Origin: Babesia bovis T2Bo
Lineage: Eukaryota; Apicomplexa; Aconoidasida; Piroplasmida; Babesiidae
Assembly (NCBI RefSeq): GCF_000165395.2
Contig: NW_026261572.1
Coordinates: forward strand, 124,001-188,000
Reading direction: 5' to 3'
DNA: 64,000 nucleotides
Position 1 is the stretch's first letter, and each line of letters starts with the position of its first letter. Under the pieces are notes generated by a model. It saw nothing but the letters and a program-made list of their open reading frames with translations, searched no databases and was not told the origin of the DNA. Below, one piece after another: positions 1 to 64,000 of this stretch. The translations under genes were made by a program, and so were the position numbers.

Positions 1-2398
1 CCTGTTGAAGAATTGTTTTCAGCGTGACCCTAAGTGCCACGATGCTAGCAGAAACGTGCTACTTCAAGTTCCTGAGGATTGTTTGCGTTACATCAAGGTC
101 CAGCTGCTGAATGTAATGAAATCTGGTGGCGAGACCCAATCATCCTTGGCTTCGTGCTATGTGATATCACGTATAGCTGAGCTTGAGTTGCGTCGTAACG
201 GTTGGCCCGAATTTTTCGATATTATCATTGGCATGATTGACCCTAATGACGTTGAGGCATGCCGCAATTCACTTACGTGCCTCAGGTATCTTATAGAGGA
301 CCTCGCATCAGTATTTTACAACCAGGGCGTTGCGTTTCTATCCAAGGCAGAATCGGATCGTTTACTTACATCTATCGTAAAGGGTGCCTTTATGTCTGAC
401 ACCCAGAGTCGTCGCACTGTGATGATATGTATGCAGCACATATTACCTTTCGTGGACAGTAATATGGCCATACCCAATGAACGTGACACCATCGTCCAGG
501 CTATATGTTACAACAGTGGGCCTTCTAATCCCAGCAATTTACGTGCCGCTGCTAATGACTGTCTAGTCCAGCTCGTTACCGACTACTACGAGGTAATTGG
601 GCCCTGCTTGCAGTATATAGTCCCGTTACTGTGGGAGGGTATAGACACTCGCATTGAGGAGGTTGCCATCCCAGCCTTTGAGTTTTGGAACACCATTTGC
701 GAGACTGAGATAGCTTTATCCTATGAGAACTCAGAGTCCAACCAGCACATCATTCAGCAGGTCATATCATATTTGCTACCCAAGATACTATTCACTATGA
801 CGTTACATGAATTTGAGGACTTTGACAGTGACACTTGGACTTTACCCATGGCTGCTGGTGTATGTCTATCGCTATGCTCCCAGGCAGTCAAGAACGACAT
901 TGTCCCATCGGTTTTACAATTTATCAACGAGAACTTCCACCACGCTCAGTGGAATTGCCGTGAGGCTGCAGTGCTAGCTTATGGATACATAATGGAAGGC
1001 CCGGATGCCGATACTTTGCGGTTGTTAGTACGCGATTCCTTTGATCGTTTATGTGACGTTTTGGATGATCCGTCTATAGCCGTTCAGGACACTGCTGCTT
1101 GGACTATTGGCCGCATAGCCAGTTTCCACTGTGCTGTGATATTACCTCACCTGGGATCCTTGGAAGACCCTGGTAGCAACATTTGCAAGATTATGCGTGC
1201 TCTATTCAAGCCAGCTCGTGTAGCTGCCAACATATGTTGGTTTTTCCACGAGCTTGCTGAGGGCCTGGGACAGATCGAGGCCTCTAGGTACATGCTTGAT
1301 GCCATGTTCCCGAAGATATGTGATGCTTTGGTACACCGTGCTAACATGGACGACTGCATGGAACGCAATCTGTTCTCTTCTGCCTACAGCAGCTTGGCTA
1401 ATGTCATAACCAATGTCAGTGACCAGTGCAGACCTCAGATGTCCGGTATGCTGGAACACTTCGAACGTGTATTGGCCCAGTCAGTGGTTGCCTCTGACCA
1501 CAGTGCTGAGGGTCGCTCTCGCCAAGAAACCGTTTGCGGTGTGATACAGGTGCTACTAACTCGCGTTGAGTTTTTACCAAATACGCAGTCACTGTGGCTC
1601 AACCTATTTGCTATACTACAGGACGACCTAAGTGAGGATGCCCTACTCACTGCCAGCGCTTTGTTAAATCGCATGGGTAACTCTGAGTTTACCCCTTACA
1701 TGCAGAGGCTGGTTGATATAGTCATTACTGGTTTGCAAAGGACTGATTTGACTAATGCGTGTAAAGCTTGCATCGAGTTGGCCAGCGACATGGCCCGTGT
1801 GATGGACCGTCACATACAGCCCTATGTACCTCAGTTAATGGAACTTCTACTGGGTACCTTATCTGATATTAACACCCACCAGAAGCTTAAGCCGGCTATC
1901 GTCACTGCTTTGGGTGATATTGCCATGGCATCGGGTAGCGGTTTCAATAACTTCGTGGAACCGTCCATGCGATTATTGCTCCAGGCTGCTGGAACATCGT
2001 TTGACTTGGGTCCGGTGGACAACGAGGAGTGGATATGGTACATCAATGACCTTCGTGAGGGTACTCTGTTGTCCTTTACGGGGATACTGTATGGCCAGAA
2101 GGACATCAACCAAGTTGACTCGTTGCGCGGCTATGTTAGCAGTATCCTGTACTTTATCCAGCAGGTGGTGGAAACTCCTGCGGAGTACTTTTCAGCGGGA
2201 AATTTCCGCCTTGCGGTTGCGTTGACGGGTGACCTCATAACAGCGTTTGGCGGGGACCTATCGGTACACCTCGTGAACTCGCCACTGGTCGAGAAGATAT
2301 ACGAACGCCAAAAGGCACTGGAGGCTGAGGAGCACCCTATGGCCTCCGAGTGCCGTGAAAAGGTAAACTGGCTTTACAAATTATTAAATGTTAAGTAA
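1..2398 (+). CDS. Importin subunit beta (karyopherin beta-1), N-terminus outside window
   Basis: The frame is open from the first base, so the visible 797 codons lack the true N-terminus; importin beta is usually about 870 residues, so roughly 60-80 are missing. It carries nuclear cargo through pores with importin alpha and is released by Ran-GTP. The sequence is HEAT repeats throughout. The strongest match is DTAAWTIGRI near 1088-1117, which is almost the family sequence DTAAWTVGRI, followed by the helices typical of the middle superhelix. The stop TAA at 2396-2398 lies two bases from the stop of the convergent orotate phosphoribosyltransferase gene. No intron is needed in the visible part. 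Family assignment is secure; the exact paralogue is inferred from co-linearity with the KPNB1 type. Confidence 0.93.
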   Translation, partial: LLKNCFQRDPKCHDASRNVLLQVPEDCLRYIKVQLLNVMKSGGETQSSLASCYVISRIAELELRRNGWPEFFDIIIGMIDPNDVEACRNSLTCLRYLIEDLASVFYNQGVAFLSKAESDRLLTSIVKGAFMSDTQSRRTVMICMQHILPFVDSNMAIPNERDTIVQAICYNSGPSNPSNLRAAANDCLVQLVTDYYEVIGPCLQYIVPLLWEGIDTRIEEVAIPAFEFWNTICETEIALSYENSESNQHIIQQVISYLLPKILFTMTLHEFEDFDSDTWTLPMAAGVCLSLCSQAVKNDIVPSVLQFINENFHHAQWNCREAAVLAYGYIMEGPDADTLRLLVRDSFDRLCDVLDDPSIAVQDTAAWTIGRIASFHCAVILPHLGSLEDPGSNICKIMRALFKPARVAANICWFFHELAEGLGQIEASRYMLDAMFPKICDALVHRANMDDCMERNLFSSAYSSLANVITNVSDQCRPQMSGMLEHFERVLAQSVVASDHSAEGRSRQETVCGVIQVLLTRVEFLPNTQSLWLNLFAILQDDLSEDALLTASALLNRMGNSEFTPYMQRLVDIVITGLQRTDLTNACKACIELASDMARVMDRHIQPYVPQLMELLLGTLSDINTHQKLKPAIVTALGDIAMASGSGFNNFVEPSMRLLLQAAGTSFDLGPVDNEEWIWYINDLREGTLLSFTGILYGQKDINQVDSLRGYVSSILYFIQQVVETPAEYFSAGNFRLAVALTGDLITAFGGDLSVHLVNSPLVEKIYERQKALEAEEHPMASECREKVNWLYKLLNVK

Positions 2399-2400
2399 TG

Positions 2401-3124
2401 TTACTTCTCGCCGCGTTGCTGGAGTTCACTGAGTGTGAATGCTTGGCAAAGCTTGTTGATACCGCGTTCACTCAATGCCTTTGCCACGGCTGCAACATGC
2501 TGTTAATCTGTGCATAAAAAACATACTTCCGTAGTTTAGTTCCCGGTTGAGGATGACTACTACGCCTACTACTTTTACCCCCAGTGGCTCTATCATGTCG
2601 AGTCCCTTGAATAGTGCCTTGCCACTGGTTAACACGTCGTCAATTACCACCACCCGCATCCCGGGTGCGTAGATTCGTTCGGCACCAACGAACATGGACC
2701 CCTCACCATGGTCCTTGATTTCCTTACGGTGGTATCCGAAGCTCACCAGTTTACCAGTGCGTTCCCAGTACTTCATGCAAATGGCACCTGCCAATGGGAT
2801 TCCCTGTATATATGGATGCCATGAATCGGGACCTACCTTATAAGGAAGACCTATGAGAACATCGAATTCTAAACCGCTAGTAACTAGAACTTCCACTATG
2901 AGATCGACCAATGCACTGAAGGACTCGGCATCGCAAAGAATGCCTGAATTAAAGAACACATTTGACTTTACACCGCTGTTAAGTGTGAAGTCGCCGTGCA
3001 AGAGCGCTCCGCGCTCAATGCAGAGTCTTATGCACCTGTCCTTAAGTGCTTCTAACTCCATTTTGTTATTTATCCCAGAATATATCACTGTGAACTGCCT
3101 TGGTGTGTATGGGTGGGGAACCAT
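2401..3124 (-). CDS. Orotate phosphoribosyltransferase, three exons
   Basis: Transfers the phosphoribosyl group of PRPP to orotate to make OMP in de novo pyrimidine synthesis, a pathway that apicomplexans such as Babesia depend on. The PRPP-binding motif VVVIDDVLTSGKAL is intact, and GDFTLNSG and FFNSG near the N-terminus fit the family. Two short introns are inferred: 2804-2836 (33 nt, in frame, interrupting the GLPYK-GIPLAGAI core) and 2490-2526 (37 nt). Without the second, the C-terminus is wrong; with it the protein ends in AFTLSELQQRGEK. The exons sum to 217 residues. A second in-frame ATG at 3061 (MELEALKDR) fits the usual family start better and would give 196 residues. It is divergent from the gene starting at 3272, with about 150 bp between them. 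Confidence 0.92.
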
Positions 3125-3271
3125 GTGTGGAATACTAGTACCCTAAGTGGCCCTCTCGTGGTATAATACATACACATCTGCGCATTACAGCCATTGCAAA
3201 GTCCTGGAAGGCCTCAGAAGCTTGTATATGATGTGAGCTGTTTTAGCTAGTGCGTTAGACACGCTTTGGGT

Positions 3272-6028
3272 ATGGGCGACATTGACTGCGATGTTGCTAT
3301 TCCAGCAGTACCTCAAGGGTCCCCGAAGGTACTGGATGTGCTCCAAACTGTGCTAGAATTCGCCGATCCATGTGATATTGACATATTGGTATCACGGTAC
3401 GTGGCTTCGGATGACGACGTTGGCCCTGGTACACCGGATCACGTTCCTAAGGACGATTTGTCCGTTGAGACTCTGGTGCCCAATGCTGAATTATATCGCA
3501 ACCAAGATGTATCTGAATGCGCCTTGGTTACACGGGAGTTGGCATCAATCCCAACCGGTGACATGTACTCTAGTATACGGCAACGTATAGAGTACCTCGA
3601 GGGGATATCAGCAACGGTGAGCCACCATATATCGGAGTTGGCGCAGTCGCGCCATAGTGATCTTGTATCAGCATCGATTTGCGCTATACAGTCAAGGACA
3701 ATCAAGGCAATATATGACCGTGAGGTCACGTGTTTACGTAATGCATTTGATGCCTATTCAGCATCAAGCTTGCGTAATGGTATGACCATACCTAGGTCAA
3801 TATCGCAGATCACTTCACTACACAAGATCAACTGTATGCTCTCTCAAATGTCCCGGTGTAATGCCCTAAGAAATATCGTTAGGTCGCATCGTTATGACAG
3901 TATAGACCGTATAGTTGCCGCAGCTGCTGGTATCGATATTATAGACACCATTTCAACTAGCAATTATGCCACGCGATGGAAATTGGTAGCTAAACTCAGG
4001 GAGTGGTTTAAGATCCGGCTACGATCGTTGATTTCAAGTTCTATATCCAGATTGGGTATATCATCGGGGTTCCTTAGTAGCGCAACGCTCCTGCATACAC
4101 TTGGGATACATCCCAAGGAAGCTGCTGGGTGCATATTGGCTGAGTACCGCAGGAGCATGTTTGGTATAGTGCTATCCACACTGCAGCGCTACGTCAACGC
4201 TGATGGGAGTTACACCGACTCGAGTTCACCGAGGCCCGGGTCCCATGATATAGCATACTGGGCACGTATATTAGGGCCTAATATGGTATTGTTGACTATA
4301 TGTAAGATACTGGGGGACCTCATAGCGTTTTTATCTTCTATTGTGCAGGACCTTGGGGTATGCCAGGGCACTGGTGGTACCACTGATCTGTTGAAGCCAT
4401 ACTATGACCAGTTATTTGCCGTGCCATTTGAAATGTACCACAAAAGTGTGCGTGATATGATTGCAGCGGAATTCAGCACGCTACGCGCATACGCATCGAT
4501 GTTGATAACTGATCTTTTGTCAAATGTCAATATTGCCGCTGCTACCGACCGTGGCGACTACCTGAAGTTGAGTCTTCTGCTGCGTTATTTTGTTATCGTA
4601 CAGACAGTGTCCATGGAGTTTACAGTAGCACCAGGTAGTGATATTGAACAGTGTTTGGTCCATAGTCCATTCCAGGCTATGCTACATTCACACGCACGGG
4701 AGGTATTGGATTCACTTGTTGACAAGTTTCAATCTAGCGTTGATGGTACCGTGACCCTAGAGGATGCTATACATTCGAGACTACTGGCGCCATACATGGA
4801 TTATGTCTATCGTGATACCGTAGAACGTATAAAGACGTGTGCATTAAAGGATACCGGGGAGCGTATATGGCCTGAGTGTCTATCGCGTAGCAACGCCTTG
4901 TGTTCCATAGAGGAAGAATTTACACGACGTGTAAGGGAGAATACGAAGCTTGTCTCCGGGATACCTATATGTTCGCTTAACCCATATAACGGATGGACCC
5001 CAAATAGCCCTTTTCTAGGTGTTACTATAGATACTTCATTAAGTAACCACGTTACCAAGCAATATGCAAATGTAGCGGGTAATGGCTATATACCGGCACC
5101 AGTGCTTCCAGGTGGCAATGAAGATGCAAGCTCCATACCGGAAGATGAGTGGGATTACCTAAAGAGGCACTTTGGACCGGTATGGACATTGTCATCATAT
5201 ACATTTTGGATGCATATACATCCAACAATACAGTGTATGGCATTGCAACCTAATAGAGCAGGGTATTACGTAGGTATTCTAGAGGCACTATTTGATTATC
5301 TACTTCTCCAAAGGATACGCGAATGCCAAGTACACCCCGAACAGCTGGAGTTCCCTACCCTAATGGAATTCATAATACAATGCCACTCTAAGGGCCATGA
5401 TATAACACCAATCGCAGATACAGATACCACTGTATCCATACTGGCCAAAAGAGTCAACGCAGTGGAATCTATGGACTCATTGCTGGTATCACTAAACAAA
5501 GAGTTAGGCAAGATCAAGCTAGATGACATCCACCAGCGTGTTATCACAGAACTGAGAGCTGCAGTATACCCGAGGTGTATGCTGTCATTGCTATATAGGA
5601 AGATGCCTACAGAAGCTATTTTACAGAAATTACAGAATGAAGGTACTATGCCACAACAAACGGCACGAGATATAATGGAGCTGGTGTCACATTTCGTTAA
5701 ACACGTCAATGTAGTACAAGACTTTGTAGACAATGCAGACAAGGGCTCTATACCAATGCCAATCAGAGCATTGCTATGGAAATATGGAAGAGCTATCGTT
5801 ACCGAATCGATACAACCATTAATACAACATATAAAGCAGTACAGGATACAAACTGTGGTCACCATAGCAACCAAAAACGGATGCGAAATGATCCAAAAAC
5901 GATGCGAAGAGATATATAACTCGTATTGCCAGACAGTAAGCACGCATACAGCACAACGCCCACAGGCGATTACACACCTCAGCGCATATGAGTCTATGTC
6001 GCGTGATATAAGCAACCAATGGACTTAA
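3272..6028 (+). CDS. Conserved large unknown protein, possibly a vesicle-tethering subunit
   Basis: A single open frame of 918 residues from the first ATG (an in-frame TTG lies just upstream at 3266). It is helical throughout, with no signal peptide, membrane segment or recognised catalytic motif. Residues about 90-230 look like a coiled-coil or helical bundle, followed by a long helical C-terminal part. The overall look resembles subunits of multisubunit tethering complexes (COG, GARP, exocyst families), but I could not match any one of them. Treat the function as unknown. The start is fixed only by the first ATG; no intron is needed. The last codons overlap no other gene, and the next gene begins about 110 bp downstream on the same strand. 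Confidence 0.75.
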   Translation: MGDIDCDVAIPAVPQGSPKVLDVLQTVLEFADPCDIDILVSRYVASDDDVGPGTPDHVPKDDLSVETLVPNAELYRNQDVSECALVTRELASIPTGDMYSSIRQRIEYLEGISATVSHHISELAQSRHSDLVSASICAIQSRTIKAIYDREVTCLRNAFDAYSASSLRNGMTIPRSISQITSLHKINCMLSQMSRCNALRNIVRSHRYDSIDRIVAAAAGIDIIDTISTSNYATRWKLVAKLREWFKIRLRSLISSSISRLGISSGFLSSATLLHTLGIHPKEAAGCILAEYRRSMFGIVLSTLQRYVNADGSYTDSSSPRPGSHDIAYWARILGPNMVLLTICKILGDLIAFLSSIVQDLGVCQGTGGTTDLLKPYYDQLFAVPFEMYHKSVRDMIAAEFSTLRAYASMLITDLLSNVNIAAATDRGDYLKLSLLLRYFVIVQTVSMEFTVAPGSDIEQCLVHSPFQAMLHSHAREVLDSLVDKFQSSVDGTVTLEDAIHSRLLAPYMDYVYRDTVERIKTCALKDTGERIWPECLSRSNALCSIEEEFTRRVRENTKLVSGIPICSLNPYNGWTPNSPFLGVTIDTSLSNHVTKQYANVAGNGYIPAPVLPGGNEDASSIPEDEWDYLKRHFGPVWTLSSYTFWMHIHPTIQCMALQPNRAGYYVGILEALFDYLLLQRIRECQVHPEQLEFPTLMEFIIQCHSKGHDITPIADTDTTVSILAKRVNAVESMDSLLVSLNKELGKIKLDDIHQRVITELRAAVYPRCMLSLLYRKMPTEAILQKLQNEGTMPQQTARDIMELVSHFVKHVNVVQDFVDNADKGSIPMPIRALLWKYGRAIVTESIQPLIQHIKQYRIQTVVTIATKNGCEMIQKRCEEIYNSYCQTVSTHTAQRPQAITHLSAYESMSRDISNQWT

Positions 6029-6137
6029 TGACTAGAAATTACATAAATAACGGGATTATAACGGTTTTTAGGTCCCCACACACTCGCACATACAGGCACT
6101 GTTATGACACAGTACGTCATCAATATATAATATCAAA

Positions 6138-6785
6138 ATGGTTGAATGTCAGATGCTTGAAATACAAGACGACCAGAATACACTGGCGCGTAGTGCTATC
6201 GCGGAGCTCCGCAAGCAACAGCCACAGAAGCCAGAGGCTCAAGAGCTGCAGCACGAGCTCGTAGAAGAGATTTACGAACGTATTTATGAGGTAAAACTAT
6301 ATATAACATATTTTATCTTTTACAGGCAATCTGCCAAAAGCAACCTAAAAACATTGTACAATTCATTGTCGACTTCCTGTGCGAACACTACCCAGAACAC
6401 CTACACAGCTACTCCAAATTACTCAAAGCAGGTTGGTAAAGCATATATGTGCACTCTATAACACAATGTGTAACTTTATTTCTTGCATCCAATATCTAGA
6501 TCCATATCGTTTACAGAACCCGAATTGGAGGCTAACCGCATGAAGGTGCTTCAATTCTTTAACTATTATCATTTACCGGTTGAAGTGGGATGGCATTTTA
6601 CAAATGCCGGTTTCGACACGTTGGATACCATACTCACACTCAACAAGGACTCATTGGCTGAAATTGAGTCCTATTCAGAAGCCCAGTGGCTTCCAGGTCA
6701 CAAAGTAAGGCTATACGCCATGTTCGACGATATCAAGAAGTACGTCGAAGAGTTTAAACGTGAGAGCAGTGTCTACACAATATAA
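6138..6785 (+). CDS. Small RIIa/Dpy-30-like plus SAM-domain protein, three exons
   Basis: The joined exons (6138-6290, 6326-6431, 6517-6785) give 175 residues. Residues about 40-87, spanning the first intron, contain QPKNIVQFIVDFLCEHYPEH, which resembles the RIIa/Dpy-30 dimerisation and docking fold. Residues about 100-165 look like a SAM domain, ending LPGHKVRLYAMFDDIKKYVE, where the GH..RL pattern is typical. The first intron is 35 nt with a standard donor; the second is 85 nt and needs a GTTGGT donor and the TTTACAG acceptor, because other choices put a stop in frame. RIIa-type domains normally bind amphipathic helices of A-kinase anchor-type proteins; that this protein does so is inference. 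It converges on the Trm4-type gene with 24 bp between stops. Confidence 0.72.
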
Positions 6786-6809
6786 TACAACGTAACATTT
6801 AAATTAATC

Positions 6810-9014
6810 TCATTCCACTATTTCAGCCGCTATCGCGCGCAGCAACTGCATTATATAAGGCGATACGTACGCAAAGAGGTCGCCCTTGTCAGATATGACA
6901 CATGATACCGCAATGGTGTCCATGAGGTCAGTAACCAACGAAGAGTCTACGGATACCGTTCTCTCACTATGGTCAAGTGCGATTTTAAGGTTACCTATAG
7001 CAGTACAACCCCAAGTGGGTACTATGACAACTATGCAGCCACCACTCTCTAGGGTGCCGTTTGCCCTGAGTGGATCTAGTGAGCTGATGTTACCACTGCG
7101 CTCTTGATCAAGAAGCATTTCAGAACGCATGTTGCCCTTTACCAATTCTGCACAGAAAGATGTATTGGCATATATAACACGACGGCCAAGGAATTGCAAT
7201 AACGCTAGAGTGCCCTCCTGGGCAATGCGCATCATGCAGCGTGACCCAGATGTAGCCTTAGACTCCTGCTTGGCAAATGCCCTAATGCCAACCATAGCAA
7301 ACCTGCAGCGCTTAGACATAGATTCTTTGGCGATAGCAGATTCATCACCCGGTGAGTCATTATGCTCAACCTTACCACCCTTGCAGCGCTGGTAGAGTGC
7401 AGCAGAATCCACTTCACCCATCAGGAAGCATTGGTTGCGATTATGTCTCTTGGTTACCAGCATGCGAGATAACAATTCACGTTGGTCACCCCCGATGCCA
7501 TAGAAGTCGCACAGGGTATTGAATAACTCGGGTTCCAACTCGTTATAGAGAACGTACTCGTGAAGTAACTTCTCACCACGCTTCTTGGATACCCATTTAG
7601 GCTCGGGGTGGGACTCTACTATAGGTCGAGGTTCACGAATGGGCTCTTTATTGGAGACTACTTTCCTCGCCTTTAATAAGAAGAAGCCACCAGTGTCATT
7701 GTGATGTGGAAGCACACGCATGACACGAGATGACATTACGGAGTCCCACTGTGGAGATGGGAACATACTAGGCATCACCCGATGACGCATTGACTCAGGG
7801 ACTGTATCATAACTCTGGAAGTAACCGCCATCAGGATTTGGTACTAACCATGAAGCAAGACCGTGGTCAGCACGGAAACCTGGTATGGGATCTAGAGGTA
7901 CTAGTTCAACACCAAATTCAAACATGCCCTCCGAGGCTATGTAACTTGCGATAGCTTCGTTTTCCAATGGGTTCAGTGAACACGTTGAGTATATTAATGT
8001 ACCCCCGGGCTTGAGTAGCTGCATGGCGCGCTTGACGATGGATAGCTGAAGACGGTGCATGTGGAGGCCGCCAACTGGTTTCCAGGTTTTCCAGAGCTCT
8101 GGTGCCTTGCGCATAGTGCCGTCACAACTGCAAGGGACATCTGCCAATACACGGTCGAAAAGAAGCTGCTCTCCATTTGAGTTGTATAAATTGGGGAACC
8201 TTGAAGCTGAACATGGATGTGGGCACTAACGTGGTGACTTACCGTCAAAATTAGTAACAGCAGCAGATGGGCAGTTTATACCCTTGACGTTGTGGACTAG
8301 AGTTGATAGACGCTGCTGGCAGACGTCGTTACCGATGATCACACCGCGGTTAGAGCATGGTGACAGTTTGCAGTCGTAATGCAAAGAGCTGTGGACTGCG
8401 TCCAGTATCTGTAGAAACTTCATGCCGGGAGCTGCACAAATGTCTAGAATATTCTCATGAGGTAAGGGGTCCAAATAGAGTACTGGTAGCATACTGACAG
8501 TTTCCTGACGAGATAGTGAACCGCGATTGTCCTCGTCAATCAACCAACGACGAAATGATACCAAGTCCTCACTTTTGCGTAACGACGATTTATCAGAACC
8601 CAGGTGGTAGAATAGGTTAGCTGATGTACCACATAAACGCTTGTAATCCAAAGCGTGACCAAGAGATAATTCAGGATGACGAGAACTAAAGGAATCCAAA
8701 GCTTGTATAGTTCTACGCCAAAGGGGAATACATGTATTAATACGGAATGATATAGGTAATGACCTACGAGTGGATGCCATGAAATCATCCCATTCACCCT
8801 TTGGACATATAGCCTGGTCAGTGTAATAACGTTCAAACTCAGGACTAGAAGCTGTTTCATCAGAATATGAAACGCGTTCACGAGTAGGATTGTCACGATC
8901 GACTTTACGACGACGGTTCACACCCTGCATCTCACGACAACGCGATCGCCATCCAAGGCGGTTGTTAACCGGCTTGGATCCAGTAGTTTTCTCACCAGAA
9001 TCAGCTTCCGCCAT
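6810..9014 (-). CDS. tRNA (cytosine-5) methyltransferase, Trm4/NSUN2 type
   Basis: Two exons (9014-8243 and 8206-6810) joined across a 36-nt intron with a GTAAGT donor give 722 residues. This is a SAM-dependent RNA m5C methyltransferase of the NOL1/NOP2/Sun family. Visible motifs in order are the SAM-binding loop DICAAPGMKFLQ, the motif IV cysteine in ADVPCSCDGTMRK just after the splice junction, and the catalytic cysteine in YSTCSLNPLENEA. The sequence between and after these motifs fits the Trm4/NSUN2 branch, which modifies several tRNAs. The C-terminal part (about residues 520-722) diverges but has the family length. It is head-to-head with the gene at 9160, with 145 bp between starts, so that spacer probably holds both promoters. 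Confidence 0.93.
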
Positions 9015-9159
9015 TGGTACTACAAGGTAAATATCCTATGTATGATCACCCAATCTAAATGTGTAAATATATACAACCCGATTTTAGCACAATGTATCAT
9101 ACAGAATAACACATCGGGGCAAGTATATTACAAGTAGTTTATATGTCCTTGGCGCTATA

Positions 9160-10016
9160 ATGGCCGCGCAACATCGTGGTCGTGACTTAATGTCAAACTC
9201 GGAGAACTCAACAGAGGTAGAACACGCGGCAAAGCGCCATGCACCATTCCAGTGGCCAATGATTGGAGAAAATGGAAATATATCGGACGCCAACATGATG
9301 AATCCTGTCCAGTTTGCAAATAACATGTGGAATCCACAAGCACAGCAGATGATGCCGCCACTCATGCCAGGATTCACACCAATGATACCAAAGAATGGTG
9401 AGGTATGCTATATTCTATAATAGATCTATAGAGGAAGAAGCTAGACAGCTAGTCGCAATGCAAGCGGCGATGATGGCATCAGGGCAATTTGGCCAATTCC
9501 CACAAGTAGCACCGGGAAACAGTGATAATGACATCCCAAACCAACAAAACGACCAGACACAGGGTTCGTTTATACTAAGTCGCTGGACTAACACACTTTA
9601 GCACTGGGAGATTACCCAGCAGATCCAGATACTCTAAAAGAGCATATAATATACGAAACTGAGCTCTATGAAGACCTAAGAGAGCGCATAACCGAACATG
9701 GACACTTTTGTACAATGGTATCACTATTAGACAAATACTTCAAGGGAGCTCTCAGCTCAGAAACACGTGGGTTATGAATGGAACATAGCAAATCCATACA
9801 GGATCGCAAATGGCACAATTGATACAAGATGTTATAGACGATAAGTCAACGTCTGTAGATGAAAGCAGGAAGTTGAAGCACGTACTCGAGGGGATTAAAA
9901 ACCCAATGGCACAAGTACATACAATACCAAAAGCAGATGAAACATACTTCCAACAACTGTCGGATGCACAGTCAAAGTTTGCACAAAATTATGCACAATT
10001 AAGAAAGGTGAAATGA
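9160..10016 (+). CDS. Met/Gln/Pro-rich unknown protein, four exons
   Basis: Exons 9160-9397, 9432-9563, 9602-9766 and 9802-10016 join across introns of 34, 38 and 35 nt to give 249 residues. The N-terminal half is low complexity and rich in Met, Asn, Gln and Pro. The C-terminal half is charged and helical, with a coiled-coil look near the end ([12 protein letters not shown]). No known domain or signal peptide is visible. Two donors are weak (GTGAGG and GTTCGT), but they are the ones that keep the frame open and fit the short intron lengths of neighbouring genes. The last 18 bp overlap, tail to tail, the end of the HECT ligase gene on the other strand. The Met/Gln-rich half suggests an RNA-granule or nuclear protein, but this is only a guess. 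Confidence 0.7.
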
Positions 10017-13000
10017 ACCTTGGCCCTCAGATATAGCCTGAAGCAGCTTCTCACGAAGATGATCGCAGGACTTGTAGTCCGGAAGCTTCAAATAATTAGA
10101 GCATGTCATCACACTAGGCAGCTCGTCAACATTGTCGCCCTTCTTAACAACACGCATTATGGGCCTGTATACAATTTATAATCTATATAGTAAAACCAAC
10201 CTTAAACCAGCAAAACCCTGCTTTGGTAAAACTGAAACTCCAGTACAAAAACGAAGGAATCCTGCACGCTCAGCAGAAGTGAAGTTAGATAACACAGTTA
10301 GCAAATACCTATAGGCACTCGACGATACGTCATAGCCATGATCTGGGATTAGATACATCTCAAGATGATCCACAGTCCAAAAACAATCCTGATCAACCAC
10401 ACTAAACATCTGACTGGATAGCTCCAGTGGTGTGAATAGTGATAAACAGCTTAGTGGGACTATAGTAGCAAAACCCATACGGAATGCCCAAATGGGTAAC
10501 CTGATACCATCATATAACCGCATACGTATAACAGCCCTGACGTACTCATGCAGATTGGAGGAAGTTACCTTCATGGATTCACCGCCCGGTACCAAGGGTA
10601 TGTTACCATACGTAAACACCAGACCAGCAGAATCTATATCGTCCGCTACCAATAGATTCCCCAAGGAACGAGCTAACGTAGGATCAACAGATGATAACAC
10701 GGATAAGGAACAGTTATTAACCATAGATGGATGCTGACATAAATGCCAAAATAAGGGATTCAATCGCAAATCTAGTAGCTTGTGATCGATTAAAGCCAAG
10801 GCCACTAGTTGTCCCAGTAACTTGAATGTACGGAAAACACGAATTGTAAAGGTGTCCTTCTGGCATGATGCAGTTATAATGGCACTTTGTCCCGCTGAGT
10901 TATAGCTTGATGTACCCTTGGAAGCACGCCTAAACATGTCGAATGTAAATTTGTCGAGGTCAATAACACTGGGAGATATAGCACATGGATAAACGAAGCC
11001 ATTGAGTTCCTCCAAGAGATTCGAGCCCATACACTCCTTGCGCAGTATCGATTCGATTACCATCGAGTAAAACTCCTGAGTTGGGCCAGTGCCGACACCG
11101 ACTTCATTCTCAAACTCAATCTCCATGCGAGGTAAGGCACTACTCTCCATAGTAGTGCGGACAAACTGATCGACAATCAATATAGCGTCACGAACTATAT
11201 CAGCACGAGAGCATGTAGCCTTCAATTTGGGAACACGCAAATATGGCTCAACCTCTTGGAGTGATTCTAATTTAGCACGATTGAGACTTGATAATTTCTG
11301 GCGTAGGATTTCATCCAAAGCGTCAGTGGAGTAACTGTCACTGTCATTACATGAGTCATTACCAGATTGAACAATGGTACATAAACGACCATGGAATTGA
11401 GTAATAAAACGATGTGGACCAGTACCAAGTATATCGAATAGTAAGCGACGGGATTCAAAAGAAAATAGACTTGGGCATATCATGACCATGTGGATTAACC
11501 AGGTAGGTATTTGGTAGCATAGTGACTTGTCTATAGTACCAAGGATATCCAGTAATTTAAGCGTCAACCTCTTGGAATAAGGTAATATGACTTCCAGGGA
11601 ACTGATTCCATTCAATTCGGTATATAAACTGTGTAATACCACCAGCATCCGCAACTGATTCAGGGAGCACTCATTAAAGTCGTATGGCTTATTACTGTCG
11701 AAATTAGCAGTTACCAAAACATCCTCGGTGTGCGTAGAACCAATTAAAGCGTCAATGTCAGCCAGACGCTGCGATATAGTGTGGCATAAGTTATCCACAC
11801 AAGGGTTAGTGGCCATAGAGTCTCTTTGGTGATCAGAAGCGGTACCATCCGATGCACTGCTAAGGATGTCATCGAAAATAGAACGCATCTTCTGATCATC
11901 CAATGGTACCATATCCTCCATACGGTGGAATACACTATTTAACATCGAATTGGCAGTAGAGGCATCCAAACCCTTGATGTAAGTAGAAACACCAAGGAAT
12001 AGAGCAAGTGGCCCGTTCCTGTCATCACATATCTCGGACATCAAAGGACTGCAACGACCGGATTTCAAATTGTGCAACAACGGGCACTTGATATTGCCAA
12101 GAATGCTATACTGAAGTTGATGGGAGCCATGCCAAATGTTGATGCCGTCATCAGTGCCTAACATAAGAAGAGCACGATAGAGTGATACTGTAGAAGCAAG
12201 TGGAACGTCTTTGTAGTATAGCTGGACGCCCTTCGTGGGACCGTCATTGAAGCTACCGTCCATGGCACGAACACGACGCTTATGGGTTAGTCCACCCTCA
12301 GTTGAGCTGTCTGTTGGACCCTGGCTCAAATAGTCCAATACATAGGCCTCAACCTTAGCCACGGATACCAGTGGAGGTATATATATCGTAAATGATGGTA
12401 AATTACTTTCATCGGAATCCATGCCACGCAATTTGAGCTTCAATTCATGCTGCAGGTGGTTAAACGGAAAAGGTAAACTGTCATCATGGATGAACCGATT
12501 TCCAAAGCCAAATGCACCACGTTGACGTAACTTGCTTATCTTGTCAAAGGTTATCCTGGGTCGAGGCTCGCCAATACGACGCCACCTAGGTTTCAAAGAC
12601 AGTACCGATGTTTCCGGTTGCTTAGAACTCGTGTTATCTGATAATTCGGCATGGTCACCAGAAGCCTCTTCCAATGGGTTCATAGTGGTGTCGTTGTTAA
12701 CAGACTCAGCGTCCATACGATCTGCTGTATTCTCTTCGGGGGTGGGATCCTGGGTTGGTAACGGCACTACAGGCTGTTCGAAAATGTCGTCTACAACAGA
12801 ATCTGTAATACAGTCTGAATCAATAGATAGTGGGATGTCAACGCCTCGATCCGATAGATTCGTAACCTGCCCAGATGATATGAGCTCGTCAGTAGGTAAA
12901 CCACGCTGGGTTATACTAAAGTCATACGAAGAGTCACTGTCACAGGATTCTTCGGATTCCATACCAAAACGAAACTCAGGCTGAGATTCCAAAATCGACA

Positions 13001-14966
13001 TGAAAGCACACCATAGAGATTTTATACCACGGAGGTCTATATCCGAAGTGTAGTCACCAGATGGACTACGACAGTATATAATGGATCGCACCAAACGAGG
13101 TAACGAGTCCTTGGCAAAAAGCGAACTAATATCCATACCAAGAACACCACCATTTACAAGCTCGTGGTATGTTATACCCGAGGTGTGGCTCTTCACGTGG
13201 TCGACCAAGTCAAAACCTGAATTGATAGTTAATAAAGGACCTGGCTCCGGTAGTGATTCCAATATGCACTCAACCTCTTTCTTGAGGGTTGACCTTTTAA
13301 AGGGGACTAATATCTCGCTCAAGCCATATCGAGTTAACATAGCACCGATGGATTCGCGATCTACCAAGCCTAATAAACAGGTGATGACGTGAACAGCAAC
13401 TTCAGTAGATTGATCACGACCATTGTAGCGCAAAGTGTAACATACAGCTTCGACTATACTTGATAGTGGTATCCGAGGCACCAGAACATTACGACAAGAC
13501 TCGATACCGCCACCAAACTCAAGTAAACGAACCACTAAAAGCAATATGCGTTTCCGGAAGTACTGAGATATGGTGCCGTCGAAAATACGCATCAAAGTTG
13601 ATACAGTAAAGGCATCAATTATACGCAACAAACCATCGGGTCGTTCTGAAAAGTACTCGAATCGCTGATATAACCGGTCACAGTCACTAACCAAGGAGTC
13701 GATAGTGTGGTAACTGCCAAACATACCAAGACCAAAGTCGACTAGACGTAATAGCACCGATTCACCACTGTGCTGTAACAAGCGCTGGACATTGTCAAGG
13801 ACGTTAGTGCCAAGAATCCTTGTCAACATCTCGTTGGAATCGTTGCAAATAATAGATAAACAGTATAAACACTGGTTTATATTGTCACGGCTCAAGGTGC
13901 CTTCATCAAACATTAATTCACACATACGAAGCATGGCAGAAGATTCTGCCACGGCATAGACCAAACTAGCCATAATCTCAGATGAGTGAGAGTCGCTCTT
14001 GTAAGATGCACGAACACTAGTGCTAATAGCAGTTTTCCAAATACCACAAGCAAGTTGGACAATCTTCTTACAACCACTGTTAAGAGCTTGTGATAAATAG
14101 GGAAATAATGGTATAATGTAATTCCTAACACTCTCACCACGCTCTACACGCCTAATTGCCGTTGCAACAGAGCCCAGGGTGCCTATCTGAACGTCCAAAG
14201 CAAAAAACTCCAAATAACGTAACATCGATATCAACGAACCACTCTTCACAACAGTTACAGGAATCTCCTTAACAAGCTTGTCATATATAGACAAGATACG
14301 CTCTGCCAAGTCTATATACTCAATTTCCTCTAAACCACGCTGTAGTATCATTAACTCGGTGCTGTGCGATATGAAGAAATTAGCAGAACGTGGCATAACA
14401 TCCAAAATTGAATTCAAACACGTAGCAGCCGTTACAGACATGTTCAGTGTGATGTCACTAGAAACCATGTCATCCACTGGATCGGAACTGACAGGCTCAG
14501 CAGATGGTTGAGCTTCCTCATTGGAACAAGATGGACCAATGTCCGGTGAATCCACTTCATCACGGTCACTTTCTGAACGTGAAACGGGGGTATCTGAGTT
14601 GCTACTATGGCAAATAGCATTCAATAACTTCTGAAATGGAGTTGATCCATACATATGACGTATGGAGTTGGTGATGACATCCTCACGAATGTCACCATTA
14701 GCCATGGAATACTTCACATGAGGTGATCCAATCATGTGAGTAAGAACCTTTATATAAGGCCAAGCGGGGAAACCTAAGATATTTTCATCTGTAGAGAAAC
14801 TTAGAAAGTTATACAACTCATCAAGAGCAATCAACTGCGCAGTAGGAGAACCGGAAGCCAGTGTGTCCAAGGTGGAAGCCCAGCGTCCACAATTAAAAGA
14901 ACGACCTGATGAACCAACAGCATCCATCGAAGGCATGCTCGATTCATCTCCATCCAAGTCAGCCAT
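9999..14966 (-). CDS. HECT E3 ubiquitin ligase, UFD4/TRIP12 type
   Basis: A 1643-residue protein with an N-terminal helical-repeat region, an acidic Ser/Asp-rich middle and a C-terminal HECT domain over about the last 350 residues. HECT signatures include [14 protein letters not shown] in the N-lobe. The ligase takes ubiquitin from an E2 onto its own cysteine and passes it to substrates. That cysteine, in [18 protein letters not shown], is on a separate 166-nt final exon (10164-9999), reached through a 36-nt intron (10165-10200) with a GTTGGT donor. The protein ends GQGSFHLS, typical of the UFD4/TRIP12 branch. The first ATG in frame is at 14966. UFD4-type enzymes act on N-degron and ubiquitin-fusion substrates; this is inferred from the branch. 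Confidence 0.93.
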
Positions 14967-14996
14967 CGTTATGCAGTGTACAGTATATAAAGCCAA

Positions 14997-15539
14997 TGGA
15001 ACAAATGGAAGATACCGCGGATTCCGCAGTGTGTATATATCGCCAAATGACGATAGTATATATCCACATAAACAAACAACAACAAATCGTTATTAAAGTG
15101 CTATACAAAAGGAAATCTATTTGAATCTCAATTGTAGTGGCGTAAAGGGGTAAACAGCATACTTTGGGGGGATGCATATGCACGATATATGTGATATACC
15201 ACATATAACAAACCAAAAAAGCGGGGCGTTGTAAATATATATACGAAAATTACATAATCACACCAAATAATCGAAGGCTATTGTATATTGACCAACGTCT
15301 GTGCAACCTGTGTTGTGACATACGTGATGTCGACACATCGATCTTATCGCATACAATTACTTCTATAGTGGATAAATAGTATATATATTATTCCATCATT
15401 ATATTGACCTATAGAAGTCTGCAAAAATAACATGGATTACACCATTTGAATTGGTTCTCTCCACCTCAATGTGTGTAAGCTTATGGAATTCCAACGACTT
15501 GGCGATATTGAAATAAGATATTTTTGTGTCTAAAGTAAA
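14997..15539. other. Intergenic, 5' side of the HECT gene
   Basis: About 540 bp between the start of the HECT gene and the microprotein gene. It is AT-rich with several ATATAT runs. No tRNA, conserved ORF or long repeat is seen; it probably holds both divergent promoters. Confidence 0.5.
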
Positions 15540-15964
15540 ATGGACAATCCGGATTTTGTTGAAGCAAGGCCGCCACCAGCTTTGGACGGGTGGATTCTAT
15601 TGGCAACATACGTACGTAAGACATGGTTTCAGGTAGGTACTGATCAAGTTATTTGCATGTTGAAATTACATTGTGGCCTTAACAGGATGTATGTAGTGCA
15701 GTAGTTCTCATTGTATCTGTGATTTAGTGATTGTTGTGGTCTTACGGAGTCTCTAAGATATCAGTGATACATAGTTCGAGTAGATTACATGCTGTTCAAT
15801 TGGGAATAACGCTATATACTGAATGATATACTAGTTCCCGTCAAATGAACTAGATACATTACTACTTCAATAACATACACGTACAGGTTGCACTGACAAT
15901 ATTGCCCTTCACACTGGTGTTTATTCTGGCAGCACAGAAGAAACGGCATAGCTATACAGAATAG
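15540..15964 (+). CDS. Candidate 56-residue single-span membrane microprotein
   Basis: Exon 15540-15632 joins exon 15887-15964 across a 254-nt intron with a GTAGGT donor and a GTACAG acceptor, in phase 0. The product starts MDNPDFVEARPPPALDGW, has one hydrophobic stretch (ALTILPFTLVFILAA) and a basic tail (QKKRHSY). This is the shape of small mitochondrial or ER membrane subunits, but I do not recognise the family. The join is supported by the open frame, good splice sites and coherent topology, not by homology. The intron is long for this window, which lowers confidence. Confidence 0.5.
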
Positions 15965-16429
15965 AGTGGATTCACAAAACAGGAATGAAAATGTATATAT
16001 CCCACTTTATGTCACAATCAAAGTAACTGGAAACCATAATAGCCAGGAAATATAGCATTTCTATGAAATGGCACGTTTATAGCCAACGATTGTATGCCGA
16101 GATGTACACATACAGTAGTAGGCAACAATGATCACTAAAAAACCTAGATGCTACAGCTTTCAAGCTGAAATCGCAAAAAAGACTTTCATTTGTCATATAG
16201 TGTCCATGCATAAAATTATTACTTCCATAGATAGTGTAAACGGATACACTTACACGAGCAATGCGCTCAACTCCCCATCTCAATTATAAACGACAAGCCA
16301 TATGAAAATGGTTGCCTATAACACCATTGATTAAATCGCAACACATTAATCATAATAAGCCATCGGGGCCGCTGTTTTGATCCATATTCAGATGATCTGC
16401 GGTCGCGCGCAGTGGCCTCCATCGGTATC
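15965..16429. other. Intergenic, no gene recognised
   Basis: About 465 bp between the microprotein and the LSM12-like gene. It is AT-rich, and no tRNA or conserved ORF is apparent on either strand. Confidence 0.5.
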
Positions 16430-16959
16430 ATGGAATCTGTAGAGGCACTCAGCGGTGTTGATACCTTCCAATACATCGGTAGTAAGTATAAAATAGCATA
16501 TACATGCATATCCACGCAGTACAAGTGTTGGTTGAACTTAGTACCGGTGAACAAATTAGAGGGGAGCTCTACTCTGTCGATCTGCAACGAAGTGACATAC
16601 TCATCATTCGTAAGTCTATAAAAGGAGTGATGCATGTCCACACAGGTGGAGGATTCAGTATTGAAGGCGAAGTGCTCTACCTAATAGCAGCACAAGCCGT
16701 CGTGGGATTTAAACCGCTAGAACCTATCAACGAAAGCATTGAAGAAATACAAAGGGTACCCTACGAGGAATTGCTTGAAGCAAAAAATGCCCTAGAATTT
16801 ATTGAAGACGATATACAAAGCATGAAAACACCAGAAAGCCCAATCCATACGGCATTTAATAAACGATGGCCTGTGCGCCCACGCCCACAAAACATTGTTG
16901 TCAGCAGCAGCGAGGAAACGATTTCCCATGGTGAAAGTAACCATTGGAATGCCAACTGA
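16430..16959 (+). CDS. LSM12-like protein, three exons
   Basis: Exons 16430-16481, 16520-16609 and 16646-16959 give about 151 residues. The N-terminal part (QVLVELSTGEQIRGELYSVD, then SDILIIR and GEVLYLIAAQAVVGF) looks like an Sm fold of the LSM12 type. The C-terminal helical part (IHTAFNKRWPVRPRPQNIVV) fits the anticodon-binding-like AD domain. LSM12 proteins associate with RNA and ataxin-2-type partners and with translation. The second intron (16610-16645, 36 nt, GTAAGT..CACAG) is in frame, so the gene would read through if unspliced; removing it restores the Sm-fold spacing. The first donor is taken as GTAAGT after ATCGGTA; a GTAGTA alternative lies three bases upstream. It converges on the gene ending at 17126. 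Confidence 0.7.
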
Positions 16960-17125
16960 TTCACAGCATCCTCAAATATAACGAAGTGTCTAATGCCGAG
17001 AGGCTTTGTGTAATACAACATTATATTAATCATAGATTAAATGAGAATTTATTAGGCAATAAGCCATTGTTTCGACCCTAGGGCAATTACATCCCCAAAG
17101 CACGACCTTAAGGGTCTGAAATAAA

Positions 17126-18706
17126 TTATGATGAACGCTCAACGGAAAGGTTGTGCTCGTTTATACGGTAACGGTCACCCAAAAGACGGTTTACTGCCTG
17201 AACTATGGCACGACGCTCCTGCTTCTGTAAGTCGTAATTGTTGTGAGCCAAGAAAAATGAAAATATACCGAAACAAAAGCAAAGTGGTACGTAGATATAT
17301 GACATCATGTTTAATACAGGGTCCTGACGATATGGCTCCAAACCAGTTACATCACGACAAAGCGCAACCGTTATAGTAGTGGCAACCAAAACAGATAAAA
17401 CTCCATTTATCACATAAGCCACAGGACGACCGTCACAGTGGCATACGCCACTCTGTACACAAAGGAGTGTTACGATTATAGCCGCAGCTATATTGCCAAA
17501 CAAGACACTGGTCACCACGTAAACCAACTGAGCACCGATAACAGCCATGAAAACCTCACGACAAATAGATATAATATACCGAGAAGACTCAGAAGAACCA
17601 AACTCCGCAGCCTTCAATACATCAAGACTAACAGTCTGACCAGAAAGTAATCGGTCAATGTAATTAGAGTCAATTTTAGATTGAGGAGTCAACGCACGAG
17701 GGCCCTCATGGGAATTAACAGGAGTTACATTACCACGACGAGCAGGAGTAGCAAAACCAGCCTCCTCAGGAGGAAAAGAAGCATCAGCCTGCTTGTGACG
17801 TGTAGACTTATCCCTCATTTTGTAGTCTCGATATGAACAATATTTACCAGGATTGTAGGCGATGTTGGACTTGCAAAGCTTGTCACCACGATGGTATGTA
17901 TCACCAGCTATGTGAGACCCAGGGTCTTGATATCTACGAATACCTTTACGCAAACCAGATCCACGGTCGAGATAACTAGGATCCTCAGGACGGTTATAAT
18001 GACCATAACACAACCTAGTGTCACGCCCCGTATAATTGGGCAGGCGACTACTCCTCTGGGAAATACCACGAGAACCTCGCCGAGTAAATGCCCGAGAACA
18101 ATGATTATCACGATTGTTTACCCGAGGTAAATCTAGGATTTCCAATGAACGCTGAGAACTTGGAGTACTAGTACCAAGACCACCCTGACAATGCAGTAAT
18201 AAACGCAATGGTAATACACGAGATAATGAATTGTTTGAATAACGACGAGTGTTGGCAGTCACCTCACGACGTAAATTGCTACTAGCCAAAGTACAAGGCA
18301 ATCTTGCTGCAGACGTATACCCACCGACGTCTTGAGGGGCGACACTGTGCTGGTTAACCTGACAACTAGCACCAGAAGAACGATGATCCGGAGAAGACAA
18401 CAGGCAATTGTTATATTGACGATCAACAACCGAAGCAGAACAATGCTCACTGTCACGACTAACTCCTAGGCCTATGCTAAAGGAGTCGAAATTAGGAATA
18501 GTATCACGATTCACTGATTGATGGTCTTCCACACCAGCAGATCTACCAGACTTAGGACAAAATGTAGCAGTCAACTCCTTACAACGCTCTTTAAGCAGCT
18601 GACGTTTACGCTGAAACTCCTGCTCCCAGGTGTCCTTAACAGGAGAACACCCGCGAGAACAATCGCTCTGAATGAACATGAGAGAACTACGACTAGGAGC
18701 CACCAT
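17126..18706 (-). CDS. Polytopic membrane protein with long polar N-terminus, unknown
   Basis: From the ATG at 18706 (MVAPSRSS) the frame encodes 526 residues; an in-frame ATG at 18808 would add 34. The first 370 or so residues are polar, rich in Ser, Arg and Asn, and look disordered. They are followed by a compact block of about four hydrophobic segments, including VFMAVIGAQLVYVV, AAAIIVTLLCV, VINGVLSVLVATTITVAL and YIYVPLCFCFGIFSFFLAH, then a charged tail (LGDRYRINEHNLSVERSS). No transporter or enzyme motif is recognised. The long cytosol-facing disordered region followed by a four-helix bundle could suit an organelle-shaping or inner-membrane-complex protein, but this is speculation. Confidence 0.7.
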   Translation of the reverse strand: MVAPSRSSLMFIQSDCSRGCSPVKDTWEQEFQRKRQLLKERCKELTATFCPKSGRSAGVEDHQSVNRDTIPNFDSFSIGLGVSRDSEHCSASVVDRQYNNCLLSSPDHRSSGASCQVNQHSVAPQDVGGYTSAARLPCTLASSNLRREVTANTRRYSNNSLSRVLPLRLLLHCQGGLGTSTPSSQRSLEILDLPRVNNRDNHCSRAFTRRGSRGISQRSSRLPNYTGRDTRLCYGHYNRPEDPSYLDRGSGLRKGIRRYQDPGSHIAGDTYHRGDKLCKSNIAYNPGKYCSYRDYKMRDKSTRHKQADASFPPEEAGFATPARRGNVTPVNSHEGPRALTPQSKIDSNYIDRLLSGQTVSLDVLKAAEFGSSESSRYIISICREVFMAVIGAQLVYVVTSVLFGNIAAAIIVTLLCVQSGVCHCDGRPVAYVINGVLSVLVATTITVALCRDVTGLEPYRQDPVLNMMSYIYVPLCFCFGIFSFFLAHNNYDLQKQERRAIVQAVNRLLGDRYRINEHNLSVERSS

Positions 18707-19391
18707 TGTACTAATGAAACATGATGTATAACAGAATCGACCGTTCACTGTGTAGACAAAGCAGACACACATGTGTACGATTTTCTCACCAGATGCAAAT
18801 ACACACATGAAGGAGAATAATACACATCATATGGATTCATTCTAATATAGAGCTAACTTACCGTAAGGTCAGTAAAAAACCAATGCCCTTAGTTTACCAA
18901 AGGTGTACACACCAGGTCTAATTGGTACATAACAAATATATCAACGCAACAACCCGAGAATAACACACCTAATATACGCTAAAGACACGGATTGTTGGTA
19001 AAAAATTAAATGTGTTCACAACAGTAACACCCTGATGTCTAGAGTAGGGTACACTGACCATGAAAGCACAATGTCCGTACAGTGCCGTGAATATGGAAAT
19101 GCCATTAAAATAAAATGTATAATACATACATATTGACTTTATTACCACTAATATTGGAGCCTACACACCAGGTGTATTAATATTCATTACTACATAACCA
19201 GTTGTGTTACACTTTGCAATTAACCAGGAAATAATAATCATTTAAATAAACTATGCACATGGGACATTATACTGTAGTCCACAGACATACTATAGATATC
19301 AACCACGCAAGCAAGCATTGAGGATAGTAGTTTCTACTAATATTCCTGTGATTTTCCGGACATATATATTTTGAAAGACCCCAACGTAACT
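18707..19391. other. Intergenic, no gene recognised
   Basis: About 685 bp. It contains scattered copies of ACACACCAGGT (near 18910 and 19155) and AT-rich tracts but no supported ORF or RNA gene. If the upstream ATG at 18808 is used by the gene on its left, about 100 bp of this belongs to that gene. Confidence 0.45.
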
Positions 19392-20139
19392 CTAAAGTTG
19401 CAAACAGTATCCACCCTTGCGAATGCCCTGAGAAAATTGCTCCTTGGACATCTTGTTGGCCATCAGAATATTGGCACGACCAGCAATACCAATGGCAGAT
19501 ACATTATCAAGCGCAATGGCCTCGTAGCCAACCTTAGTTACCTATAGATAATGCAACAGATACCACCATAAACCTACAGTGTTGTTACCATCGTGGAAGT
19601 AAATGTCAGATTTGTATGGAACAATGTCATTCCAACCAGGGAATAACTGCAACTTAGACTTGTATTCCTTAGCAGACTTAATGAACAAACAAAGAGCAGA
19701 CCAGAACTTATGCTTGTCAGGCTGTATTAACATGATAACAAAAGGGTGTAAGTGCACCAACCATAACGCGGGTAGACAATTCAGAGCGACCACCGTCATT
19801 CACAAGCTTGAATTTAGGAACTGCCTTGCTAGGAACAAACATCATAATATGGTTGTTGATAGGCTCAGAAGTACTGGCCTTCCATTGCATATAGAAGGTA
19901 CCCTGAGCAACCTCCTCATACACGCAGTAGCACACTGGAGTACTGGAAGTCAATGCACTGAAATTCCCCGCAGAGGAATCTTGACGTTGAACACCAGATG
20001 AAGACGGAACAGTAGTTGATTGCATCATAGAGTCGGATTCTTGGGAACGACCGGAGTTCACACATTGCTCAGTAGCAGAGTCACCCTCAACGCCACTCTG
20101 AGCACCAGCAGACATGTTATCAACCTCAGTAGCATCCAT
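19392..20139 (-). CDS. Unknown protein of 223 residues, three exons
   Basis: Exons 20139-19762, 19721-19578 and 19541-19392 join across introns of 40 and 36 nt. The first 65 residues are polar and low complexity. The rest is a compact, apparently globular domain with VCYCVYEEVAQGTFYMQW, HKFWSALCLFIKSAKEY and GRANILMANKMSKEQFSQGI. There is no signal peptide or membrane segment. I do not recognise the fold. The first intron uses a GTTGGT donor, the same unusual donor needed in two other genes of this window; no other choice keeps the frame. The stop is the TAG at 19392-19394. Confidence 0.72.
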
Positions 20140-20327
20140 TTTAAACGAAGCGTTTGGAAAGTATTTATATCAACAGGGAAACACCAAATTAAAGTGAACA
20201 TAAACACATGCCCAATTAAGTGAATGTGGTGGGTGTGCACTGTCTAGTGCCCATCAATGAGCCCTAAAATATTTGTATATGAGCTTTGTGCACCAATGTA
20301 TTTAAGCTAAGATATAAAAAGGCACTG

Positions 20328-23067
20328 TCAAACCACACGATTGTGGCCAATCTCACGCGGAGATAAAAATTGATCCATGGATCCTAATGACATACCCCTT
20401 ACAGGTGAACCAGAACCAAAACTGCCAAATGGAGTCAAATTAAACGACTGCATGGACCTATAATGCAAATGTAAAAGGTGATGCGTGCACCTACCTTGTA
20501 GTGGAATTTGAACCTCCGCAACTAGAATACAAATCCATGTCATTGTCAGACAACAACTTGGAAACGTTGTATGTCAAATTACGAACCACGTCGTTCCAGT
20601 GATTGTCTATGTTTTCCTTAATAGCAGGCACCATGTAAGGGTATACAACATCTTTGTGCATATTCAAAAGACGACATACACGATCATTGTTCCAGATATA
20701 AAGAGCACGCTCAGCCACCTGAAAGTGAGTTGATGCCGTACACTGTGATAAACGAATAGCAACCTGACGAACTATATCAGTCAATTCAGTTGCCTCAGTC
20801 AAACTAAGAACCTCTTCCAACTCGTTCAAAAACAAAATCTCATTCTGAGCACTGGTAGTAGGCCAAAACTTCAATATTGCCTTTATAATGGGACATGCCA
20901 AACTACGGTCCTTGTTGATATACTGAATCATACAATAAGATAACGCAGCATGGTAACTGCGAACTGAGCTAGGTTTATGTAAAGGCGCTAATGACTTCTC
21001 CAAATATACCTTGTGCTCCTCCTTAAGAGGAATCGCAAAACCATTAATGATACTACCCAATATCTCAAGTAGCTCAGTAATACCATATGGGTTGTCAGTC
21101 TCGTAGATAAAAGTGATAAATACATTGTCAATGGATTTACGAATGAAATTCCGAAGTGACATGATCTTGCCATATATACGATGCAAAATAGTCTTAAGAT
21201 AGTCACGCTCACGCTGGTCCTCAGAATTCAACATACCCAATAACTTGGTCACAAAAGGCTTGTCAATCATGTTCTTAGCCATCTTCGATGTGACTTCGTT
21301 ACTCACAACCACACGCAAGAAGACATCATAGACAATCTGTAAATGAGGCCATGATTTCTCCAAAGTGGGCTCATCATCATCAATGTCGTTACTGAATGGA
21401 CACTTACGAGAACGAGGAGGTAGACTACGAAATACATTAGCCGATACCATATCAATAACATCACGCAATACAGCCTCGTTCAAACAGTTACGAGCAGTGC
21501 TGATGTAATCGATAATCTCCAATAATGTCTGACGCTTAAGCTCGATGGCACGCTGTAAAACACGCTTGAAATTAAAATCAATCACAGTTTGGCAAGCAAT
21601 GAGCTTACGCTGAAATAAGTCACCACGAGCAGGCAACGGGGTGTCCTTAAGAAGAGGTAATGAACTAAAAACTTCCTCTAATTTACGAACTGATTGAAGA
21701 TCCCATTTAGATAAAGATATACAACCAGTGGTTAAGTCAGGGGAAGTATTGGATGTCAATGAAATCACACGCTCCTTACGTGATGCTAATGAACTAGATA
21801 TTTGACCACGAGGTTGCCAATCATCACGAGCAACAGGAGTGTCAGCACGCCAGTAGTTAGGAGATCCTGTTACTGCACCGTGAGATGGTGAACGAACAAT
21901 ACCAGGAGACATTTCACCATCAGAAAGTGATCCTGCACTGCTGTCACGGTTAGAACCTGATCGTGAACCGAGCATACTCAAACGCTTGCTGGAGTTGTCA
22001 GAATCACTGTCCTTATCAGCTCGAGATTTAGGTGACGATAAGTTGCGACGAAGTGACGATATGCTACCACGAAGACTAAACAAACGACGCTCACGGTTAC
22101 GTGATGAACGAGATGACCGATCTTCAACATGGTCATCATCAGATTGAGTCTCACGAGAACTTGACGAACCGTGGCCATCTCTATCCTGACCGTAAATGCC
22201 AGTCTGAAAATACGGCATTGAAGAGTCCACTACATGGCCATCAGGAGATGCATCGGAATTAGTCTTACGTAACGAATCAAAACATTCAATCAACCACAAG
22301 CTACGACGACTGTCCGACGATCCACGGGAATTGGTATCATCAGAATGTGCACGGGGACCATGAGATTCAAAAGGACGGCTGTTGTGTAAACTGCGATTGT
22401 AAATGCCAACGGCACCATCTAAAGGGTCTATATTGTCAACCTCTATAGTAGATATATCGCCATACGGAAGGGAACGGTGTATCTGAAACTCATTGTCACT
22501 CCAACTTTCACTAGGTATATTTGGCCTGTAAACACGATTGCTGATAGAGTCACTATCCGATAACGTGCGCTCAGAATCACTATCACCACGAGATGAAACA
22601 CTCCTACTTCGCCATTTGCGACGATGACGGCGTGAAGGTAACGAAGAACGCAAGTCAGGTGATGCCGGTGAAGATTGAACGGAACCCTTAGAATGTGTAT
22701 CGTCGTCACTCTCCTCGCTTCTAATAAATAAACCTGTTAGCATACGAAAAAGCGATCGCTGAGGCACGACATCGCTGCGAGTGTCGCCCTCAGAAACTGG
22801 TTTCTGAACATCCTCCAGTTTGCGATCACGTATAGATCTTATTAGACGTCGTGTCTGATTATACAACCACCAACCACTTGAAGGTTCACCTTCAATAACA
22901 GGTTGAGGTGCAAGTTGAGATGGTACCTGATGATCCTCATCATCCGAAAAATGACGCGATCCACGACTTGAAGGAATGCTGGATTCTCGACTAGAACAAT
23001 AACTCGATGTACGACTAGATGCACGACTAGAAGTACGACTTGGCACGCGACTTGTTGGCTGATACAT
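20328..23067 (-). CDS. PP2A regulatory subunit B56 with long Ser/Arg-rich N-terminus
   Basis: Two exons (23067-20495 and 20457-20328, 37-nt intron) encode 900 residues. B56 subunits direct the PP2A holoenzyme to substrates and sit on its scaffold. Residues about 440-850 match the B56 HEAT-like domain: it starts near [17 protein letters not shown] and contains [55 protein letters not shown] and [11 protein letters not shown]. The first 430 residues are mostly Ser, Arg and Asp ([17 protein letters not shown] at the start), far longer than in animal or yeast B56, and look like a phosphorylation-rich disordered arm. The final exon adds a 43-residue Gly/Ser tail ending [12 protein letters not shown]. 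Confidence 0.93.
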
Positions 23068-23576
23068 TTTTGTCGCAGAGACAGTGTTAGTAAAACAAAA
23101 TTACGATCACATTAGTAATATATTGCTCAATATTAAGCTCATAACAAGACACAGTGAGATACAAAATAATGTAAAAATCCCGATCGATCTATATACCGAT
23201 ATATCAGTATAGTTATATCATACAGACAACAAAAGAGACAGAATGAAACCAATTCTTTTGAACGCACACTAATTAATTATATGATGGTTTGATTTAGCCA
23301 GACATAGATTTATTACATAAAGACGGTAAATATATGATAAACATGGGAAAATAATGTAAAAATGATGGTACACCACAGTGGTTAAACATCCTTCTTAGAG
23401 TTTATTAACGGATAGATTCCATTCATCTATCGCATATAAAATATTATGAAAATGATACACACAACGTCACAATGGTTGAATCAAAGTAGTGCAATGTGTG
23501 CCTTATTTCATACACGGAGCATAATATAGAAGGCTAAGAAATGGAAGATTAGCTTAGGATTAGACATTTCGCATAG
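23068..23576. other. Intergenic, 5' side of B56 and of tRNA-Phe
   Basis: About 510 bp of AT-rich sequence. No ORF or additional RNA gene is supported. Confidence 0.5.
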
Positions 23577-23649
23577 GCCGTGATAGCTCAGTTGGGAGAG
23601 CGCCAGACTGAAGATCTGGAGGTCCTCGGTTCGATCCCGGGTCACGGCA
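23577..23649 (+). tRNA. tRNA-Phe (GAA)
   Basis: The acceptor stem GCCGTGA pairs with TCACGGC. The anticodon arm is CCAGA-CTGAAGA-TCTGG, giving anticodon GAA. The T arm is CTCGG-TTCGATC-CCGGG (one G-T pair) and discriminator A follows. The gene is intron-less and 73 nt. The internal A and B boxes (TAGCTCAGTTGG and GGTTCGATCC) are intact. Confidence 0.97.
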
Positions 23650-23943
23650 TATTATTGATTTGTTGATTAAATTATATTCAACGATACGTAATATTAAATA
23701 TAGATTATACTACATATAGAATCCCTCTACCTTGTTTTTAACGTTTGACTGTTTTATAGCACGTTGTTATGATCACCTCCTCCATTGTGCTCCAATATTT
23801 AATACTCGCAATAAACATTACACATCGGAATATGATTTATATCATATAGTTTTTGGCTGATATTATATTTTACATTATAAGTGATATTTTAAATTCGGAA
23901 TTCTGTTGGTAGGTATTCAATGCAACATTAGGTTTGCCAACAA

Positions 23944-23944
<1 letters not shown>

Positions 23945-24016
<72 letters not shown>
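23945..24016 (+). tRNA. tRNA-His (GTG)
   Basis: The acceptor stem GTCCAAA pairs with TTTGGAC. The anticodon arm is CCACG-TTGTGGC-CGTGG, giving anticodon GTG. The T arm is CCAGG-TTCGATT-CCTGG, with discriminator A. The base just before the mature 5' end is G (23944), so the identity base G-1 could come from the transcript, although eukaryotes normally add it after transcription. A T-run terminator follows at once. Confidence 0.97.
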
Positions 24017-24017
24017 G

Positions 24018-24024
24018 TTTTTTT
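24018..24024 (+). terminator. RNA polymerase III terminator of tRNA-His
   Basis: Seven T residues begin two bases after the discriminator base of tRNA-His. Confidence 0.85.
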
Positions 24025-24181
24025 CGTTACATTGCACTATGTACATTCCGATTTTATTTGTGTTTACACATTTTTTATCTGTGTATAAATAGTTTAACAC
24101 ATTTTTGCTGTATATCTCATACCGGGCTTAACATTATGCCCCTTAACATCACAGGACAATGTTACTTTGAAAAATAACAAA

Positions 24182-25280
24182 ATGAGCGACCTTTTTGATG
24201 AGTACCATCGTCACGTTAATAAATTGTTAGATAACATTTTTGAGCAACTGAATGCTTGTGAAAAGGATTCGCATGGTAAGTGCTAGATATTGTCTACTTA
24301 TTTCTAGGTGAACTTTAAAAGTTTCAGGCATTTCCTCTCTGTCTGATTTATAGTCTGATATTTTGATTAATATCTAAAGTAACATTATTTGTCCGTATTA
24401 GTGTGCCAGCCATTTATTGTAATGCAGGTTCTCTACCTTCACGTAGGCAAAATCTAGAACAGCTGAAGAATACTATCAAATCCGCCGAAGAAACGGTAAG
24501 GATTAGTTTGCATAGATGTGAATTTAGTGTTTTTATCTGGTGTGTATATACATAATACGTGAATCGAACTTTTTAGGATATTAGGGTGTGTCCCTAATAC
24601 CATGCTTTAATTCACGGTTAAGCCACTGAACAGCGCTTAAATATTTGTAAACCTTGTCATTTGCGTATGTATCTCATCAGTGATTGCACTGCTCCATTGT
24701 GTTTTGGAGAGCTCTAGTATGTTATTCATCTCTTCCCTTAGGCCAGACAGCTAGATCTAGAAGCTCACGCATCTAACAATGACATCGCAGCATCCCGCAT
24801 TAATGAGGTCGCAACCATCAAAACAAAGCTGAAAAATGCATCAAATCGCACAAATACACTGGATAATGAACTGCAACACGCAGAGCTTATTGGCGGTTTG
24901 TAGAACTTTTTAACAAACATGGACGTGCAGGTGGGATGGTGGATCCAGGAAATGACGGACATTATAGCCAACTGAGTGAAAATGACAAACTCATACAAAA
25001 GGGATATTCATATATACAGACATCATGTGCAATTGCACAGGAAACTGAAATGATCGGATTAGGAGCAGAAGCGGAGTTATACGAACAGCGCAATGTACTC
25101 TACAGAGTACAAAATGATGTAACAAATGTTAGATTCTCTATTAAAGAAGCGGATGAATATCTAACACAACTCCTTAGACAAGGAAAACTCAACGCATTTG
25201 TGCTGAGAGCAGTATTTATAGCCCTTGCAATTGCGGGGTTAATTATCATAGTATCAAGATTACTACGAAAGTGTCTGTAG
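24182..25280 (+). CDS. Vti1-type Qb-SNARE, four exons
   Basis: Exons 24182-24275, 24428-24495, 24742-24895 and 24931-25280 give 221 residues, the usual Vti1 length. Vti1 proteins drive fusion within the Golgi and with endosomes. The N-terminal helices start MSDLFDEYHRHVNKLLD. The SNARE helix lies in the last exon (about residues 130-190, with ETEMIGLGAEAELYEQRNVL; the Q of YEQR is the likely zero-layer residue). It ends in a C-terminal membrane anchor (VLRAVFIALAIAGLIIIVS). Introns 1 and 2 are long for this window (152 and 246 nt); intron 3 is 35 nt and uses a GTTTGT donor. All junctions preserve frame. It converges on the RRM-WW-RRM gene with 36 bp between stops. Confidence 0.88.
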
Positions 25281-25316
25281 ACACGGAAACGATATATCCG
25301 AGGGAAAACGCAACGG

Positions 25317-26584
25317 CTAAGCGCCTTCGCCTTTCTTGAACTCGACCTTTAAAAACTTCGAGTTCGTCGCGTATCCCTTCATAAGACGTACTGCAGCAGC
25401 CGCACTTTGTGGATTGTCGTAGCTTACGAAGCCAAAACCTGTTTGTTAATATATGATACATAAACATGACATAGGTGTCACATGTATAATTAACTTACCT
25501 GCATTAGCACCATTTGCGTCCTTCTGCACTTTGGCAGAAACAAGGTTACCAAATGGTGTGAAGTGCATTGCAAGATCTGTGTCAGTCCAGCATCCTGGAA
25601 TGTGGAATATAAATAAATTAGTGCCTGTAGGAGAACCTGAACGTGTACGTTCATTAATTGCGTTCTCTACTGCAAGCATGGGTGGGATTGGACGCTCCCA
25701 CTGAGTAGTTCCAGTTATGTCATTGTAGTAATAAGGAATGCCGTTTTCATCCTTGTAAACATGCCATAATGTAGACTCGTCAGCCTCCTGTAGAAAGTCG
25801 TAATCATCAGCAAGCGTGCTGAGAAAACTGTTACGATATGCAGGGTGCAATATGCCATCAGATCCACCCAAAGCCAAATCAGATGGTGCTGAATCAATTG
25901 TAGGTGACTCCGATGGATCCTTGGAGTCATGTGGATTTGCCAAACGAGCTTCCAAAGGGAGTTCATCATCTGAAAAATGATATGTTCGTCAAATAAATAA
26001 CAGCATGGAGCTTAATAGGGAAAATAATGAATGTCGTAAAAATGAATAGACTAAGGAGAATACATATAACCAATGTCAATATTTATAAAGCATATAAGCC
26101 ACGTGATCAGTGATACCTATCAAAGATATATTGTCTACAAAAAAGGTTGTAGACATAGATAATAACAAATAAAGACTAACTAACCTCCAAAAATACGTCT
26201 ACCATGTAGAATGCTGATGCCTTCCATAGCCTCCTCCTTAGTATGGAACGTAAGAAATGACCAGCTACGGACGGGATAACGCTTTAAAACCACCTCCTTT
26301 ACCGGTGGTACGTTAAACTCCCGCAATGTTGAAAGAAACAACTTTGTATTAATTGTTGATGGAATATTTCCAACCCATATACGCAAACGCTTTTCATTCA
26401 ATGGGTCAGAATAAGTGTTACCAGCATCCAGACTTGGAGAACGCAGCCGGTACTGTGATACATCCTCCATGATGATTCCCTCTCCAAGTAGATGCAAACA
26501 CTCATACAATGCATCACCTAGAGGTACCGGCAGTTTTTTGTGGATATAGTCAAGAGATGTGCGCGCCGCCTCACCGCATAACAT
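25317..26584 (-). CDS. RNA-binding protein with RRM-WW-RRM order (CELF-like)
   Basis: Exons 26584-26185, 25969-25499 and 25438-25317 give 330 residues from the first in-frame ATG. The open frame continues upstream to about 26671 but with no ATG, so a short upstream exon is possible. The first RRM holds [19 protein letters not shown] and [20 protein letters not shown] domain follows, with [20 protein letters not shown] and TTQWERP, both signature tryptophans present. The second RRM holds [20 protein letters not shown] and, after the last splice, [19 protein letters not shown], which is close to the third RRM of CELF/Bruno proteins. Introns are 215 and 60 nt. A role in mRNA splicing, stability or translation is inferred. 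It is divergent from SYF1. Confidence 0.87.
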
Positions 26585-26807
26585 ACGATAAGGTATAAGC
26601 GTGGGCGCCGATCTATTAAATATTGAGGCACGGAATTCCTTCACGGTTAAATTTAATATGTGGTATATCAACCATTACTTTGAAAGCAAACTAAAGTCAG
26701 TAGGAATCACACCTATCTATTTTTAGGTGTGCTAGCCGAATGATTACATCCTGACACACAGACAACGTAGAATAGCAATAGCAATAGGGCAACATAATAT
26801 AGTATAA

Positions 26808-29281
26808 ATGGCCGCCGTGACACATAGAGGCCATGGAGATCGCAATGAAGCCTCAATGGATATCTATAACACCGATGCGTACCTTGATTCGACCTACGAT
26901 CGCCATAAAAATGAAAAGTTGGCAATTTTGTATGATGATAGGTTTCATGAAGAAATAGGAAGGAACTGTAACCAATGTAAACCATGGGTAGAGCATATAG
27001 CCTTACTGAAATCATTGAGGGATCCCAAAGCATACAGAAGAGTATACTGCATTAGGGATATTTGCAAATTGGAAAGCGTGAAATCTACAGAGACAGACTC
27101 TAATGAAGCTGCTATAACGATAAATTACGACTTCAAGGAAGATGTAATAACGCAACGAATTCTCCGCACGTATGAACGTGCAGTAAAGCATGTCCCGCTC
27201 AGCTACAAAGTGTGGTATGGCTATATAAGGGATACTATAGAAGCTATACAAAATCCATTTTATGTACATCCAGCACCTTATTTACGGGTCAATCGACTGT
27301 TTGAGAGATGTATAATCCATGTATATGCTGCGCCTGCTATATATATACTATATGGCCAATTCCTTCGAACGCAAAACATGATCTCACGAACGAGACGAAC
27401 ATACGATCGTGCCCTACTTAATTTGCCAATTACACAACATATGATGATATGGCAGCAGTATATAGAGTTTGTAAAAGAGGTAGACCTACTCCCTATGGGC
27501 AAAGCTGTACTGAAACGCTACATACAGCTGCAACCTAACACGAGGGAATCATTGTACAAGATGCTAAAGCAACATGAACATTATGATGAAGCTTGCATTG
27601 TTTTGTGTGAACTTTTGAATGATGGCAAATTTGTATCCGAAAGCGGGAAAACACAATACGACCTTTGGGTAGAACTGTGTGAGCTGATCCGAGATTATTC
27701 GCAATATATACGAAGTGTACCTATCGAAGCCATTATAAAAGAAGGTATAGCGAAATATAGTGACCAAGTAGCCCAATTGTGGATTATATTGGCCGATATA
27801 TATATCCTCAGAGGACAAATGCTCAATGCAAGAGACGTTTATGAGGTGTGTTTACATAAATACCATATAACATGTTACAGGAAGCACTCAAATCTGTCAC
27901 TACAGTGCAGGATTTCTCTACCATCTTTGATGTTTACGCTAAATTTCTTGAAAAGTATGCGAAGCAACGCAAGAAACTCCGAGGTGCTGATCTGGATGTA
28001 GTCATGACTGTAGATAGATTAGAAAATCTTATCAACACTCGAGCTATGCTAATGGCAAAAGTAAAGTTAAAGCAAAATGCACACAACGTGTATAATTGGC
28101 TGCACTATGTGAAACTTGTAGAAAATGACATCAACAAGACACAAGAAATATTCGAGCAGGCAGTTGCCACAGTGGATCCCAGGAAATCAGTGGGTAGGGT
28201 CACTGAATTATGGACGTCGTACGCTTCGTATTTCGAAAATCATGTAGATGTTGATGCAGCTGATCGTATCTTTGAAAAGGCAGTTGAAGGAAATTACAAG
28301 TTCGTTGATGATCTCGCCTCAGTATGGTGTGCCTGGGTAGAGATGCATATAAGACATAACAACCTTAAGCGTGCATTAGAGCTATCTAGGCAAGCTGTAG
28401 ACGTGAGAAATAAAAAAGAACCAAATTATGTCGAACAAAGGTTGTATAGATCAGTGAAACTCTGGAGTCTTTGTCTTGACCTGGAGCAAAACCTAGGTAC
28501 AATAGCTACAGCAAGGGCTACTTTCGATCTGATGGCAGAACTTAAAGTGGTAACACCACAGATCGCGCTAAACTTTGCAATGTATCTCGAGGAACACAAA
28601 TACTTCGAAGCAGCATTCAGTGCATTTGAAAAGTGTGTTGCACTCTTCAAATGGCCACAACTTTACTACCTCTACCTTCCATATCTAACTAAATTTGTTA
28701 AAAGGTACCGTGGAACTAAATTGGAACGCACACGAGAAATATTCGATCAATGTCTACACTCAGGTCGGGAGTCGAGTACAGGTGATGTACCTGCTCAATA
28801 CGTAAAATATCTGTACTTCCTTTATGCACATATGGAAGAAGAATTCGGTTTAGTAAGGCGCTGTCTGGGCATACTCAAGGACGCAGCTAAATGCGCCGCT
28901 AAAGAAGACCAGATGACTATGATTAAACTTTATATCGCAAAGACTGCAGAATTTTACGGAATAGTACAAACACGTAACATTTATCAAGAATGCCTGGAAT
29001 TTGTAGACGATGAAATCGCACGAGAACTATGTGAGATGTACATTCAGATGGAACGTGGACTTGGAGAAATAGATAGAGCACGTGCTATCTTTACCTACTG
29101 TGCCCAGCTCTGCGACCCTATGAAATATGAAAAGTTCTGGAAAGATTGGCGTGAATTTGAAGTGCTGCATGGCAACGAAGAGTGTTTCAGGGAGATGCTG
29201 CGCATCAAGCGAAGTGTACAAGCCAGATTTTCTAAAGTTCACTTCAACGCTGAGGAAATTGATGTAAACACAGAAACTTAG
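26808..29281 (+). CDS. Pre-mRNA-splicing factor SYF1 (XAB2), HAT-repeat protein
   Basis: Two exons (26808-27845 and 27881-29281, 35-nt intron, GTGTGT donor) encode 812 residues, near the usual length. SYF1 is a scaffold of the Prp19-associated complex and of active spliceosomes. The whole protein is made of half-a-TPR repeats, and the best match is TPQIALNFAMYLEEHKYFEA followed by LFKWPQLYYLYLPYLTKFV, diagnostic of SYF1 rather than of CLF1/Crooked neck. The intron falls between DVYE and EALKSV inside a repeat; unspliced reading breaks the repeat pattern. Confidence 0.93.
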
Positions 29282-31268
29282 CACTAGTGCCAAAAGGATC
29301 AATGTCAGCAACAATCATGTCCCATAGGAACACTATGTAATGATATAATCAGAAATAATGTAGAGACACTGCCAACCATTTAATCATTTCTATACATTTT
29401 ACGTTAACTTGTGGTGGGAATTTGACGTGATTAAATTTATATGAGAACCAGCTTAACGTGTGCTGTTTTTGCAGACATAGTGCCAGGATTCCTGATGGTA
29501 GATTTGCTTTCTTGGGATACAAGTTCACTGTCTGGGGCTGCAGTAGAATCTTTTTTGCCACAATGTATCAGTTGTGTTTTCAGCTATCCGTGGTCTTTTG
29601 AAAGATCGGTCGTAACTGTTTTTGTTCTCCTAGTGCTTGAAATCGTTGTCGAACCCATCGAACAACTTCGCATGATCGCCACAAATAGCTATTATGTATG
29701 TACAATAGCATCAACAACAAACGACCCAAACCTGAAAATGCGATAACAGCAGCCGTCCCATGTATATCGACAGCAGCTTCATCACGAAGAAATATAACCG
29801 TATAAATTAAAAAGCATACTGATACCAGTACCCGTAGTATGATGAAGATGATCTCACCGATTGTTAATTATCCAGACTTTTGTCTAGTAAAGTGGTCTTA
29901 TCCATAATGTTATCGGCGCCGATCTCCACTTTATCCATAAGGGCACATTCCTGAGCTTCTGCAGTTGTTGACCACAATATTACACTCGAAAACCACATCT
30001 TAGAACAGCTTCCATGAACTGTTTAAACGTCTATTCTTTTTCTCATAGCCGATTTTCCGACGAATGTCATCAGAGATTCCATCCAACCTATAACTGATCC
30101 AAAATGTCTCCGATTGTTGATTCATACGGGTTTTCATACCCTGATAAATATTCCATATCATCCAAATGACGCTTGTAGGCGTCTGCCCATACCATTTTAG
30201 CACATAAGTTGACGGTTGACAGCAGATGGAATGGCGCATCCGTTAACGATTTATCTGGTGCTGCTTTTTCAATCTGGGTGTATAGAATAGTCTATTTATA
30301 CAGCTATCAATGGTACTACTCTGATATCGGAAACTCTAGAGCTATAAAGTTATTTGCGAAACGCGTATTATCTATCGTTTATGGTTATATTAGTGGGAAT
30401 AAATGCTAACATTTGTATCACAACCTTATTATATTTAAACGCTATTAATCATATTAACGTTAAAAGCACAATGTTATTTAGTGATATCTTAATGTTCCCT
30501 ATAATTAAATTAGACAGGCCAATATAGAATTGAAGAAACATGGTCCTGATTCTATAGTATTGTTAACAAAGGTTATCCATCAAAACGTGAGGTGGTATAC
30601 AATAGTACTAAAAAATCAACGGTCCGTCGATAAAGTAAACAATGTTAGCCCCTTGTCTACATCTATGTATCAAGTAGTACACTATTTTAAATTCTGAATA
30701 ACTTAATCTCCGCTTTGTCAACCATATCGGGTTCTAATAAGATGTATCACTGGTGATTCATTTTCCATTTAACGGTATGAATGGTCAACTCCCGAAATTA
30801 TTGAAATTGTATGAATAGATAATACAGGATATGGATACAGAAAGTGGTAAATATCACCTTTTTTGCCCAAGTGGCCCCTAATAGGAATTTCCTATATTCC
30901 TGAAATTAAATGTCGGGTCATTATGATATGGCAATAGCAAAGCATAAGCACTTGAAAGAAATATGTATATTAACATATAACAACGCAGACATGCAACTAT
31001 AAGTAGTTACAAATTAGCATTTGGGAAATTGAAATAAAGCATTAATGAATATCTCATGGTGATAATCAACTACGTGATACGTGTATCTCTGTATATCAAA
31101 TTGCAATATCAAGGATGGAAGCCACTACGTCTATAAGGTAATTAAAACTACGTAGCAAAAGTTCAATTGCTTGTTTAAAATAGATTAAAGCCACAATATT
31201 GTGCGTTGTGACCTTTTTCATTTATCATCACAGCATGTATATGCTGTATTATGGCCTTTCCCATTTAA
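29282..31268. other. Gene-poor 2-kb gap separating housekeeping and secreted-family genes
   Basis: The longest gap in the window. It is AT-rich. Apart from the coding-like patch on the minus strand at 29437-30291 (listed separately), no gene, RNA or repeat is supported; 30300-31260 shows only short ORFs and poly-A/T tracts. Confidence 0.5.
29437..30291 (-). other. Unresolved coding-like patch: cryptic multi-exon gene or decayed gene
   Basis: Four neighbouring open stretches on the minus strand look protein-like but are in different frames. 30291-30088 reads QIEKAAPDKSLTDAPFHLLS onward for 67 codons. 29998-29864 starts at an ATG with a signal-peptide-like MWFSSVILWSTTAEAQ. 29867-29580 encodes hydrophobic segments (IIFIILRVLVSVCFLIYTVI and GLGRLLLMLLYIHNSYLW) and then a basic stretch. 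29583-29437 is polar (KKDSTAAPDSELVSQESKST). A splice from 29877 to 29819 (59 nt, GTCTGG donor) would join the second and third in frame, but the other junctions need poor sites. It is either a small membrane-protein gene with non-standard introns or a frameshifted remnant. Confidence 0.3.
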
Positions 31269-32165
31269 TCATACCTCAAGGACTTTAGGCGTTTTTAGTG
31301 CTTCAATGACATAATTCTTTATGTTTTTATACTTCTTTTGCCAAATTGACCTGGGATTCTGGAATATAATCGTTGGTGCATGTGGCATCCTTCCGAATTT
31401 CCTTCGCATCAAATCATGTGCCAATGATTCCGCCAATTGTTGAATTAGTGTTTTGGGCAGTGGGCCTGATTCTAAATTGCCAAGATCTTGAGCAACGTCT
31501 TCTGGCAATTCAATAGGTCTTCCACTCTTCAGACATGCTACAATATCCTTGCAATCACTGTCACTTATTGAATATTCTACAGCATCCTTCGTATCACTGT
31601 CACATGTTGAGCTTTCTACAATATCCCTGATATCACTCTCACTGGTTGGGCCTTCTACAGTACCCTTGATATCGTTGCCTTTTTTGAAGCATGCTACAAT
31701 ATTCTTGCAATCAAGTTCCCATTTTTTCTTTGGCTCATAGTTTACAATTCTTTCGACAATTGCTTTCATACGAGTTTCCACAGCTTCCATGTTTATGCTT
31801 CTATCCTCACGTGAAAGGAATTTAGAACTAGGTATTGTGCTCAATAGATGTACATGTATCTTGCCTTCATATGGAGGTTCTACAATTACTTCGTGTTTGT
31901 ATTCATAAAGACTAGCATCTGGTTGGTTGCCGTCAACAGTAGCATCGGGTTGGTTGCCGTCAACAGTAGCGTCGGGTTGGTTGCCGTCAACAGTAGCATC
32001 AGGTGAATTACCTTCATTAGTAGCATCTGGTTGATTCTCTTCAACGGTAGCATCTACTGCCATGGGATCTGTTTCGCCTTCATTGGCAACGGCATAGCTT
32101 GTCATACAAGCTGTAACGGCAAAAGCAGCCACCACAAATTTGGTTACCTTTCCAAAAGCATTCAT
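31269..32165 (-). CDS. Secreted Babesia-type protein, probable SBP2 truncated-copy family
   Basis: A single-exon gene of 298 residues with a signal peptide (MNAFGKVTKFVVAAFAVTAC, cleavage likely near AVA). It is followed by five copies of a 9-residue Asp/Pro repeat (31915-32049), then VEPPYEGK and a helical body. Residues about 180-245 carry imperfect copies of an S-x-S-D-x-[KR]-D pattern, flanked by two versions of D-C-K-[ND]-I-V-A-C. The C-terminus is NYVIEALKTPKVLEV. The N-terminus and 5' region match the genes at 58208 and 59812, on the other strand. Naming it an SBP2 truncated copy is from memory of that B. bovis family; a host-erythrocyte or spherical-body location is inferred from it. 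Confidence 0.8.
   Translation of the reverse strand: MNAFGKVTKFVVAAFAVTACMTSYAVANEGETDPMAVDATVEENQPDATNEGNSPDATVDGNQPDATVDGNQPDATVDGNQPDASLYEYKHEVIVEPPYEGKIHVHLLSTIPSSKFLSREDRSINMEAVETRMKAIVERIVNYEPKKKWELDCKNIVACFKKGNDIKGTVEGPTSESDIRDIVESSTCDSDTKDAVEYSISDSDCKDIVACLKSGRPIELPEDVAQDLGNLESGPLPKTLIQQLAESLAHDLMRRKFGRMPHAPTIIFQNPRSIWQKKYKNIKNYVIEALKTPKVLEV
31915..32049 (-). repeat. Five tandem 27-bp units within the secreted gene
   Basis: Units start at 31915, 31942, 31969, 31996 and 32023 and encode [ED]-x-[NE]-x-P-D-A-[TS] type 9-mers such as DGNQPDATV. The first three units differ at only one or two bases; the last two are more diverged, so the array appears to be growing at its C-terminal side. 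Confidence 0.9.
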
Positions 32166-32475
32166 CTTGTAATGTATCTATGATTCTATACTTTTTGTTA
32201 TAGATTCAATATAAACGGCGTCAAGTATATATTAGTAAAAGGAACTATGCGATGTAATCACTAGAGCCTAGAGTAACAAATCTCTAGGTTGGTGACTATG
32301 GTGTTGAGAACTACGTTCAGCAGTTGGATAGTTTCCAGTGATGGCACGTAGTTGTCCTATCGAAAACTATGTATGGCAGATTTGTTTTGTATCGTTATAT
32401 GGTAAATGAGGTGGCTTCCTAAAGTTATTTATAACCAGGTAGCACCGTCCCCAGATAACAGGATGCATGTGATGA
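32166..32475 (-). promoter_or_regulatory. Conserved 5' region of the secreted family (inverted, diverged copy)
   Basis: On the minus strand this stretch aligns base for base, with scattered changes, to 57900-58207 and 59504-59811. Shared blocks include CATCACATGCATCC, TTATCTGGGGACGGTGCTAC, AACTGCTGAACGTAGTTCTC, ACCATAGTCACCAACCTAGA and TTGACGCCGTTTATATTGAA just before the start. The conservation stops upstream of about 32475. It probably holds the promoter and 5' leader. Confidence 0.75.
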
Positions 32476-32554
32476 ACGGCTATATACGTGGTAATGATGT
32501 AATACGAATAACTTTTAATGATATTAGTGTTGCTAGGAAACAGAGTATCAAACG

Positions 32555-35083
32555 TCAATGTGAAGAAAGGAAAGCAAACGTATCTTCCAATCTTTGCCCG
32601 AAAACAGATTCCAGCATCTTAAACTTACCCAAGTACTCACCCAGTTTCTTACCTAAACTTGATGAATTAGCAATTCCATTCTTATATTTGAGCATTGACG
32701 TGTGGAATCTAGACAACATTGCATGAATGTTTGGTTCACCCATGAACTTGTGCAATGGTAACTGCATTACTTCTTCACGCAGAGCTGGTGGAATATCCAC
32801 ATCATTTACTATACGAGTAACAAGATGCAATGCTATCACATCCAACGGTAGCCATAAACAAGCATGCGATTGAAAATCTGTCGTTTTAATCATATCGAAC
32901 AATTCATCCCCTAGATATAGCAGCCTCCTGAATGCCAGGAGATAGTCAGATTCAGTTTTGTGAAGCGACTCATTTGATATTTCAGCTAATTCCATCTCTA
33001 GGTCGGTCATAACTCCTAGTAGTGACATTTTGTCATCCTCCTCCAGGGGCCATACTGTGATCGAATAGATTACAAAGGCTGAAATTGCATAAGTTGACAA
33101 CCGTTTAAATATCTTCATGCGCCCTTCAGTTGGTAAATGGTTAAAATAGTTTTCTCGTAGGAACTTGCATATTTTGACCATATGCTGTGCAGCTGTCAGG
33201 ACCTGATGTACAAACCATCCAAATTCTTGACATCCACCCGAACTGATATATGACACTGTATGCCATAATGTTTCTCCAACATCGTCAGCCCAGTGGTCTA
33301 TTAATTCTACAGTTTTACATTCTTGGAGGGTATGAAACAATTGCGATTCTTGGTCAGATGACCTTGTCATACAAGGTTCAAGGATGTTTACTAACGACGT
33401 CAAATACTGATATAAGCGAATGTTAACATTCTGCATATCATTAGGCTTCCTCAGAGCAATTTTACTCCCTCCATCACTAAGCATTAGCCTATGTCCTGAG
33501 TTAGTAGAGGCTACCTTGGCACCATTCAGTATATTGTGTACGGCAGAATTAGCAATTTGGAGCACATGTTGGTGCAATGTATCGCAGCAGCGTGATTTAT
33601 CCAAAAACTCATAGATCATTTGTGCCAGATTGTCGTTGGTAGGCAAAGTGCGCACCAGAGAGGATGCAACATGTAACTCACGTTCAGGTGACAATTCCTT
33701 CATATTGTTGACATCATTCTGTTTTAGTAGCCTGTAGCAACCAAGAAAAGCTGTCTTAGACTCAGGTAATATACACTCGGCCGCTTTGGTCATAAATTCC
33801 TTTGCGTACTTTTCGCAAATGGCCCTGAAGTAATGCCCATGAAGATTAAAATGAATTTTTACATGCTTCAAATCGGCATGGGTACATTCACCCATGGTTA
33901 TTAGCTGTGGAGCCAGCATTACAACATCAGAAAGATCAGATGACGATGACTGCGATTCTAGGTGATTGAGTACAGTTTGTATTATACCCAAGGAGCGTTT
34001 CGCATATAGTTCACATGCTGCATACAGTTCAAAAGGGTTGTGTACAAAATGTGTTGTTTGCGATAGTGTAGGACAATCGGTTAAAAGATGCTGCTCATTC
34101 TTTTCCAAGTGTTCACTGACACGGAAATTTACAGATCTACAAAACGTGTAGAGTGCTATAAGACATTTTTTGTACTTTGCCATGAACTCTGCGAATTGTG
34201 AGATGAAAAACTGCTGCCACATGTTATCACATGAGTCAGCGTTCATAAGTTGATGCATATCTATACATCTCCCCGTAGATGCAACCATTTCGTCAACCAA
34301 ACGCAATGAACATTCTGGAGCAACTCCCAATTCTCTGAATATGAGATGGCATACTGTGATAACGTTTAAAAGTCCCTGATCGCTACCAGATGCTTCAGCG
34401 CGTTTTACCAGATTGCCTATACCACCATCATATGTCAGGTTCACTATATCGCTTTTGAGTTGATTAGAGTGTTTATATATAAAATCTCGCATATCGTTGT
34501 GTTGCATGCCATCTATTTCAATAAGCACCTCTGATAGTTTATGTGCCGTGTTTAGGAGTGAAACAAAGTCTGACAGTGAAGTGCCCAAATTCTGGATCTC
34601 CAATTTTAAGGCAGATATACTGTTTAGCACTTCAATGCAATCAATTACGTACGACTGTACTGCACTTATGCGTTCAAGCTTTTTTATGTCATCATCCAAC
34701 TCCTTGTACAGTATGATGGAACTTCCATAACGAGTATCGATACTTTGCCTCAACTCGGCAACAGATTCCGTCACCTCATCCAAATTATCCATTAGTTCGT
34801 TGACTTCTCCAACGCTCTGAATTATATCACTAGTATTATTTAGCACAGCTTTATGACGTAAGGCCTTAACAATCAGCCCTGCATGGTTGAGGTTCTCGAG
34901 TGTATCTGTAACTTGTTCAGCAGGTTTACCAGCAATTTGCGATAGAAAAGAAGCTGATGCCGTCTTTATGTCCGGCATTTCCTTTAACACATCTACGCCT
35001 AGATCGTTATTATAACAATGTAGAAGGTGCCTGCAGGCATCTATTGCATCAGGATCTTTTAGAATGTCTTCCATCTGTGCCAT
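32555..35083 (-). CDS. Conserved oligomeric Golgi complex subunit 5-like
   Basis: A single-exon gene of 842 residues. The N-terminal 180 residues form heptad-like helices (SVGEVNELMDNLDEVTESVA, then KLERISAVQSYVIDCIEVLN) in the arrangement of COG5, and the rest is a long helical body without membrane segments or catalytic motifs. COG tethers retrograde vesicles at the Golgi. The family call rests on the N-terminal pattern and length; another COG or related tether subunit is possible. The 3' end lies 80 bp from the conserved 5' region of the secreted gene downstream, so the antigen gene sits in its tail region. Confidence 0.6.
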   Translation of the reverse strand: MAQMEDILKDPDAIDACRHLLHCYNNDLGVDVLKEMPDIKTASASFLSQIAGKPAEQVTDTLENLNHAGLIVKALRHKAVLNNTSDIIQSVGEVNELMDNLDEVTESVAELRQSIDTRYGSSIILYKELDDDIKKLERISAVQSYVIDCIEVLNSISALKLEIQNLGTSLSDFVSLLNTAHKLSEVLIEIDGMQHNDMRDFIYKHSNQLKSDIVNLTYDGGIGNLVKRAEASGSDQGLLNVITVCHLIFRELGVAPECSLRLVDEMVASTGRCIDMHQLMNADSCDNMWQQFFISQFAEFMAKYKKCLIALYTFCRSVNFRVSEHLEKNEQHLLTDCPTLSQTTHFVHNPFELYAACELYAKRSLGIIQTVLNHLESQSSSSDLSDVVMLAPQLITMGECTHADLKHVKIHFNLHGHYFRAICEKYAKEFMTKAAECILPESKTAFLGCYRLLKQNDVNNMKELSPERELHVASSLVRTLPTNDNLAQMIYEFLDKSRCCDTLHQHVLQIANSAVHNILNGAKVASTNSGHRLMLSDGGSKIALRKPNDMQNVNIRLYQYLTSLVNILEPCMTRSSDQESQLFHTLQECKTVELIDHWADDVGETLWHTVSYISSGGCQEFGWFVHQVLTAAQHMVKICKFLRENYFNHLPTEGRMKIFKRLSTYAISAFVIYSITVWPLEEDDKMSLLGVMTDLEMELAEISNESLHKTESDYLLAFRRLLYLGDELFDMIKTTDFQSHACLWLPLDVIALHLVTRIVNDVDIPPALREEVMQLPLHKFMGEPNIHAMLSRFHTSMLKYKNGIANSSSLGKKLGEYLGKFKMLESVFGQRLEDTFAFLSSH

Positions 35084-35598
35084 CTTGTTAAATAAAGATT
35101 AACAAACGCAACAGATACAATACATTAGCAACCTTCCAACATCATTATTGTTTATTTAGAGAATAAAATGCCCTGGACAACATATATTTTGGGTGTAAAC
35201 ATAATACGTTGTCTGCATAAAAACAATCAGGTACATTAGTAAATTATATTAATCTATGTAATAAAATGACATCTTTTTATATATGATATGTATTCAGTAC
35301 GTTAAACTATGGACGGCCATTTGAGATTCTTGTGTGTTGTGCCAGTGCAAAAGGCATATAGTATGAACAGTCGAGATAAATATTCCTACACATCTATATA
35401 TTATAGGTTTATAATGCAGTTGTGAATGATTATAAACGTAATAAAAGCTAGATTATGTGGTTCCAACGCGGCTATGGATAATACGGTTCACAATAATAGG
35501 CGAATATAGAGGCTTTTATACGCCATATTATGACACGTACAACACAGCAACAATCTGTTTGCATATATAGTATCTTCTAACCGTATATTATATTTACA
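35084..35598. other. Intergenic between divergent COG5-like gene and PNKP
   Basis: About 515 bp of AT-rich sequence, presumably both promoters. No ORF or RNA gene is supported. Confidence 0.5.
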
Positions 35599-37157
35599 AT
35601 GGCCCAGGAATACACCCAATTCCCTCCTCAATGGAGGCAGGTATGTCTTCCTATATATATTACATATACATATAGCATGGTACTATTTTATACCAACGCT
35701 ATGGTGATCCGAAGCCTTCGGATCGTCTAGCAATGTTTGACATGGACAACACGCTGATGCTTACGCCGAGTACTATTATCGGAGAGCTTGTTAAGGGTAA
35801 CAAACCTTGGATTAACAAGCCAGCTGTTGCCAACGACCTTATTTTGTACAACCCTAACGTAAGGGAAATGCTACTAGAGGAGATCTCAAATGGGTAGGTT
35901 AGCTAGTGGTCGATTATTGATCGATGTGGTACTAAAATGTATGTCCTTTTCATTTGCATACTTCTATGGTATATAGTTCATGGAATATATTACAGAACAC
36001 AATTATATTCTTTAACATTATATCATTATATGGTTTTCAGGAGATCTATCGTTGTATGTTCCAATCAAAGTCAACTGTTTGACCGTCCTGAAGTCTCAAG
36101 GTTAATATTCGGTATGCATATTATACAATGATTTGACTTTCACTAGATCGCATTCAAATACTTTTGGAGAAGCTTGACGTTCCACTTTACATTATGCTTG
36201 CATTTAAAAGGGATCTTTGCCGTAAGCCAACGTGTGGTATGCTGGAGTTCTATGAGACCCATCTAAATGACTCCATCAAGGTTAACCGGGCGGATTCATT
36301 CTACGTGGGAGATGCTGCAGGAAGGCGATGGCCTAAGGAAGTTCTTGATGCTAATAGCGAACGTATATTGGCACTGTTAAAGGCTGAAGACTTCAGCGAT
36401 AGATGTTATATGAATAAAATTGGATCTAAGTATAGAAGAGTTGATGCGAACGCCATTATCGCAAACACAGCTGCTTCTTCTATCAATTCTAAGTTCGAGG
36501 TTGATTTTTCAGATTGCGATTACAAATTCGCTTTAAACAACGGACTACAATTTTATACACCAGAGGGATATTTTGCAAAGTTGCCTAGAATAGAGCTTAC
36601 GTTAGACTTTGATCCGAAACTGATTGGTAAGAGTCCTATCGATATAGATATACGGGATGGTCTGGTTATCCTTGTAGGCCCGCCATCTTGTGGCAAGACA
36701 TTTCTCTGTGAAAAGCATCTACAAGATTTCATTCGTATAAGCGATAGTGCTTATAAAAGCGCAGAAGCCTGTTTGGATGAGGCATCAAAGTGTCTACAAC
36801 GGAAGGATAAAGTCGTTATAGACAGTTGCAATGCACTTGAAAGTGATCGGGAACCTTATATTTCACTGGCTCGAAATCATGGTGTCAAATGCACCGTGAT
36901 ATATTTAGACGTCAGTAGCGATTTCGCAATTCATTTCCACAGATATCGCAAGGTAAGCATGTGGTTACTTAAGCATTAATTCCATGCAGATCATGAAGTT
37001 ATCGCCTCAGCGCTTACCGTCACTAGACTCTATCTACAGGTATTACAAGCGTTTAGAACCACCTAAAGAGAGCGAAGGGTTTGATCGTATGATTCATATA
37101 ACGGATGATACATTCCCGGTTGAGCACAACGAAGTATCAAAATTGCACTTGCCATAA
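35599..37157 (+). CDS. Polynucleotide kinase 3'-phosphatase (PNKP), five exons
   Basis: Exons 35599-35640, 35676-35893, 36041-36111, 36147-36952 and 36990-37157 give 434 residues. PNKP restores 5'-phosphate and 3'-hydroxyl ends at DNA strand breaks. The phosphatase domain has the DxDxT motif in MFDMDNTLML, and the exon 2-3 junction builds the conserved NGRSIVVCSNQ strand (usual T-N-Q, here S-N-Q). The third junction builds LIFDRIQILLEKL followed by DVPLYIMLAFKRD. The kinase domain has a Walker A loop, GPPSCGKTF, and a later VVIDSCNA strand. There is no FHA domain: only about 14 residues precede exon 2. Introns are 35, 147, 35 and 37 nt. It converges on the armadillo gene with 46 bp between stops. 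Confidence 0.93.
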
Positions 37158-37203
37158 ACGTATATATTTTACATAATTAATAGAACGAATGTACAGTATG
37201 GTA

Positions 37204-40200
37204 TCAATAGTTGTATGTAGCGGCTTCACGCCACTGAACTAAGAGCTCAACGACAGCGTCGCGCTCCTTGATGTTCTTGCACTTGATGGGCAATGCAAAT
37301 CCATCTGGGAAGTCTTCAGTAGCCGATCCCATAATGCAGAAGCAAGTGTTGTTGGTGACCTTGCGAGGCTCCTTTGCGTTGGCAGCCTCCAGGATAGGGT
37401 GGCGTAGACCACGAGCAATGTTGCGGATACGACGAACTGCAATACGGTATGGGTAATCTTCCTCCTCCGGTCCCCATTCCAGGTAGTTCAAATCCTGGCT
37501 TGAGCGCCAGCGAATGCCAACACGCTTTGGGTTATCGCGAATGTAACCCTTTACACGACCACCGGTACGTAGCCCTTGCTTGACCGCCTCCGGGAGATCG
37601 TGGGTGCCATGAGGGTAAGGATCAACATTCCAACCACTAAGTTCAAAGTTGAAGTGGCCAGTAGACTCCAGAGTCTTGTTTTCAGATGAAGCCAATGCAG
37701 TCACCAAGGCATGGCAACGGTTGTAAAGAGCCTTGTCTTCAGGCTTCTTGTTGGGAAGGGACGAAGCGACATCACGATATTTCTTCATGATTTCCTTCGT
37801 CAAGATGTTGTTACGCACCTCAGCTGGCACGGTAAAAGTGTTCTCGAGGACAACAGTCATGAGCACTACCATCTCCACAGTACCTGGGAAATTAGTGAGG
37901 TAGATATGACCCAACGAGGAGAAGTTGTTCATGATGAGGACCTCACTACCCAAACCTTGCGACATAAAGTAACCAATGACACTGAACACAATCTTCTGTA
38001 GACGAATCATCTTCTGTGCCTGCTCGTTGCCACCGCACACAAAGGTGATGTTGAGTAGGTTTTCGATGTCCTCTTTCTCCATACCAATATTCTCCCAAGC
38101 AGGTGCGGCACCCTCCTCCTTAGTCTCGGTTAACGCAAGCATACCCAAGATCAAACGCAAGGATTCAATAACAATGGCAGGTGACTGTTGCGTCTTGCGT
38201 GATACTGAAATAGCCGTTGAAAGCCCGTCCTGGCTGCAGAAGAGATATACCATTTCGGGACTGTTTACCAGCTTCCTCAAGCAACGCAGTGTAGCTATCA
38301 ATATATCAGTAAGCTCGGGGGTGTACTCCTCGAATGTCAAGTTAGCCAGGAGTAGGCTGAACACATCGAGCTCCAGTAGTTTCTGTACACCTGCTGGGGA
38401 AGTCGTCTGGCTTGCCAAAAGGTTGATACCCAGGGTCAAAGTCACGAGATCGTAACTTACACGGCGCATGGTTTGGATACAAAGTTCACAACCACCGTTC
38501 TGCAAAAACAGCTCACTGTTTTCATCGGAACGACAAAGCGAGCTTAGGATATCAAATAGCAACAATGCGACCTTGCTGTCCTGGCGTTCCTGGGACATGA
38601 CATGAAGAACGGGCATCAACAGCACAGAGAATTTGCGCATGTTACCTTCCTTGTTCTCCATCACCAAGTTAGACAATGTCTGGAGACCGATCTTGAGTTG
38701 CACATCAGAGAATGAAGGGTCGAGGTTCGATAACCAAGCGCAGAAACTCTGTTCAATGCCAGCATCCAGGAACAGAGTCACGTTGGCAGCATAGAGAGCA
38801 AGGTTTGATATAGCCTTGAATAATGACTCAATGCAACGAATGGCGTAGGCCTGGTTGGAACCTGCGTACGCGCGTAAACAACGCACTAAAGCTTCAGGAG
38901 CGCCGAGTTTACCGTATACATCCTTGAATGCATCGTTTTTGTAAAGCATGTTACATAGCAAGATACTGGCACCGTTTGTAACTTCGTGTATCTCAGAGTA
39001 GTCACGTAGGATACGTACGTTAATCTCGGGACCTTTGAGTTGCATGAATCGGTCAGTAGCCTGCTTGTGCCCGATACAGGCGTTGGCGAGCGCCAAACAC
39101 GTGTTGGTAATAATGGCATTGGGGGAATCGGGGTTGCCTACATGACGGTTCATCAATTGGACAATACCGTCTAGTAGACCAACTTCACATATCTGTGTCT
39201 TAATCTGCTTGATCACAGCCATGCTACCCACAAGGAACAGCGCATCAGGAATAAGGTTGTAATCCTCCGAAGTGGCCAAGATATTCTTGATACGAGAAAC
39301 CATGTTACACTTCAACATAATGTCGACGTGAGCCTCGGCAACAATCTTACGTAGTGTACGGAATGTTTGACGCAGAAGACGCGACATGGTGTACTTCTGC
39401 TTGTCGTATGCATCCCAGATGTCAACCAACACGTTGATAACATCCGCGTTTAGGTATATGCGACGGTTAATTGCCGTGCGTTCTACCAGGAGCATAGCGT
39501 TAATAAGCACAACCTCCACTATGTTGTCGGAGTTCTCTGGCGTTGGTGGGATGACCATGCCCTTACCCTGGTGAACTCGCTTGACGTAGCCGCCGATTAC
39601 CGGCATGAAGTCCTTGCGAGGCAGCATTTTGGCAACAACGTTCGGCCTCATAGCACCAGTACACAGCGAGCTGGCGAGCGAATTGGTGATATTCAAATGA
39701 TTCTGCTTAGCCAACGACTCCATGAGGACATCCAAGACACCATTGTCCATAAGGTACTGTGCATTTTCTTCAAGTGAAAATAGCAGATCAACCGCCATAC
39801 CACCGTATATAATATCTTTACCCTCATCACTTTCGTAGGCCAGCACCTTTTCGTTGTACTTGGCCATGGTTTGCAAGACGAAGTTAACGTCGTCGCATAG
39901 TTCCATTGCCTGGACGATCGACAGCGTCTTCTCTTCACTCTTACGTTCCTCGAGCATGAGGTATATGCTCTGGCAGTTACGTATCTTTGGCTGGTCGTTG
40001 GCAATACCCTTAAGAATCTGCAATATCTTGTCCCCGAGGGATTTATCACCGTTTTCCTTGGCTTTCATCTGGAGGTTATGCAGCATGTTCATCAGTGGTT
40101 CCATTCCACCTAGTACACGTCCTACGCCCTCTATGGCCACAGCATCCAACAGCATGTCGCAGAAGCCATGGCTGCATTCCGAATCATTAGTTATCAGATC

Positions 40201-43200
40201 AGCGCCGCTAACAAGCATCTTGGGCAGCGCCTCCCTAAGTAGCGGAACTGCACAAGCCGGGCACGACTTGACGCATTTCTGCAATGACTGGAATACCGAT
40301 AAGAGCGCGCTCTTGTCTACCAAAGAACCGTCCTCCAACAACTCCGCCAGCATCTTCATGGCGCCAATCTTGTTGAGGTGTTGCATGAGGTCCTTGCCCT
40401 CGATATCGCATGAAGCCGCGGCCGCTAGTATACGTGCGTATGCTTTTAGCACATCAGGCGACTTGCGTGCAATGACACCTGCCTTGAGCATTTGGACCAC
40501 GTTCTCTACTACCCTCTGGCACTCCGATTTCTCTAGGCTGCCAAGCATCTTGCAAACCATGTCCATGAAGGCCAACTTGCGCTCCTCCGAGACTGCACCT
40601 ACGCAGATGCGCTCTGCCGCGGCAAGGGCTGCTTTAACCGATGCCGAGTTGTCGAACATACCGCTGGCTACAATGTCACCCATCAGCTGCATTGCTGGGA
40701 TAACCAAGTTGTCAAGCTGCTTGTGGGTGATCATGATGTCAGTGAGCAGCGTCAATGGGTCTGTACCGCGTTGGTTACAAGCATCCACAAATAGGCGCAA
40801 GCCAGATTGTTCCGCGTTGTTCTCCGTGGCTGGTGATTTCGACAGGTTGCTTAAAAAGTCTAGAATGGCATTGGCTACATCTGGGTTGTTGCGGTAACGC
40901 TCCAAGAGCTCCATCGTGCGCGGCATCACAGTTTGGCACTCAGCCTGCATCATGTCCGTGACATAGACGTTAACCGCGCAACAGCTAAAAACGCGGTATG
41001 CGTGGCACAAGAACTTGACGTTGCTGGCACCGTAGTCAGAGTTCAAAATGGCAATGATCTGCTGGAGGTTGCTTGAGTTAGCAATGGCCCATGCACCGAA
41101 TTGGTCCTCAAAGTCATTAAACACTGCGTCACCAAGCCTACGTGAGACAAGAGTAGCGTTTGCTATTAAGTTCTTGTTGTCAGCGGAGTAGGCCATGCAA
41201 GTGTTCAAGGCACCTAGGAACTCTTCAGTATCGGCAAGTGCCTCAGCACGGTTCTCCAATGGCGATAAGAGGAACATCGCAAGGCGAGTACATAGTGAAT
41301 CGACCTCCTGTGCCATAGTATCCTGGCGCATCTGTACAGCTTCGATGACTTGGCGCATAAGTGCGCGAATCTGTGCCTCAGCACCCAGGTAACCAAAGAG
41401 CTCACCACCCACTGAAGTGATAGCCTCGTCATCGATGTGGATCATCATGACGTCGCTAACAACCTCCATAACACCGGAGCTCTTCAATGCCTGCTTCGTT
41501 TCTGGAGTGCACATGTTGAGTAGCAGTTTGAGCACTGGGAGAACAGTGGTTGCCACATTCTTGTTTTCGTTAAGTGCCTTTGTGATGTTGGTCAGGACAG
41601 CTGGGATATCATTACGCCCGGCCACTACACCCTTGCCGAAGTAGTTCAAGCATGTAGCTGATAGCGCGACCAGCTTGGAGTTTTCTGGGTACATCTCAAT
41701 GTTGCGCAGCAATCCAGACACCAGGTTGGTCTTCTTCGCAAAGTGGTCGATCACCAACTTGTTATTGCACTTGAGCAATTCCGCGATAGCCTTGACAGAA
41801 CCCAGGGAAACGTTCTCATCACCATCGAGTAACTGCACCAACATAGCAGTGAGCTTGTTGAACTCTGGGCTTTCAACCAGGGCCTTAGCACGAGCGTCCG
41901 TGGTACACATGGCAGCCAAGCACCTGCATATACTACGAATGACGTTAGGTGACGACTGGAATAAAGTAAATCCCCTGCAGACCTTCGACAGAACATCATT
42001 CTTGAGCGCGGCATCTACATTCGCCATGTCGTGTACAAAGAGCTGGGTCATTGCATCCAAGGATGCACATGCCTCATCCTCCAGGATGGGTGTCACAGGG
42101 CCCTGGACAGACTCCCATACCTTCAATGCCGTAGCATATGTGCCCAACTTGGTCATTGCAATGAGACCGCTACGGTTCTGGCCCATGTTGTAGATGGATT
42201 GAGCAATTTCAAGGTTGATAGAGTCGATGAGATCCTTGCCAGCGACATCATCAGGCTCGACAATCTGTACCTTGTCTGCCAAAGCCTTGCTCTTGGATGT
42301 CCAATCGCACACCTTAACCAATATTTCAGGCACATGTAGGCGTACCGCAATGCGGATGCACTCGTTGCTGACCAAAAGTTGGTTGATGGACGACAGGGCA
42401 GTGTGGACTGCCAGGATATCATTGACCTCCATACCCTTCTCCAAGTCAGCCAACAGCTGTATCAACTCCGCCTCGAACGCATCGGGTGGCATGATCATGC
42501 TCAGCAATTCACCGACCATGGTCTTTAGCTTGCGTGACTTCTTGTGAGTACGATTAAGGGCACGTAGGAGCTGGTATGTATTACATTGTTTCAGGCACTC
42601 GAGCGCTCTGTAATCCATTTTGGCGCACGCCAGCAGGAATCCTACACCGACAATTTGGCATGGCAGGTACATTGGAATCTTGCTGAGGTATCCTACGACC
42701 GCTACTATGGTGTTCGTCGAGAGCAGAGCGTCCATACCGTCGTTGCCTGTTACTTGCAGGAAGTGGCTCAGAGCATCGATGCACTGCGTTTCGGCATTCT
42801 TGATGTCCATGTGTTTCCTCATTACACGGTTAATGTGTTCAACGACTGCCTTGCACTGCTCACTGCTGTATCCACGATCTACTGAGCATAAATGTGCCAG
42901 TGCCCCGGTACAGTGCAACAAGAAGTTGTCCTCACCTCCTTCAAGATCAATGACGCGCCTGACTTGAGGCATACAAGCCAAGTCACAAATCATAGATATA
43001 GTGTTTTCACACTGTGCAGCGTCCTCTACAGTGGCCTGTGCACATTGCATTGCAGCTTTGGTGAGCTTGGAACGCCCTGTGAAGTTGGACCCTTCTACCC
43101 ACGTACTAACAGTCTGCATAATTTCCTTTAACATGTCCGATTTGACGATGATTGGCCTTAGCCTTGCGATGCGTGCCAAACCGGTAACGGCAGCAATTTT

Positions 43201-44979
43201 ACTGTAGGCACCATCTACGTCCTCCTTGGATACTTGGAGTGCACGGCTAAGGTCCTTCATTGTACGGCGGACATCATCTTCCGTTGCCAGAAGCTCTAGT
43301 ACCTTCATAGCAGCACCGTTTACAGCATCATTCTTCTGATGCTCTAGCATAAGTTCCAGGATAGTGTCAATGATCAGGGTGTCACCAGTTTTCATGTACT
43401 GATCCGATCCCGGTGTACATGTGAAGGTAAGCAGGAGCTTAAGTACCTCTAGGCAGTACTTATCGTCCTTGTAGTGTGCTGACATGGAAGCTGCGATACC
43501 CTGGAGGCCTCCGTATTCATATACCACACTAAGATCGGTAACGTGGCTTGAGAACCGGTTGAACACGTGCATAATGTTCATGTGTATAGCCAGGCTCTCG
43601 AGGTGGTACTGGCTGCATGTGCACAGAATCTCAACTACCTTGTTGGCCACAAAGGCAGGCTGCAACTCACTTTGTTGAGACGCTGCGGATACGAATCCCA
43701 GCATTGATATTGCAACATTTTCCTGATCAGCCATCTGGTACAATATTGGGAGTGATGTTGCCACGGCATCTGTTTTTATGAATGCATCTGGCCCTGACTG
43801 AAGCAGTTGCGCCAGAGCATCGGCGATACTTGCTACACAAGCTCCATCACTGGTGCACAGCGGCAATGCTGCGACCAGGTTGTCAACACCACCCTTCTGG
43901 ACCACTTCGTCGCAGTAGGACTTCGTGACGGCAACAGTACCTAGGATGCGCGCAGCACCAGCAATCACACTGAGCATGACTTCGGCATGCGTTTCCAACT
44001 GTGCAGTGGCATTTTTCACCAAGTCCACAATCAGACCCAATGCTCCATCCTTGGCCAACTGCTCACCCACTGACGAGATGTACGATAGCGAACGCAGGGT
44101 ATCTACGGCAGCCTGGTGTTCAGGGGTCCCTGCTTGGCATTTTTGTATATCGTTTAGACTTTGTTTCAGTGCTGCAGTGCTAACGACGGACTTAACAATA
44201 TCACTGCCATATCCCACCACTGCTTTGGATGTTTTGTACTTTTCAATGACGCGGATAACTGGGTCGAGGCATGTCTTGTCTAGTATACCGGCTTTAGCCA
44301 GGGATGCACCGGCCTTCATTGCGCTTTCTACGCTGGCCACCTTCGACTTTTCAGAAGGCAGGGCTAAACACAATTGAAGCATGACGTTGATGCCATTGTG
44401 CTGCTTCATTTTAGCAGGGCCTGAAGACGTGGCGCATATGGACGATAAGCATGCAAGTGCCTTAACTGCTACATCAGCTCCCATGGAAGGTGCTCCATTC
44501 ACAGATTTGCAAATGGTGCCAGCAAGACCTGCACCTCCATCAGGTAGGCGCTGTATTTTCCCAAGGCACTCTAACACTGTGTAGCAGTATGCCAGCACTA
44601 CGTCGTCCTGTGGGCATTGGTTTAAAATAAGCTCAACAGCAGTAATACCACCGTCCTTGGCAAACTTTTGTGATATTTCCTGGTTTTCAGCTTCTTCTAC
44701 ACACCCACAAGCCATAGCCTGTAGGATTTGACTGCATGAAAAGATGATATCTTCGTCATCACCAAAGTTAGACAACGCAGTCACCAAACTTGGCAGTACG
44801 TTCCTGTTGAGCGCATCAAGTGCATTTTCTACATACAACTGCAACTGCGGATTACAGAAGTCCGATAGCGACCTCATACCGAACATCAACATCTTCTTGA
44901 ATTTTTGGTGCTCCTTTACCGAAGCCACGGCTTGCGCCACACCACCATCGGCGGCTCGACGGATACGTGTGACCGCCAT
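37204..44979 (-). CDS. Giant armadillo-repeat protein, 2591 residues
   Basis: One uninterrupted frame encodes tandem alpha-helical ARM-like repeats for about 2400 residues, with typical repeat ends such as ALACLSSICATS, ALSHFLQVTGNDG and LALANACIGHK. The last 150 residues are different: tryptophan-rich, beta-looking, with KGYIRDNPKRVGIRWRSSQD and ARGLRHPILEA, ending ERDAVVELLVQWREAATYNY, compatible with a PH-like module. No signal peptide, membrane segment or catalytic motif is present. ARM solenoids are protein-binding scaffolds; the partner is unknown. Codon use is richer in C and G third positions than in neighbouring genes, which may mean high expression. No close family is recognised outside apicomplexans. 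Confidence 0.85.
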   Translation of the reverse strand: MAVTRIRRAADGGVAQAVASVKEHQKFKKMLMFGMRSLSDFCNPQLQLYVENALDALNRNVLPSLVTALSNFGDDEDIIFSCSQILQAMACGCVEEAENQEISQKFAKDGGITAVELILNQCPQDDVVLAYCYTVLECLGKIQRLPDGGAGLAGTICKSVNGAPSMGADVAVKALACLSSICATSSGPAKMKQHNGINVMLQLCLALPSEKSKVASVESAMKAGASLAKAGILDKTCLDPVIRVIEKYKTSKAVVGYGSDIVKSVVSTAALKQSLNDIQKCQAGTPEHQAAVDTLRSLSYISSVGEQLAKDGALGLIVDLVKNATAQLETHAEVMLSVIAGAARILGTVAVTKSYCDEVVQKGGVDNLVAALPLCTSDGACVASIADALAQLLQSGPDAFIKTDAVATSLPILYQMADQENVAISMLGFVSAASQQSELQPAFVANKVVEILCTCSQYHLESLAIHMNIMHVFNRFSSHVTDLSVVYEYGGLQGIAASMSAHYKDDKYCLEVLKLLLTFTCTPGSDQYMKTGDTLIIDTILELMLEHQKNDAVNGAAMKVLELLATEDDVRRTMKDLSRALQVSKEDVDGAYSKIAAVTGLARIARLRPIIVKSDMLKEIMQTVSTWVEGSNFTGRSKLTKAAMQCAQATVEDAAQCENTISMICDLACMPQVRRVIDLEGGEDNFLLHCTGALAHLCSVDRGYSSEQCKAVVEHINRVMRKHMDIKNAETQCIDALSHFLQVTGNDGMDALLSTNTIVAVVGYLSKIPMYLPCQIVGVGFLLACAKMDYRALECLKQCNTYQLLRALNRTHKKSRKLKTMVGELLSMIMPPDAFEAELIQLLADLEKGMEVNDILAVHTALSSINQLLVSNECIRIAVRLHVPEILVKVCDWTSKSKALADKVQIVEPDDVAGKDLIDSINLEIAQSIYNMGQNRSGLIAMTKLGTYATALKVWESVQGPVTPILEDEACASLDAMTQLFVHDMANVDAALKNDVLSKVCRGFTLFQSSPNVIRSICRCLAAMCTTDARAKALVESPEFNKLTAMLVQLLDGDENVSLGSVKAIAELLKCNNKLVIDHFAKKTNLVSGLLRNIEMYPENSKLVALSATCLNYFGKGVVAGRNDIPAVLTNITKALNENKNVATTVLPVLKLLLNMCTPETKQALKSSGVMEVVSDVMMIHIDDEAITSVGGELFGYLGAEAQIRALMRQVIEAVQMRQDTMAQEVDSLCTRLAMFLLSPLENRAEALADTEEFLGALNTCMAYSADNKNLIANATLVSRRLGDAVFNDFEDQFGAWAIANSSNLQQIIAILNSDYGASNVKFLCHAYRVFSCCAVNVYVTDMMQAECQTVMPRTMELLERYRNNPDVANAILDFLSNLSKSPATENNAEQSGLRLFVDACNQRGTDPLTLLTDIMITHKQLDNLVIPAMQLMGDIVASGMFDNSASVKAALAAAERICVGAVSEERKLAFMDMVCKMLGSLEKSECQRVVENVVQMLKAGVIARKSPDVLKAYARILAAAASCDIEGKDLMQHLNKIGAMKMLAELLEDGSLVDKSALLSVFQSLQKCVKSCPACAVPLLREALPKMLVSGADLITNDSECSHGFCDMLLDAVAIEGVGRVLGGMEPLMNMLHNLQMKAKENGDKSLGDKILQILKGIANDQPKIRNCQSIYLMLEERKSEEKTLSIVQAMELCDDVNFVLQTMAKYNEKVLAYESDEGKDIIYGGMAVDLLFSLEENAQYLMDNGVLDVLMESLAKQNHLNITNSLASSLCTGAMRPNVVAKMLPRKDFMPVIGGYVKRVHQGKGMVIPPTPENSDNIVEVVLINAMLLVERTAINRRIYLNADVINVLVDIWDAYDKQKYTMSRLLRQTFRTLRKIVAEAHVDIMLKCNMVSRIKNILATSEDYNLIPDALFLVGSMAVIKQIKTQICEVGLLDGIVQLMNRHVGNPDSPNAIITNTCLALANACIGHKQATDRFMQLKGPEINVRILRDYSEIHEVTNGASILLCNMLYKNDAFKDVYGKLGAPEALVRCLRAYAGSNQAYAIRCIESLFKAISNLALYAANVTLFLDAGIEQSFCAWLSNLDPSFSDVQLKIGLQTLSNLVMENKEGNMRKFSVLLMPVLHVMSQERQDSKVALLLFDILSSLCRSDENSELFLQNGGCELCIQTMRRVSYDLVTLTLGINLLASQTTSPAGVQKLLELDVFSLLLANLTFEEYTPELTDILIATLRCLRKLVNSPEMVYLFCSQDGLSTAISVSRKTQQSPAIVIESLRLILGMLALTETKEEGAAPAWENIGMEKEDIENLLNITFVCGGNEQAQKMIRLQKIVFSVIGYFMSQGLGSEVLIMNNFSSLGHIYLTNFPGTVEMVVLMTVVLENTFTVPAEVRNNILTKEIMKKYRDVASSLPNKKPEDKALYNRCHALVTALASSENKTLESTGHFNFELSGWNVDPYPHGTHDLPEAVKQGLRTGGRVKGYIRDNPKRVGIRWRSSQDLNYLEWGPEEEDYPYRIAVRRIRNIARGLRHPILEAANAKEPRKVTNNTCFCIMGSATEDFPDGFALPIKCKNIKERDAVVELLVQWREAATYNY

Positions 44980-45633
44980 ATTCCTTTTGAATAATATCCA
45001 CTAGGTTAGGAGTTTCCCCTGTTAAAATAACCCTCAGTGAACAACGCGGTCAGTAGGTAAAGAATGGTATATATTTATAATACTTACGAACTCATTAGCT
45101 ATGTGTATGCTCCTATGTTACAGTAAATAGATTGTGGAGCTCACCGTAAAGTGCATCTGAGCTCAGAGAATCATTAGCGTCCTTCGCCAAGTGCTTCTAG
45201 ACGCATGGTACAGAGTCCCACTTCGACTCTTCCGTTACACATTCAATATTCACAGCATGCGTACTATGCCTAGAGAACATGCGAGACACATATATGTACT
45301 AATGGTATTATTCTTCCTGGCATGAGAGTCGGCACACCACCGCTGATCTATGATGGGGTGTTTCACTGCCCAATTGCAGGCTCAGCGCCTGTCTTGTTAC
45401 TAAGAATGATATATTTATAGTTGTAACATGTTGAACTGTGAGCATGGATCATGCCAGTCGGCGAATCACCGCATGTGTGTTGTTTTGTAATGTGCAACGT
45501 CGACAACCACGTACACATATTGAAGGATGTGTAAAACGGGTCATCTTGACCTTCTAGATTACGTTATAGTCTAGAATTCACATGTAATGTATAGGTGTGG
45601 ATTCATCACCCATGTTGAACGCGTTAATGGCAA
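44980..45633. other. Intergenic, no gene recognised
   Basis: About 650 bp upstream of the armadillo gene and downstream of Cox2a. No ORF with plausible splice sites was found. A stretch near 45150-45240 looks GC-richer and could fold, but it matches no RNA family I can name. Confidence 0.4.
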
Positions 45634-46446
45634 TTACTCATCATCCGCCTCCTCAGCCTCTGTCTCCAGCACAGGTGGAGATTCCACTTCGTATACCCAG
45701 TACCATTGGTGCCCAATTACTTTCACTGTCATAGAAGTTGACACGGCTTCGTCCATCATGTAAATCATGGTGTAGCACGGTACAGCCAAACCCATAATGA
45801 TGAGAGTAGGTATCCAGAAGAAGCAGAACTCCGCGGTTAAGATTAGGTTGTGGTTACCCCAAACTTTGACACGGCGCCTAGCGTAGAAAGGAATGTTCGT
45901 CTGCTCTACACCGAACAGTTCTTCCATAGGGCGCGTTTCCTTTCCAACTATCATAGTCTCCCCGTTCACGATGGTAAATTGCTGCTTAGGCACGTCGGTA
46001 TAGGCATCGAACCAATGGAAACTATCAGCCGCGTAAGAGGGACGGTAGCGTCCATCAGATTGTAGGTGGCCACGTGGGTCACCATGTTGATGACGCACGA
46101 AGTTGTACATACCAGTTGGCTTGCCAAACTCAATAGATGGTAAATCTTCCGGTTGACCCACAGCTTTAGGTAGTCCTAATCCAGGGTACTTACCCTGCTT
46201 GAATACTTTGCCATCGTCTACAATGTATGGAGGCGCCGCGGCATCCACCTCAGGCGCAGTAGATTTGGCAGTTGAGCCGTCACCTCTGGTTGGTGGTTGC
46301 CCACATAGAGTACTAGTTAAACGCCTTGTTAGATGAATCTCAGCAGGGTATTTGTAGTCTATAGTGGCATTAGAACTCCTGTAGAAGTGGCGCAAAGCTG
46401 TGCCATTGCGTAGATGAAAAGCGCTCCTAAATATACAGTAAACCAT
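45634..46446 (-). CDS. Cytochrome c oxidase subunit 2, N-terminal half (Cox2a), nuclear
   Basis: A 270-residue nuclear gene for the front half of subunit 2 of mitochondrial complex IV. In apicomplexans and some green algae cox2 is split into two nuclear genes, cox2a and cox2b. The first 60 or so residues are basic and hydroxylated (FHLRNGTALRHFYRSS), suiting a mitochondrial presequence. Near the C-terminus, HNLILTAEFCFFWIPTLIIM followed by GLAVPCYTMIYMMDE is the second transmembrane helix, then TVKVIGHQWYWVYEV is the classic W-Y-W strand. The protein then stops after an acidic tail (ETEAEEADDE), exactly where the split falls. The CuA ligands are absent, as expected, because they are on Cox2b. 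The usual first membrane helix is not evident. Confidence 0.93.
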   Translation of the reverse strand: MVYCIFRSAFHLRNGTALRHFYRSSNATIDYKYPAEIHLTRRLTSTLCGQPPTRGDGSTAKSTAPEVDAAAPPYIVDDGKVFKQGKYPGLGLPKAVGQPEDLPSIEFGKPTGMYNFVRHQHGDPRGHLQSDGRYRPSYAADSFHWFDAYTDVPKQQFTIVNGETMIVGKETRPMEELFGVEQTNIPFYARRRVKVWGNHNLILTAEFCFFWIPTLIIMGLAVPCYTMIYMMDEAVSTSMTVKVIGHQWYWVYEVESPPVLETEAEEADDE

Positions 46447-47035
46447 GTTTATATTTTAGCTAGATCCTATATAACAAAATCTTGGCGCATAGCCATGCCT
46501 AGGGTGTCTTTGGCGAGGAGCTTGCCAACGGTGTTATGCAAACCCGTGTTCACAACGGTACAGATCTTTGTACCCTAATGTATACCCACGCACGAACTTT
46601 AGACCAATCGTTTTTGATAAAAATGTTCCATAAATTGGTGCTGATCACACCCGCCATCCAATATCAGCCCTAGGAGCCTCCAAGTAGCCTCACGCTGCTC
46701 AGGTTATCGTGACACACAATTTGCATTTTATTGTATCTATAAAGTAGGAGTTGTTCTATAGAAATATGTTGTTTCCAGGTGTTATTAATACAGGTTTTAT
46801 TTCTGCTGTGTTATATACTTTAGAAGCCGTGTCTTTCTGATTTCATAAATGGAGCGTTCACGAAGACATATAGAATAACTATAGTATCATTATTTTAACT
46901 ATTTTCTATTATACGTGTGTTCTAAAGGGGCACTGACTTCATTCTTTTGCCGTGGCACTGTTCGGTTATAAATATAAAATTAATGTCCACCGTCATGGAG
47001 CACTGATAATTCTACAGCTCACTTGTGTTACTGGA
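46447..47035. other. Intergenic, no gene recognised
   Basis: About 590 bp between Cox2a and the Use1-type SNARE gene, both on the minus strand. AT-rich; no supported ORF or RNA. Confidence 0.5.
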
Positions 47036-47850
47036 TCATGTGATGATGAATATCAGCAACGTGAACACAATCAGTGCGAACGATGTTGCGATCATGAAAA
47101 GCGATTGTTTCAGCGTCAGCTTCGTGGTCTTGACGAGTTTAGATGCCTCGGCTGCCACTTGGGCTACGGTATCCAGTTGCTTCCCCTGCTGCTCTGTGTA
47201 TTTTGACAGCGCTTCATTATCTTTTACTAAAATGTCGCGGTACCAGAGCGCTTTCGACTTCATGGTATCTGCTAATTTAACAAGGTCGCTACGAATCTGT
47301 TCCTGTGCTTCATCTGATCCTGTATCACGTTTCTTTCTTAATCTAGCTCCAGCTGTAGCACTGTCTCTGTCCTCAGCCCACTCATCAATCAACGCATCAA
47401 ACTCATCATTAGTCATGTTAACCGGGCGCCCGTAGTCTATAACTGCCGGCTCGGGTCTTGATGTGTCGCTGGATAGCAGCAGTTCATCGCGGTAAAGCGA
47501 TTCGTTCCTACGCACAGAACTCCTCGTATACAGATGTTCAACTGTATCCTTAGCCACGCGTATGCGTTTTATTATACCCGAGAGCTCTACCACAGTAACG
47601 ATATCAACGGGGCCGGAAACTAACCTTCTGCATTAACCGCAGTACCGCATCTCTTAATCATAGACTCTAGCATTTGAATGGACTACGAAGCAATGTATAT
47701 CAATACACACTGAAAACTCACCTGTCGAATATTCATCAACTCCAGAGTGTCCGATAGGTTACCATGCTTCCCTAGTAGGCGCTCCTCCACAAAAGGGAGC
47801 AGCTGAAGAACATCAACCAAGATAACCTTGGAATTATCCATTGGTACCAT
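47036..47850 (-). CDS. Use1-type SNARE, three exons
   Basis: Exons 47850-47722, 47664-47625 and 47586-47036 give 239 residues. Use1 is the Qc SNARE for Golgi-to-ER retrograde fusion. The SNARE region (about residues 150-210) contains LADTMKSKALWYRDILVKDN and LDTVAQVAAEASKLVK. The K-D-N triplet agrees with the aspartate that Use1 proteins carry at the zero layer in place of glutamine. A C-terminal anchor follows, LFMIATSFALIVFTLLIFII. The 5' exons start MVPMDNSKV. The first acceptor must be read as CTAGAG rather than CTAG to keep the frame; the second donor is GTTAGT. Introns are 57 and 38 nt. Confidence 0.82.
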
Positions 47851-48319
47851 GTACAGTAACGAATACCGTATGAGTGCCAAAGTGTATTTGATAACGGGTA
47901 TAGGCCATTGAATGGCTTAGAGATGCTAGACGGAGGGGCATACACACCTTAACTTTGTAAAAGGAATCATATTGATAACACACTTTAGTTCTGAATTCAC
48001 ATGCCGCTTATTGCTATGGTAACTGTAGATCAATCATAACCGAAGGTGTGTAATATGCCGTACCTTCCAACGGCAGGTCATAACGTCATATACCACTATA
48101 GACAAGCTAATGGCATAATGCTAGTTCTAATATCTGTAGATTATAATAACAATACACAAAGATCTTGCTCTATTTGATTTAGTGATGTACTATCTTAACG
48201 CTGTGTTAAGTATCAAGGACAGCGTCGGTACCGTTGACCTCAACTGACTTCACAAAGTTCCAGTACATTTTATATAACAAATACTTTATTTCATATGGTA
48301 TATTGGATTGTGATAATGT
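47851..48319. other. Intergenic, no gene recognised
   Basis: About 470 bp upstream of the Use1 gene and downstream of the four-exon membrane protein. No supported feature. Confidence 0.5.
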
Positions 48320-49220
48320 CTACACAAAGCCATGCTGTGGTTTGTTGGACTGTAAAGCCTTGCGATTCAATTTGTTGTTTTTGTCTAACAAATCCATGTC
48401 ACGGCCGCGTACAAGCGACCAGAATATGGCGCACGTTATAAAACTGCTACTGGTAAAAACACATTGTAAGGAAGTTACCTGTCCATGCACGACGTAGCCA
48501 CTGTCGATACGTATTCCGCTCTAGAGTATTTTTTACACGCCAAGGCGCCGAGGCATACGTAGAAGCCTGTTATTGTTCGACCTAATGCGCCACATAACCT
48601 ACCCCGGAGAGGCATTAAGAGAAGTGCGATACCGGATGCTACAGTCCCTATGTCATCCTTACAAAAACTAAGTATGAACCAACCAAAAACAACAAAAAGT
48701 GCCAAAGGATTAGCACCTACATATAGTGTAAAAAAATAACTACGGGATACCCTTTCTAAACACCGTTACATCGCGGTGTAATATGCCGTGAATCACTGCA
48801 TCTTGTTAAGACAATATACTATGAAATACCTCTCAAAGGGCCAACGAGAGTCGCACAGAGCGATTTGCAGCAACCGAAGATAAGTAGATATCCTGTACGG
48901 TCTAGAAGATGTACAGTGTCAACATACCGGCACACCTTGCGTTGAATTGAATTACACTCGATTCACAACGCTTGTTAATCAACCGAATACACTGCAATAA
49001 ACTAAGTTGTTATCACGAATCCGGGTAATATAGAAGGATAGCAACATACCAGTGCCAAGTGGAATACACACATCAACACACTAGCGGACCAACTTGTAGC
49101 TACTGTTACTAAGAGTAATTTATATTTCTCTGTGTTGTATGAACGCTCAGGGGTGTTCACTTTAGCCTTGGAGGCACCTGTCGATGACTCAGCGCCAGCC
49201 GCCTTCATAAAGTCAATCAT
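48320..49220 (-). CDS. Four-exon polytopic membrane protein, unknown
   Basis: Exons 49220-49050, 48991-48928, 48716-48479 and 48446-48320 join across introns of 58, 211 and 32 nt to give 199 residues. It has a polar N-terminus, then hydrophobic stretches LLLVTVATSWSASVLMCVF, ALFVVFGWFILSF, VASGIALLLMPL and TGFYVCLGALACK, then FITCAIFWSLVRGR, and a hydrophilic tail ending SNKPQHGFV. The last exon is easy to miss, since reading through its donor gives a stop two bases later (AGGTAA); splicing at GTAACT opens 42 more codons. The third acceptor could be three bases earlier. Its start ATG overlaps the stop of the preceding gene by sharing ATGA. I do not recognise the family. Confidence 0.6.
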
Positions 49221-51400
49221 GAATTGAACCTAGGGCCAAACATTGGTGGCGGAGCCTTAACCTTTGCAGCTTTAGGCACAGGTATACCACCGGGGAACAT
49301 CAAATGTTGACTGGGGTTGGACATGCCCGTAGGTTTAACCAGTAGTGTCGAGTCCGGTAGAATCTTTGGTTCGTGAATATTGCTTTGGTCAGGTATAGGC
49401 TGTGTCACAACAGGTCCAGGAGCCTTGGTATCAACGGGAGGCATTAGCGGCATCATCTTTGGAATAGGAACCAAAGGATAGTTAACGCCCTTGGGGAAGG
49501 GCATCTGCAGACCGGGAAACCCAGCTTTGCCACCTGCAAACTGCATCATCATGTCACCCCCGGGTACTATCTGAGGCGCTTTGGCAAATCGCATGTCCAA
49601 TTGTAACATAGGTAATTCACCTAGCTTGTCGAAGAAGCTACCTCCAGCCTGGTCCAACAACTTAGATGCAACAGACGAAAACTGCGATGTCTCCATAGTA
49701 GTAGCACACTTAGACAATGCACTCGCGGCACAATCCTTTTCAGCTGGTTCAGCAGGTGGAGATACACATTGTGGCGGCGTCCCACTATCAAAGTGTAAAC
49801 ATGATGCCATCTTAATCTGCTGAATACGAAAACTCTCGGGTAGCATTGCACGAATCACATCGTCCTCTAAAGCGTTGCGGTAATGGACAGCCGTAATCTT
49901 TTGCGACATGTGACGCTGATTATAGCTTATCTCGGCATACTCCTCAGCGCGCATTGCAGGGGTTACTTCTGTAAATAACGGCAATGCATTCCCGATAGTG
50001 TCACGGACAACCGGTTTCATTGGAGTACGATACCGCGACAAACACTTCTCAACATCGCTTTTATCCCGGAAATAACTTTCCAGATGCTCAATCTCACGAC
50101 GTGCAGTTATCCCCTGACCCAGAGACGTATCGGGGTTTGTTAATTCCATATACACCTCGTCCATACTGTATTTATGTGCACTCTTAGTAGCTATCCACAA
50201 TTGATTAAATATGGGAATAAACCCCTCTATCAGAGCGCTTATAGTGTCATCCTCATCAGTAATCGTGAAGTTAGTACCATAGATGCTCGCAGCTTTAGAT
50301 AACTGCTCCGATATTAACGACTTAACAGATTCACGCATATCATCCATAAATGTCGAATCTAGGTCCTTTTCCGCATCTTCCGTCTGAGTGTCATCCGCCG
50401 CTGTGTCCTCATCAGCAACGGAGGGTTCCATCTGCTCCTCCTCAAGAGGAAGAGGTGGGACGTTTAGTGGTTTTCTCATATACTCCTCCGGAGCTCGACG
50501 ATTGACTTGGCGCTGAGGTATATCAATCTGCCTGCGCATTGGCTGTTGGTTATAATTTGGAATGAGGTTCTGCTTTTGTAGGCCGTGCTTCATCATCGGT
50601 GTAGGAACCTTTACCATTGGAGGTTGCTGTTGCGGTACTGATAACCCAGGACCACGCCCTTGAGTCAGCATCTGGGATTGAATGTTCGCCTTCCTAGGAT
50701 CGTAGCCCATTGAACCGGGATGCATAGGCGCCATCTGGACGCCAACCGGGGGTCCCATCATCTGGTTATTGATATGAGGTGAAGATGTAGCACGGTTGCC
50801 GGTAACCACCATGGAATTCGAATTGTGCATGGGATCATGAGGATACATTGGCATCATACCCTTAGGTGACGCATTGTTGGCCATCATGTGACCAGGTACC
50901 AAATTAGGTGCCATGCCAATTGGCGATATATGATTACCCATGTTGCGAGGGGAAGTCGATCTACCAGGCATCATATTGACAGCGCCATGAACCATAGAAT
51001 GCTGCATCATATGCTGTTTACCCACAACATGAGGAGAACCGCCACCAGTATGGTAACCCATTATAGGAGATCGGTTAGCCATAGGATCAGCCGTCTTAAT
51101 GCGAGGCATCATTGGACGCTGACCGACCTTCCCCTTAGGCATATATCCAGGAACCGGCATACCCATCATTTTGGGCATCATACCCCTGTTATCAGGATAC
51201 GTACCCATGCAACTAGGAGGCATCTGTGGCATACCATGAGGCATCATCATAGGTGTAGGCCTCTGCGACTTTGCATATACACCCTGTTGAGGCAACACCT
51301 GCATCATGTACGTGTGCCCCTTGCCCATCATCTTAGGCGGCATTGCCTTGCGATTATAAACGCGATTATTACCTCCCCAAGAATCTCCTCGAGAATCCAT
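49217..51400 (-). CDS. Met/Pro-rich low-complexity protein, unknown
   Basis: From the first ATG (51400) the frame gives 727 residues. The N-terminal 300 are extremely rich in Met, Pro, Gly, Gln and Asn (PKMMGKGHTYMMQVLPQQG and similar). Residues about 350-550 are charged and helical, including a block of acidic residues and ISYNQRHMSQKITAVHYRNA. The C-terminal 120 residues are again Met/Pro/Gly-rich (GGKAGFPGLQMPFPKGVNYP). There is no signal peptide or known domain. The composition resembles RNA-binding or condensate-forming proteins, which is speculation. The stop TGA at 49217-49219 overlaps the start of the next gene. Confidence 0.78.
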   Translation of the reverse strand: MDSRGDSWGGNNRVYNRKAMPPKMMGKGHTYMMQVLPQQGVYAKSQRPTPMMMPHGMPQMPPSCMGTYPDNRGMMPKMMGMPVPGYMPKGKVGQRPMMPRIKTADPMANRSPIMGYHTGGGSPHVVGKQHMMQHSMVHGAVNMMPGRSTSPRNMGNHISPIGMAPNLVPGHMMANNASPKGMMPMYPHDPMHNSNSMVVTGNRATSSPHINNQMMGPPVGVQMAPMHPGSMGYDPRKANIQSQMLTQGRGPGLSVPQQQPPMVKVPTPMMKHGLQKQNLIPNYNQQPMRRQIDIPQRQVNRRAPEEYMRKPLNVPPLPLEEEQMEPSVADEDTAADDTQTEDAEKDLDSTFMDDMRESVKSLISEQLSKAASIYGTNFTITDEDDTISALIEGFIPIFNQLWIATKSAHKYSMDEVYMELTNPDTSLGQGITARREIEHLESYFRDKSDVEKCLSRYRTPMKPVVRDTIGNALPLFTEVTPAMRAEEYAEISYNQRHMSQKITAVHYRNALEDDVIRAMLPESFRIQQIKMASCLHFDSGTPPQCVSPPAEPAEKDCAASALSKCATTMETSQFSSVASKLLDQAGGSFFDKLGELPMLQLDMRFAKAPQIVPGGDMMMQFAGGKAGFPGLQMPFPKGVNYPLVPIPKMMPLMPPVDTKAPGPVVTQPIPDQSNIHEPKILPDSTLLVKPTGMSNPSQHLMFPGGIPVPKAAKVKAPPPMFGPRFNS

Positions 51401-51793
51401 TTTAACGAAGATTCCGGCATCAAAGACCAACTTGTAACAGCATACCTCACGATTATACTCAACCGAAACAAGAGCTATCACTTGCTTCAATACAAAATAT
51501 AATATTACATATAAAGTATTAAAATAATGATGGATATTACCCTAGTGGAGAAAGGAATCTACACACCTTGATGTACCAGCCGGGCTAATAGCATTAACTT
51601 TCATAGACACAAGGTGTAAGCGATATGAATCCATGCATTTAGCGCAAATCATGAATACAGCATAACATAAAGGATAGTAAATGGGTGATACCTGGAACAA
51701 CAAGTCCATGGTGAACACCATCTAAAGCGGGTGAATCAAATGTGTATATAATAATACACAGTATAAACATTAGCATAGTGTCACAGTAACCGA
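51401..51793. other. Intergenic, no gene recognised
   Basis: About 390 bp between two minus-strand genes (Sec24 upstream, the Met/Pro-rich gene downstream). The Met/Pro-rich frame stays open to about 51490 but without an ATG. Nothing else is seen. Confidence 0.5.
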
Positions 51794-54301
51794 TTAAGAT
51801 GGCAAGGTGAAATTCAATGGAGAACGCAACGAAATCGCATTCGTAAACTCAGCGAGTGTCAGCATCATACCAGGGGTCTTGTCCTCAATCAACCAAGCAA
51901 AAAACTTCATCTCAGAATCATCGCCCTGCTTCGACACGTAGAGATGCATATAAGGAAGATACATATGACGCAAATTGCGAATAAGAGCTGACAAACGAAT
52001 AGCAGCGGGACTCCTGCAGCTGGCCATGAATGATTCAGCGAGGTCACAGTTTAGCGCATCCACTGAAGGTACATCAAAAACTGACTGCAGCCACTGAGAC
52101 GATACACCCTTACCAACCCACAGAATCATACATTCACCATTCTCGATCAAATATGCAGAATCCTGGCTGAGTGTGGAGTGAGTTAATTTCAGCGATGGTG
52201 GCAGAGTACCCAAACCCTTGTCGTTGTAGTCGCTACCCAAATCACTTATGCACATTAGCCGAGGGTAACAATATACTGCCAAATGGTCCAGGGGAAGTGA
52301 CATCAAACGCATACAGTGGTACACGCGTGTATCATCTGGTACGTTGCCCTCGCTGAAGCACGGTGACTTTAGGAGACCCAAAGTGTAAACTACTATCTGG
52401 CTGAGAGCTGATTGCATAGCGTTCAGGCTGGATAATGCATTGGCAATCCTGCTACAGTGAGTTTGCACCTGAGCCCTGGCATCACTGAGCTTGCCTCCCA
52501 AAACGCTATTAATCCCCAAATGAGCAACGGTTAATACAACGGCCTCAGGGTCAACGGAACAAAGAACTTGGCTAACATTGTCGCTAATAGGGATAGCATA
52601 GGTGCAAACACGAATGCGACGTTCACCATTGGAAGTAGTGTGTAGTAAAGCACTCTGAATATATGCAATCTTGTCAGTTACCACATTCTCCTCATGCTCA
52701 AATGTCACCGTGTACGTTTGGTCAGCGTGGCAGTTAGCAAGGACCATAAGGTCTGAACCACGGACGTGACAGTGACCATACCAATTAGTTATCTTCCAGC
52801 CCTTGCTAGCCCTAACACGCATCACGGACTCCCAACCCGTCTCACGAGTTAACACACGAGTGAGTTCGTCACTGAGCTTAGCATTACCCACATGAGTGCG
52901 CAAAGGAATGTGATGAACATTGGCGGCAGTCAAAGAAGCTAGGTGGTATAACTGCTTTAGATTAACACTCTGCGGAGTGCAGACAAATAACTCAACAGAC
53001 ACATTGTCTTTGCCTAGTACGGTAGTGAAATCCTTGCATTTCTCCACAGGATGCAAGTTCGAACCGCCACTACTCTTCTGGCTCAATGCATCAGCATTAA
53101 GAGAAAAGTCACCGAAATAACTTGGGGTTGCCATGAAAATACACATCTTACCACCAATCTTCTGCATAGCAAAGTGAGCAACACGCATCGCACTACCCAT
53201 GCAGCTTCCAGCAACATTTGTGTTCCTCCAGGTGGATGGTAGCAACGATAAGAGATCCAATATCTCGGACTCAGATTCATATAGATTCAATAAAATGCCA
53301 TTAGGTAATGGAAGGAATAAATCATTGAGGTCAGATAACATCAAAATATTGGGGGAAGAGCCGCCACTGTTCATCTGGTAAATATGAACTGAAGTGTCAA
53401 AGGTCATAATTCCAACCAAAGTACGAGGACCACCAGGAAGCTCACGCGTCTTTATAAGATCCGAAATAGTCTGACAAACAACTTCCAACATACCGCTATT
53501 TACAGCAGATACCGAAACGTCAATGACAAACATAATAGTAGGAGCCTGAGGAGAACGTGCCATATAATCGGCAGAAGCCATGTACTCGATGAGACCCTTG
53601 CGCAACTCAACTGGCACAGAATCATCCATTCCAATGGATGGAATATCAGAATAACGGTTTGGCAACTCATTGGAGACACCACAAATGTTACATGTCCAAT
53701 AACGACGAGATCCATCAAGTGTTATAAAGGGGTTGATATATGTCCTGCAACGCTTGCAGCGTGAAATAGTCTCCGAATTAGTGTTTACAAAAGGGATCTC
53801 AGGGTCAGAATCCGACAGTGGTGCCATAGGCCTTAAAACAACAGCAAGAGGAATGTTTGTTTTTTGCTGCAATTTAACACTAGAGGGCAACACACCGACA
53901 GTACTACGAATGAATTGCGATGGTGCGTTCATCGATTTCATGTTCTCCAAGCTCTCCGTGATGTTCTCAGTGAAACCACTGGATGCAGTGGTAGGGCCAA
54001 CATGGTTGAACGTCAAATTGTCATGGAAAACTTGACCTGGTAAACTACCCTTGATGACGTTATCAGACGCAATATCATTACGAGGCTCACCCAAACCACT
54101 CGACATGGGAGGAGGAACGGCAAGAGGAGGGCCCTGAACTTGACCAGCGGCTGGAGGAGCCGTCATAGGAGGCTGACCTAATGGAACATCAGGCCTAGAA
54201 ACATTCGATCCAAATTGATCAGATCGCACATTTTGGTTTTGAAAAGGGCTTTGCTGTGCATGCTTAGCACGATTGCCAAAGGGATCTGTTTGACCAACCA
54301 T
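51794..54301 (-). CDS. COPII coat subunit Sec24
   Basis: A single-exon gene of 835 residues from the ATG at 54301 (MVGQTDPFGN). Sec24 is the cargo-binding partner of Sec23 in the COPII coat at ER exit sites. The domain order is as expected: a Pro/Gln-rich N-terminus; a zinc finger at about 180-210 (SRCKRCRTYINPF, later WTCNICG); a trunk domain (PTIMFVIDVSVSAVNSGMLE, LVGIMTFDTSVHIYQM); a beta-sandwich and helical region; and a C-terminal gelsolin-like fold (GECMILWVGKGVSSQWLQSV). All four zinc cysteines are present. No intron is needed. Length is slightly short for the family because the N-terminal disordered part is short. Confidence 0.95.
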   Translation of the reverse strand: MVGQTDPFGNRAKHAQQSPFQNQNVRSDQFGSNVSRPDVPLGQPPMTAPPAAGQVQGPPLAVPPPMSSGLGEPRNDIASDNVIKGSLPGQVFHDNLTFNHVGPTTASSGFTENITESLENMKSMNAPSQFIRSTVGVLPSSVKLQQKTNIPLAVVLRPMAPLSDSDPEIPFVNTNSETISRCKRCRTYINPFITLDGSRRYWTCNICGVSNELPNRYSDIPSIGMDDSVPVELRKGLIEYMASADYMARSPQAPTIMFVIDVSVSAVNSGMLEVVCQTISDLIKTRELPGGPRTLVGIMTFDTSVHIYQMNSGGSSPNILMLSDLNDLFLPLPNGILLNLYESESEILDLLSLLPSTWRNTNVAGSCMGSAMRVAHFAMQKIGGKMCIFMATPSYFGDFSLNADALSQKSSGGSNLHPVEKCKDFTTVLGKDNVSVELFVCTPQSVNLKQLYHLASLTAANVHHIPLRTHVGNAKLSDELTRVLTRETGWESVMRVRASKGWKITNWYGHCHVRGSDLMVLANCHADQTYTVTFEHEENVVTDKIAYIQSALLHTTSNGERRIRVCTYAIPISDNVSQVLCSVDPEAVVLTVAHLGINSVLGGKLSDARAQVQTHCSRIANALSSLNAMQSALSQIVVYTLGLLKSPCFSEGNVPDDTRVYHCMRLMSLPLDHLAVYCYPRLMCISDLGSDYNDKGLGTLPPSLKLTHSTLSQDSAYLIENGECMILWVGKGVSSQWLQSVFDVPSVDALNCDLAESFMASCRSPAAIRLSALIRNLRHMYLPYMHLYVSKQGDDSEMKFFAWLIEDKTPGMMLTLAEFTNAISLRSPLNFTLPS

Positions 54302-55178
54302 TATTGGCAACTTATCAAAACCACCCTCAGTTGTCAGATTCTATATCCTACACACACAATGACACACACTATAAAGGTATCGCACAGAATAAATCAAACC
54401 TCAGATTTTCCAGAAGGCTGTAGACTTAACACTTAACGCGAAACCAATAAATCGTGGCCGCGGCAAGGCCAATATGCACCCGCGCGAATCACGAAACAAA
54501 AGACAACCCACTGAAATGGCAGCGAATACAACTATACGCCAATCAAAATCTTTACTTGATGGCCCACGAGGAGTTTTTGTACTCCGGCATACCCCCTCAT
54601 GAAGGGCCTATGAGAGGAATTTACCCCCAGACCACGTACCACAGTGAAACCTGCCTGGATACTAGTAAATCTTACTTTTAATTGCAACACAAATCTTACT
54701 GGAGCTATAGGCTTACACCATGCACCTTCCGACAGGGTCGGAATCTAAAATAGGAAGTCTAATTACCTTAACACAGATGATAGCCCACACACAAGTACTA
54801 AATGATCATAGCCAATAATAAGCTTCTAATACATATCTTGTATAATAGTTAGTGCAGATAAGCAGCATCTATGTTTAAACAAAGTAACTTTCAATTGTAA
54901 AGAAATCAAAGCATATAGCACAGGCGCTAAGCAGTTGAATCGAATATTGAACACCGATAAACAAACGGCACTGCGTGTAGTCACACATTGAAGCATAACA
55001 TGTCTAACAGTTCAAATGTATATTGGAACGACGATATATGTAGCGACACGCAATTTCCATTACCCGCCCTATGATGTTGCCTTCTTGAATATCTAGATGA
55101 GTTCATTAGGATCCTATATTCTTATATTGTACTAGATACATATAGGAATCATTCTAATGCGCCTTCTATAGATACAGA
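54302..55178. other. Intergenic between divergent Sec24 and PRMT5
   Basis: About 880 bp. An ATG-less frame at 54454-54681 reads coding-like (IQLYANQNLYLMAHEEFLYS, ending in a stop) but begins at GTG just after an in-frame stop; it might be the last exon of a small gene, and I found no convincing first exon. The rest is AT-rich with no supported feature. Confidence 0.35.
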
Positions 55179-57173
55179 ATGACTCCGGCGCCAAGAAGCG
55201 GCGCGTTGAGGCCGCCTCTACTGTTTGGATGGAATATCAACAAACCAAATACCGGTGATCTACTAAGGATCATTAAAATTACGGAAAGTGTGGGTGTGTC
55301 ATTTGTTTCACTAAATTTAAATTCCGCTGACGATGGAGGAAGTGATGAGACTTTTGTACCACTATGCGGAAGTGACCTTGTTCTGACATATGACTACTGG
55401 AGCCAGAGAATAGTAGCTAGAGTTGATAATATCAAAGGATCGTTCAAAGCTTATCTAGAATGGGCTGCATACTTAGGTTTGAGGGCGGTGTGTATCCGCT
55501 GCGAGTTGGTTTTCCACCAAGGAGATTCCGTAACGGATACACATGAACTCCTGGCAAACCTTGCGCAGAGACTTAAAGCATATCTGCACTCACCGAACAT
55601 GCCTACGGTATGTCTGTCTTTCGACGCTAGCAATACAGCCTGGGAATACTGGAGAGCAATTCATCAAATGACGAACTATTCTTCACAGCTGAAAGTGGCG
55701 ATCATTATTGATGAAGGCAATACTGAATACTTAGAAAGGTGGATAGCTGAGCCTCTTGCGGCAGTTATTATAAGGGAATCATTATTCAAGAAGCATGGTG
55801 ATGTAGTCTCCCTTGATCCTAGCATTATAAAGTCTCTCAAATTCTTGCTCATGTATGACGTCAAGATTATGCTGTCTGGGAGTTTCGATTTCCATTTGTT
55901 GAGGGAAGCTAGTGAACTGCGTAGCAATGATTCGCTGGAGCTGCTATCGCTAAAGGATCTAGATGTTCCACCGATGCCAAATGGCATTACTGTAAAGGAA
56001 GCTATCGGAACTATCAAAGCTATATACGCAGCTATGCCGCCTTTGACGGAAGCTGAAAAGTTCAAACAGGGCTTCTATGATGTATTACAAGAACCACTAC
56101 AACCCGTACGTGATAACCTAGAAACAGCTACATACGAAAATTTTGAACGTTGTACAAGAAAATATGCCCAGTACGAAGCTGCAATCAGCGCGTGGTTAAA
56201 GGACTATTTGAATGGGAAAATAGGCAGCCAAGATGAGAATGTTAGACAGGATTGTGGCAAAAGTAAGGCCCCAGTAATTTATATTGTAGGGGCTGGAAGA
56301 GGACCATTAGTTGATTGCAGTCTGAGAGCATTAGCGTATCACAATGTGGAGGAGTATTCCATCTTTGCCCTGGAAAAGAACCCAGCGGCAGTATTTGCAT
56401 TGAAGCACAAAATAGCCACCAATGCAATTAAAGGATGGGACAAGGTACAAATCATATTTCACGACATGCGTACATTAAAACCTACTATACCTGCCGATCT
56501 GGTGCTAAGTGAGTTGCTTGGATCATTCGGTGACAACGAACTTGCACCAGAATGTCTTGACGGCGTGCAACATGCATTTTATAAGGCATTTCCTAACCAT
56601 CATGTGACATTTATGCCATACAGCTTTATATCGTACGCGGAACCGATTTATGCCCCTAAAGTATGGTCAACGATAAAGCAAATGCAGGTAGAGAAGCATT
56701 TCCAGCAACCATATATAGTGGCATTAAATAAAATCTGCAAGATAACAGATGGGCCTAAGCCGTGCTTTAAGTTCGCCCACCCCAACGAATATGTAACGAA
56801 ATGGAAGCAAGAGGATGATACCTTCCCTGGTATGCCACAGGGAAACAATGATCACAACAACCGATACATGTGCATGACGTACAAGGCTAATTTAAATTGC
56901 TTCATACACGGATTCGCTGGATATTTCGAATGTATGCTGTATAATGATATCAAGATTTCAATTCTTCCCGGGGTTATGGATGACCAAATAAGCTGGTTCC
57001 CAATGTTTTTCCCACTCATATCGCCAGTGTACGTTAAGGAATCACAATCTATCATGGTCCATTTCTGGAGAAAACATGATGAACGCCGTGTATGGTACGA
57101 ATGGACTCTGACCCTACCACACGTTACAAATGTACACAATTCCAATGGTATCTGCCATTCGGTTCTCCGATAG
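55179..57173 (+). CDS. Protein arginine methyltransferase 5 (PRMT5)
   Basis: A single-exon gene of 664 residues. PRMT5 makes symmetric dimethylarginine on Sm proteins and histones using SAM. The N-terminal TIM-barrel-like part (1-280) is followed by the linker DVLQEPLQPVRDNLETATYE, which is diagnostic. In the catalytic domain, TYENFERCTRKYAQYEAAI keeps the phenylalanine that confers symmetric methylation, IYIVGAGRGPLV is the SAM loop, and SELLGSFGDNELAPECLDG carries both glutamates of the double-E motif. The C-terminal beta-barrel ends with VWYEWTL. The gene is the last housekeeping gene before the secreted-family cluster. Confidence 0.96.
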   Translation: MTPAPRSGALRPPLLFGWNINKPNTGDLLRIIKITESVGVSFVSLNLNSADDGGSDETFVPLCGSDLVLTYDYWSQRIVARVDNIKGSFKAYLEWAAYLGLRAVCIRCELVFHQGDSVTDTHELLANLAQRLKAYLHSPNMPTVCLSFDASNTAWEYWRAIHQMTNYSSQLKVAIIIDEGNTEYLERWIAEPLAAVIIRESLFKKHGDVVSLDPSIIKSLKFLLMYDVKIMLSGSFDFHLLREASELRSNDSLELLSLKDLDVPPMPNGITVKEAIGTIKAIYAAMPPLTEAEKFKQGFYDVLQEPLQPVRDNLETATYENFERCTRKYAQYEAAISAWLKDYLNGKIGSQDENVRQDCGKSKAPVIYIVGAGRGPLVDCSLRALAYHNVEEYSIFALEKNPAAVFALKHKIATNAIKGWDKVQIIFHDMRTLKPTIPADLVLSELLGSFGDNELAPECLDGVQHAFYKAFPNHHVTFMPYSFISYAEPIYAPKVWSTIKQMQVEKHFQQPYIVALNKICKITDGPKPCFKFAHPNEYVTKWKQEDDTFPGMPQGNNDHNNRYMCMTYKANLNCFIHGFAGYFECMLYNDIKISILPGVMDDQISWFPMFFPLISPVYVKESQSIMVHFWRKHDERRVWYEWTLTLPHVTNVHNSNGICHSVLR

Positions 57174-57547
57174 AGAGTACCGACCTAAACGTTCAGTGTC
57201 CCAACTGTTTAGGGTACACTATAAAATGGCTGCGTATGTTTTTAATTTTTAAATAGACTATATATCTCATGATTATTTAATCGCAGTAATAAGCGTCTAC
57301 TGGGAAATATAAAGCAGCACGTAATACAATCTAACAATGCATTCAACAAGACCGATCAACTGCGAAAGAAAAATGAAGTTATAAAATACGACAGGGAGTT
57401 TACGTATGTTGTGTGAATTGTTGCTATCGACCAGTGTTTTATATGATACTTACAGATTCTATATATTCCATATGCACGTTATCATAACGAAACAATGGTA
57501 GTTTCAATAACCTATGATATACAATAAACCGTCAAAATAATCAAACA
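57174..57547. other. Intergenic, between PRMT5 and the first duplicated block
   Basis: About 375 bp, AT-rich, no ORF or RNA gene seen. Confidence 0.5.
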
Positions 57548-58374
57548 AACATTTTGCCATGCCTGCCACCACCGACAACCATGATGCTACATGGAAGGAT
57601 TGCTTACAGCACCACGTCATGACGATGGAATCATATCCGAATCGTCAACGACTTCAACGTCATAAACTAACAGTCGGATATTGTAGCACATACTTTACCG
57701 TGCTGGGTCCGCGATATAGAAAATAACTAAGCATAGAAAAATGGTTTGGCTGTTATGTACGCCACCACTGCGTTATGCGTATAATAAATGAGACCATGGA
57801 GTACAACCGGCTCGTACCCTGCACGCCTGAGCATACTATAGGCCTCTCTAGCTTGCGACTTTTGAGTGCATTATAAACGGCCGCACAAATTATCTTTAAA
57901 CGTTCATCACATGCATCCCGTTATCTGGGGACGGTGCTACGTGGTTCTAAATAACTTTAGGAATCTAATTCATTTATTACACAACAATACACAATAGTTC
58001 TGCCACACCTATTTTTCGATAGGAGAACTACGTACCATCACTGGAATCTATCCAACTGCTGAACGTAGTTCTCAACACCATAGTCACCAACCTAGAGGTT
58101 TATTACTCCAGGCTCTAGTGATCACATTGCGTCGTTTTTGGAATAAAAACTTGACGCCGTTTATATTGAATCTATAACAAAAATCTGCAGCGGAAACTCA
58201 TTACAAGATGAATGCTTTTGGAAAGGTAACCAAATTAGTCGTGGCTTCATTGACTGTTGCCACCTACGTCGCTGCCTCCAATGTTGAAGCCCCAATGAAA
58301 CCCGTTTGCTCTGCTTCCGTTCCATCCACTACTCCAGTTAAGGAGGGTGCGAAGACGGAGAGCAACTTGAAGGG
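57548..58374 (+). repeat. 827-bp direct repeat, copy 1 (promoter plus signal-peptide cassette)
   Basis: By eye this block is identical to 59152-59978, offset 1604 bp. It spans about 660 bp upstream of the gene at 58208 and its first 55 codons. Identity ends abruptly at both edges: CAAAC vs CAAAT on the left, AAGGGG vs AAGGGT on the right. Confidence 0.93.
57900..58207 (+). promoter_or_regulatory. Conserved 5' region of secreted gene, copy 1
   Basis: The same as 59504-59811 and, with changes, as 32166-32475 inverted. Shared blocks are the ones listed there. Being kept across three genes and two loci, with a sharp outer limit near the CATCACATGCATCC block, it is likely to be functional promoter and leader sequence. 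Confidence 0.7.
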
Positions 58375-58783
58375 GGCAGTAGTTGGCAATCGCGGAATTG
58401 ACAAATTAGTGGACTATGACGGACTTGTTGATCGTTACGGTAAGGTTGTTGATAGGATCGCATCATACGTTAAGGGGAAAAACTTAGGTGCGCCATATTC
58501 TGACATGGTTGATTTATTGACGAACACTGACAATATCAGATTACCACACGCGTTGGCCGTTGAACTTAGCACTTTGCCACATGGGCCAATTCCCAGCGAT
58601 TTGATTTCAAGGTTGGCTAAATTTATTGGAACCGACGTTTGCACATTATTGAATAAATCTGGCAAATACAAAGATGGCTCAAGCTGCGCATGGTATTCTC
58701 TTATGTTTTGGGATATGAAATGCAACAACATGAAATCATTTGTAAGCGAAGCATTGAAATCACCTTCAGTCCTTGAAGTTTGA
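58208..58783 (+). CDS. Secreted Babesia-type protein, probable SBP2 truncated-copy family
   Basis: A single-exon gene of 191 residues: signal peptide MNAFGKVTKLVVASLTVATY, then a short polar linker that is identical with the next gene up to SNLKGA. After that the body is unique (GKVVDRIASYVKGKNL, LPHGPIPSDLISRLAKFIG). It ends VSEALKSPSVLEV. The module and C-terminal motif match the genes at 31269 and 59812. Four cysteines lie in the mature part. Secretion is inferred from the signal peptide; function is unknown. Confidence 0.82.
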   Translation: MNAFGKVTKLVVASLTVATYVAASNVEAPMKPVCSASVPSTTPVKEGAKTESNLKGAVVGNRGIDKLVDYDGLVDRYGKVVDRIASYVKGKNLGAPYSDMVDLLTNTDNIRLPHALAVELSTLPHGPIPSDLISRLAKFIGTDVCTLLNKSGKYKDGSSCAWYSLMFWDMKCNNMKSFVSEALKSPSVLEV

Positions 58784-59151
58784 ATGAAATTTATATTAAA
58801 TGAATGTAGTTTTTAATGCGGATTTTCTGAAAATTGAAAGACAGCAAGTATTGGAAATAATATACACATTGTAACATTACATTCCACATGAATTTCGTAT
58901 GGAATCGATTTACAGCGCACCGGGATCATGTTAATGTAATATATACTACGACAATATGACGACCTATAAAAATTGGACTATGATATGGTAACAAAACGCG
59001 ATTTTCGATACCAAGTGTGTAGTCAAATATGTTGAACTTTTATATATTCAGGCAGTAACCGTTAATGTGTGGAACCAACAAAAATAGAATCGCATTGACC
59101 GCACGACAAAGCGTCGAACAAAAGCAGCCTGAGCGTCAAAATTATCAAATG
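58784..59151. other. Spacer between the two duplicated secreted genes
   Basis: About 370 bp, unrelated by eye to the sequence downstream of the second copy. No ORF or RNA gene seen. Confidence 0.5.
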
Positions 59152-59978
59152 AACATTTTGCCATGCCTGCCACCACCGACAACCATGATGCTACATGGAA
59201 GGATTGCTTACAGCACCACGTCATGACGATGGAATCATATCCGAATCGTCAACGACTTCAACGTCATAAACTAACAGTCGGATATTGTAGCACATACTTT
59301 ACCGTGCTGGGTCCGCGATATAGAAAATAACTAAGCATAGAAAAATGGTTTGGCTGTTATGTACGCCACCACTGCGTTATGCGTATAATAAATGAGACCA
59401 TGGAGTACAACCGGCTCGTACCCTGCACGCCTGAGCATACTATAGGCCTCTCTAGCTTGCGACTTTTGAGTGCATTATAAACGGCCGCACAAATTATCTT
59501 TAAACGTTCATCACATGCATCCCGTTATCTGGGGACGGTGCTACGTGGTTCTAAATAACTTTAGGAATCTAATTCATTTATTACACAACAATACACAATA
59601 GTTCTGCCACACCTATTTTTCGATAGGAGAACTACGTACCATCACTGGAATCTATCCAACTGCTGAACGTAGTTCTCAACACCATAGTCACCAACCTAGA
59701 GGTTTATTACTCCAGGCTCTAGTGATCACATTGCGTCGTTTTTGGAATAAAAACTTGACGCCGTTTATATTGAATCTATAACAAAAATCTGCAGCGGAAA
59801 CTCATTACAAGATGAATGCTTTTGGAAAGGTAACCAAATTAGTCGTGGCTTCATTGACTGTTGCCACCTACGTCGCTGCCTCCAATGTTGAAGCCCCAAT
59901 GAAACCCGTTTGCTCTGCTTCCGTTCCATCCACTACTCCAGTTAAGGAGGGTGCGAAGACGGAGAGCAACTTGAAGGG
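59152..59978 (+). repeat. 827-bp direct repeat, copy 2
   Basis: See copy 1 at 57548-58374. The near-perfect identity includes non-coding sequence, so it reflects recent duplication or gene conversion rather than protein-level selection. Confidence 0.93.
59504..59811 (+). promoter_or_regulatory. Conserved 5' region of secreted gene, copy 2
   Basis: Identical to 57900-58207; part of the direct repeat. Confidence 0.7.
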
Positions 59979-60333
59979 TGCTACAACTGATAGTCCAAAG
60001 GAAGAGGAGAAAAAAACAGAGGTGAAGGCGTCAACTGGTGGTTTCAACTGGAGGGTTAGTGACAGAATTGTATCATACTTAGGAGCATCTAAATTACCCA
60101 AGAAATTCCAAAGTGTATATGATGATTTGCACAACAATGGAGGTATAACTATTCCAGGTGATCTTATGAATAAAATCAATGGGTTGTCATCTGGTCCATT
60201 GCCAGTAGATATCTTGGAAGAACTCTCTGATAAAATAGGTAGTGCATTATCTTCCAAGTACAAAGTTAGCTCGAACGACATGAAATCCTACGTCTTCAAT
60301 GCTCTTAGGTCACCAGGCATACTAGAGGTATAA
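59812..60333 (+). CDS. Secreted Babesia-type protein, probable SBP2 truncated-copy family
   Basis: A single-exon gene of 173 residues. The first 56 residues are the same as in the gene at 58208. The body differs: a short Lys/Glu stretch, then RVSDRIVSYLGASKLPKKFQ, IPGDLMNKINGLSSGPLPVD, and the end VFNALRSPGILEV. Only one cysteine lies in the mature part, against four in its neighbour. Together with the shared 5' block this shows one front end joined to two different bodies. Confidence 0.82.
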   Translation: MNAFGKVTKLVVASLTVATYVAASNVEAPMKPVCSASVPSTTPVKEGAKTESNLKGATTDSPKEEEKKTEVKASTGGFNWRVSDRIVSYLGASKLPKKFQSVYDDLHNNGGITIPGDLMNKINGLSSGPLPVDILEELSDKIGSALSSKYKVSSNDMKSYVFNALRSPGILEV

Positions 60334-61235
60334 GATCGCATTTCGGCTGCTTTCTATTATGGTAATTGAAATCAACCTTTTACATTCATATTCCAAAAAT
60401 ATAATTAGTTATTGATTATCCAAATCAAGACATTCGAGAAACGTGCAATATATATAATTGCTATTGAAATCTACCAAAACTAACGTTACACTGGAAAACC
60501 CGTGATATAATATAATGTAGTTGCATTCATGATGGTTGTGAGATTGGAATATGATTGGTCGAGAAAAATGCATATTAATAGTTATTGCAGTATCACACGT
60601 TACGTTGTTGTATTCATAGTTTAGTTTACACTACACTGCTTACGGAGAGTTGATCTGCCGACTATCTATACGTTCCACATTGCCGACCGAAATGTTCGGA
60701 TGGCGCAATGTGTGAGTGATACCGATATGCCGAGGAAACGATAACAAAAGTATAGCATAATCAAATACTTCACATAATTCAATATCAACTTATTTGTTTC
60801 TACCAGCGCATATAATAACGCAAAATTACTACTCCCCGAAACAGAGAGAATCCATTCAATGTTGTCATTGACGTAGTAACAACACAGTATATCGCGGCTA
60901 ATATTTGAATTTAAAGCCACTTTTAAGAACATAAGATTTTTATTTTAATTCCATATGAACCTAGTGCCATCTACAATATCCAATTCTGAGGACATAGATG
61001 CCTGGGGTCTATATGCATCCTTCCAGGCGCCATATTTGCATTAAATATACGTTCCTTTGCATTTTATCGAGTGGTGGCACTTTGATAGTCCACGAGTAAA
61101 CAGTCGATAGGTATTTTATTATCAGTGCGGTAGTATCTTTTTCAAATAATTCAGGAAGCAATTCCCTGAGAACTCTATCATATGCCTTAAGAAAAATCGT
61201 CTACTTGTAAACTGTAAACACGCTCTACTGCTAAG
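60334..61235. other. Intergenic, no gene recognised
   Basis: About 900 bp, AT-rich. Its promoter part before 61236 does not resemble the conserved family block. A minus-strand ORF at 60666-60932 has no supporting feature. Confidence 0.45.
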
Positions 61236-61988
61236 ATGGCAAGGAAGATTGCTGCATTTTCTTTTTCGGTGCTGGGTAATGTGTTAAAATTACTGCTAGC
61301 TGTAACTTTGTTAACTAATGTTCTCTGTGAACATCAAGTGGCTGACAAGGTTACCGATGGTGCTCATCCTAGTTGCATGGGTCTGACGGAACCATCACCG
61401 AGTCATTCGCTTTTTGATGGGTCATACTTCACGTATTCCACACCAGGTTTTACGGATGATGTTGCTGTTTCTCAAGATGCCACAACCAATGCCGACACAC
61501 CAAATGATGTCACATCCAGTGATGCCACCGCCATTGATGACAAGAAATTTGAGTATCGAACATCTGTATATTTGGTGGAACCGCCATATCCACAGCAATA
61601 CAGTGTCCGTGAGAATAAAGATGTTGACATGGATGTTGTAGCCGACCACGTTGGCAAAGTTGTCAGGAAAATTGCCTCTTATGTTCCACAGAATCATGAG
61701 GATGCCGTATACAAGCAGCTAACTGAAAAATTCAGTCATGGTCAACCCATCCCTATACCAACGTATTTGGCATATTCTCTTGCTGGTATCTCTGATGGTA
61801 AATTGAGAGGCAACAATTTTGAAGGACTTTTAGATTGTTTAGCTGATATAATGTTGAAAAGTGATTCTGATGAAACGTCCAATCCGTTTATTATCCCAAA
61901 CTTATTCCAAAAATGGTGGAGGAACAAGCAACTGGAAAAGACGAGGAATAATGTGAAAGAATATTTGAAAAGGGCTTTATTTTCCTAA
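61236..61988 (+). CDS. Secreted protein related to the SBP2-like family
   Basis: A single-exon gene of 250 residues with a different signal peptide (MARKIAAFSFSVLGNVLKLL, cleavage probably near VLCEHQ). An Asp/Ala/Thr-rich region follows, then VEPPYPQQYSVRENKDVDMD, which aligns with VEPPYEGK and the following residues of the gene at 31269. The shared module follows (GKVVRKIASYVPQ, IPTYLAYSLAGISDGKL). The tail is NVKEYLKRALFS, without the LEV ending. The relation to the other members is therefore in the body, not in the front end. Confidence 0.8.
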   Translation: MARKIAAFSFSVLGNVLKLLLAVTLLTNVLCEHQVADKVTDGAHPSCMGLTEPSPSHSLFDGSYFTYSTPGFTDDVAVSQDATTNADTPNDVTSSDATAIDDKKFEYRTSVYLVEPPYPQQYSVRENKDVDMDVVADHVGKVVRKIASYVPQNHEDAVYKQLTEKFSHGQPIPIPTYLAYSLAGISDGKLRGNNFEGLLDCLADIMLKSDSDETSNPFIIPNLFQKWWRNKQLEKTRNNVKEYLKRALFS

Positions 61989-63202
61989 GACAACGATCTT
62001 CATGACGAAGGGGCAATAATTGCTATAAGCTGAATACGTCTCATCAAGCGTGAGCTATATCAATACTGGCATTTCGGTTTAATGTTTCAAGTCGTATTCA
62101 TACCTATCTAGGTTTATTGATATGTCGATAAAGATAATGGGATCAACTGTTTCCATAACACTGTTTCATAGACGACTAATACACTGGATGTTAAGCGGAT
62201 ATCCAACTAGTTTATTTACCACCCACAATATAACAGAGCTTTCTCCGAGATCTTCCTTAAGGTATTTAAACAATTCAGTGGCATTCTAGTCTAACATTCT
62301 AAGGCTGTGTCTCGTGGAAAGAATAACTGTTCAAACAAAGATTTGGACGACTCTTAATGGAGCGTATTTAAATGGTTGTCGCACACTAGCAGAGTGGAAT
62401 ATCACGTTTAATGCAATGTTGAGTTGGCATTCTGTAGCGAGCTTTAACCAACATATTGCACGAACCATGTGATCACCGAACGACACAGCTTTTGACAATT
62501 ACCAAAATAAGACAAGATTTCATGCATTATATCGCTACACATGGCACTAATTTAACTGCGTCCATACTATTATAACGTTGAATATACACCTAGTCTATAA
62601 CGCAACTTGTATGCTTTTGACGGACGGGCTACGTGAAAAACGACATCGGTAACCGCATGTACGAAAGGGGCAACAACTAATAGAACACAACAGTTCCAGA
62701 ATGTTTATCACCATATTATCCTTTCTAATAAGAAAATATACATATATAAAGACACATGTCGTAAAATATAGAAGGCTAACCTCAGCAGGCCCACAGACTG
62801 GCACTAGAATAACGCGTAAATAAATAAGCAATTGAATATCCACAATCTTTATAATGTTCCAAAAAATATCTTTCGCATACTATAATTAACTAAAGGTCAA
62901 TTGCGGTCAAATTTTGATAGAAGATGGTGCGGTTGTTAGCATGCATGCCGCGAGCCTTATTCCCATTGAGCGGAGTTACCTTGGGGTGCTTCTATGGTAA
63001 CCTCATCACAACATAAATCTGGTTTACGTATTGGACATATCTTTTTAGATTTGTTCAACAAGTTTTATCTACTTCTATTTATCTTAGCTGTGTGCATTTT
63101 ACGGGCTATAAATAAAGATCACCATACTGCATTTGGTTGATATACTCCTATTTGCACAAGTCTTTTTATCACCTTCTTATTAACTACTACAACTGTTTTA
63201 AA
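61989..63202. other. Intergenic, no gene recognised
   Basis: About 1.2 kb, AT-rich. No repeat of the family promoter, RNA gene or supported ORF was found. A TATAAATAAAG-like motif lies near 63107, about 96 bp before the next start. Confidence 0.45.
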
Positions 63203-63898
63203 ATGGCCGGATCTAAGATTGCCAAACTCGCCGTAGGTGTAGCTGCTCTTGCAGGTGCCATCAGCAACGCTGTTGTCGCCGACAACCAGGGCGTCGTTGA
63301 CTTTGAGGAAATTGGTTTCATCGAGGACTTCGACTTGTCTTCCGAGGAACCCAAGGCCGCTCCCGTTGTCCCTGGTGACTACGTTTACTCCACCGAGGAG
63401 GATGGCGACGAAGTCGAGGATGAAGACATGGTTTTCCCTGAAGCTAAACGCTACCTCCGCATCAGAGACACCAAATTGCCCACTGAAGAGTCTCACCTTC
63501 CCGAAGAGATCCGTGACATGACATTCAACCATCTTCCCCGCGAATACATCCGTGACACTGGTATTGATCGCCTCAAGGCAGTCATCAGGACTATTGCTCA
63601 GTACACTCCTACCGCTGTTGAGCTTCTTCCCTACGTTGCCTACTGCAACAGTCTTAAGGAACGCGAAGACTTTGAATTCCCATCTAGCATTATCTACAGC
63701 ATGGGCAGACTCAACTCAGGCAAGATGTACACCGGTTTAGCCTTGGCCCTTGCTCGTCACATTGCTCAGAGGCTAATTGCTGAAGAATACCCCGAAAAGC
63801 CAAAGACCTTCGTTCTTAGGATGAAACGTAACGATGACCTTGCCATGCTTACCAGGTACATTACTGAAGCCATTTTGTCACTCAAGAACTTCCCATGA
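63203..63898 (+). CDS. Secreted acidic protein, divergent member of the same family
   Basis: From the ATG at 63203 it encodes 231 residues with a clear signal peptide (MAGSKIAKLAVGVAALAGAI, ending near VVA). An in-frame upstream ATG at 63137 would put 22 residues in front of this signal and is unlikely. The N-terminal third is very acidic (STEEDGDEVEDEDMVFPE). The body has RLKAVIRTIAQYTP, FPSSIIYSMGRLNSGKMYTG and ALALARHIAQRL, aligning with the shared module, and ends RYITEAILSLKNFP. Codons strongly favour C in the third position (GAC, CTC, CTT, ACC, AAC), unlike the neighbours, which suggests high expression. Confidence 0.8.
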   Translation: MAGSKIAKLAVGVAALAGAISNAVVADNQGVVDFEEIGFIEDFDLSSEEPKAAPVVPGDYVYSTEEDGDEVEDEDMVFPEAKRYLRIRDTKLPTEESHLPEEIRDMTFNHLPREYIRDTGIDRLKAVIRTIAQYTPTAVELLPYVAYCNSLKEREDFEFPSSIIYSMGRLNSGKMYTGLALALARHIAQRLIAEEYPEKPKTFVLRMKRNDDLAMLTRYITEAILSLKNFP

Positions 63899-64000
63899 AT
63901 CCATGTCTAACAATATGGTTGATAAAATTTATTTTTTAATGAAGCTGTATCATTGAATTAAAACATAATTGAAGCTGTCACTATGACGATTAAGGACAAC
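63899..64000. other. Window end, 3' flank of the last gene
   Basis: About 100 bp of AT-rich flank, nothing recognised. Confidence 0.5.

What the first reader, a model, noticed from the sequence alone, without database searches (positions are those of the whole stretch)
57548..59978. Identical 827-bp promoter and signal-peptide cassette in front of two different secreted proteins
57548-58374 and 59152-59978 look identical base for base, including about 660 bp of non-coding DNA and the first 55 codons, and then diverge at once. The bodies behind them share only weak similarity. This is the pattern expected if a fixed expression and export front end is moved or copied onto different bodies by gene conversion, a way to vary a secreted repertoire while keeping regulation constant.
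Basis: partly seen in the sequence, partly recalled or inferred. Interest (0 to 1): 0.82.

Follow-up and report, generated by a model that had tools for sequence, protein, structure and literature searches.

The report
Shared gene fronts kept identical
In the cattle parasite Babesia bovis, some neighbouring genes for small secreted proteins share an identical front end (upstream DNA plus secretion signal) attached to very different bodies, most likely because the front of one gene was copied over the front of its neighbour.

Summary
In detail: 57548-58374 and 59152-59978 are identical over 827 bp (660 bp upstream DNA plus 55 codons). The bodies behind them share 35% amino-acid identity. The window is Babesia bovis T2Bo.

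It is not a one-off. A second tandem pair about 57 kb away (BBOV_IV001040/BBOV_IV001030) has 1,259 identical bp before bodies 28% identical. A third pair on another contig has 2 differences in 1,120 bp before bodies 39% identical.

Between the two loci of this contig the same front is only about 80% identical, as diverged as the bodies, so constraint does not explain identity within pairs. Fronts and bodies reject each other's tree (AU p 3e-61 and 1e-40). A B. bovis protein from outside this assembly has the same first 56 residues on a body matching at 82 of 117.

Best explanation: repeated recent interlocus gene conversion of gene fronts, while bodies evolve independently. Unproved: DNA from isolates, long-read confirmation, promoter activity, benefit. 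The kind is known (chimaeric genes through 5' conversion; Babesia gene conversion); this form was not in the papers searched.

The parts
57548..58374 (+). front block, copy 1 (gene B): 660 bp upstream DNA + codons 1-55
   Evidence: 827/827 identical to copy 2; G+C of its non-coding part 42.1% against 32.6% and 33.4% in the two spacers next to the blocks
59152..59978 (+). front block, copy 2 (gene C); inferred donor
   Evidence: C is 80.6% to gene F over 1,700 bp of front, body and 3' flank
57530..57547 (+). diverged edge 5' of copy 1 (pairs with 59134-59151, 15/18)
   Evidence: older homology just outside the identical tract
59134..59151 (+). diverged edge 5' of copy 2
58208..58783 (+). gene B, 191 aa secreted-type protein (P0004); inferred recipient of the front
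59812..60333 (+). gene C, 173 aa secreted-type protein (P0001); helices predicted at 78-165, residues 12-75 low confidence
61236..61988 (+). gene D, 250 aa distant family member (DUF1411 26.0 bits, over cut-off) with another front type
60965..61373 (+). front of gene D (271 bp upstream + about 45 codons); a 91% copy lies at C5:244872-245285(-) ahead of a different short ORF
63203..63898 (+). gene E, 231 aa, distant relative by alignment only
31269..32165 (-). gene A, 298 aa, member with short repeats; body 85% nt to gene G at C5:240292-241122
32073..32478 (-). front of gene A (-311 to about +93), 92% to the F/G front; its part 32127-32478 is 86% to the B/C front

Best explanation
The two identical blocks are the shared front (presumed promoter, 5' leader and signal peptide) of two tandem paralogues of a B. 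bovis secreted-protein family. Recent interlocus gene conversion made them identical: the front of gene C was copied over the front of gene B and stopped where recognisable homology between the bodies ends. The same kind of event acted separately on pair F/G on this contig and on pair p/q on C2, so fronts evolve in concert within a locus while bodies evolve on their own. Shown: exact identity, recurrence, between-locus divergence of the same block, opposite trees for front and body. Inferred: direction C to B (C and F are about 20% apart in front, body and 3' flank alike), the recombination route, promoter function, and any benefit (a new body automatically keeps a working expression and secretion front).
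For: 827 bp with 0 differences. Pair F/G: 1,259 bp with 0 differences, -1165 to +93. Pair p/q on C2: 2 mismatches in -1009..+110, with homologous but diverged sequence directly upstream (44 mismatches in the 219 positions -1228..-1010). Same block between the C5 loci 79-82%; C-F front dS 0.40 and body dS 0.34, so the front is not specially constrained; B-C front dS 0 against body 1.39; F-G 0 against 1.87; p-q 0 against 2.14. AU test on C5: fronts reject the body topology p=3e-61, bodies reject the front topology p=1e-40; on C2 8.9e-7 and 2.3e-44. Shuffles reaching the observed longest run: 0 of 5000 for BC, FG and pq. Outside B. bovis protein: front 56/56, body 82/117, Fisher p=2.6e-7, whereas C-F shows no front/body difference, p=0.61. 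Non-coding front of B at 42.1% G+C against 32.6% and 33.4% in the adjoining spacers, in the direction of GC-biased conversion.
Against: No second assembly, reads or isolate DNA were available, so the exact zeros could partly be assembler consensus. F/G has no diverged homologous edge at its 5' end, so a block duplication fits it about as well. Near-identical tracts in the C2 array are not confined to fronts: a 992-bp repeat at 99.7% covers the 3' end of gene u and downstream DNA, the p/q tract reaches about 120 bp into the 3' end of the preceding genes, and identity returns at -1300..-1229. In the front data a tree grouping A with G rather than F with G is only weakly rejected (AU 0.036, KH 0.055, SH 0.48), because A shares an older front likeness with F/G (31 codons dS 0.05; A-G longest run, 4 of 5000 shuffles). 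The control pair C-F also reached a modest clustering (207 of 5000). The G+C excess is small for F/G (37.3% against 33.7%), and F's 5' flank is higher still (40.8%). Topologies for the AU tests were chosen after seeing the identities.
Confidence: 0.8

Rival explanations
1. Recent block duplication: a piece carrying front plus signal peptide was duplicated and joined to a body that had lost or never had this front (front capture), without overwriting a homologous front.
For: Clean 5' edge of the F/G block; C-F homology ends exactly where the G copy begins, at C5:242287.
Against: p/q is bounded upstream by diverged homologous sequence and B/C has an 18-bp diverged edge, as expected of overwriting. 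G's relative A carries a homologous front, so G probably had one already. The front-sharing genes keep a similar C-terminal tail, so the bodies look like old members of one family.
Confidence: 0.13
2. The bodies moved, not the fronts: a recent tandem duplication of gene C, after which one copy received a different body.
For: Would also give identical fronts and different bodies; conversion at 3' ends does occur in the C2 array.
Against: B and C 3' flanks are unrelated (29-45% in the 150-nt windows from +600 on), so the swap would have to include body and 3' flank; on C2, p's body matches s/t and q's matches r.
Confidence: 0.08
3. Assembly artefact: the two fronts differ in reality and were given one consensus, or one copy is a misjoin.
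For: The block is about the length of one Sanger read (sequencing type recalled, not checked); no reads available.
Against: Bodies and flanks are distinct and each gene has an intact frame; two separate exact pairs exist; in p/q the assembly keeps 2 differences apart; an outside protein has the same 56-residue front.
Confidence: 0.06
4. Strong purifying selection on promoter and signal peptide keeps them identical without conversion.
For: Fronts of different body types are more alike than the bodies throughout the five front-sharing genes.
Against: The same block is only about 80% identical between loci, with dS 0.40 in its coding part; 0 of 827 at 19% divergence has log10 P of -76.
Confidence: 0.02

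Closest known systems
Mammalian BEX/WEX/GASP genes (PMC1274310; abstract and the sections on chimaerism and on mechanism read)
   Same: Chimaeric genes whose 5' non-coding part and coding body have independent histories, attributed to interlocus gene conversion; converted parts are G+C richer
   Different: There the converted part is the 5' UTR; here it covers the apparent signal peptide and 660-1165 bp upstream, in tandem secreted-protein genes of a parasite
Segmental gene conversion of B. bovis ves1 genes (PMC7485966, PMC6630957; passages read)
   Same: Same species, non-reciprocal copying between paralogues
   Different: ves tracts are short (mean 109 bp in wild type, PMC7485966) and make the transcribed gene a mosaic; here tracts are 827 and 1,259 bp, sit at the 5' end and homogenise
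Babesia rap-1 tandem loci (PMC6630957, passages read)
   Same: Tandem secreted-protein genes; rare unequal recombination and gene conversion implied for B. bigemina
   Different: B. bovis rap-1 genes are reported 98-100% identical to one another, not identical in the front alone
smorf family (PMC3459096, passages read)
   Same: B. bovis family with signal peptides and variable bodies; repertoire differs between strains
   Different: smorfs lie near ves1 genes (not tested for this family); front-only identity was not in the passages read

Membership tests
Interlocus gene conversion / concerted evolution of a gene front | paralogues far more alike in one tract than in adjoining homologous sequence | tested here: met
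Interlocus gene conversion / concerted evolution of a gene front | trees of tract and remainder conflict, tract groups by locus | tested here: met
   AU tests; the A-with-G alternative in the front data is only weakly rejected (AU 0.036)
Interlocus gene conversion / concerted evolution of a gene front | diverged homologous sequence at the edges of the tract | tested here: inconclusive
   met for p/q, slight for B/C (15/18), absent at the 5' edge of F/G
Interlocus gene conversion / concerted evolution of a gene front | transfer seen between isolates or clones | not testable with these tools
   one assembly held; the only relative found outside it is a protein
ves-type segmental gene conversion | short tracts (about 100 bp) making the transcribed gene a mosaic | tested here: not met
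   tracts of 827 and 1,259 bp at the 5' end; published mean 109 bp (PMC7485966)
DUF1411 (PF07199) | profile score over the curated cut-off of 22.3 bits | tested here: not met
   B 20.8 and C 14.1 bits are below, D 26.0 is above; G 25.5 is above. B and C are relatives of members, not members by the cut-off
B. bovis exported proteins with a PEXEL-like (RxL) motif | RxL near the N terminus | tested here: not met
   none in the first 70 residues of 7 of 7 C5 members
smorf | neighbourhood of ves1 genes | not tested
   no ves1 search was run; neighbours include PRMT5 and a Sec23/Sec24-type gene by Pfam

The most novel reading that the evidence does not exclude
B. bovis maintains a 'universal front' system for secreted-protein arrays: a promoter-plus-secretion front is repeatedly copied onto neighbouring bodies, so that any new or imported body comes under the same control, and bodies behind a fixed front are exchanged between isolates.
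Probability: 0.17. Interest if true: 0.75.

Novelty: new variant of a known kind. Interest (0 to 1): 0.5.

Why it matters
It shows, in three tandem pairs on two contigs, that the upstream and secretory front of a parasite gene can have a different history from the protein it precedes. This matters for annotation and orthology calls (fronts group genes by locus, bodies by descent), for expression studies (reads or primers in the front cannot tell members apart), and for how parasites might keep fast-changing secreted proteins properly expressed. It also gives a testable contrast with ves1 conversion: homogenising at the front rather than diversifying in the body.

Tried and rejected

Papers: no paper in the library holds 'DUF1411'. 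The locus tags of B and C are not known to me; six tags guessed from position (BBOV_IV000660, 670, 680, 750, 760, and 001030 of gene G) are in no paper, and of BBOV_IV000770-810 and 001040 only 000790, named aldolase, is found. Older work on B. bovis babr gene rearrangement and on B. bigemina p58/rap-1 genes with shared 5' ends is recalled, not read; the searches for it listed titles and abstract starts only; one introduction passage places babr genes in the merozoite surface antigen family (PMC10606690).

Wanted but not possible: a count of identical-front pairs over all of C5. Only 164 kb of C5 and 70 kb of C2 were compared with themselves. In the C5 stretch all 13 repeat rows (250 bp or more, 75% or more) involve genes of this family or their flanks, and two rows (B/C, F/G) are above 99%. 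In the C2 stretch one of 28 rows is above 99%, and it is a 3'-end repeat, not a front. On rechecking, that row, the A-with-G tree and F's 5'-flank G+C were added to the evidence against, and the odds of the boldest reading were lowered from 0.20 to 0.17.

Full report
What is there. The window is part of the Babesia bovis T2Bo genome: it is G000:C5:124001-188000 of an 8.23-Mb, 8-contig assembly, and family members on the same contig are named BBOV_IV001040 and BBOV_IV001030 in public sources. The two blocks are identical over 827 bp and no further: 660 bp of upstream DNA plus 55 codons. They precede gene B (58208-58783, 191 aa) and gene C (59812-60333, 173 aa). Upstream lies a PRMT5 gene.

The family. 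A DNA search of the whole genome finds the front at five places, all on C5, including the two copies here (a lower bound by the tool's own note): genes A (window 31269-32165, minus strand), B, C, and a second tandem pair F (C5:242795-243331) and G (C5:240292-241122), both on the minus strand. D and E (61236-61988, 63203-63898) are distant relatives with other fronts. C's body resembles F's (79% nt), G's resembles A's (85% nt), and B stands apart. The five front-sharing genes keep a similar C-terminal tail. In the predicted model of C, residues 12-75 have low confidence and no assigned structure, and five helices lie at 78-165 (block means of pLDDT 79-92 between residues 81 and 170; whole-model mean 66), so in C the identical tract (codons 1-55) ends ahead of the predicted folded part.

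A second and a third case. F and G are identical for 1,259 bp (-1165 to +93), and their bodies are 28% identical at the amino-acid level. On contig C2, where the strong DUF1411 matches lie, tandem neighbours p (621840-622574) and q (623463-624221) differ at 2 sites in -1009..+110, while their bodies are 39% identical; p's body goes with s/t about 42 kb away (67-68%) and q's with r (79%). That tract is not purely a front: it reaches about 120 bp into the 3' end of the preceding gene. All 15 pairs among six C2 genes were compared. Gene u shares a 184-bp exact run (-61 to +122) with s and t before bodies 31-32% identical, a shorter case of the same kind. s and t share a 631-bp exact run (-271 to +359), but their bodies are 87% identical, so that pair is an ordinary recent duplicate.

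Why conversion rather than constraint. Between the C5 loci the same front is about 80% identical and its coding part has dS 0.40, much as the body (0.34), in C versus F. Within pairs dS of the front is 0 while body dS is 1.39, 1.87 and 2.14. Fixed-topology AU tests reject the body tree on front data and the front tree on body data on both contigs; the topologies were chosen after seeing the identities, and on C5 fronts an alternative that joins A with G instead of F with G is only weakly rejected (AU 0.036, SH 0.48), since A, F and G fronts are all close. Longest exact runs exceed all of 5000 shuffles for BC, FG and pq; the comparison pair CF reaches 207 of 5000 and AG 4 of 5000, which suggests an older or shorter event in A/G. 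The 95% upper bound on divergence of the fronts is 0.36% (B/C) and 0.24% (F/G).

Direction and limits. C and F are alike at a broadly even level from -645 through the 3' flank (80.6% over 1,700 bp; 65-91% in sliding windows), so C's front looks native and B the recipient (inferred). For F/G the direction is open: A's front is 92% to both. p/q shows diverged homologous sequence just outside the tract (44 mismatches in 219 positions), the classic sign of overwriting, although identity returns at -1300..-1229; B/C shows 18 bp of it (15/18), and F/G none at the 5' edge, so block duplication remains possible for F/G. Not every near-identical tract is a front: on C2 a 992-bp repeat at 99.7% covers the 3' end of gene u and downstream DNA, so a general recombination process that also touches 3' ends is a fair alternative to a front-directed one. 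The non-coding front of B is G+C richer than the adjoining spacers (42.1% against 32.6% and 33.4%), that of F only slightly (37.3% against 33.7%), and F's 5' flank is higher (40.8%); this is a weak hint of GC-biased conversion at most.

Other isolates. The only relative outside this assembly returned by three protein searches is S6BPW9_BABBO (B. bovis); the cluster of B's protein has a second member sequence that was not examined. The first 56 residues of S6BPW9 equal those of B and C (56/56), but its body matches C at 82/117; on the body tree its branch (0.34) is as long as F's (0.30) with weak pairing to C (60). Since C and F show no such front/body contrast (p=0.61), this is what copying of one front onto different bodies would give; but it is a protein without a known locus, so it does not prove exchange at one locus. 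Its strain is not named in the output.

Comparison with the known. The closest published pattern is the mammalian BEX/WEX/GASP cluster, described as chimaeric genes with independently evolving 5' UTR and coding parts through gene conversion (PMC1274310; abstract, and two sections). In B. bovis, segmental conversion of ves1 genes is established, with mean tracts of 109 bp in wild type (PMC7485966, passages), and conversion is implied for B. bigemina rap-1 (PMC6630957, passages). The present case differs in tract length, place and outcome. No paper in the library holds 'DUF1411'; the listings (titles and abstract starts) showed none that describes front-only identity in this family; subscription papers were not searched.

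Verdict. Recent, repeated conversion of gene fronts is well supported (0.8). The functional story of a cassette system for varying a secreted repertoire is possible but untested (0.17).

Noticed in passing
C5:244872-245285 (minus strand), relative of window 60965-61373: A 91% copy of gene D's front (upstream DNA and about 45 codons) stands ahead of a different, short open frame (71 aa in all), upstream of gene F; looks like a decayed gene or an orphan front.
   Followed up: partly
C2:676071-677795: A 574-aa gene with two DUF1411 matches whose first 111 coding bases are identical to those of genes s and t while the rest is 48-49% nt identical.
   Followed up: partly
C2:675242-676232 and 678454-679444: A 992-bp repeat at 99.7% that takes in the 3' end of gene u and downstream DNA: a near-identical tract that is not a front.
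   Followed up: no
window 29666-32478 and C5:238692-241428: Genes A and G sit in a diverged segmental duplication that continues past their 3' ends (88% over 1,977 bp).
   Followed up: no
window 31269-32165: Gene A carries NQPDATVDG-like repeats that differ in number between A and G.
   Followed up: no
window 49217-51400 (minus strand): Long open frame of 727 aa whose first half is rich in methionine and proline.
   Followed up: no
window 45634-46446 (minus strand): Open frame ending in a stretch that resembles cytochrome oxidase subunit 2 (HQWYWVYE; recalled motif), possibly a nuclear cox2 piece.
   Followed up: no
window 58208-58783: The protein database lists PF23528 (Microp_apicomplexa_15) for this protein's cluster, although the local Pfam scan did not report it; cause unknown.
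   Followed up: partly
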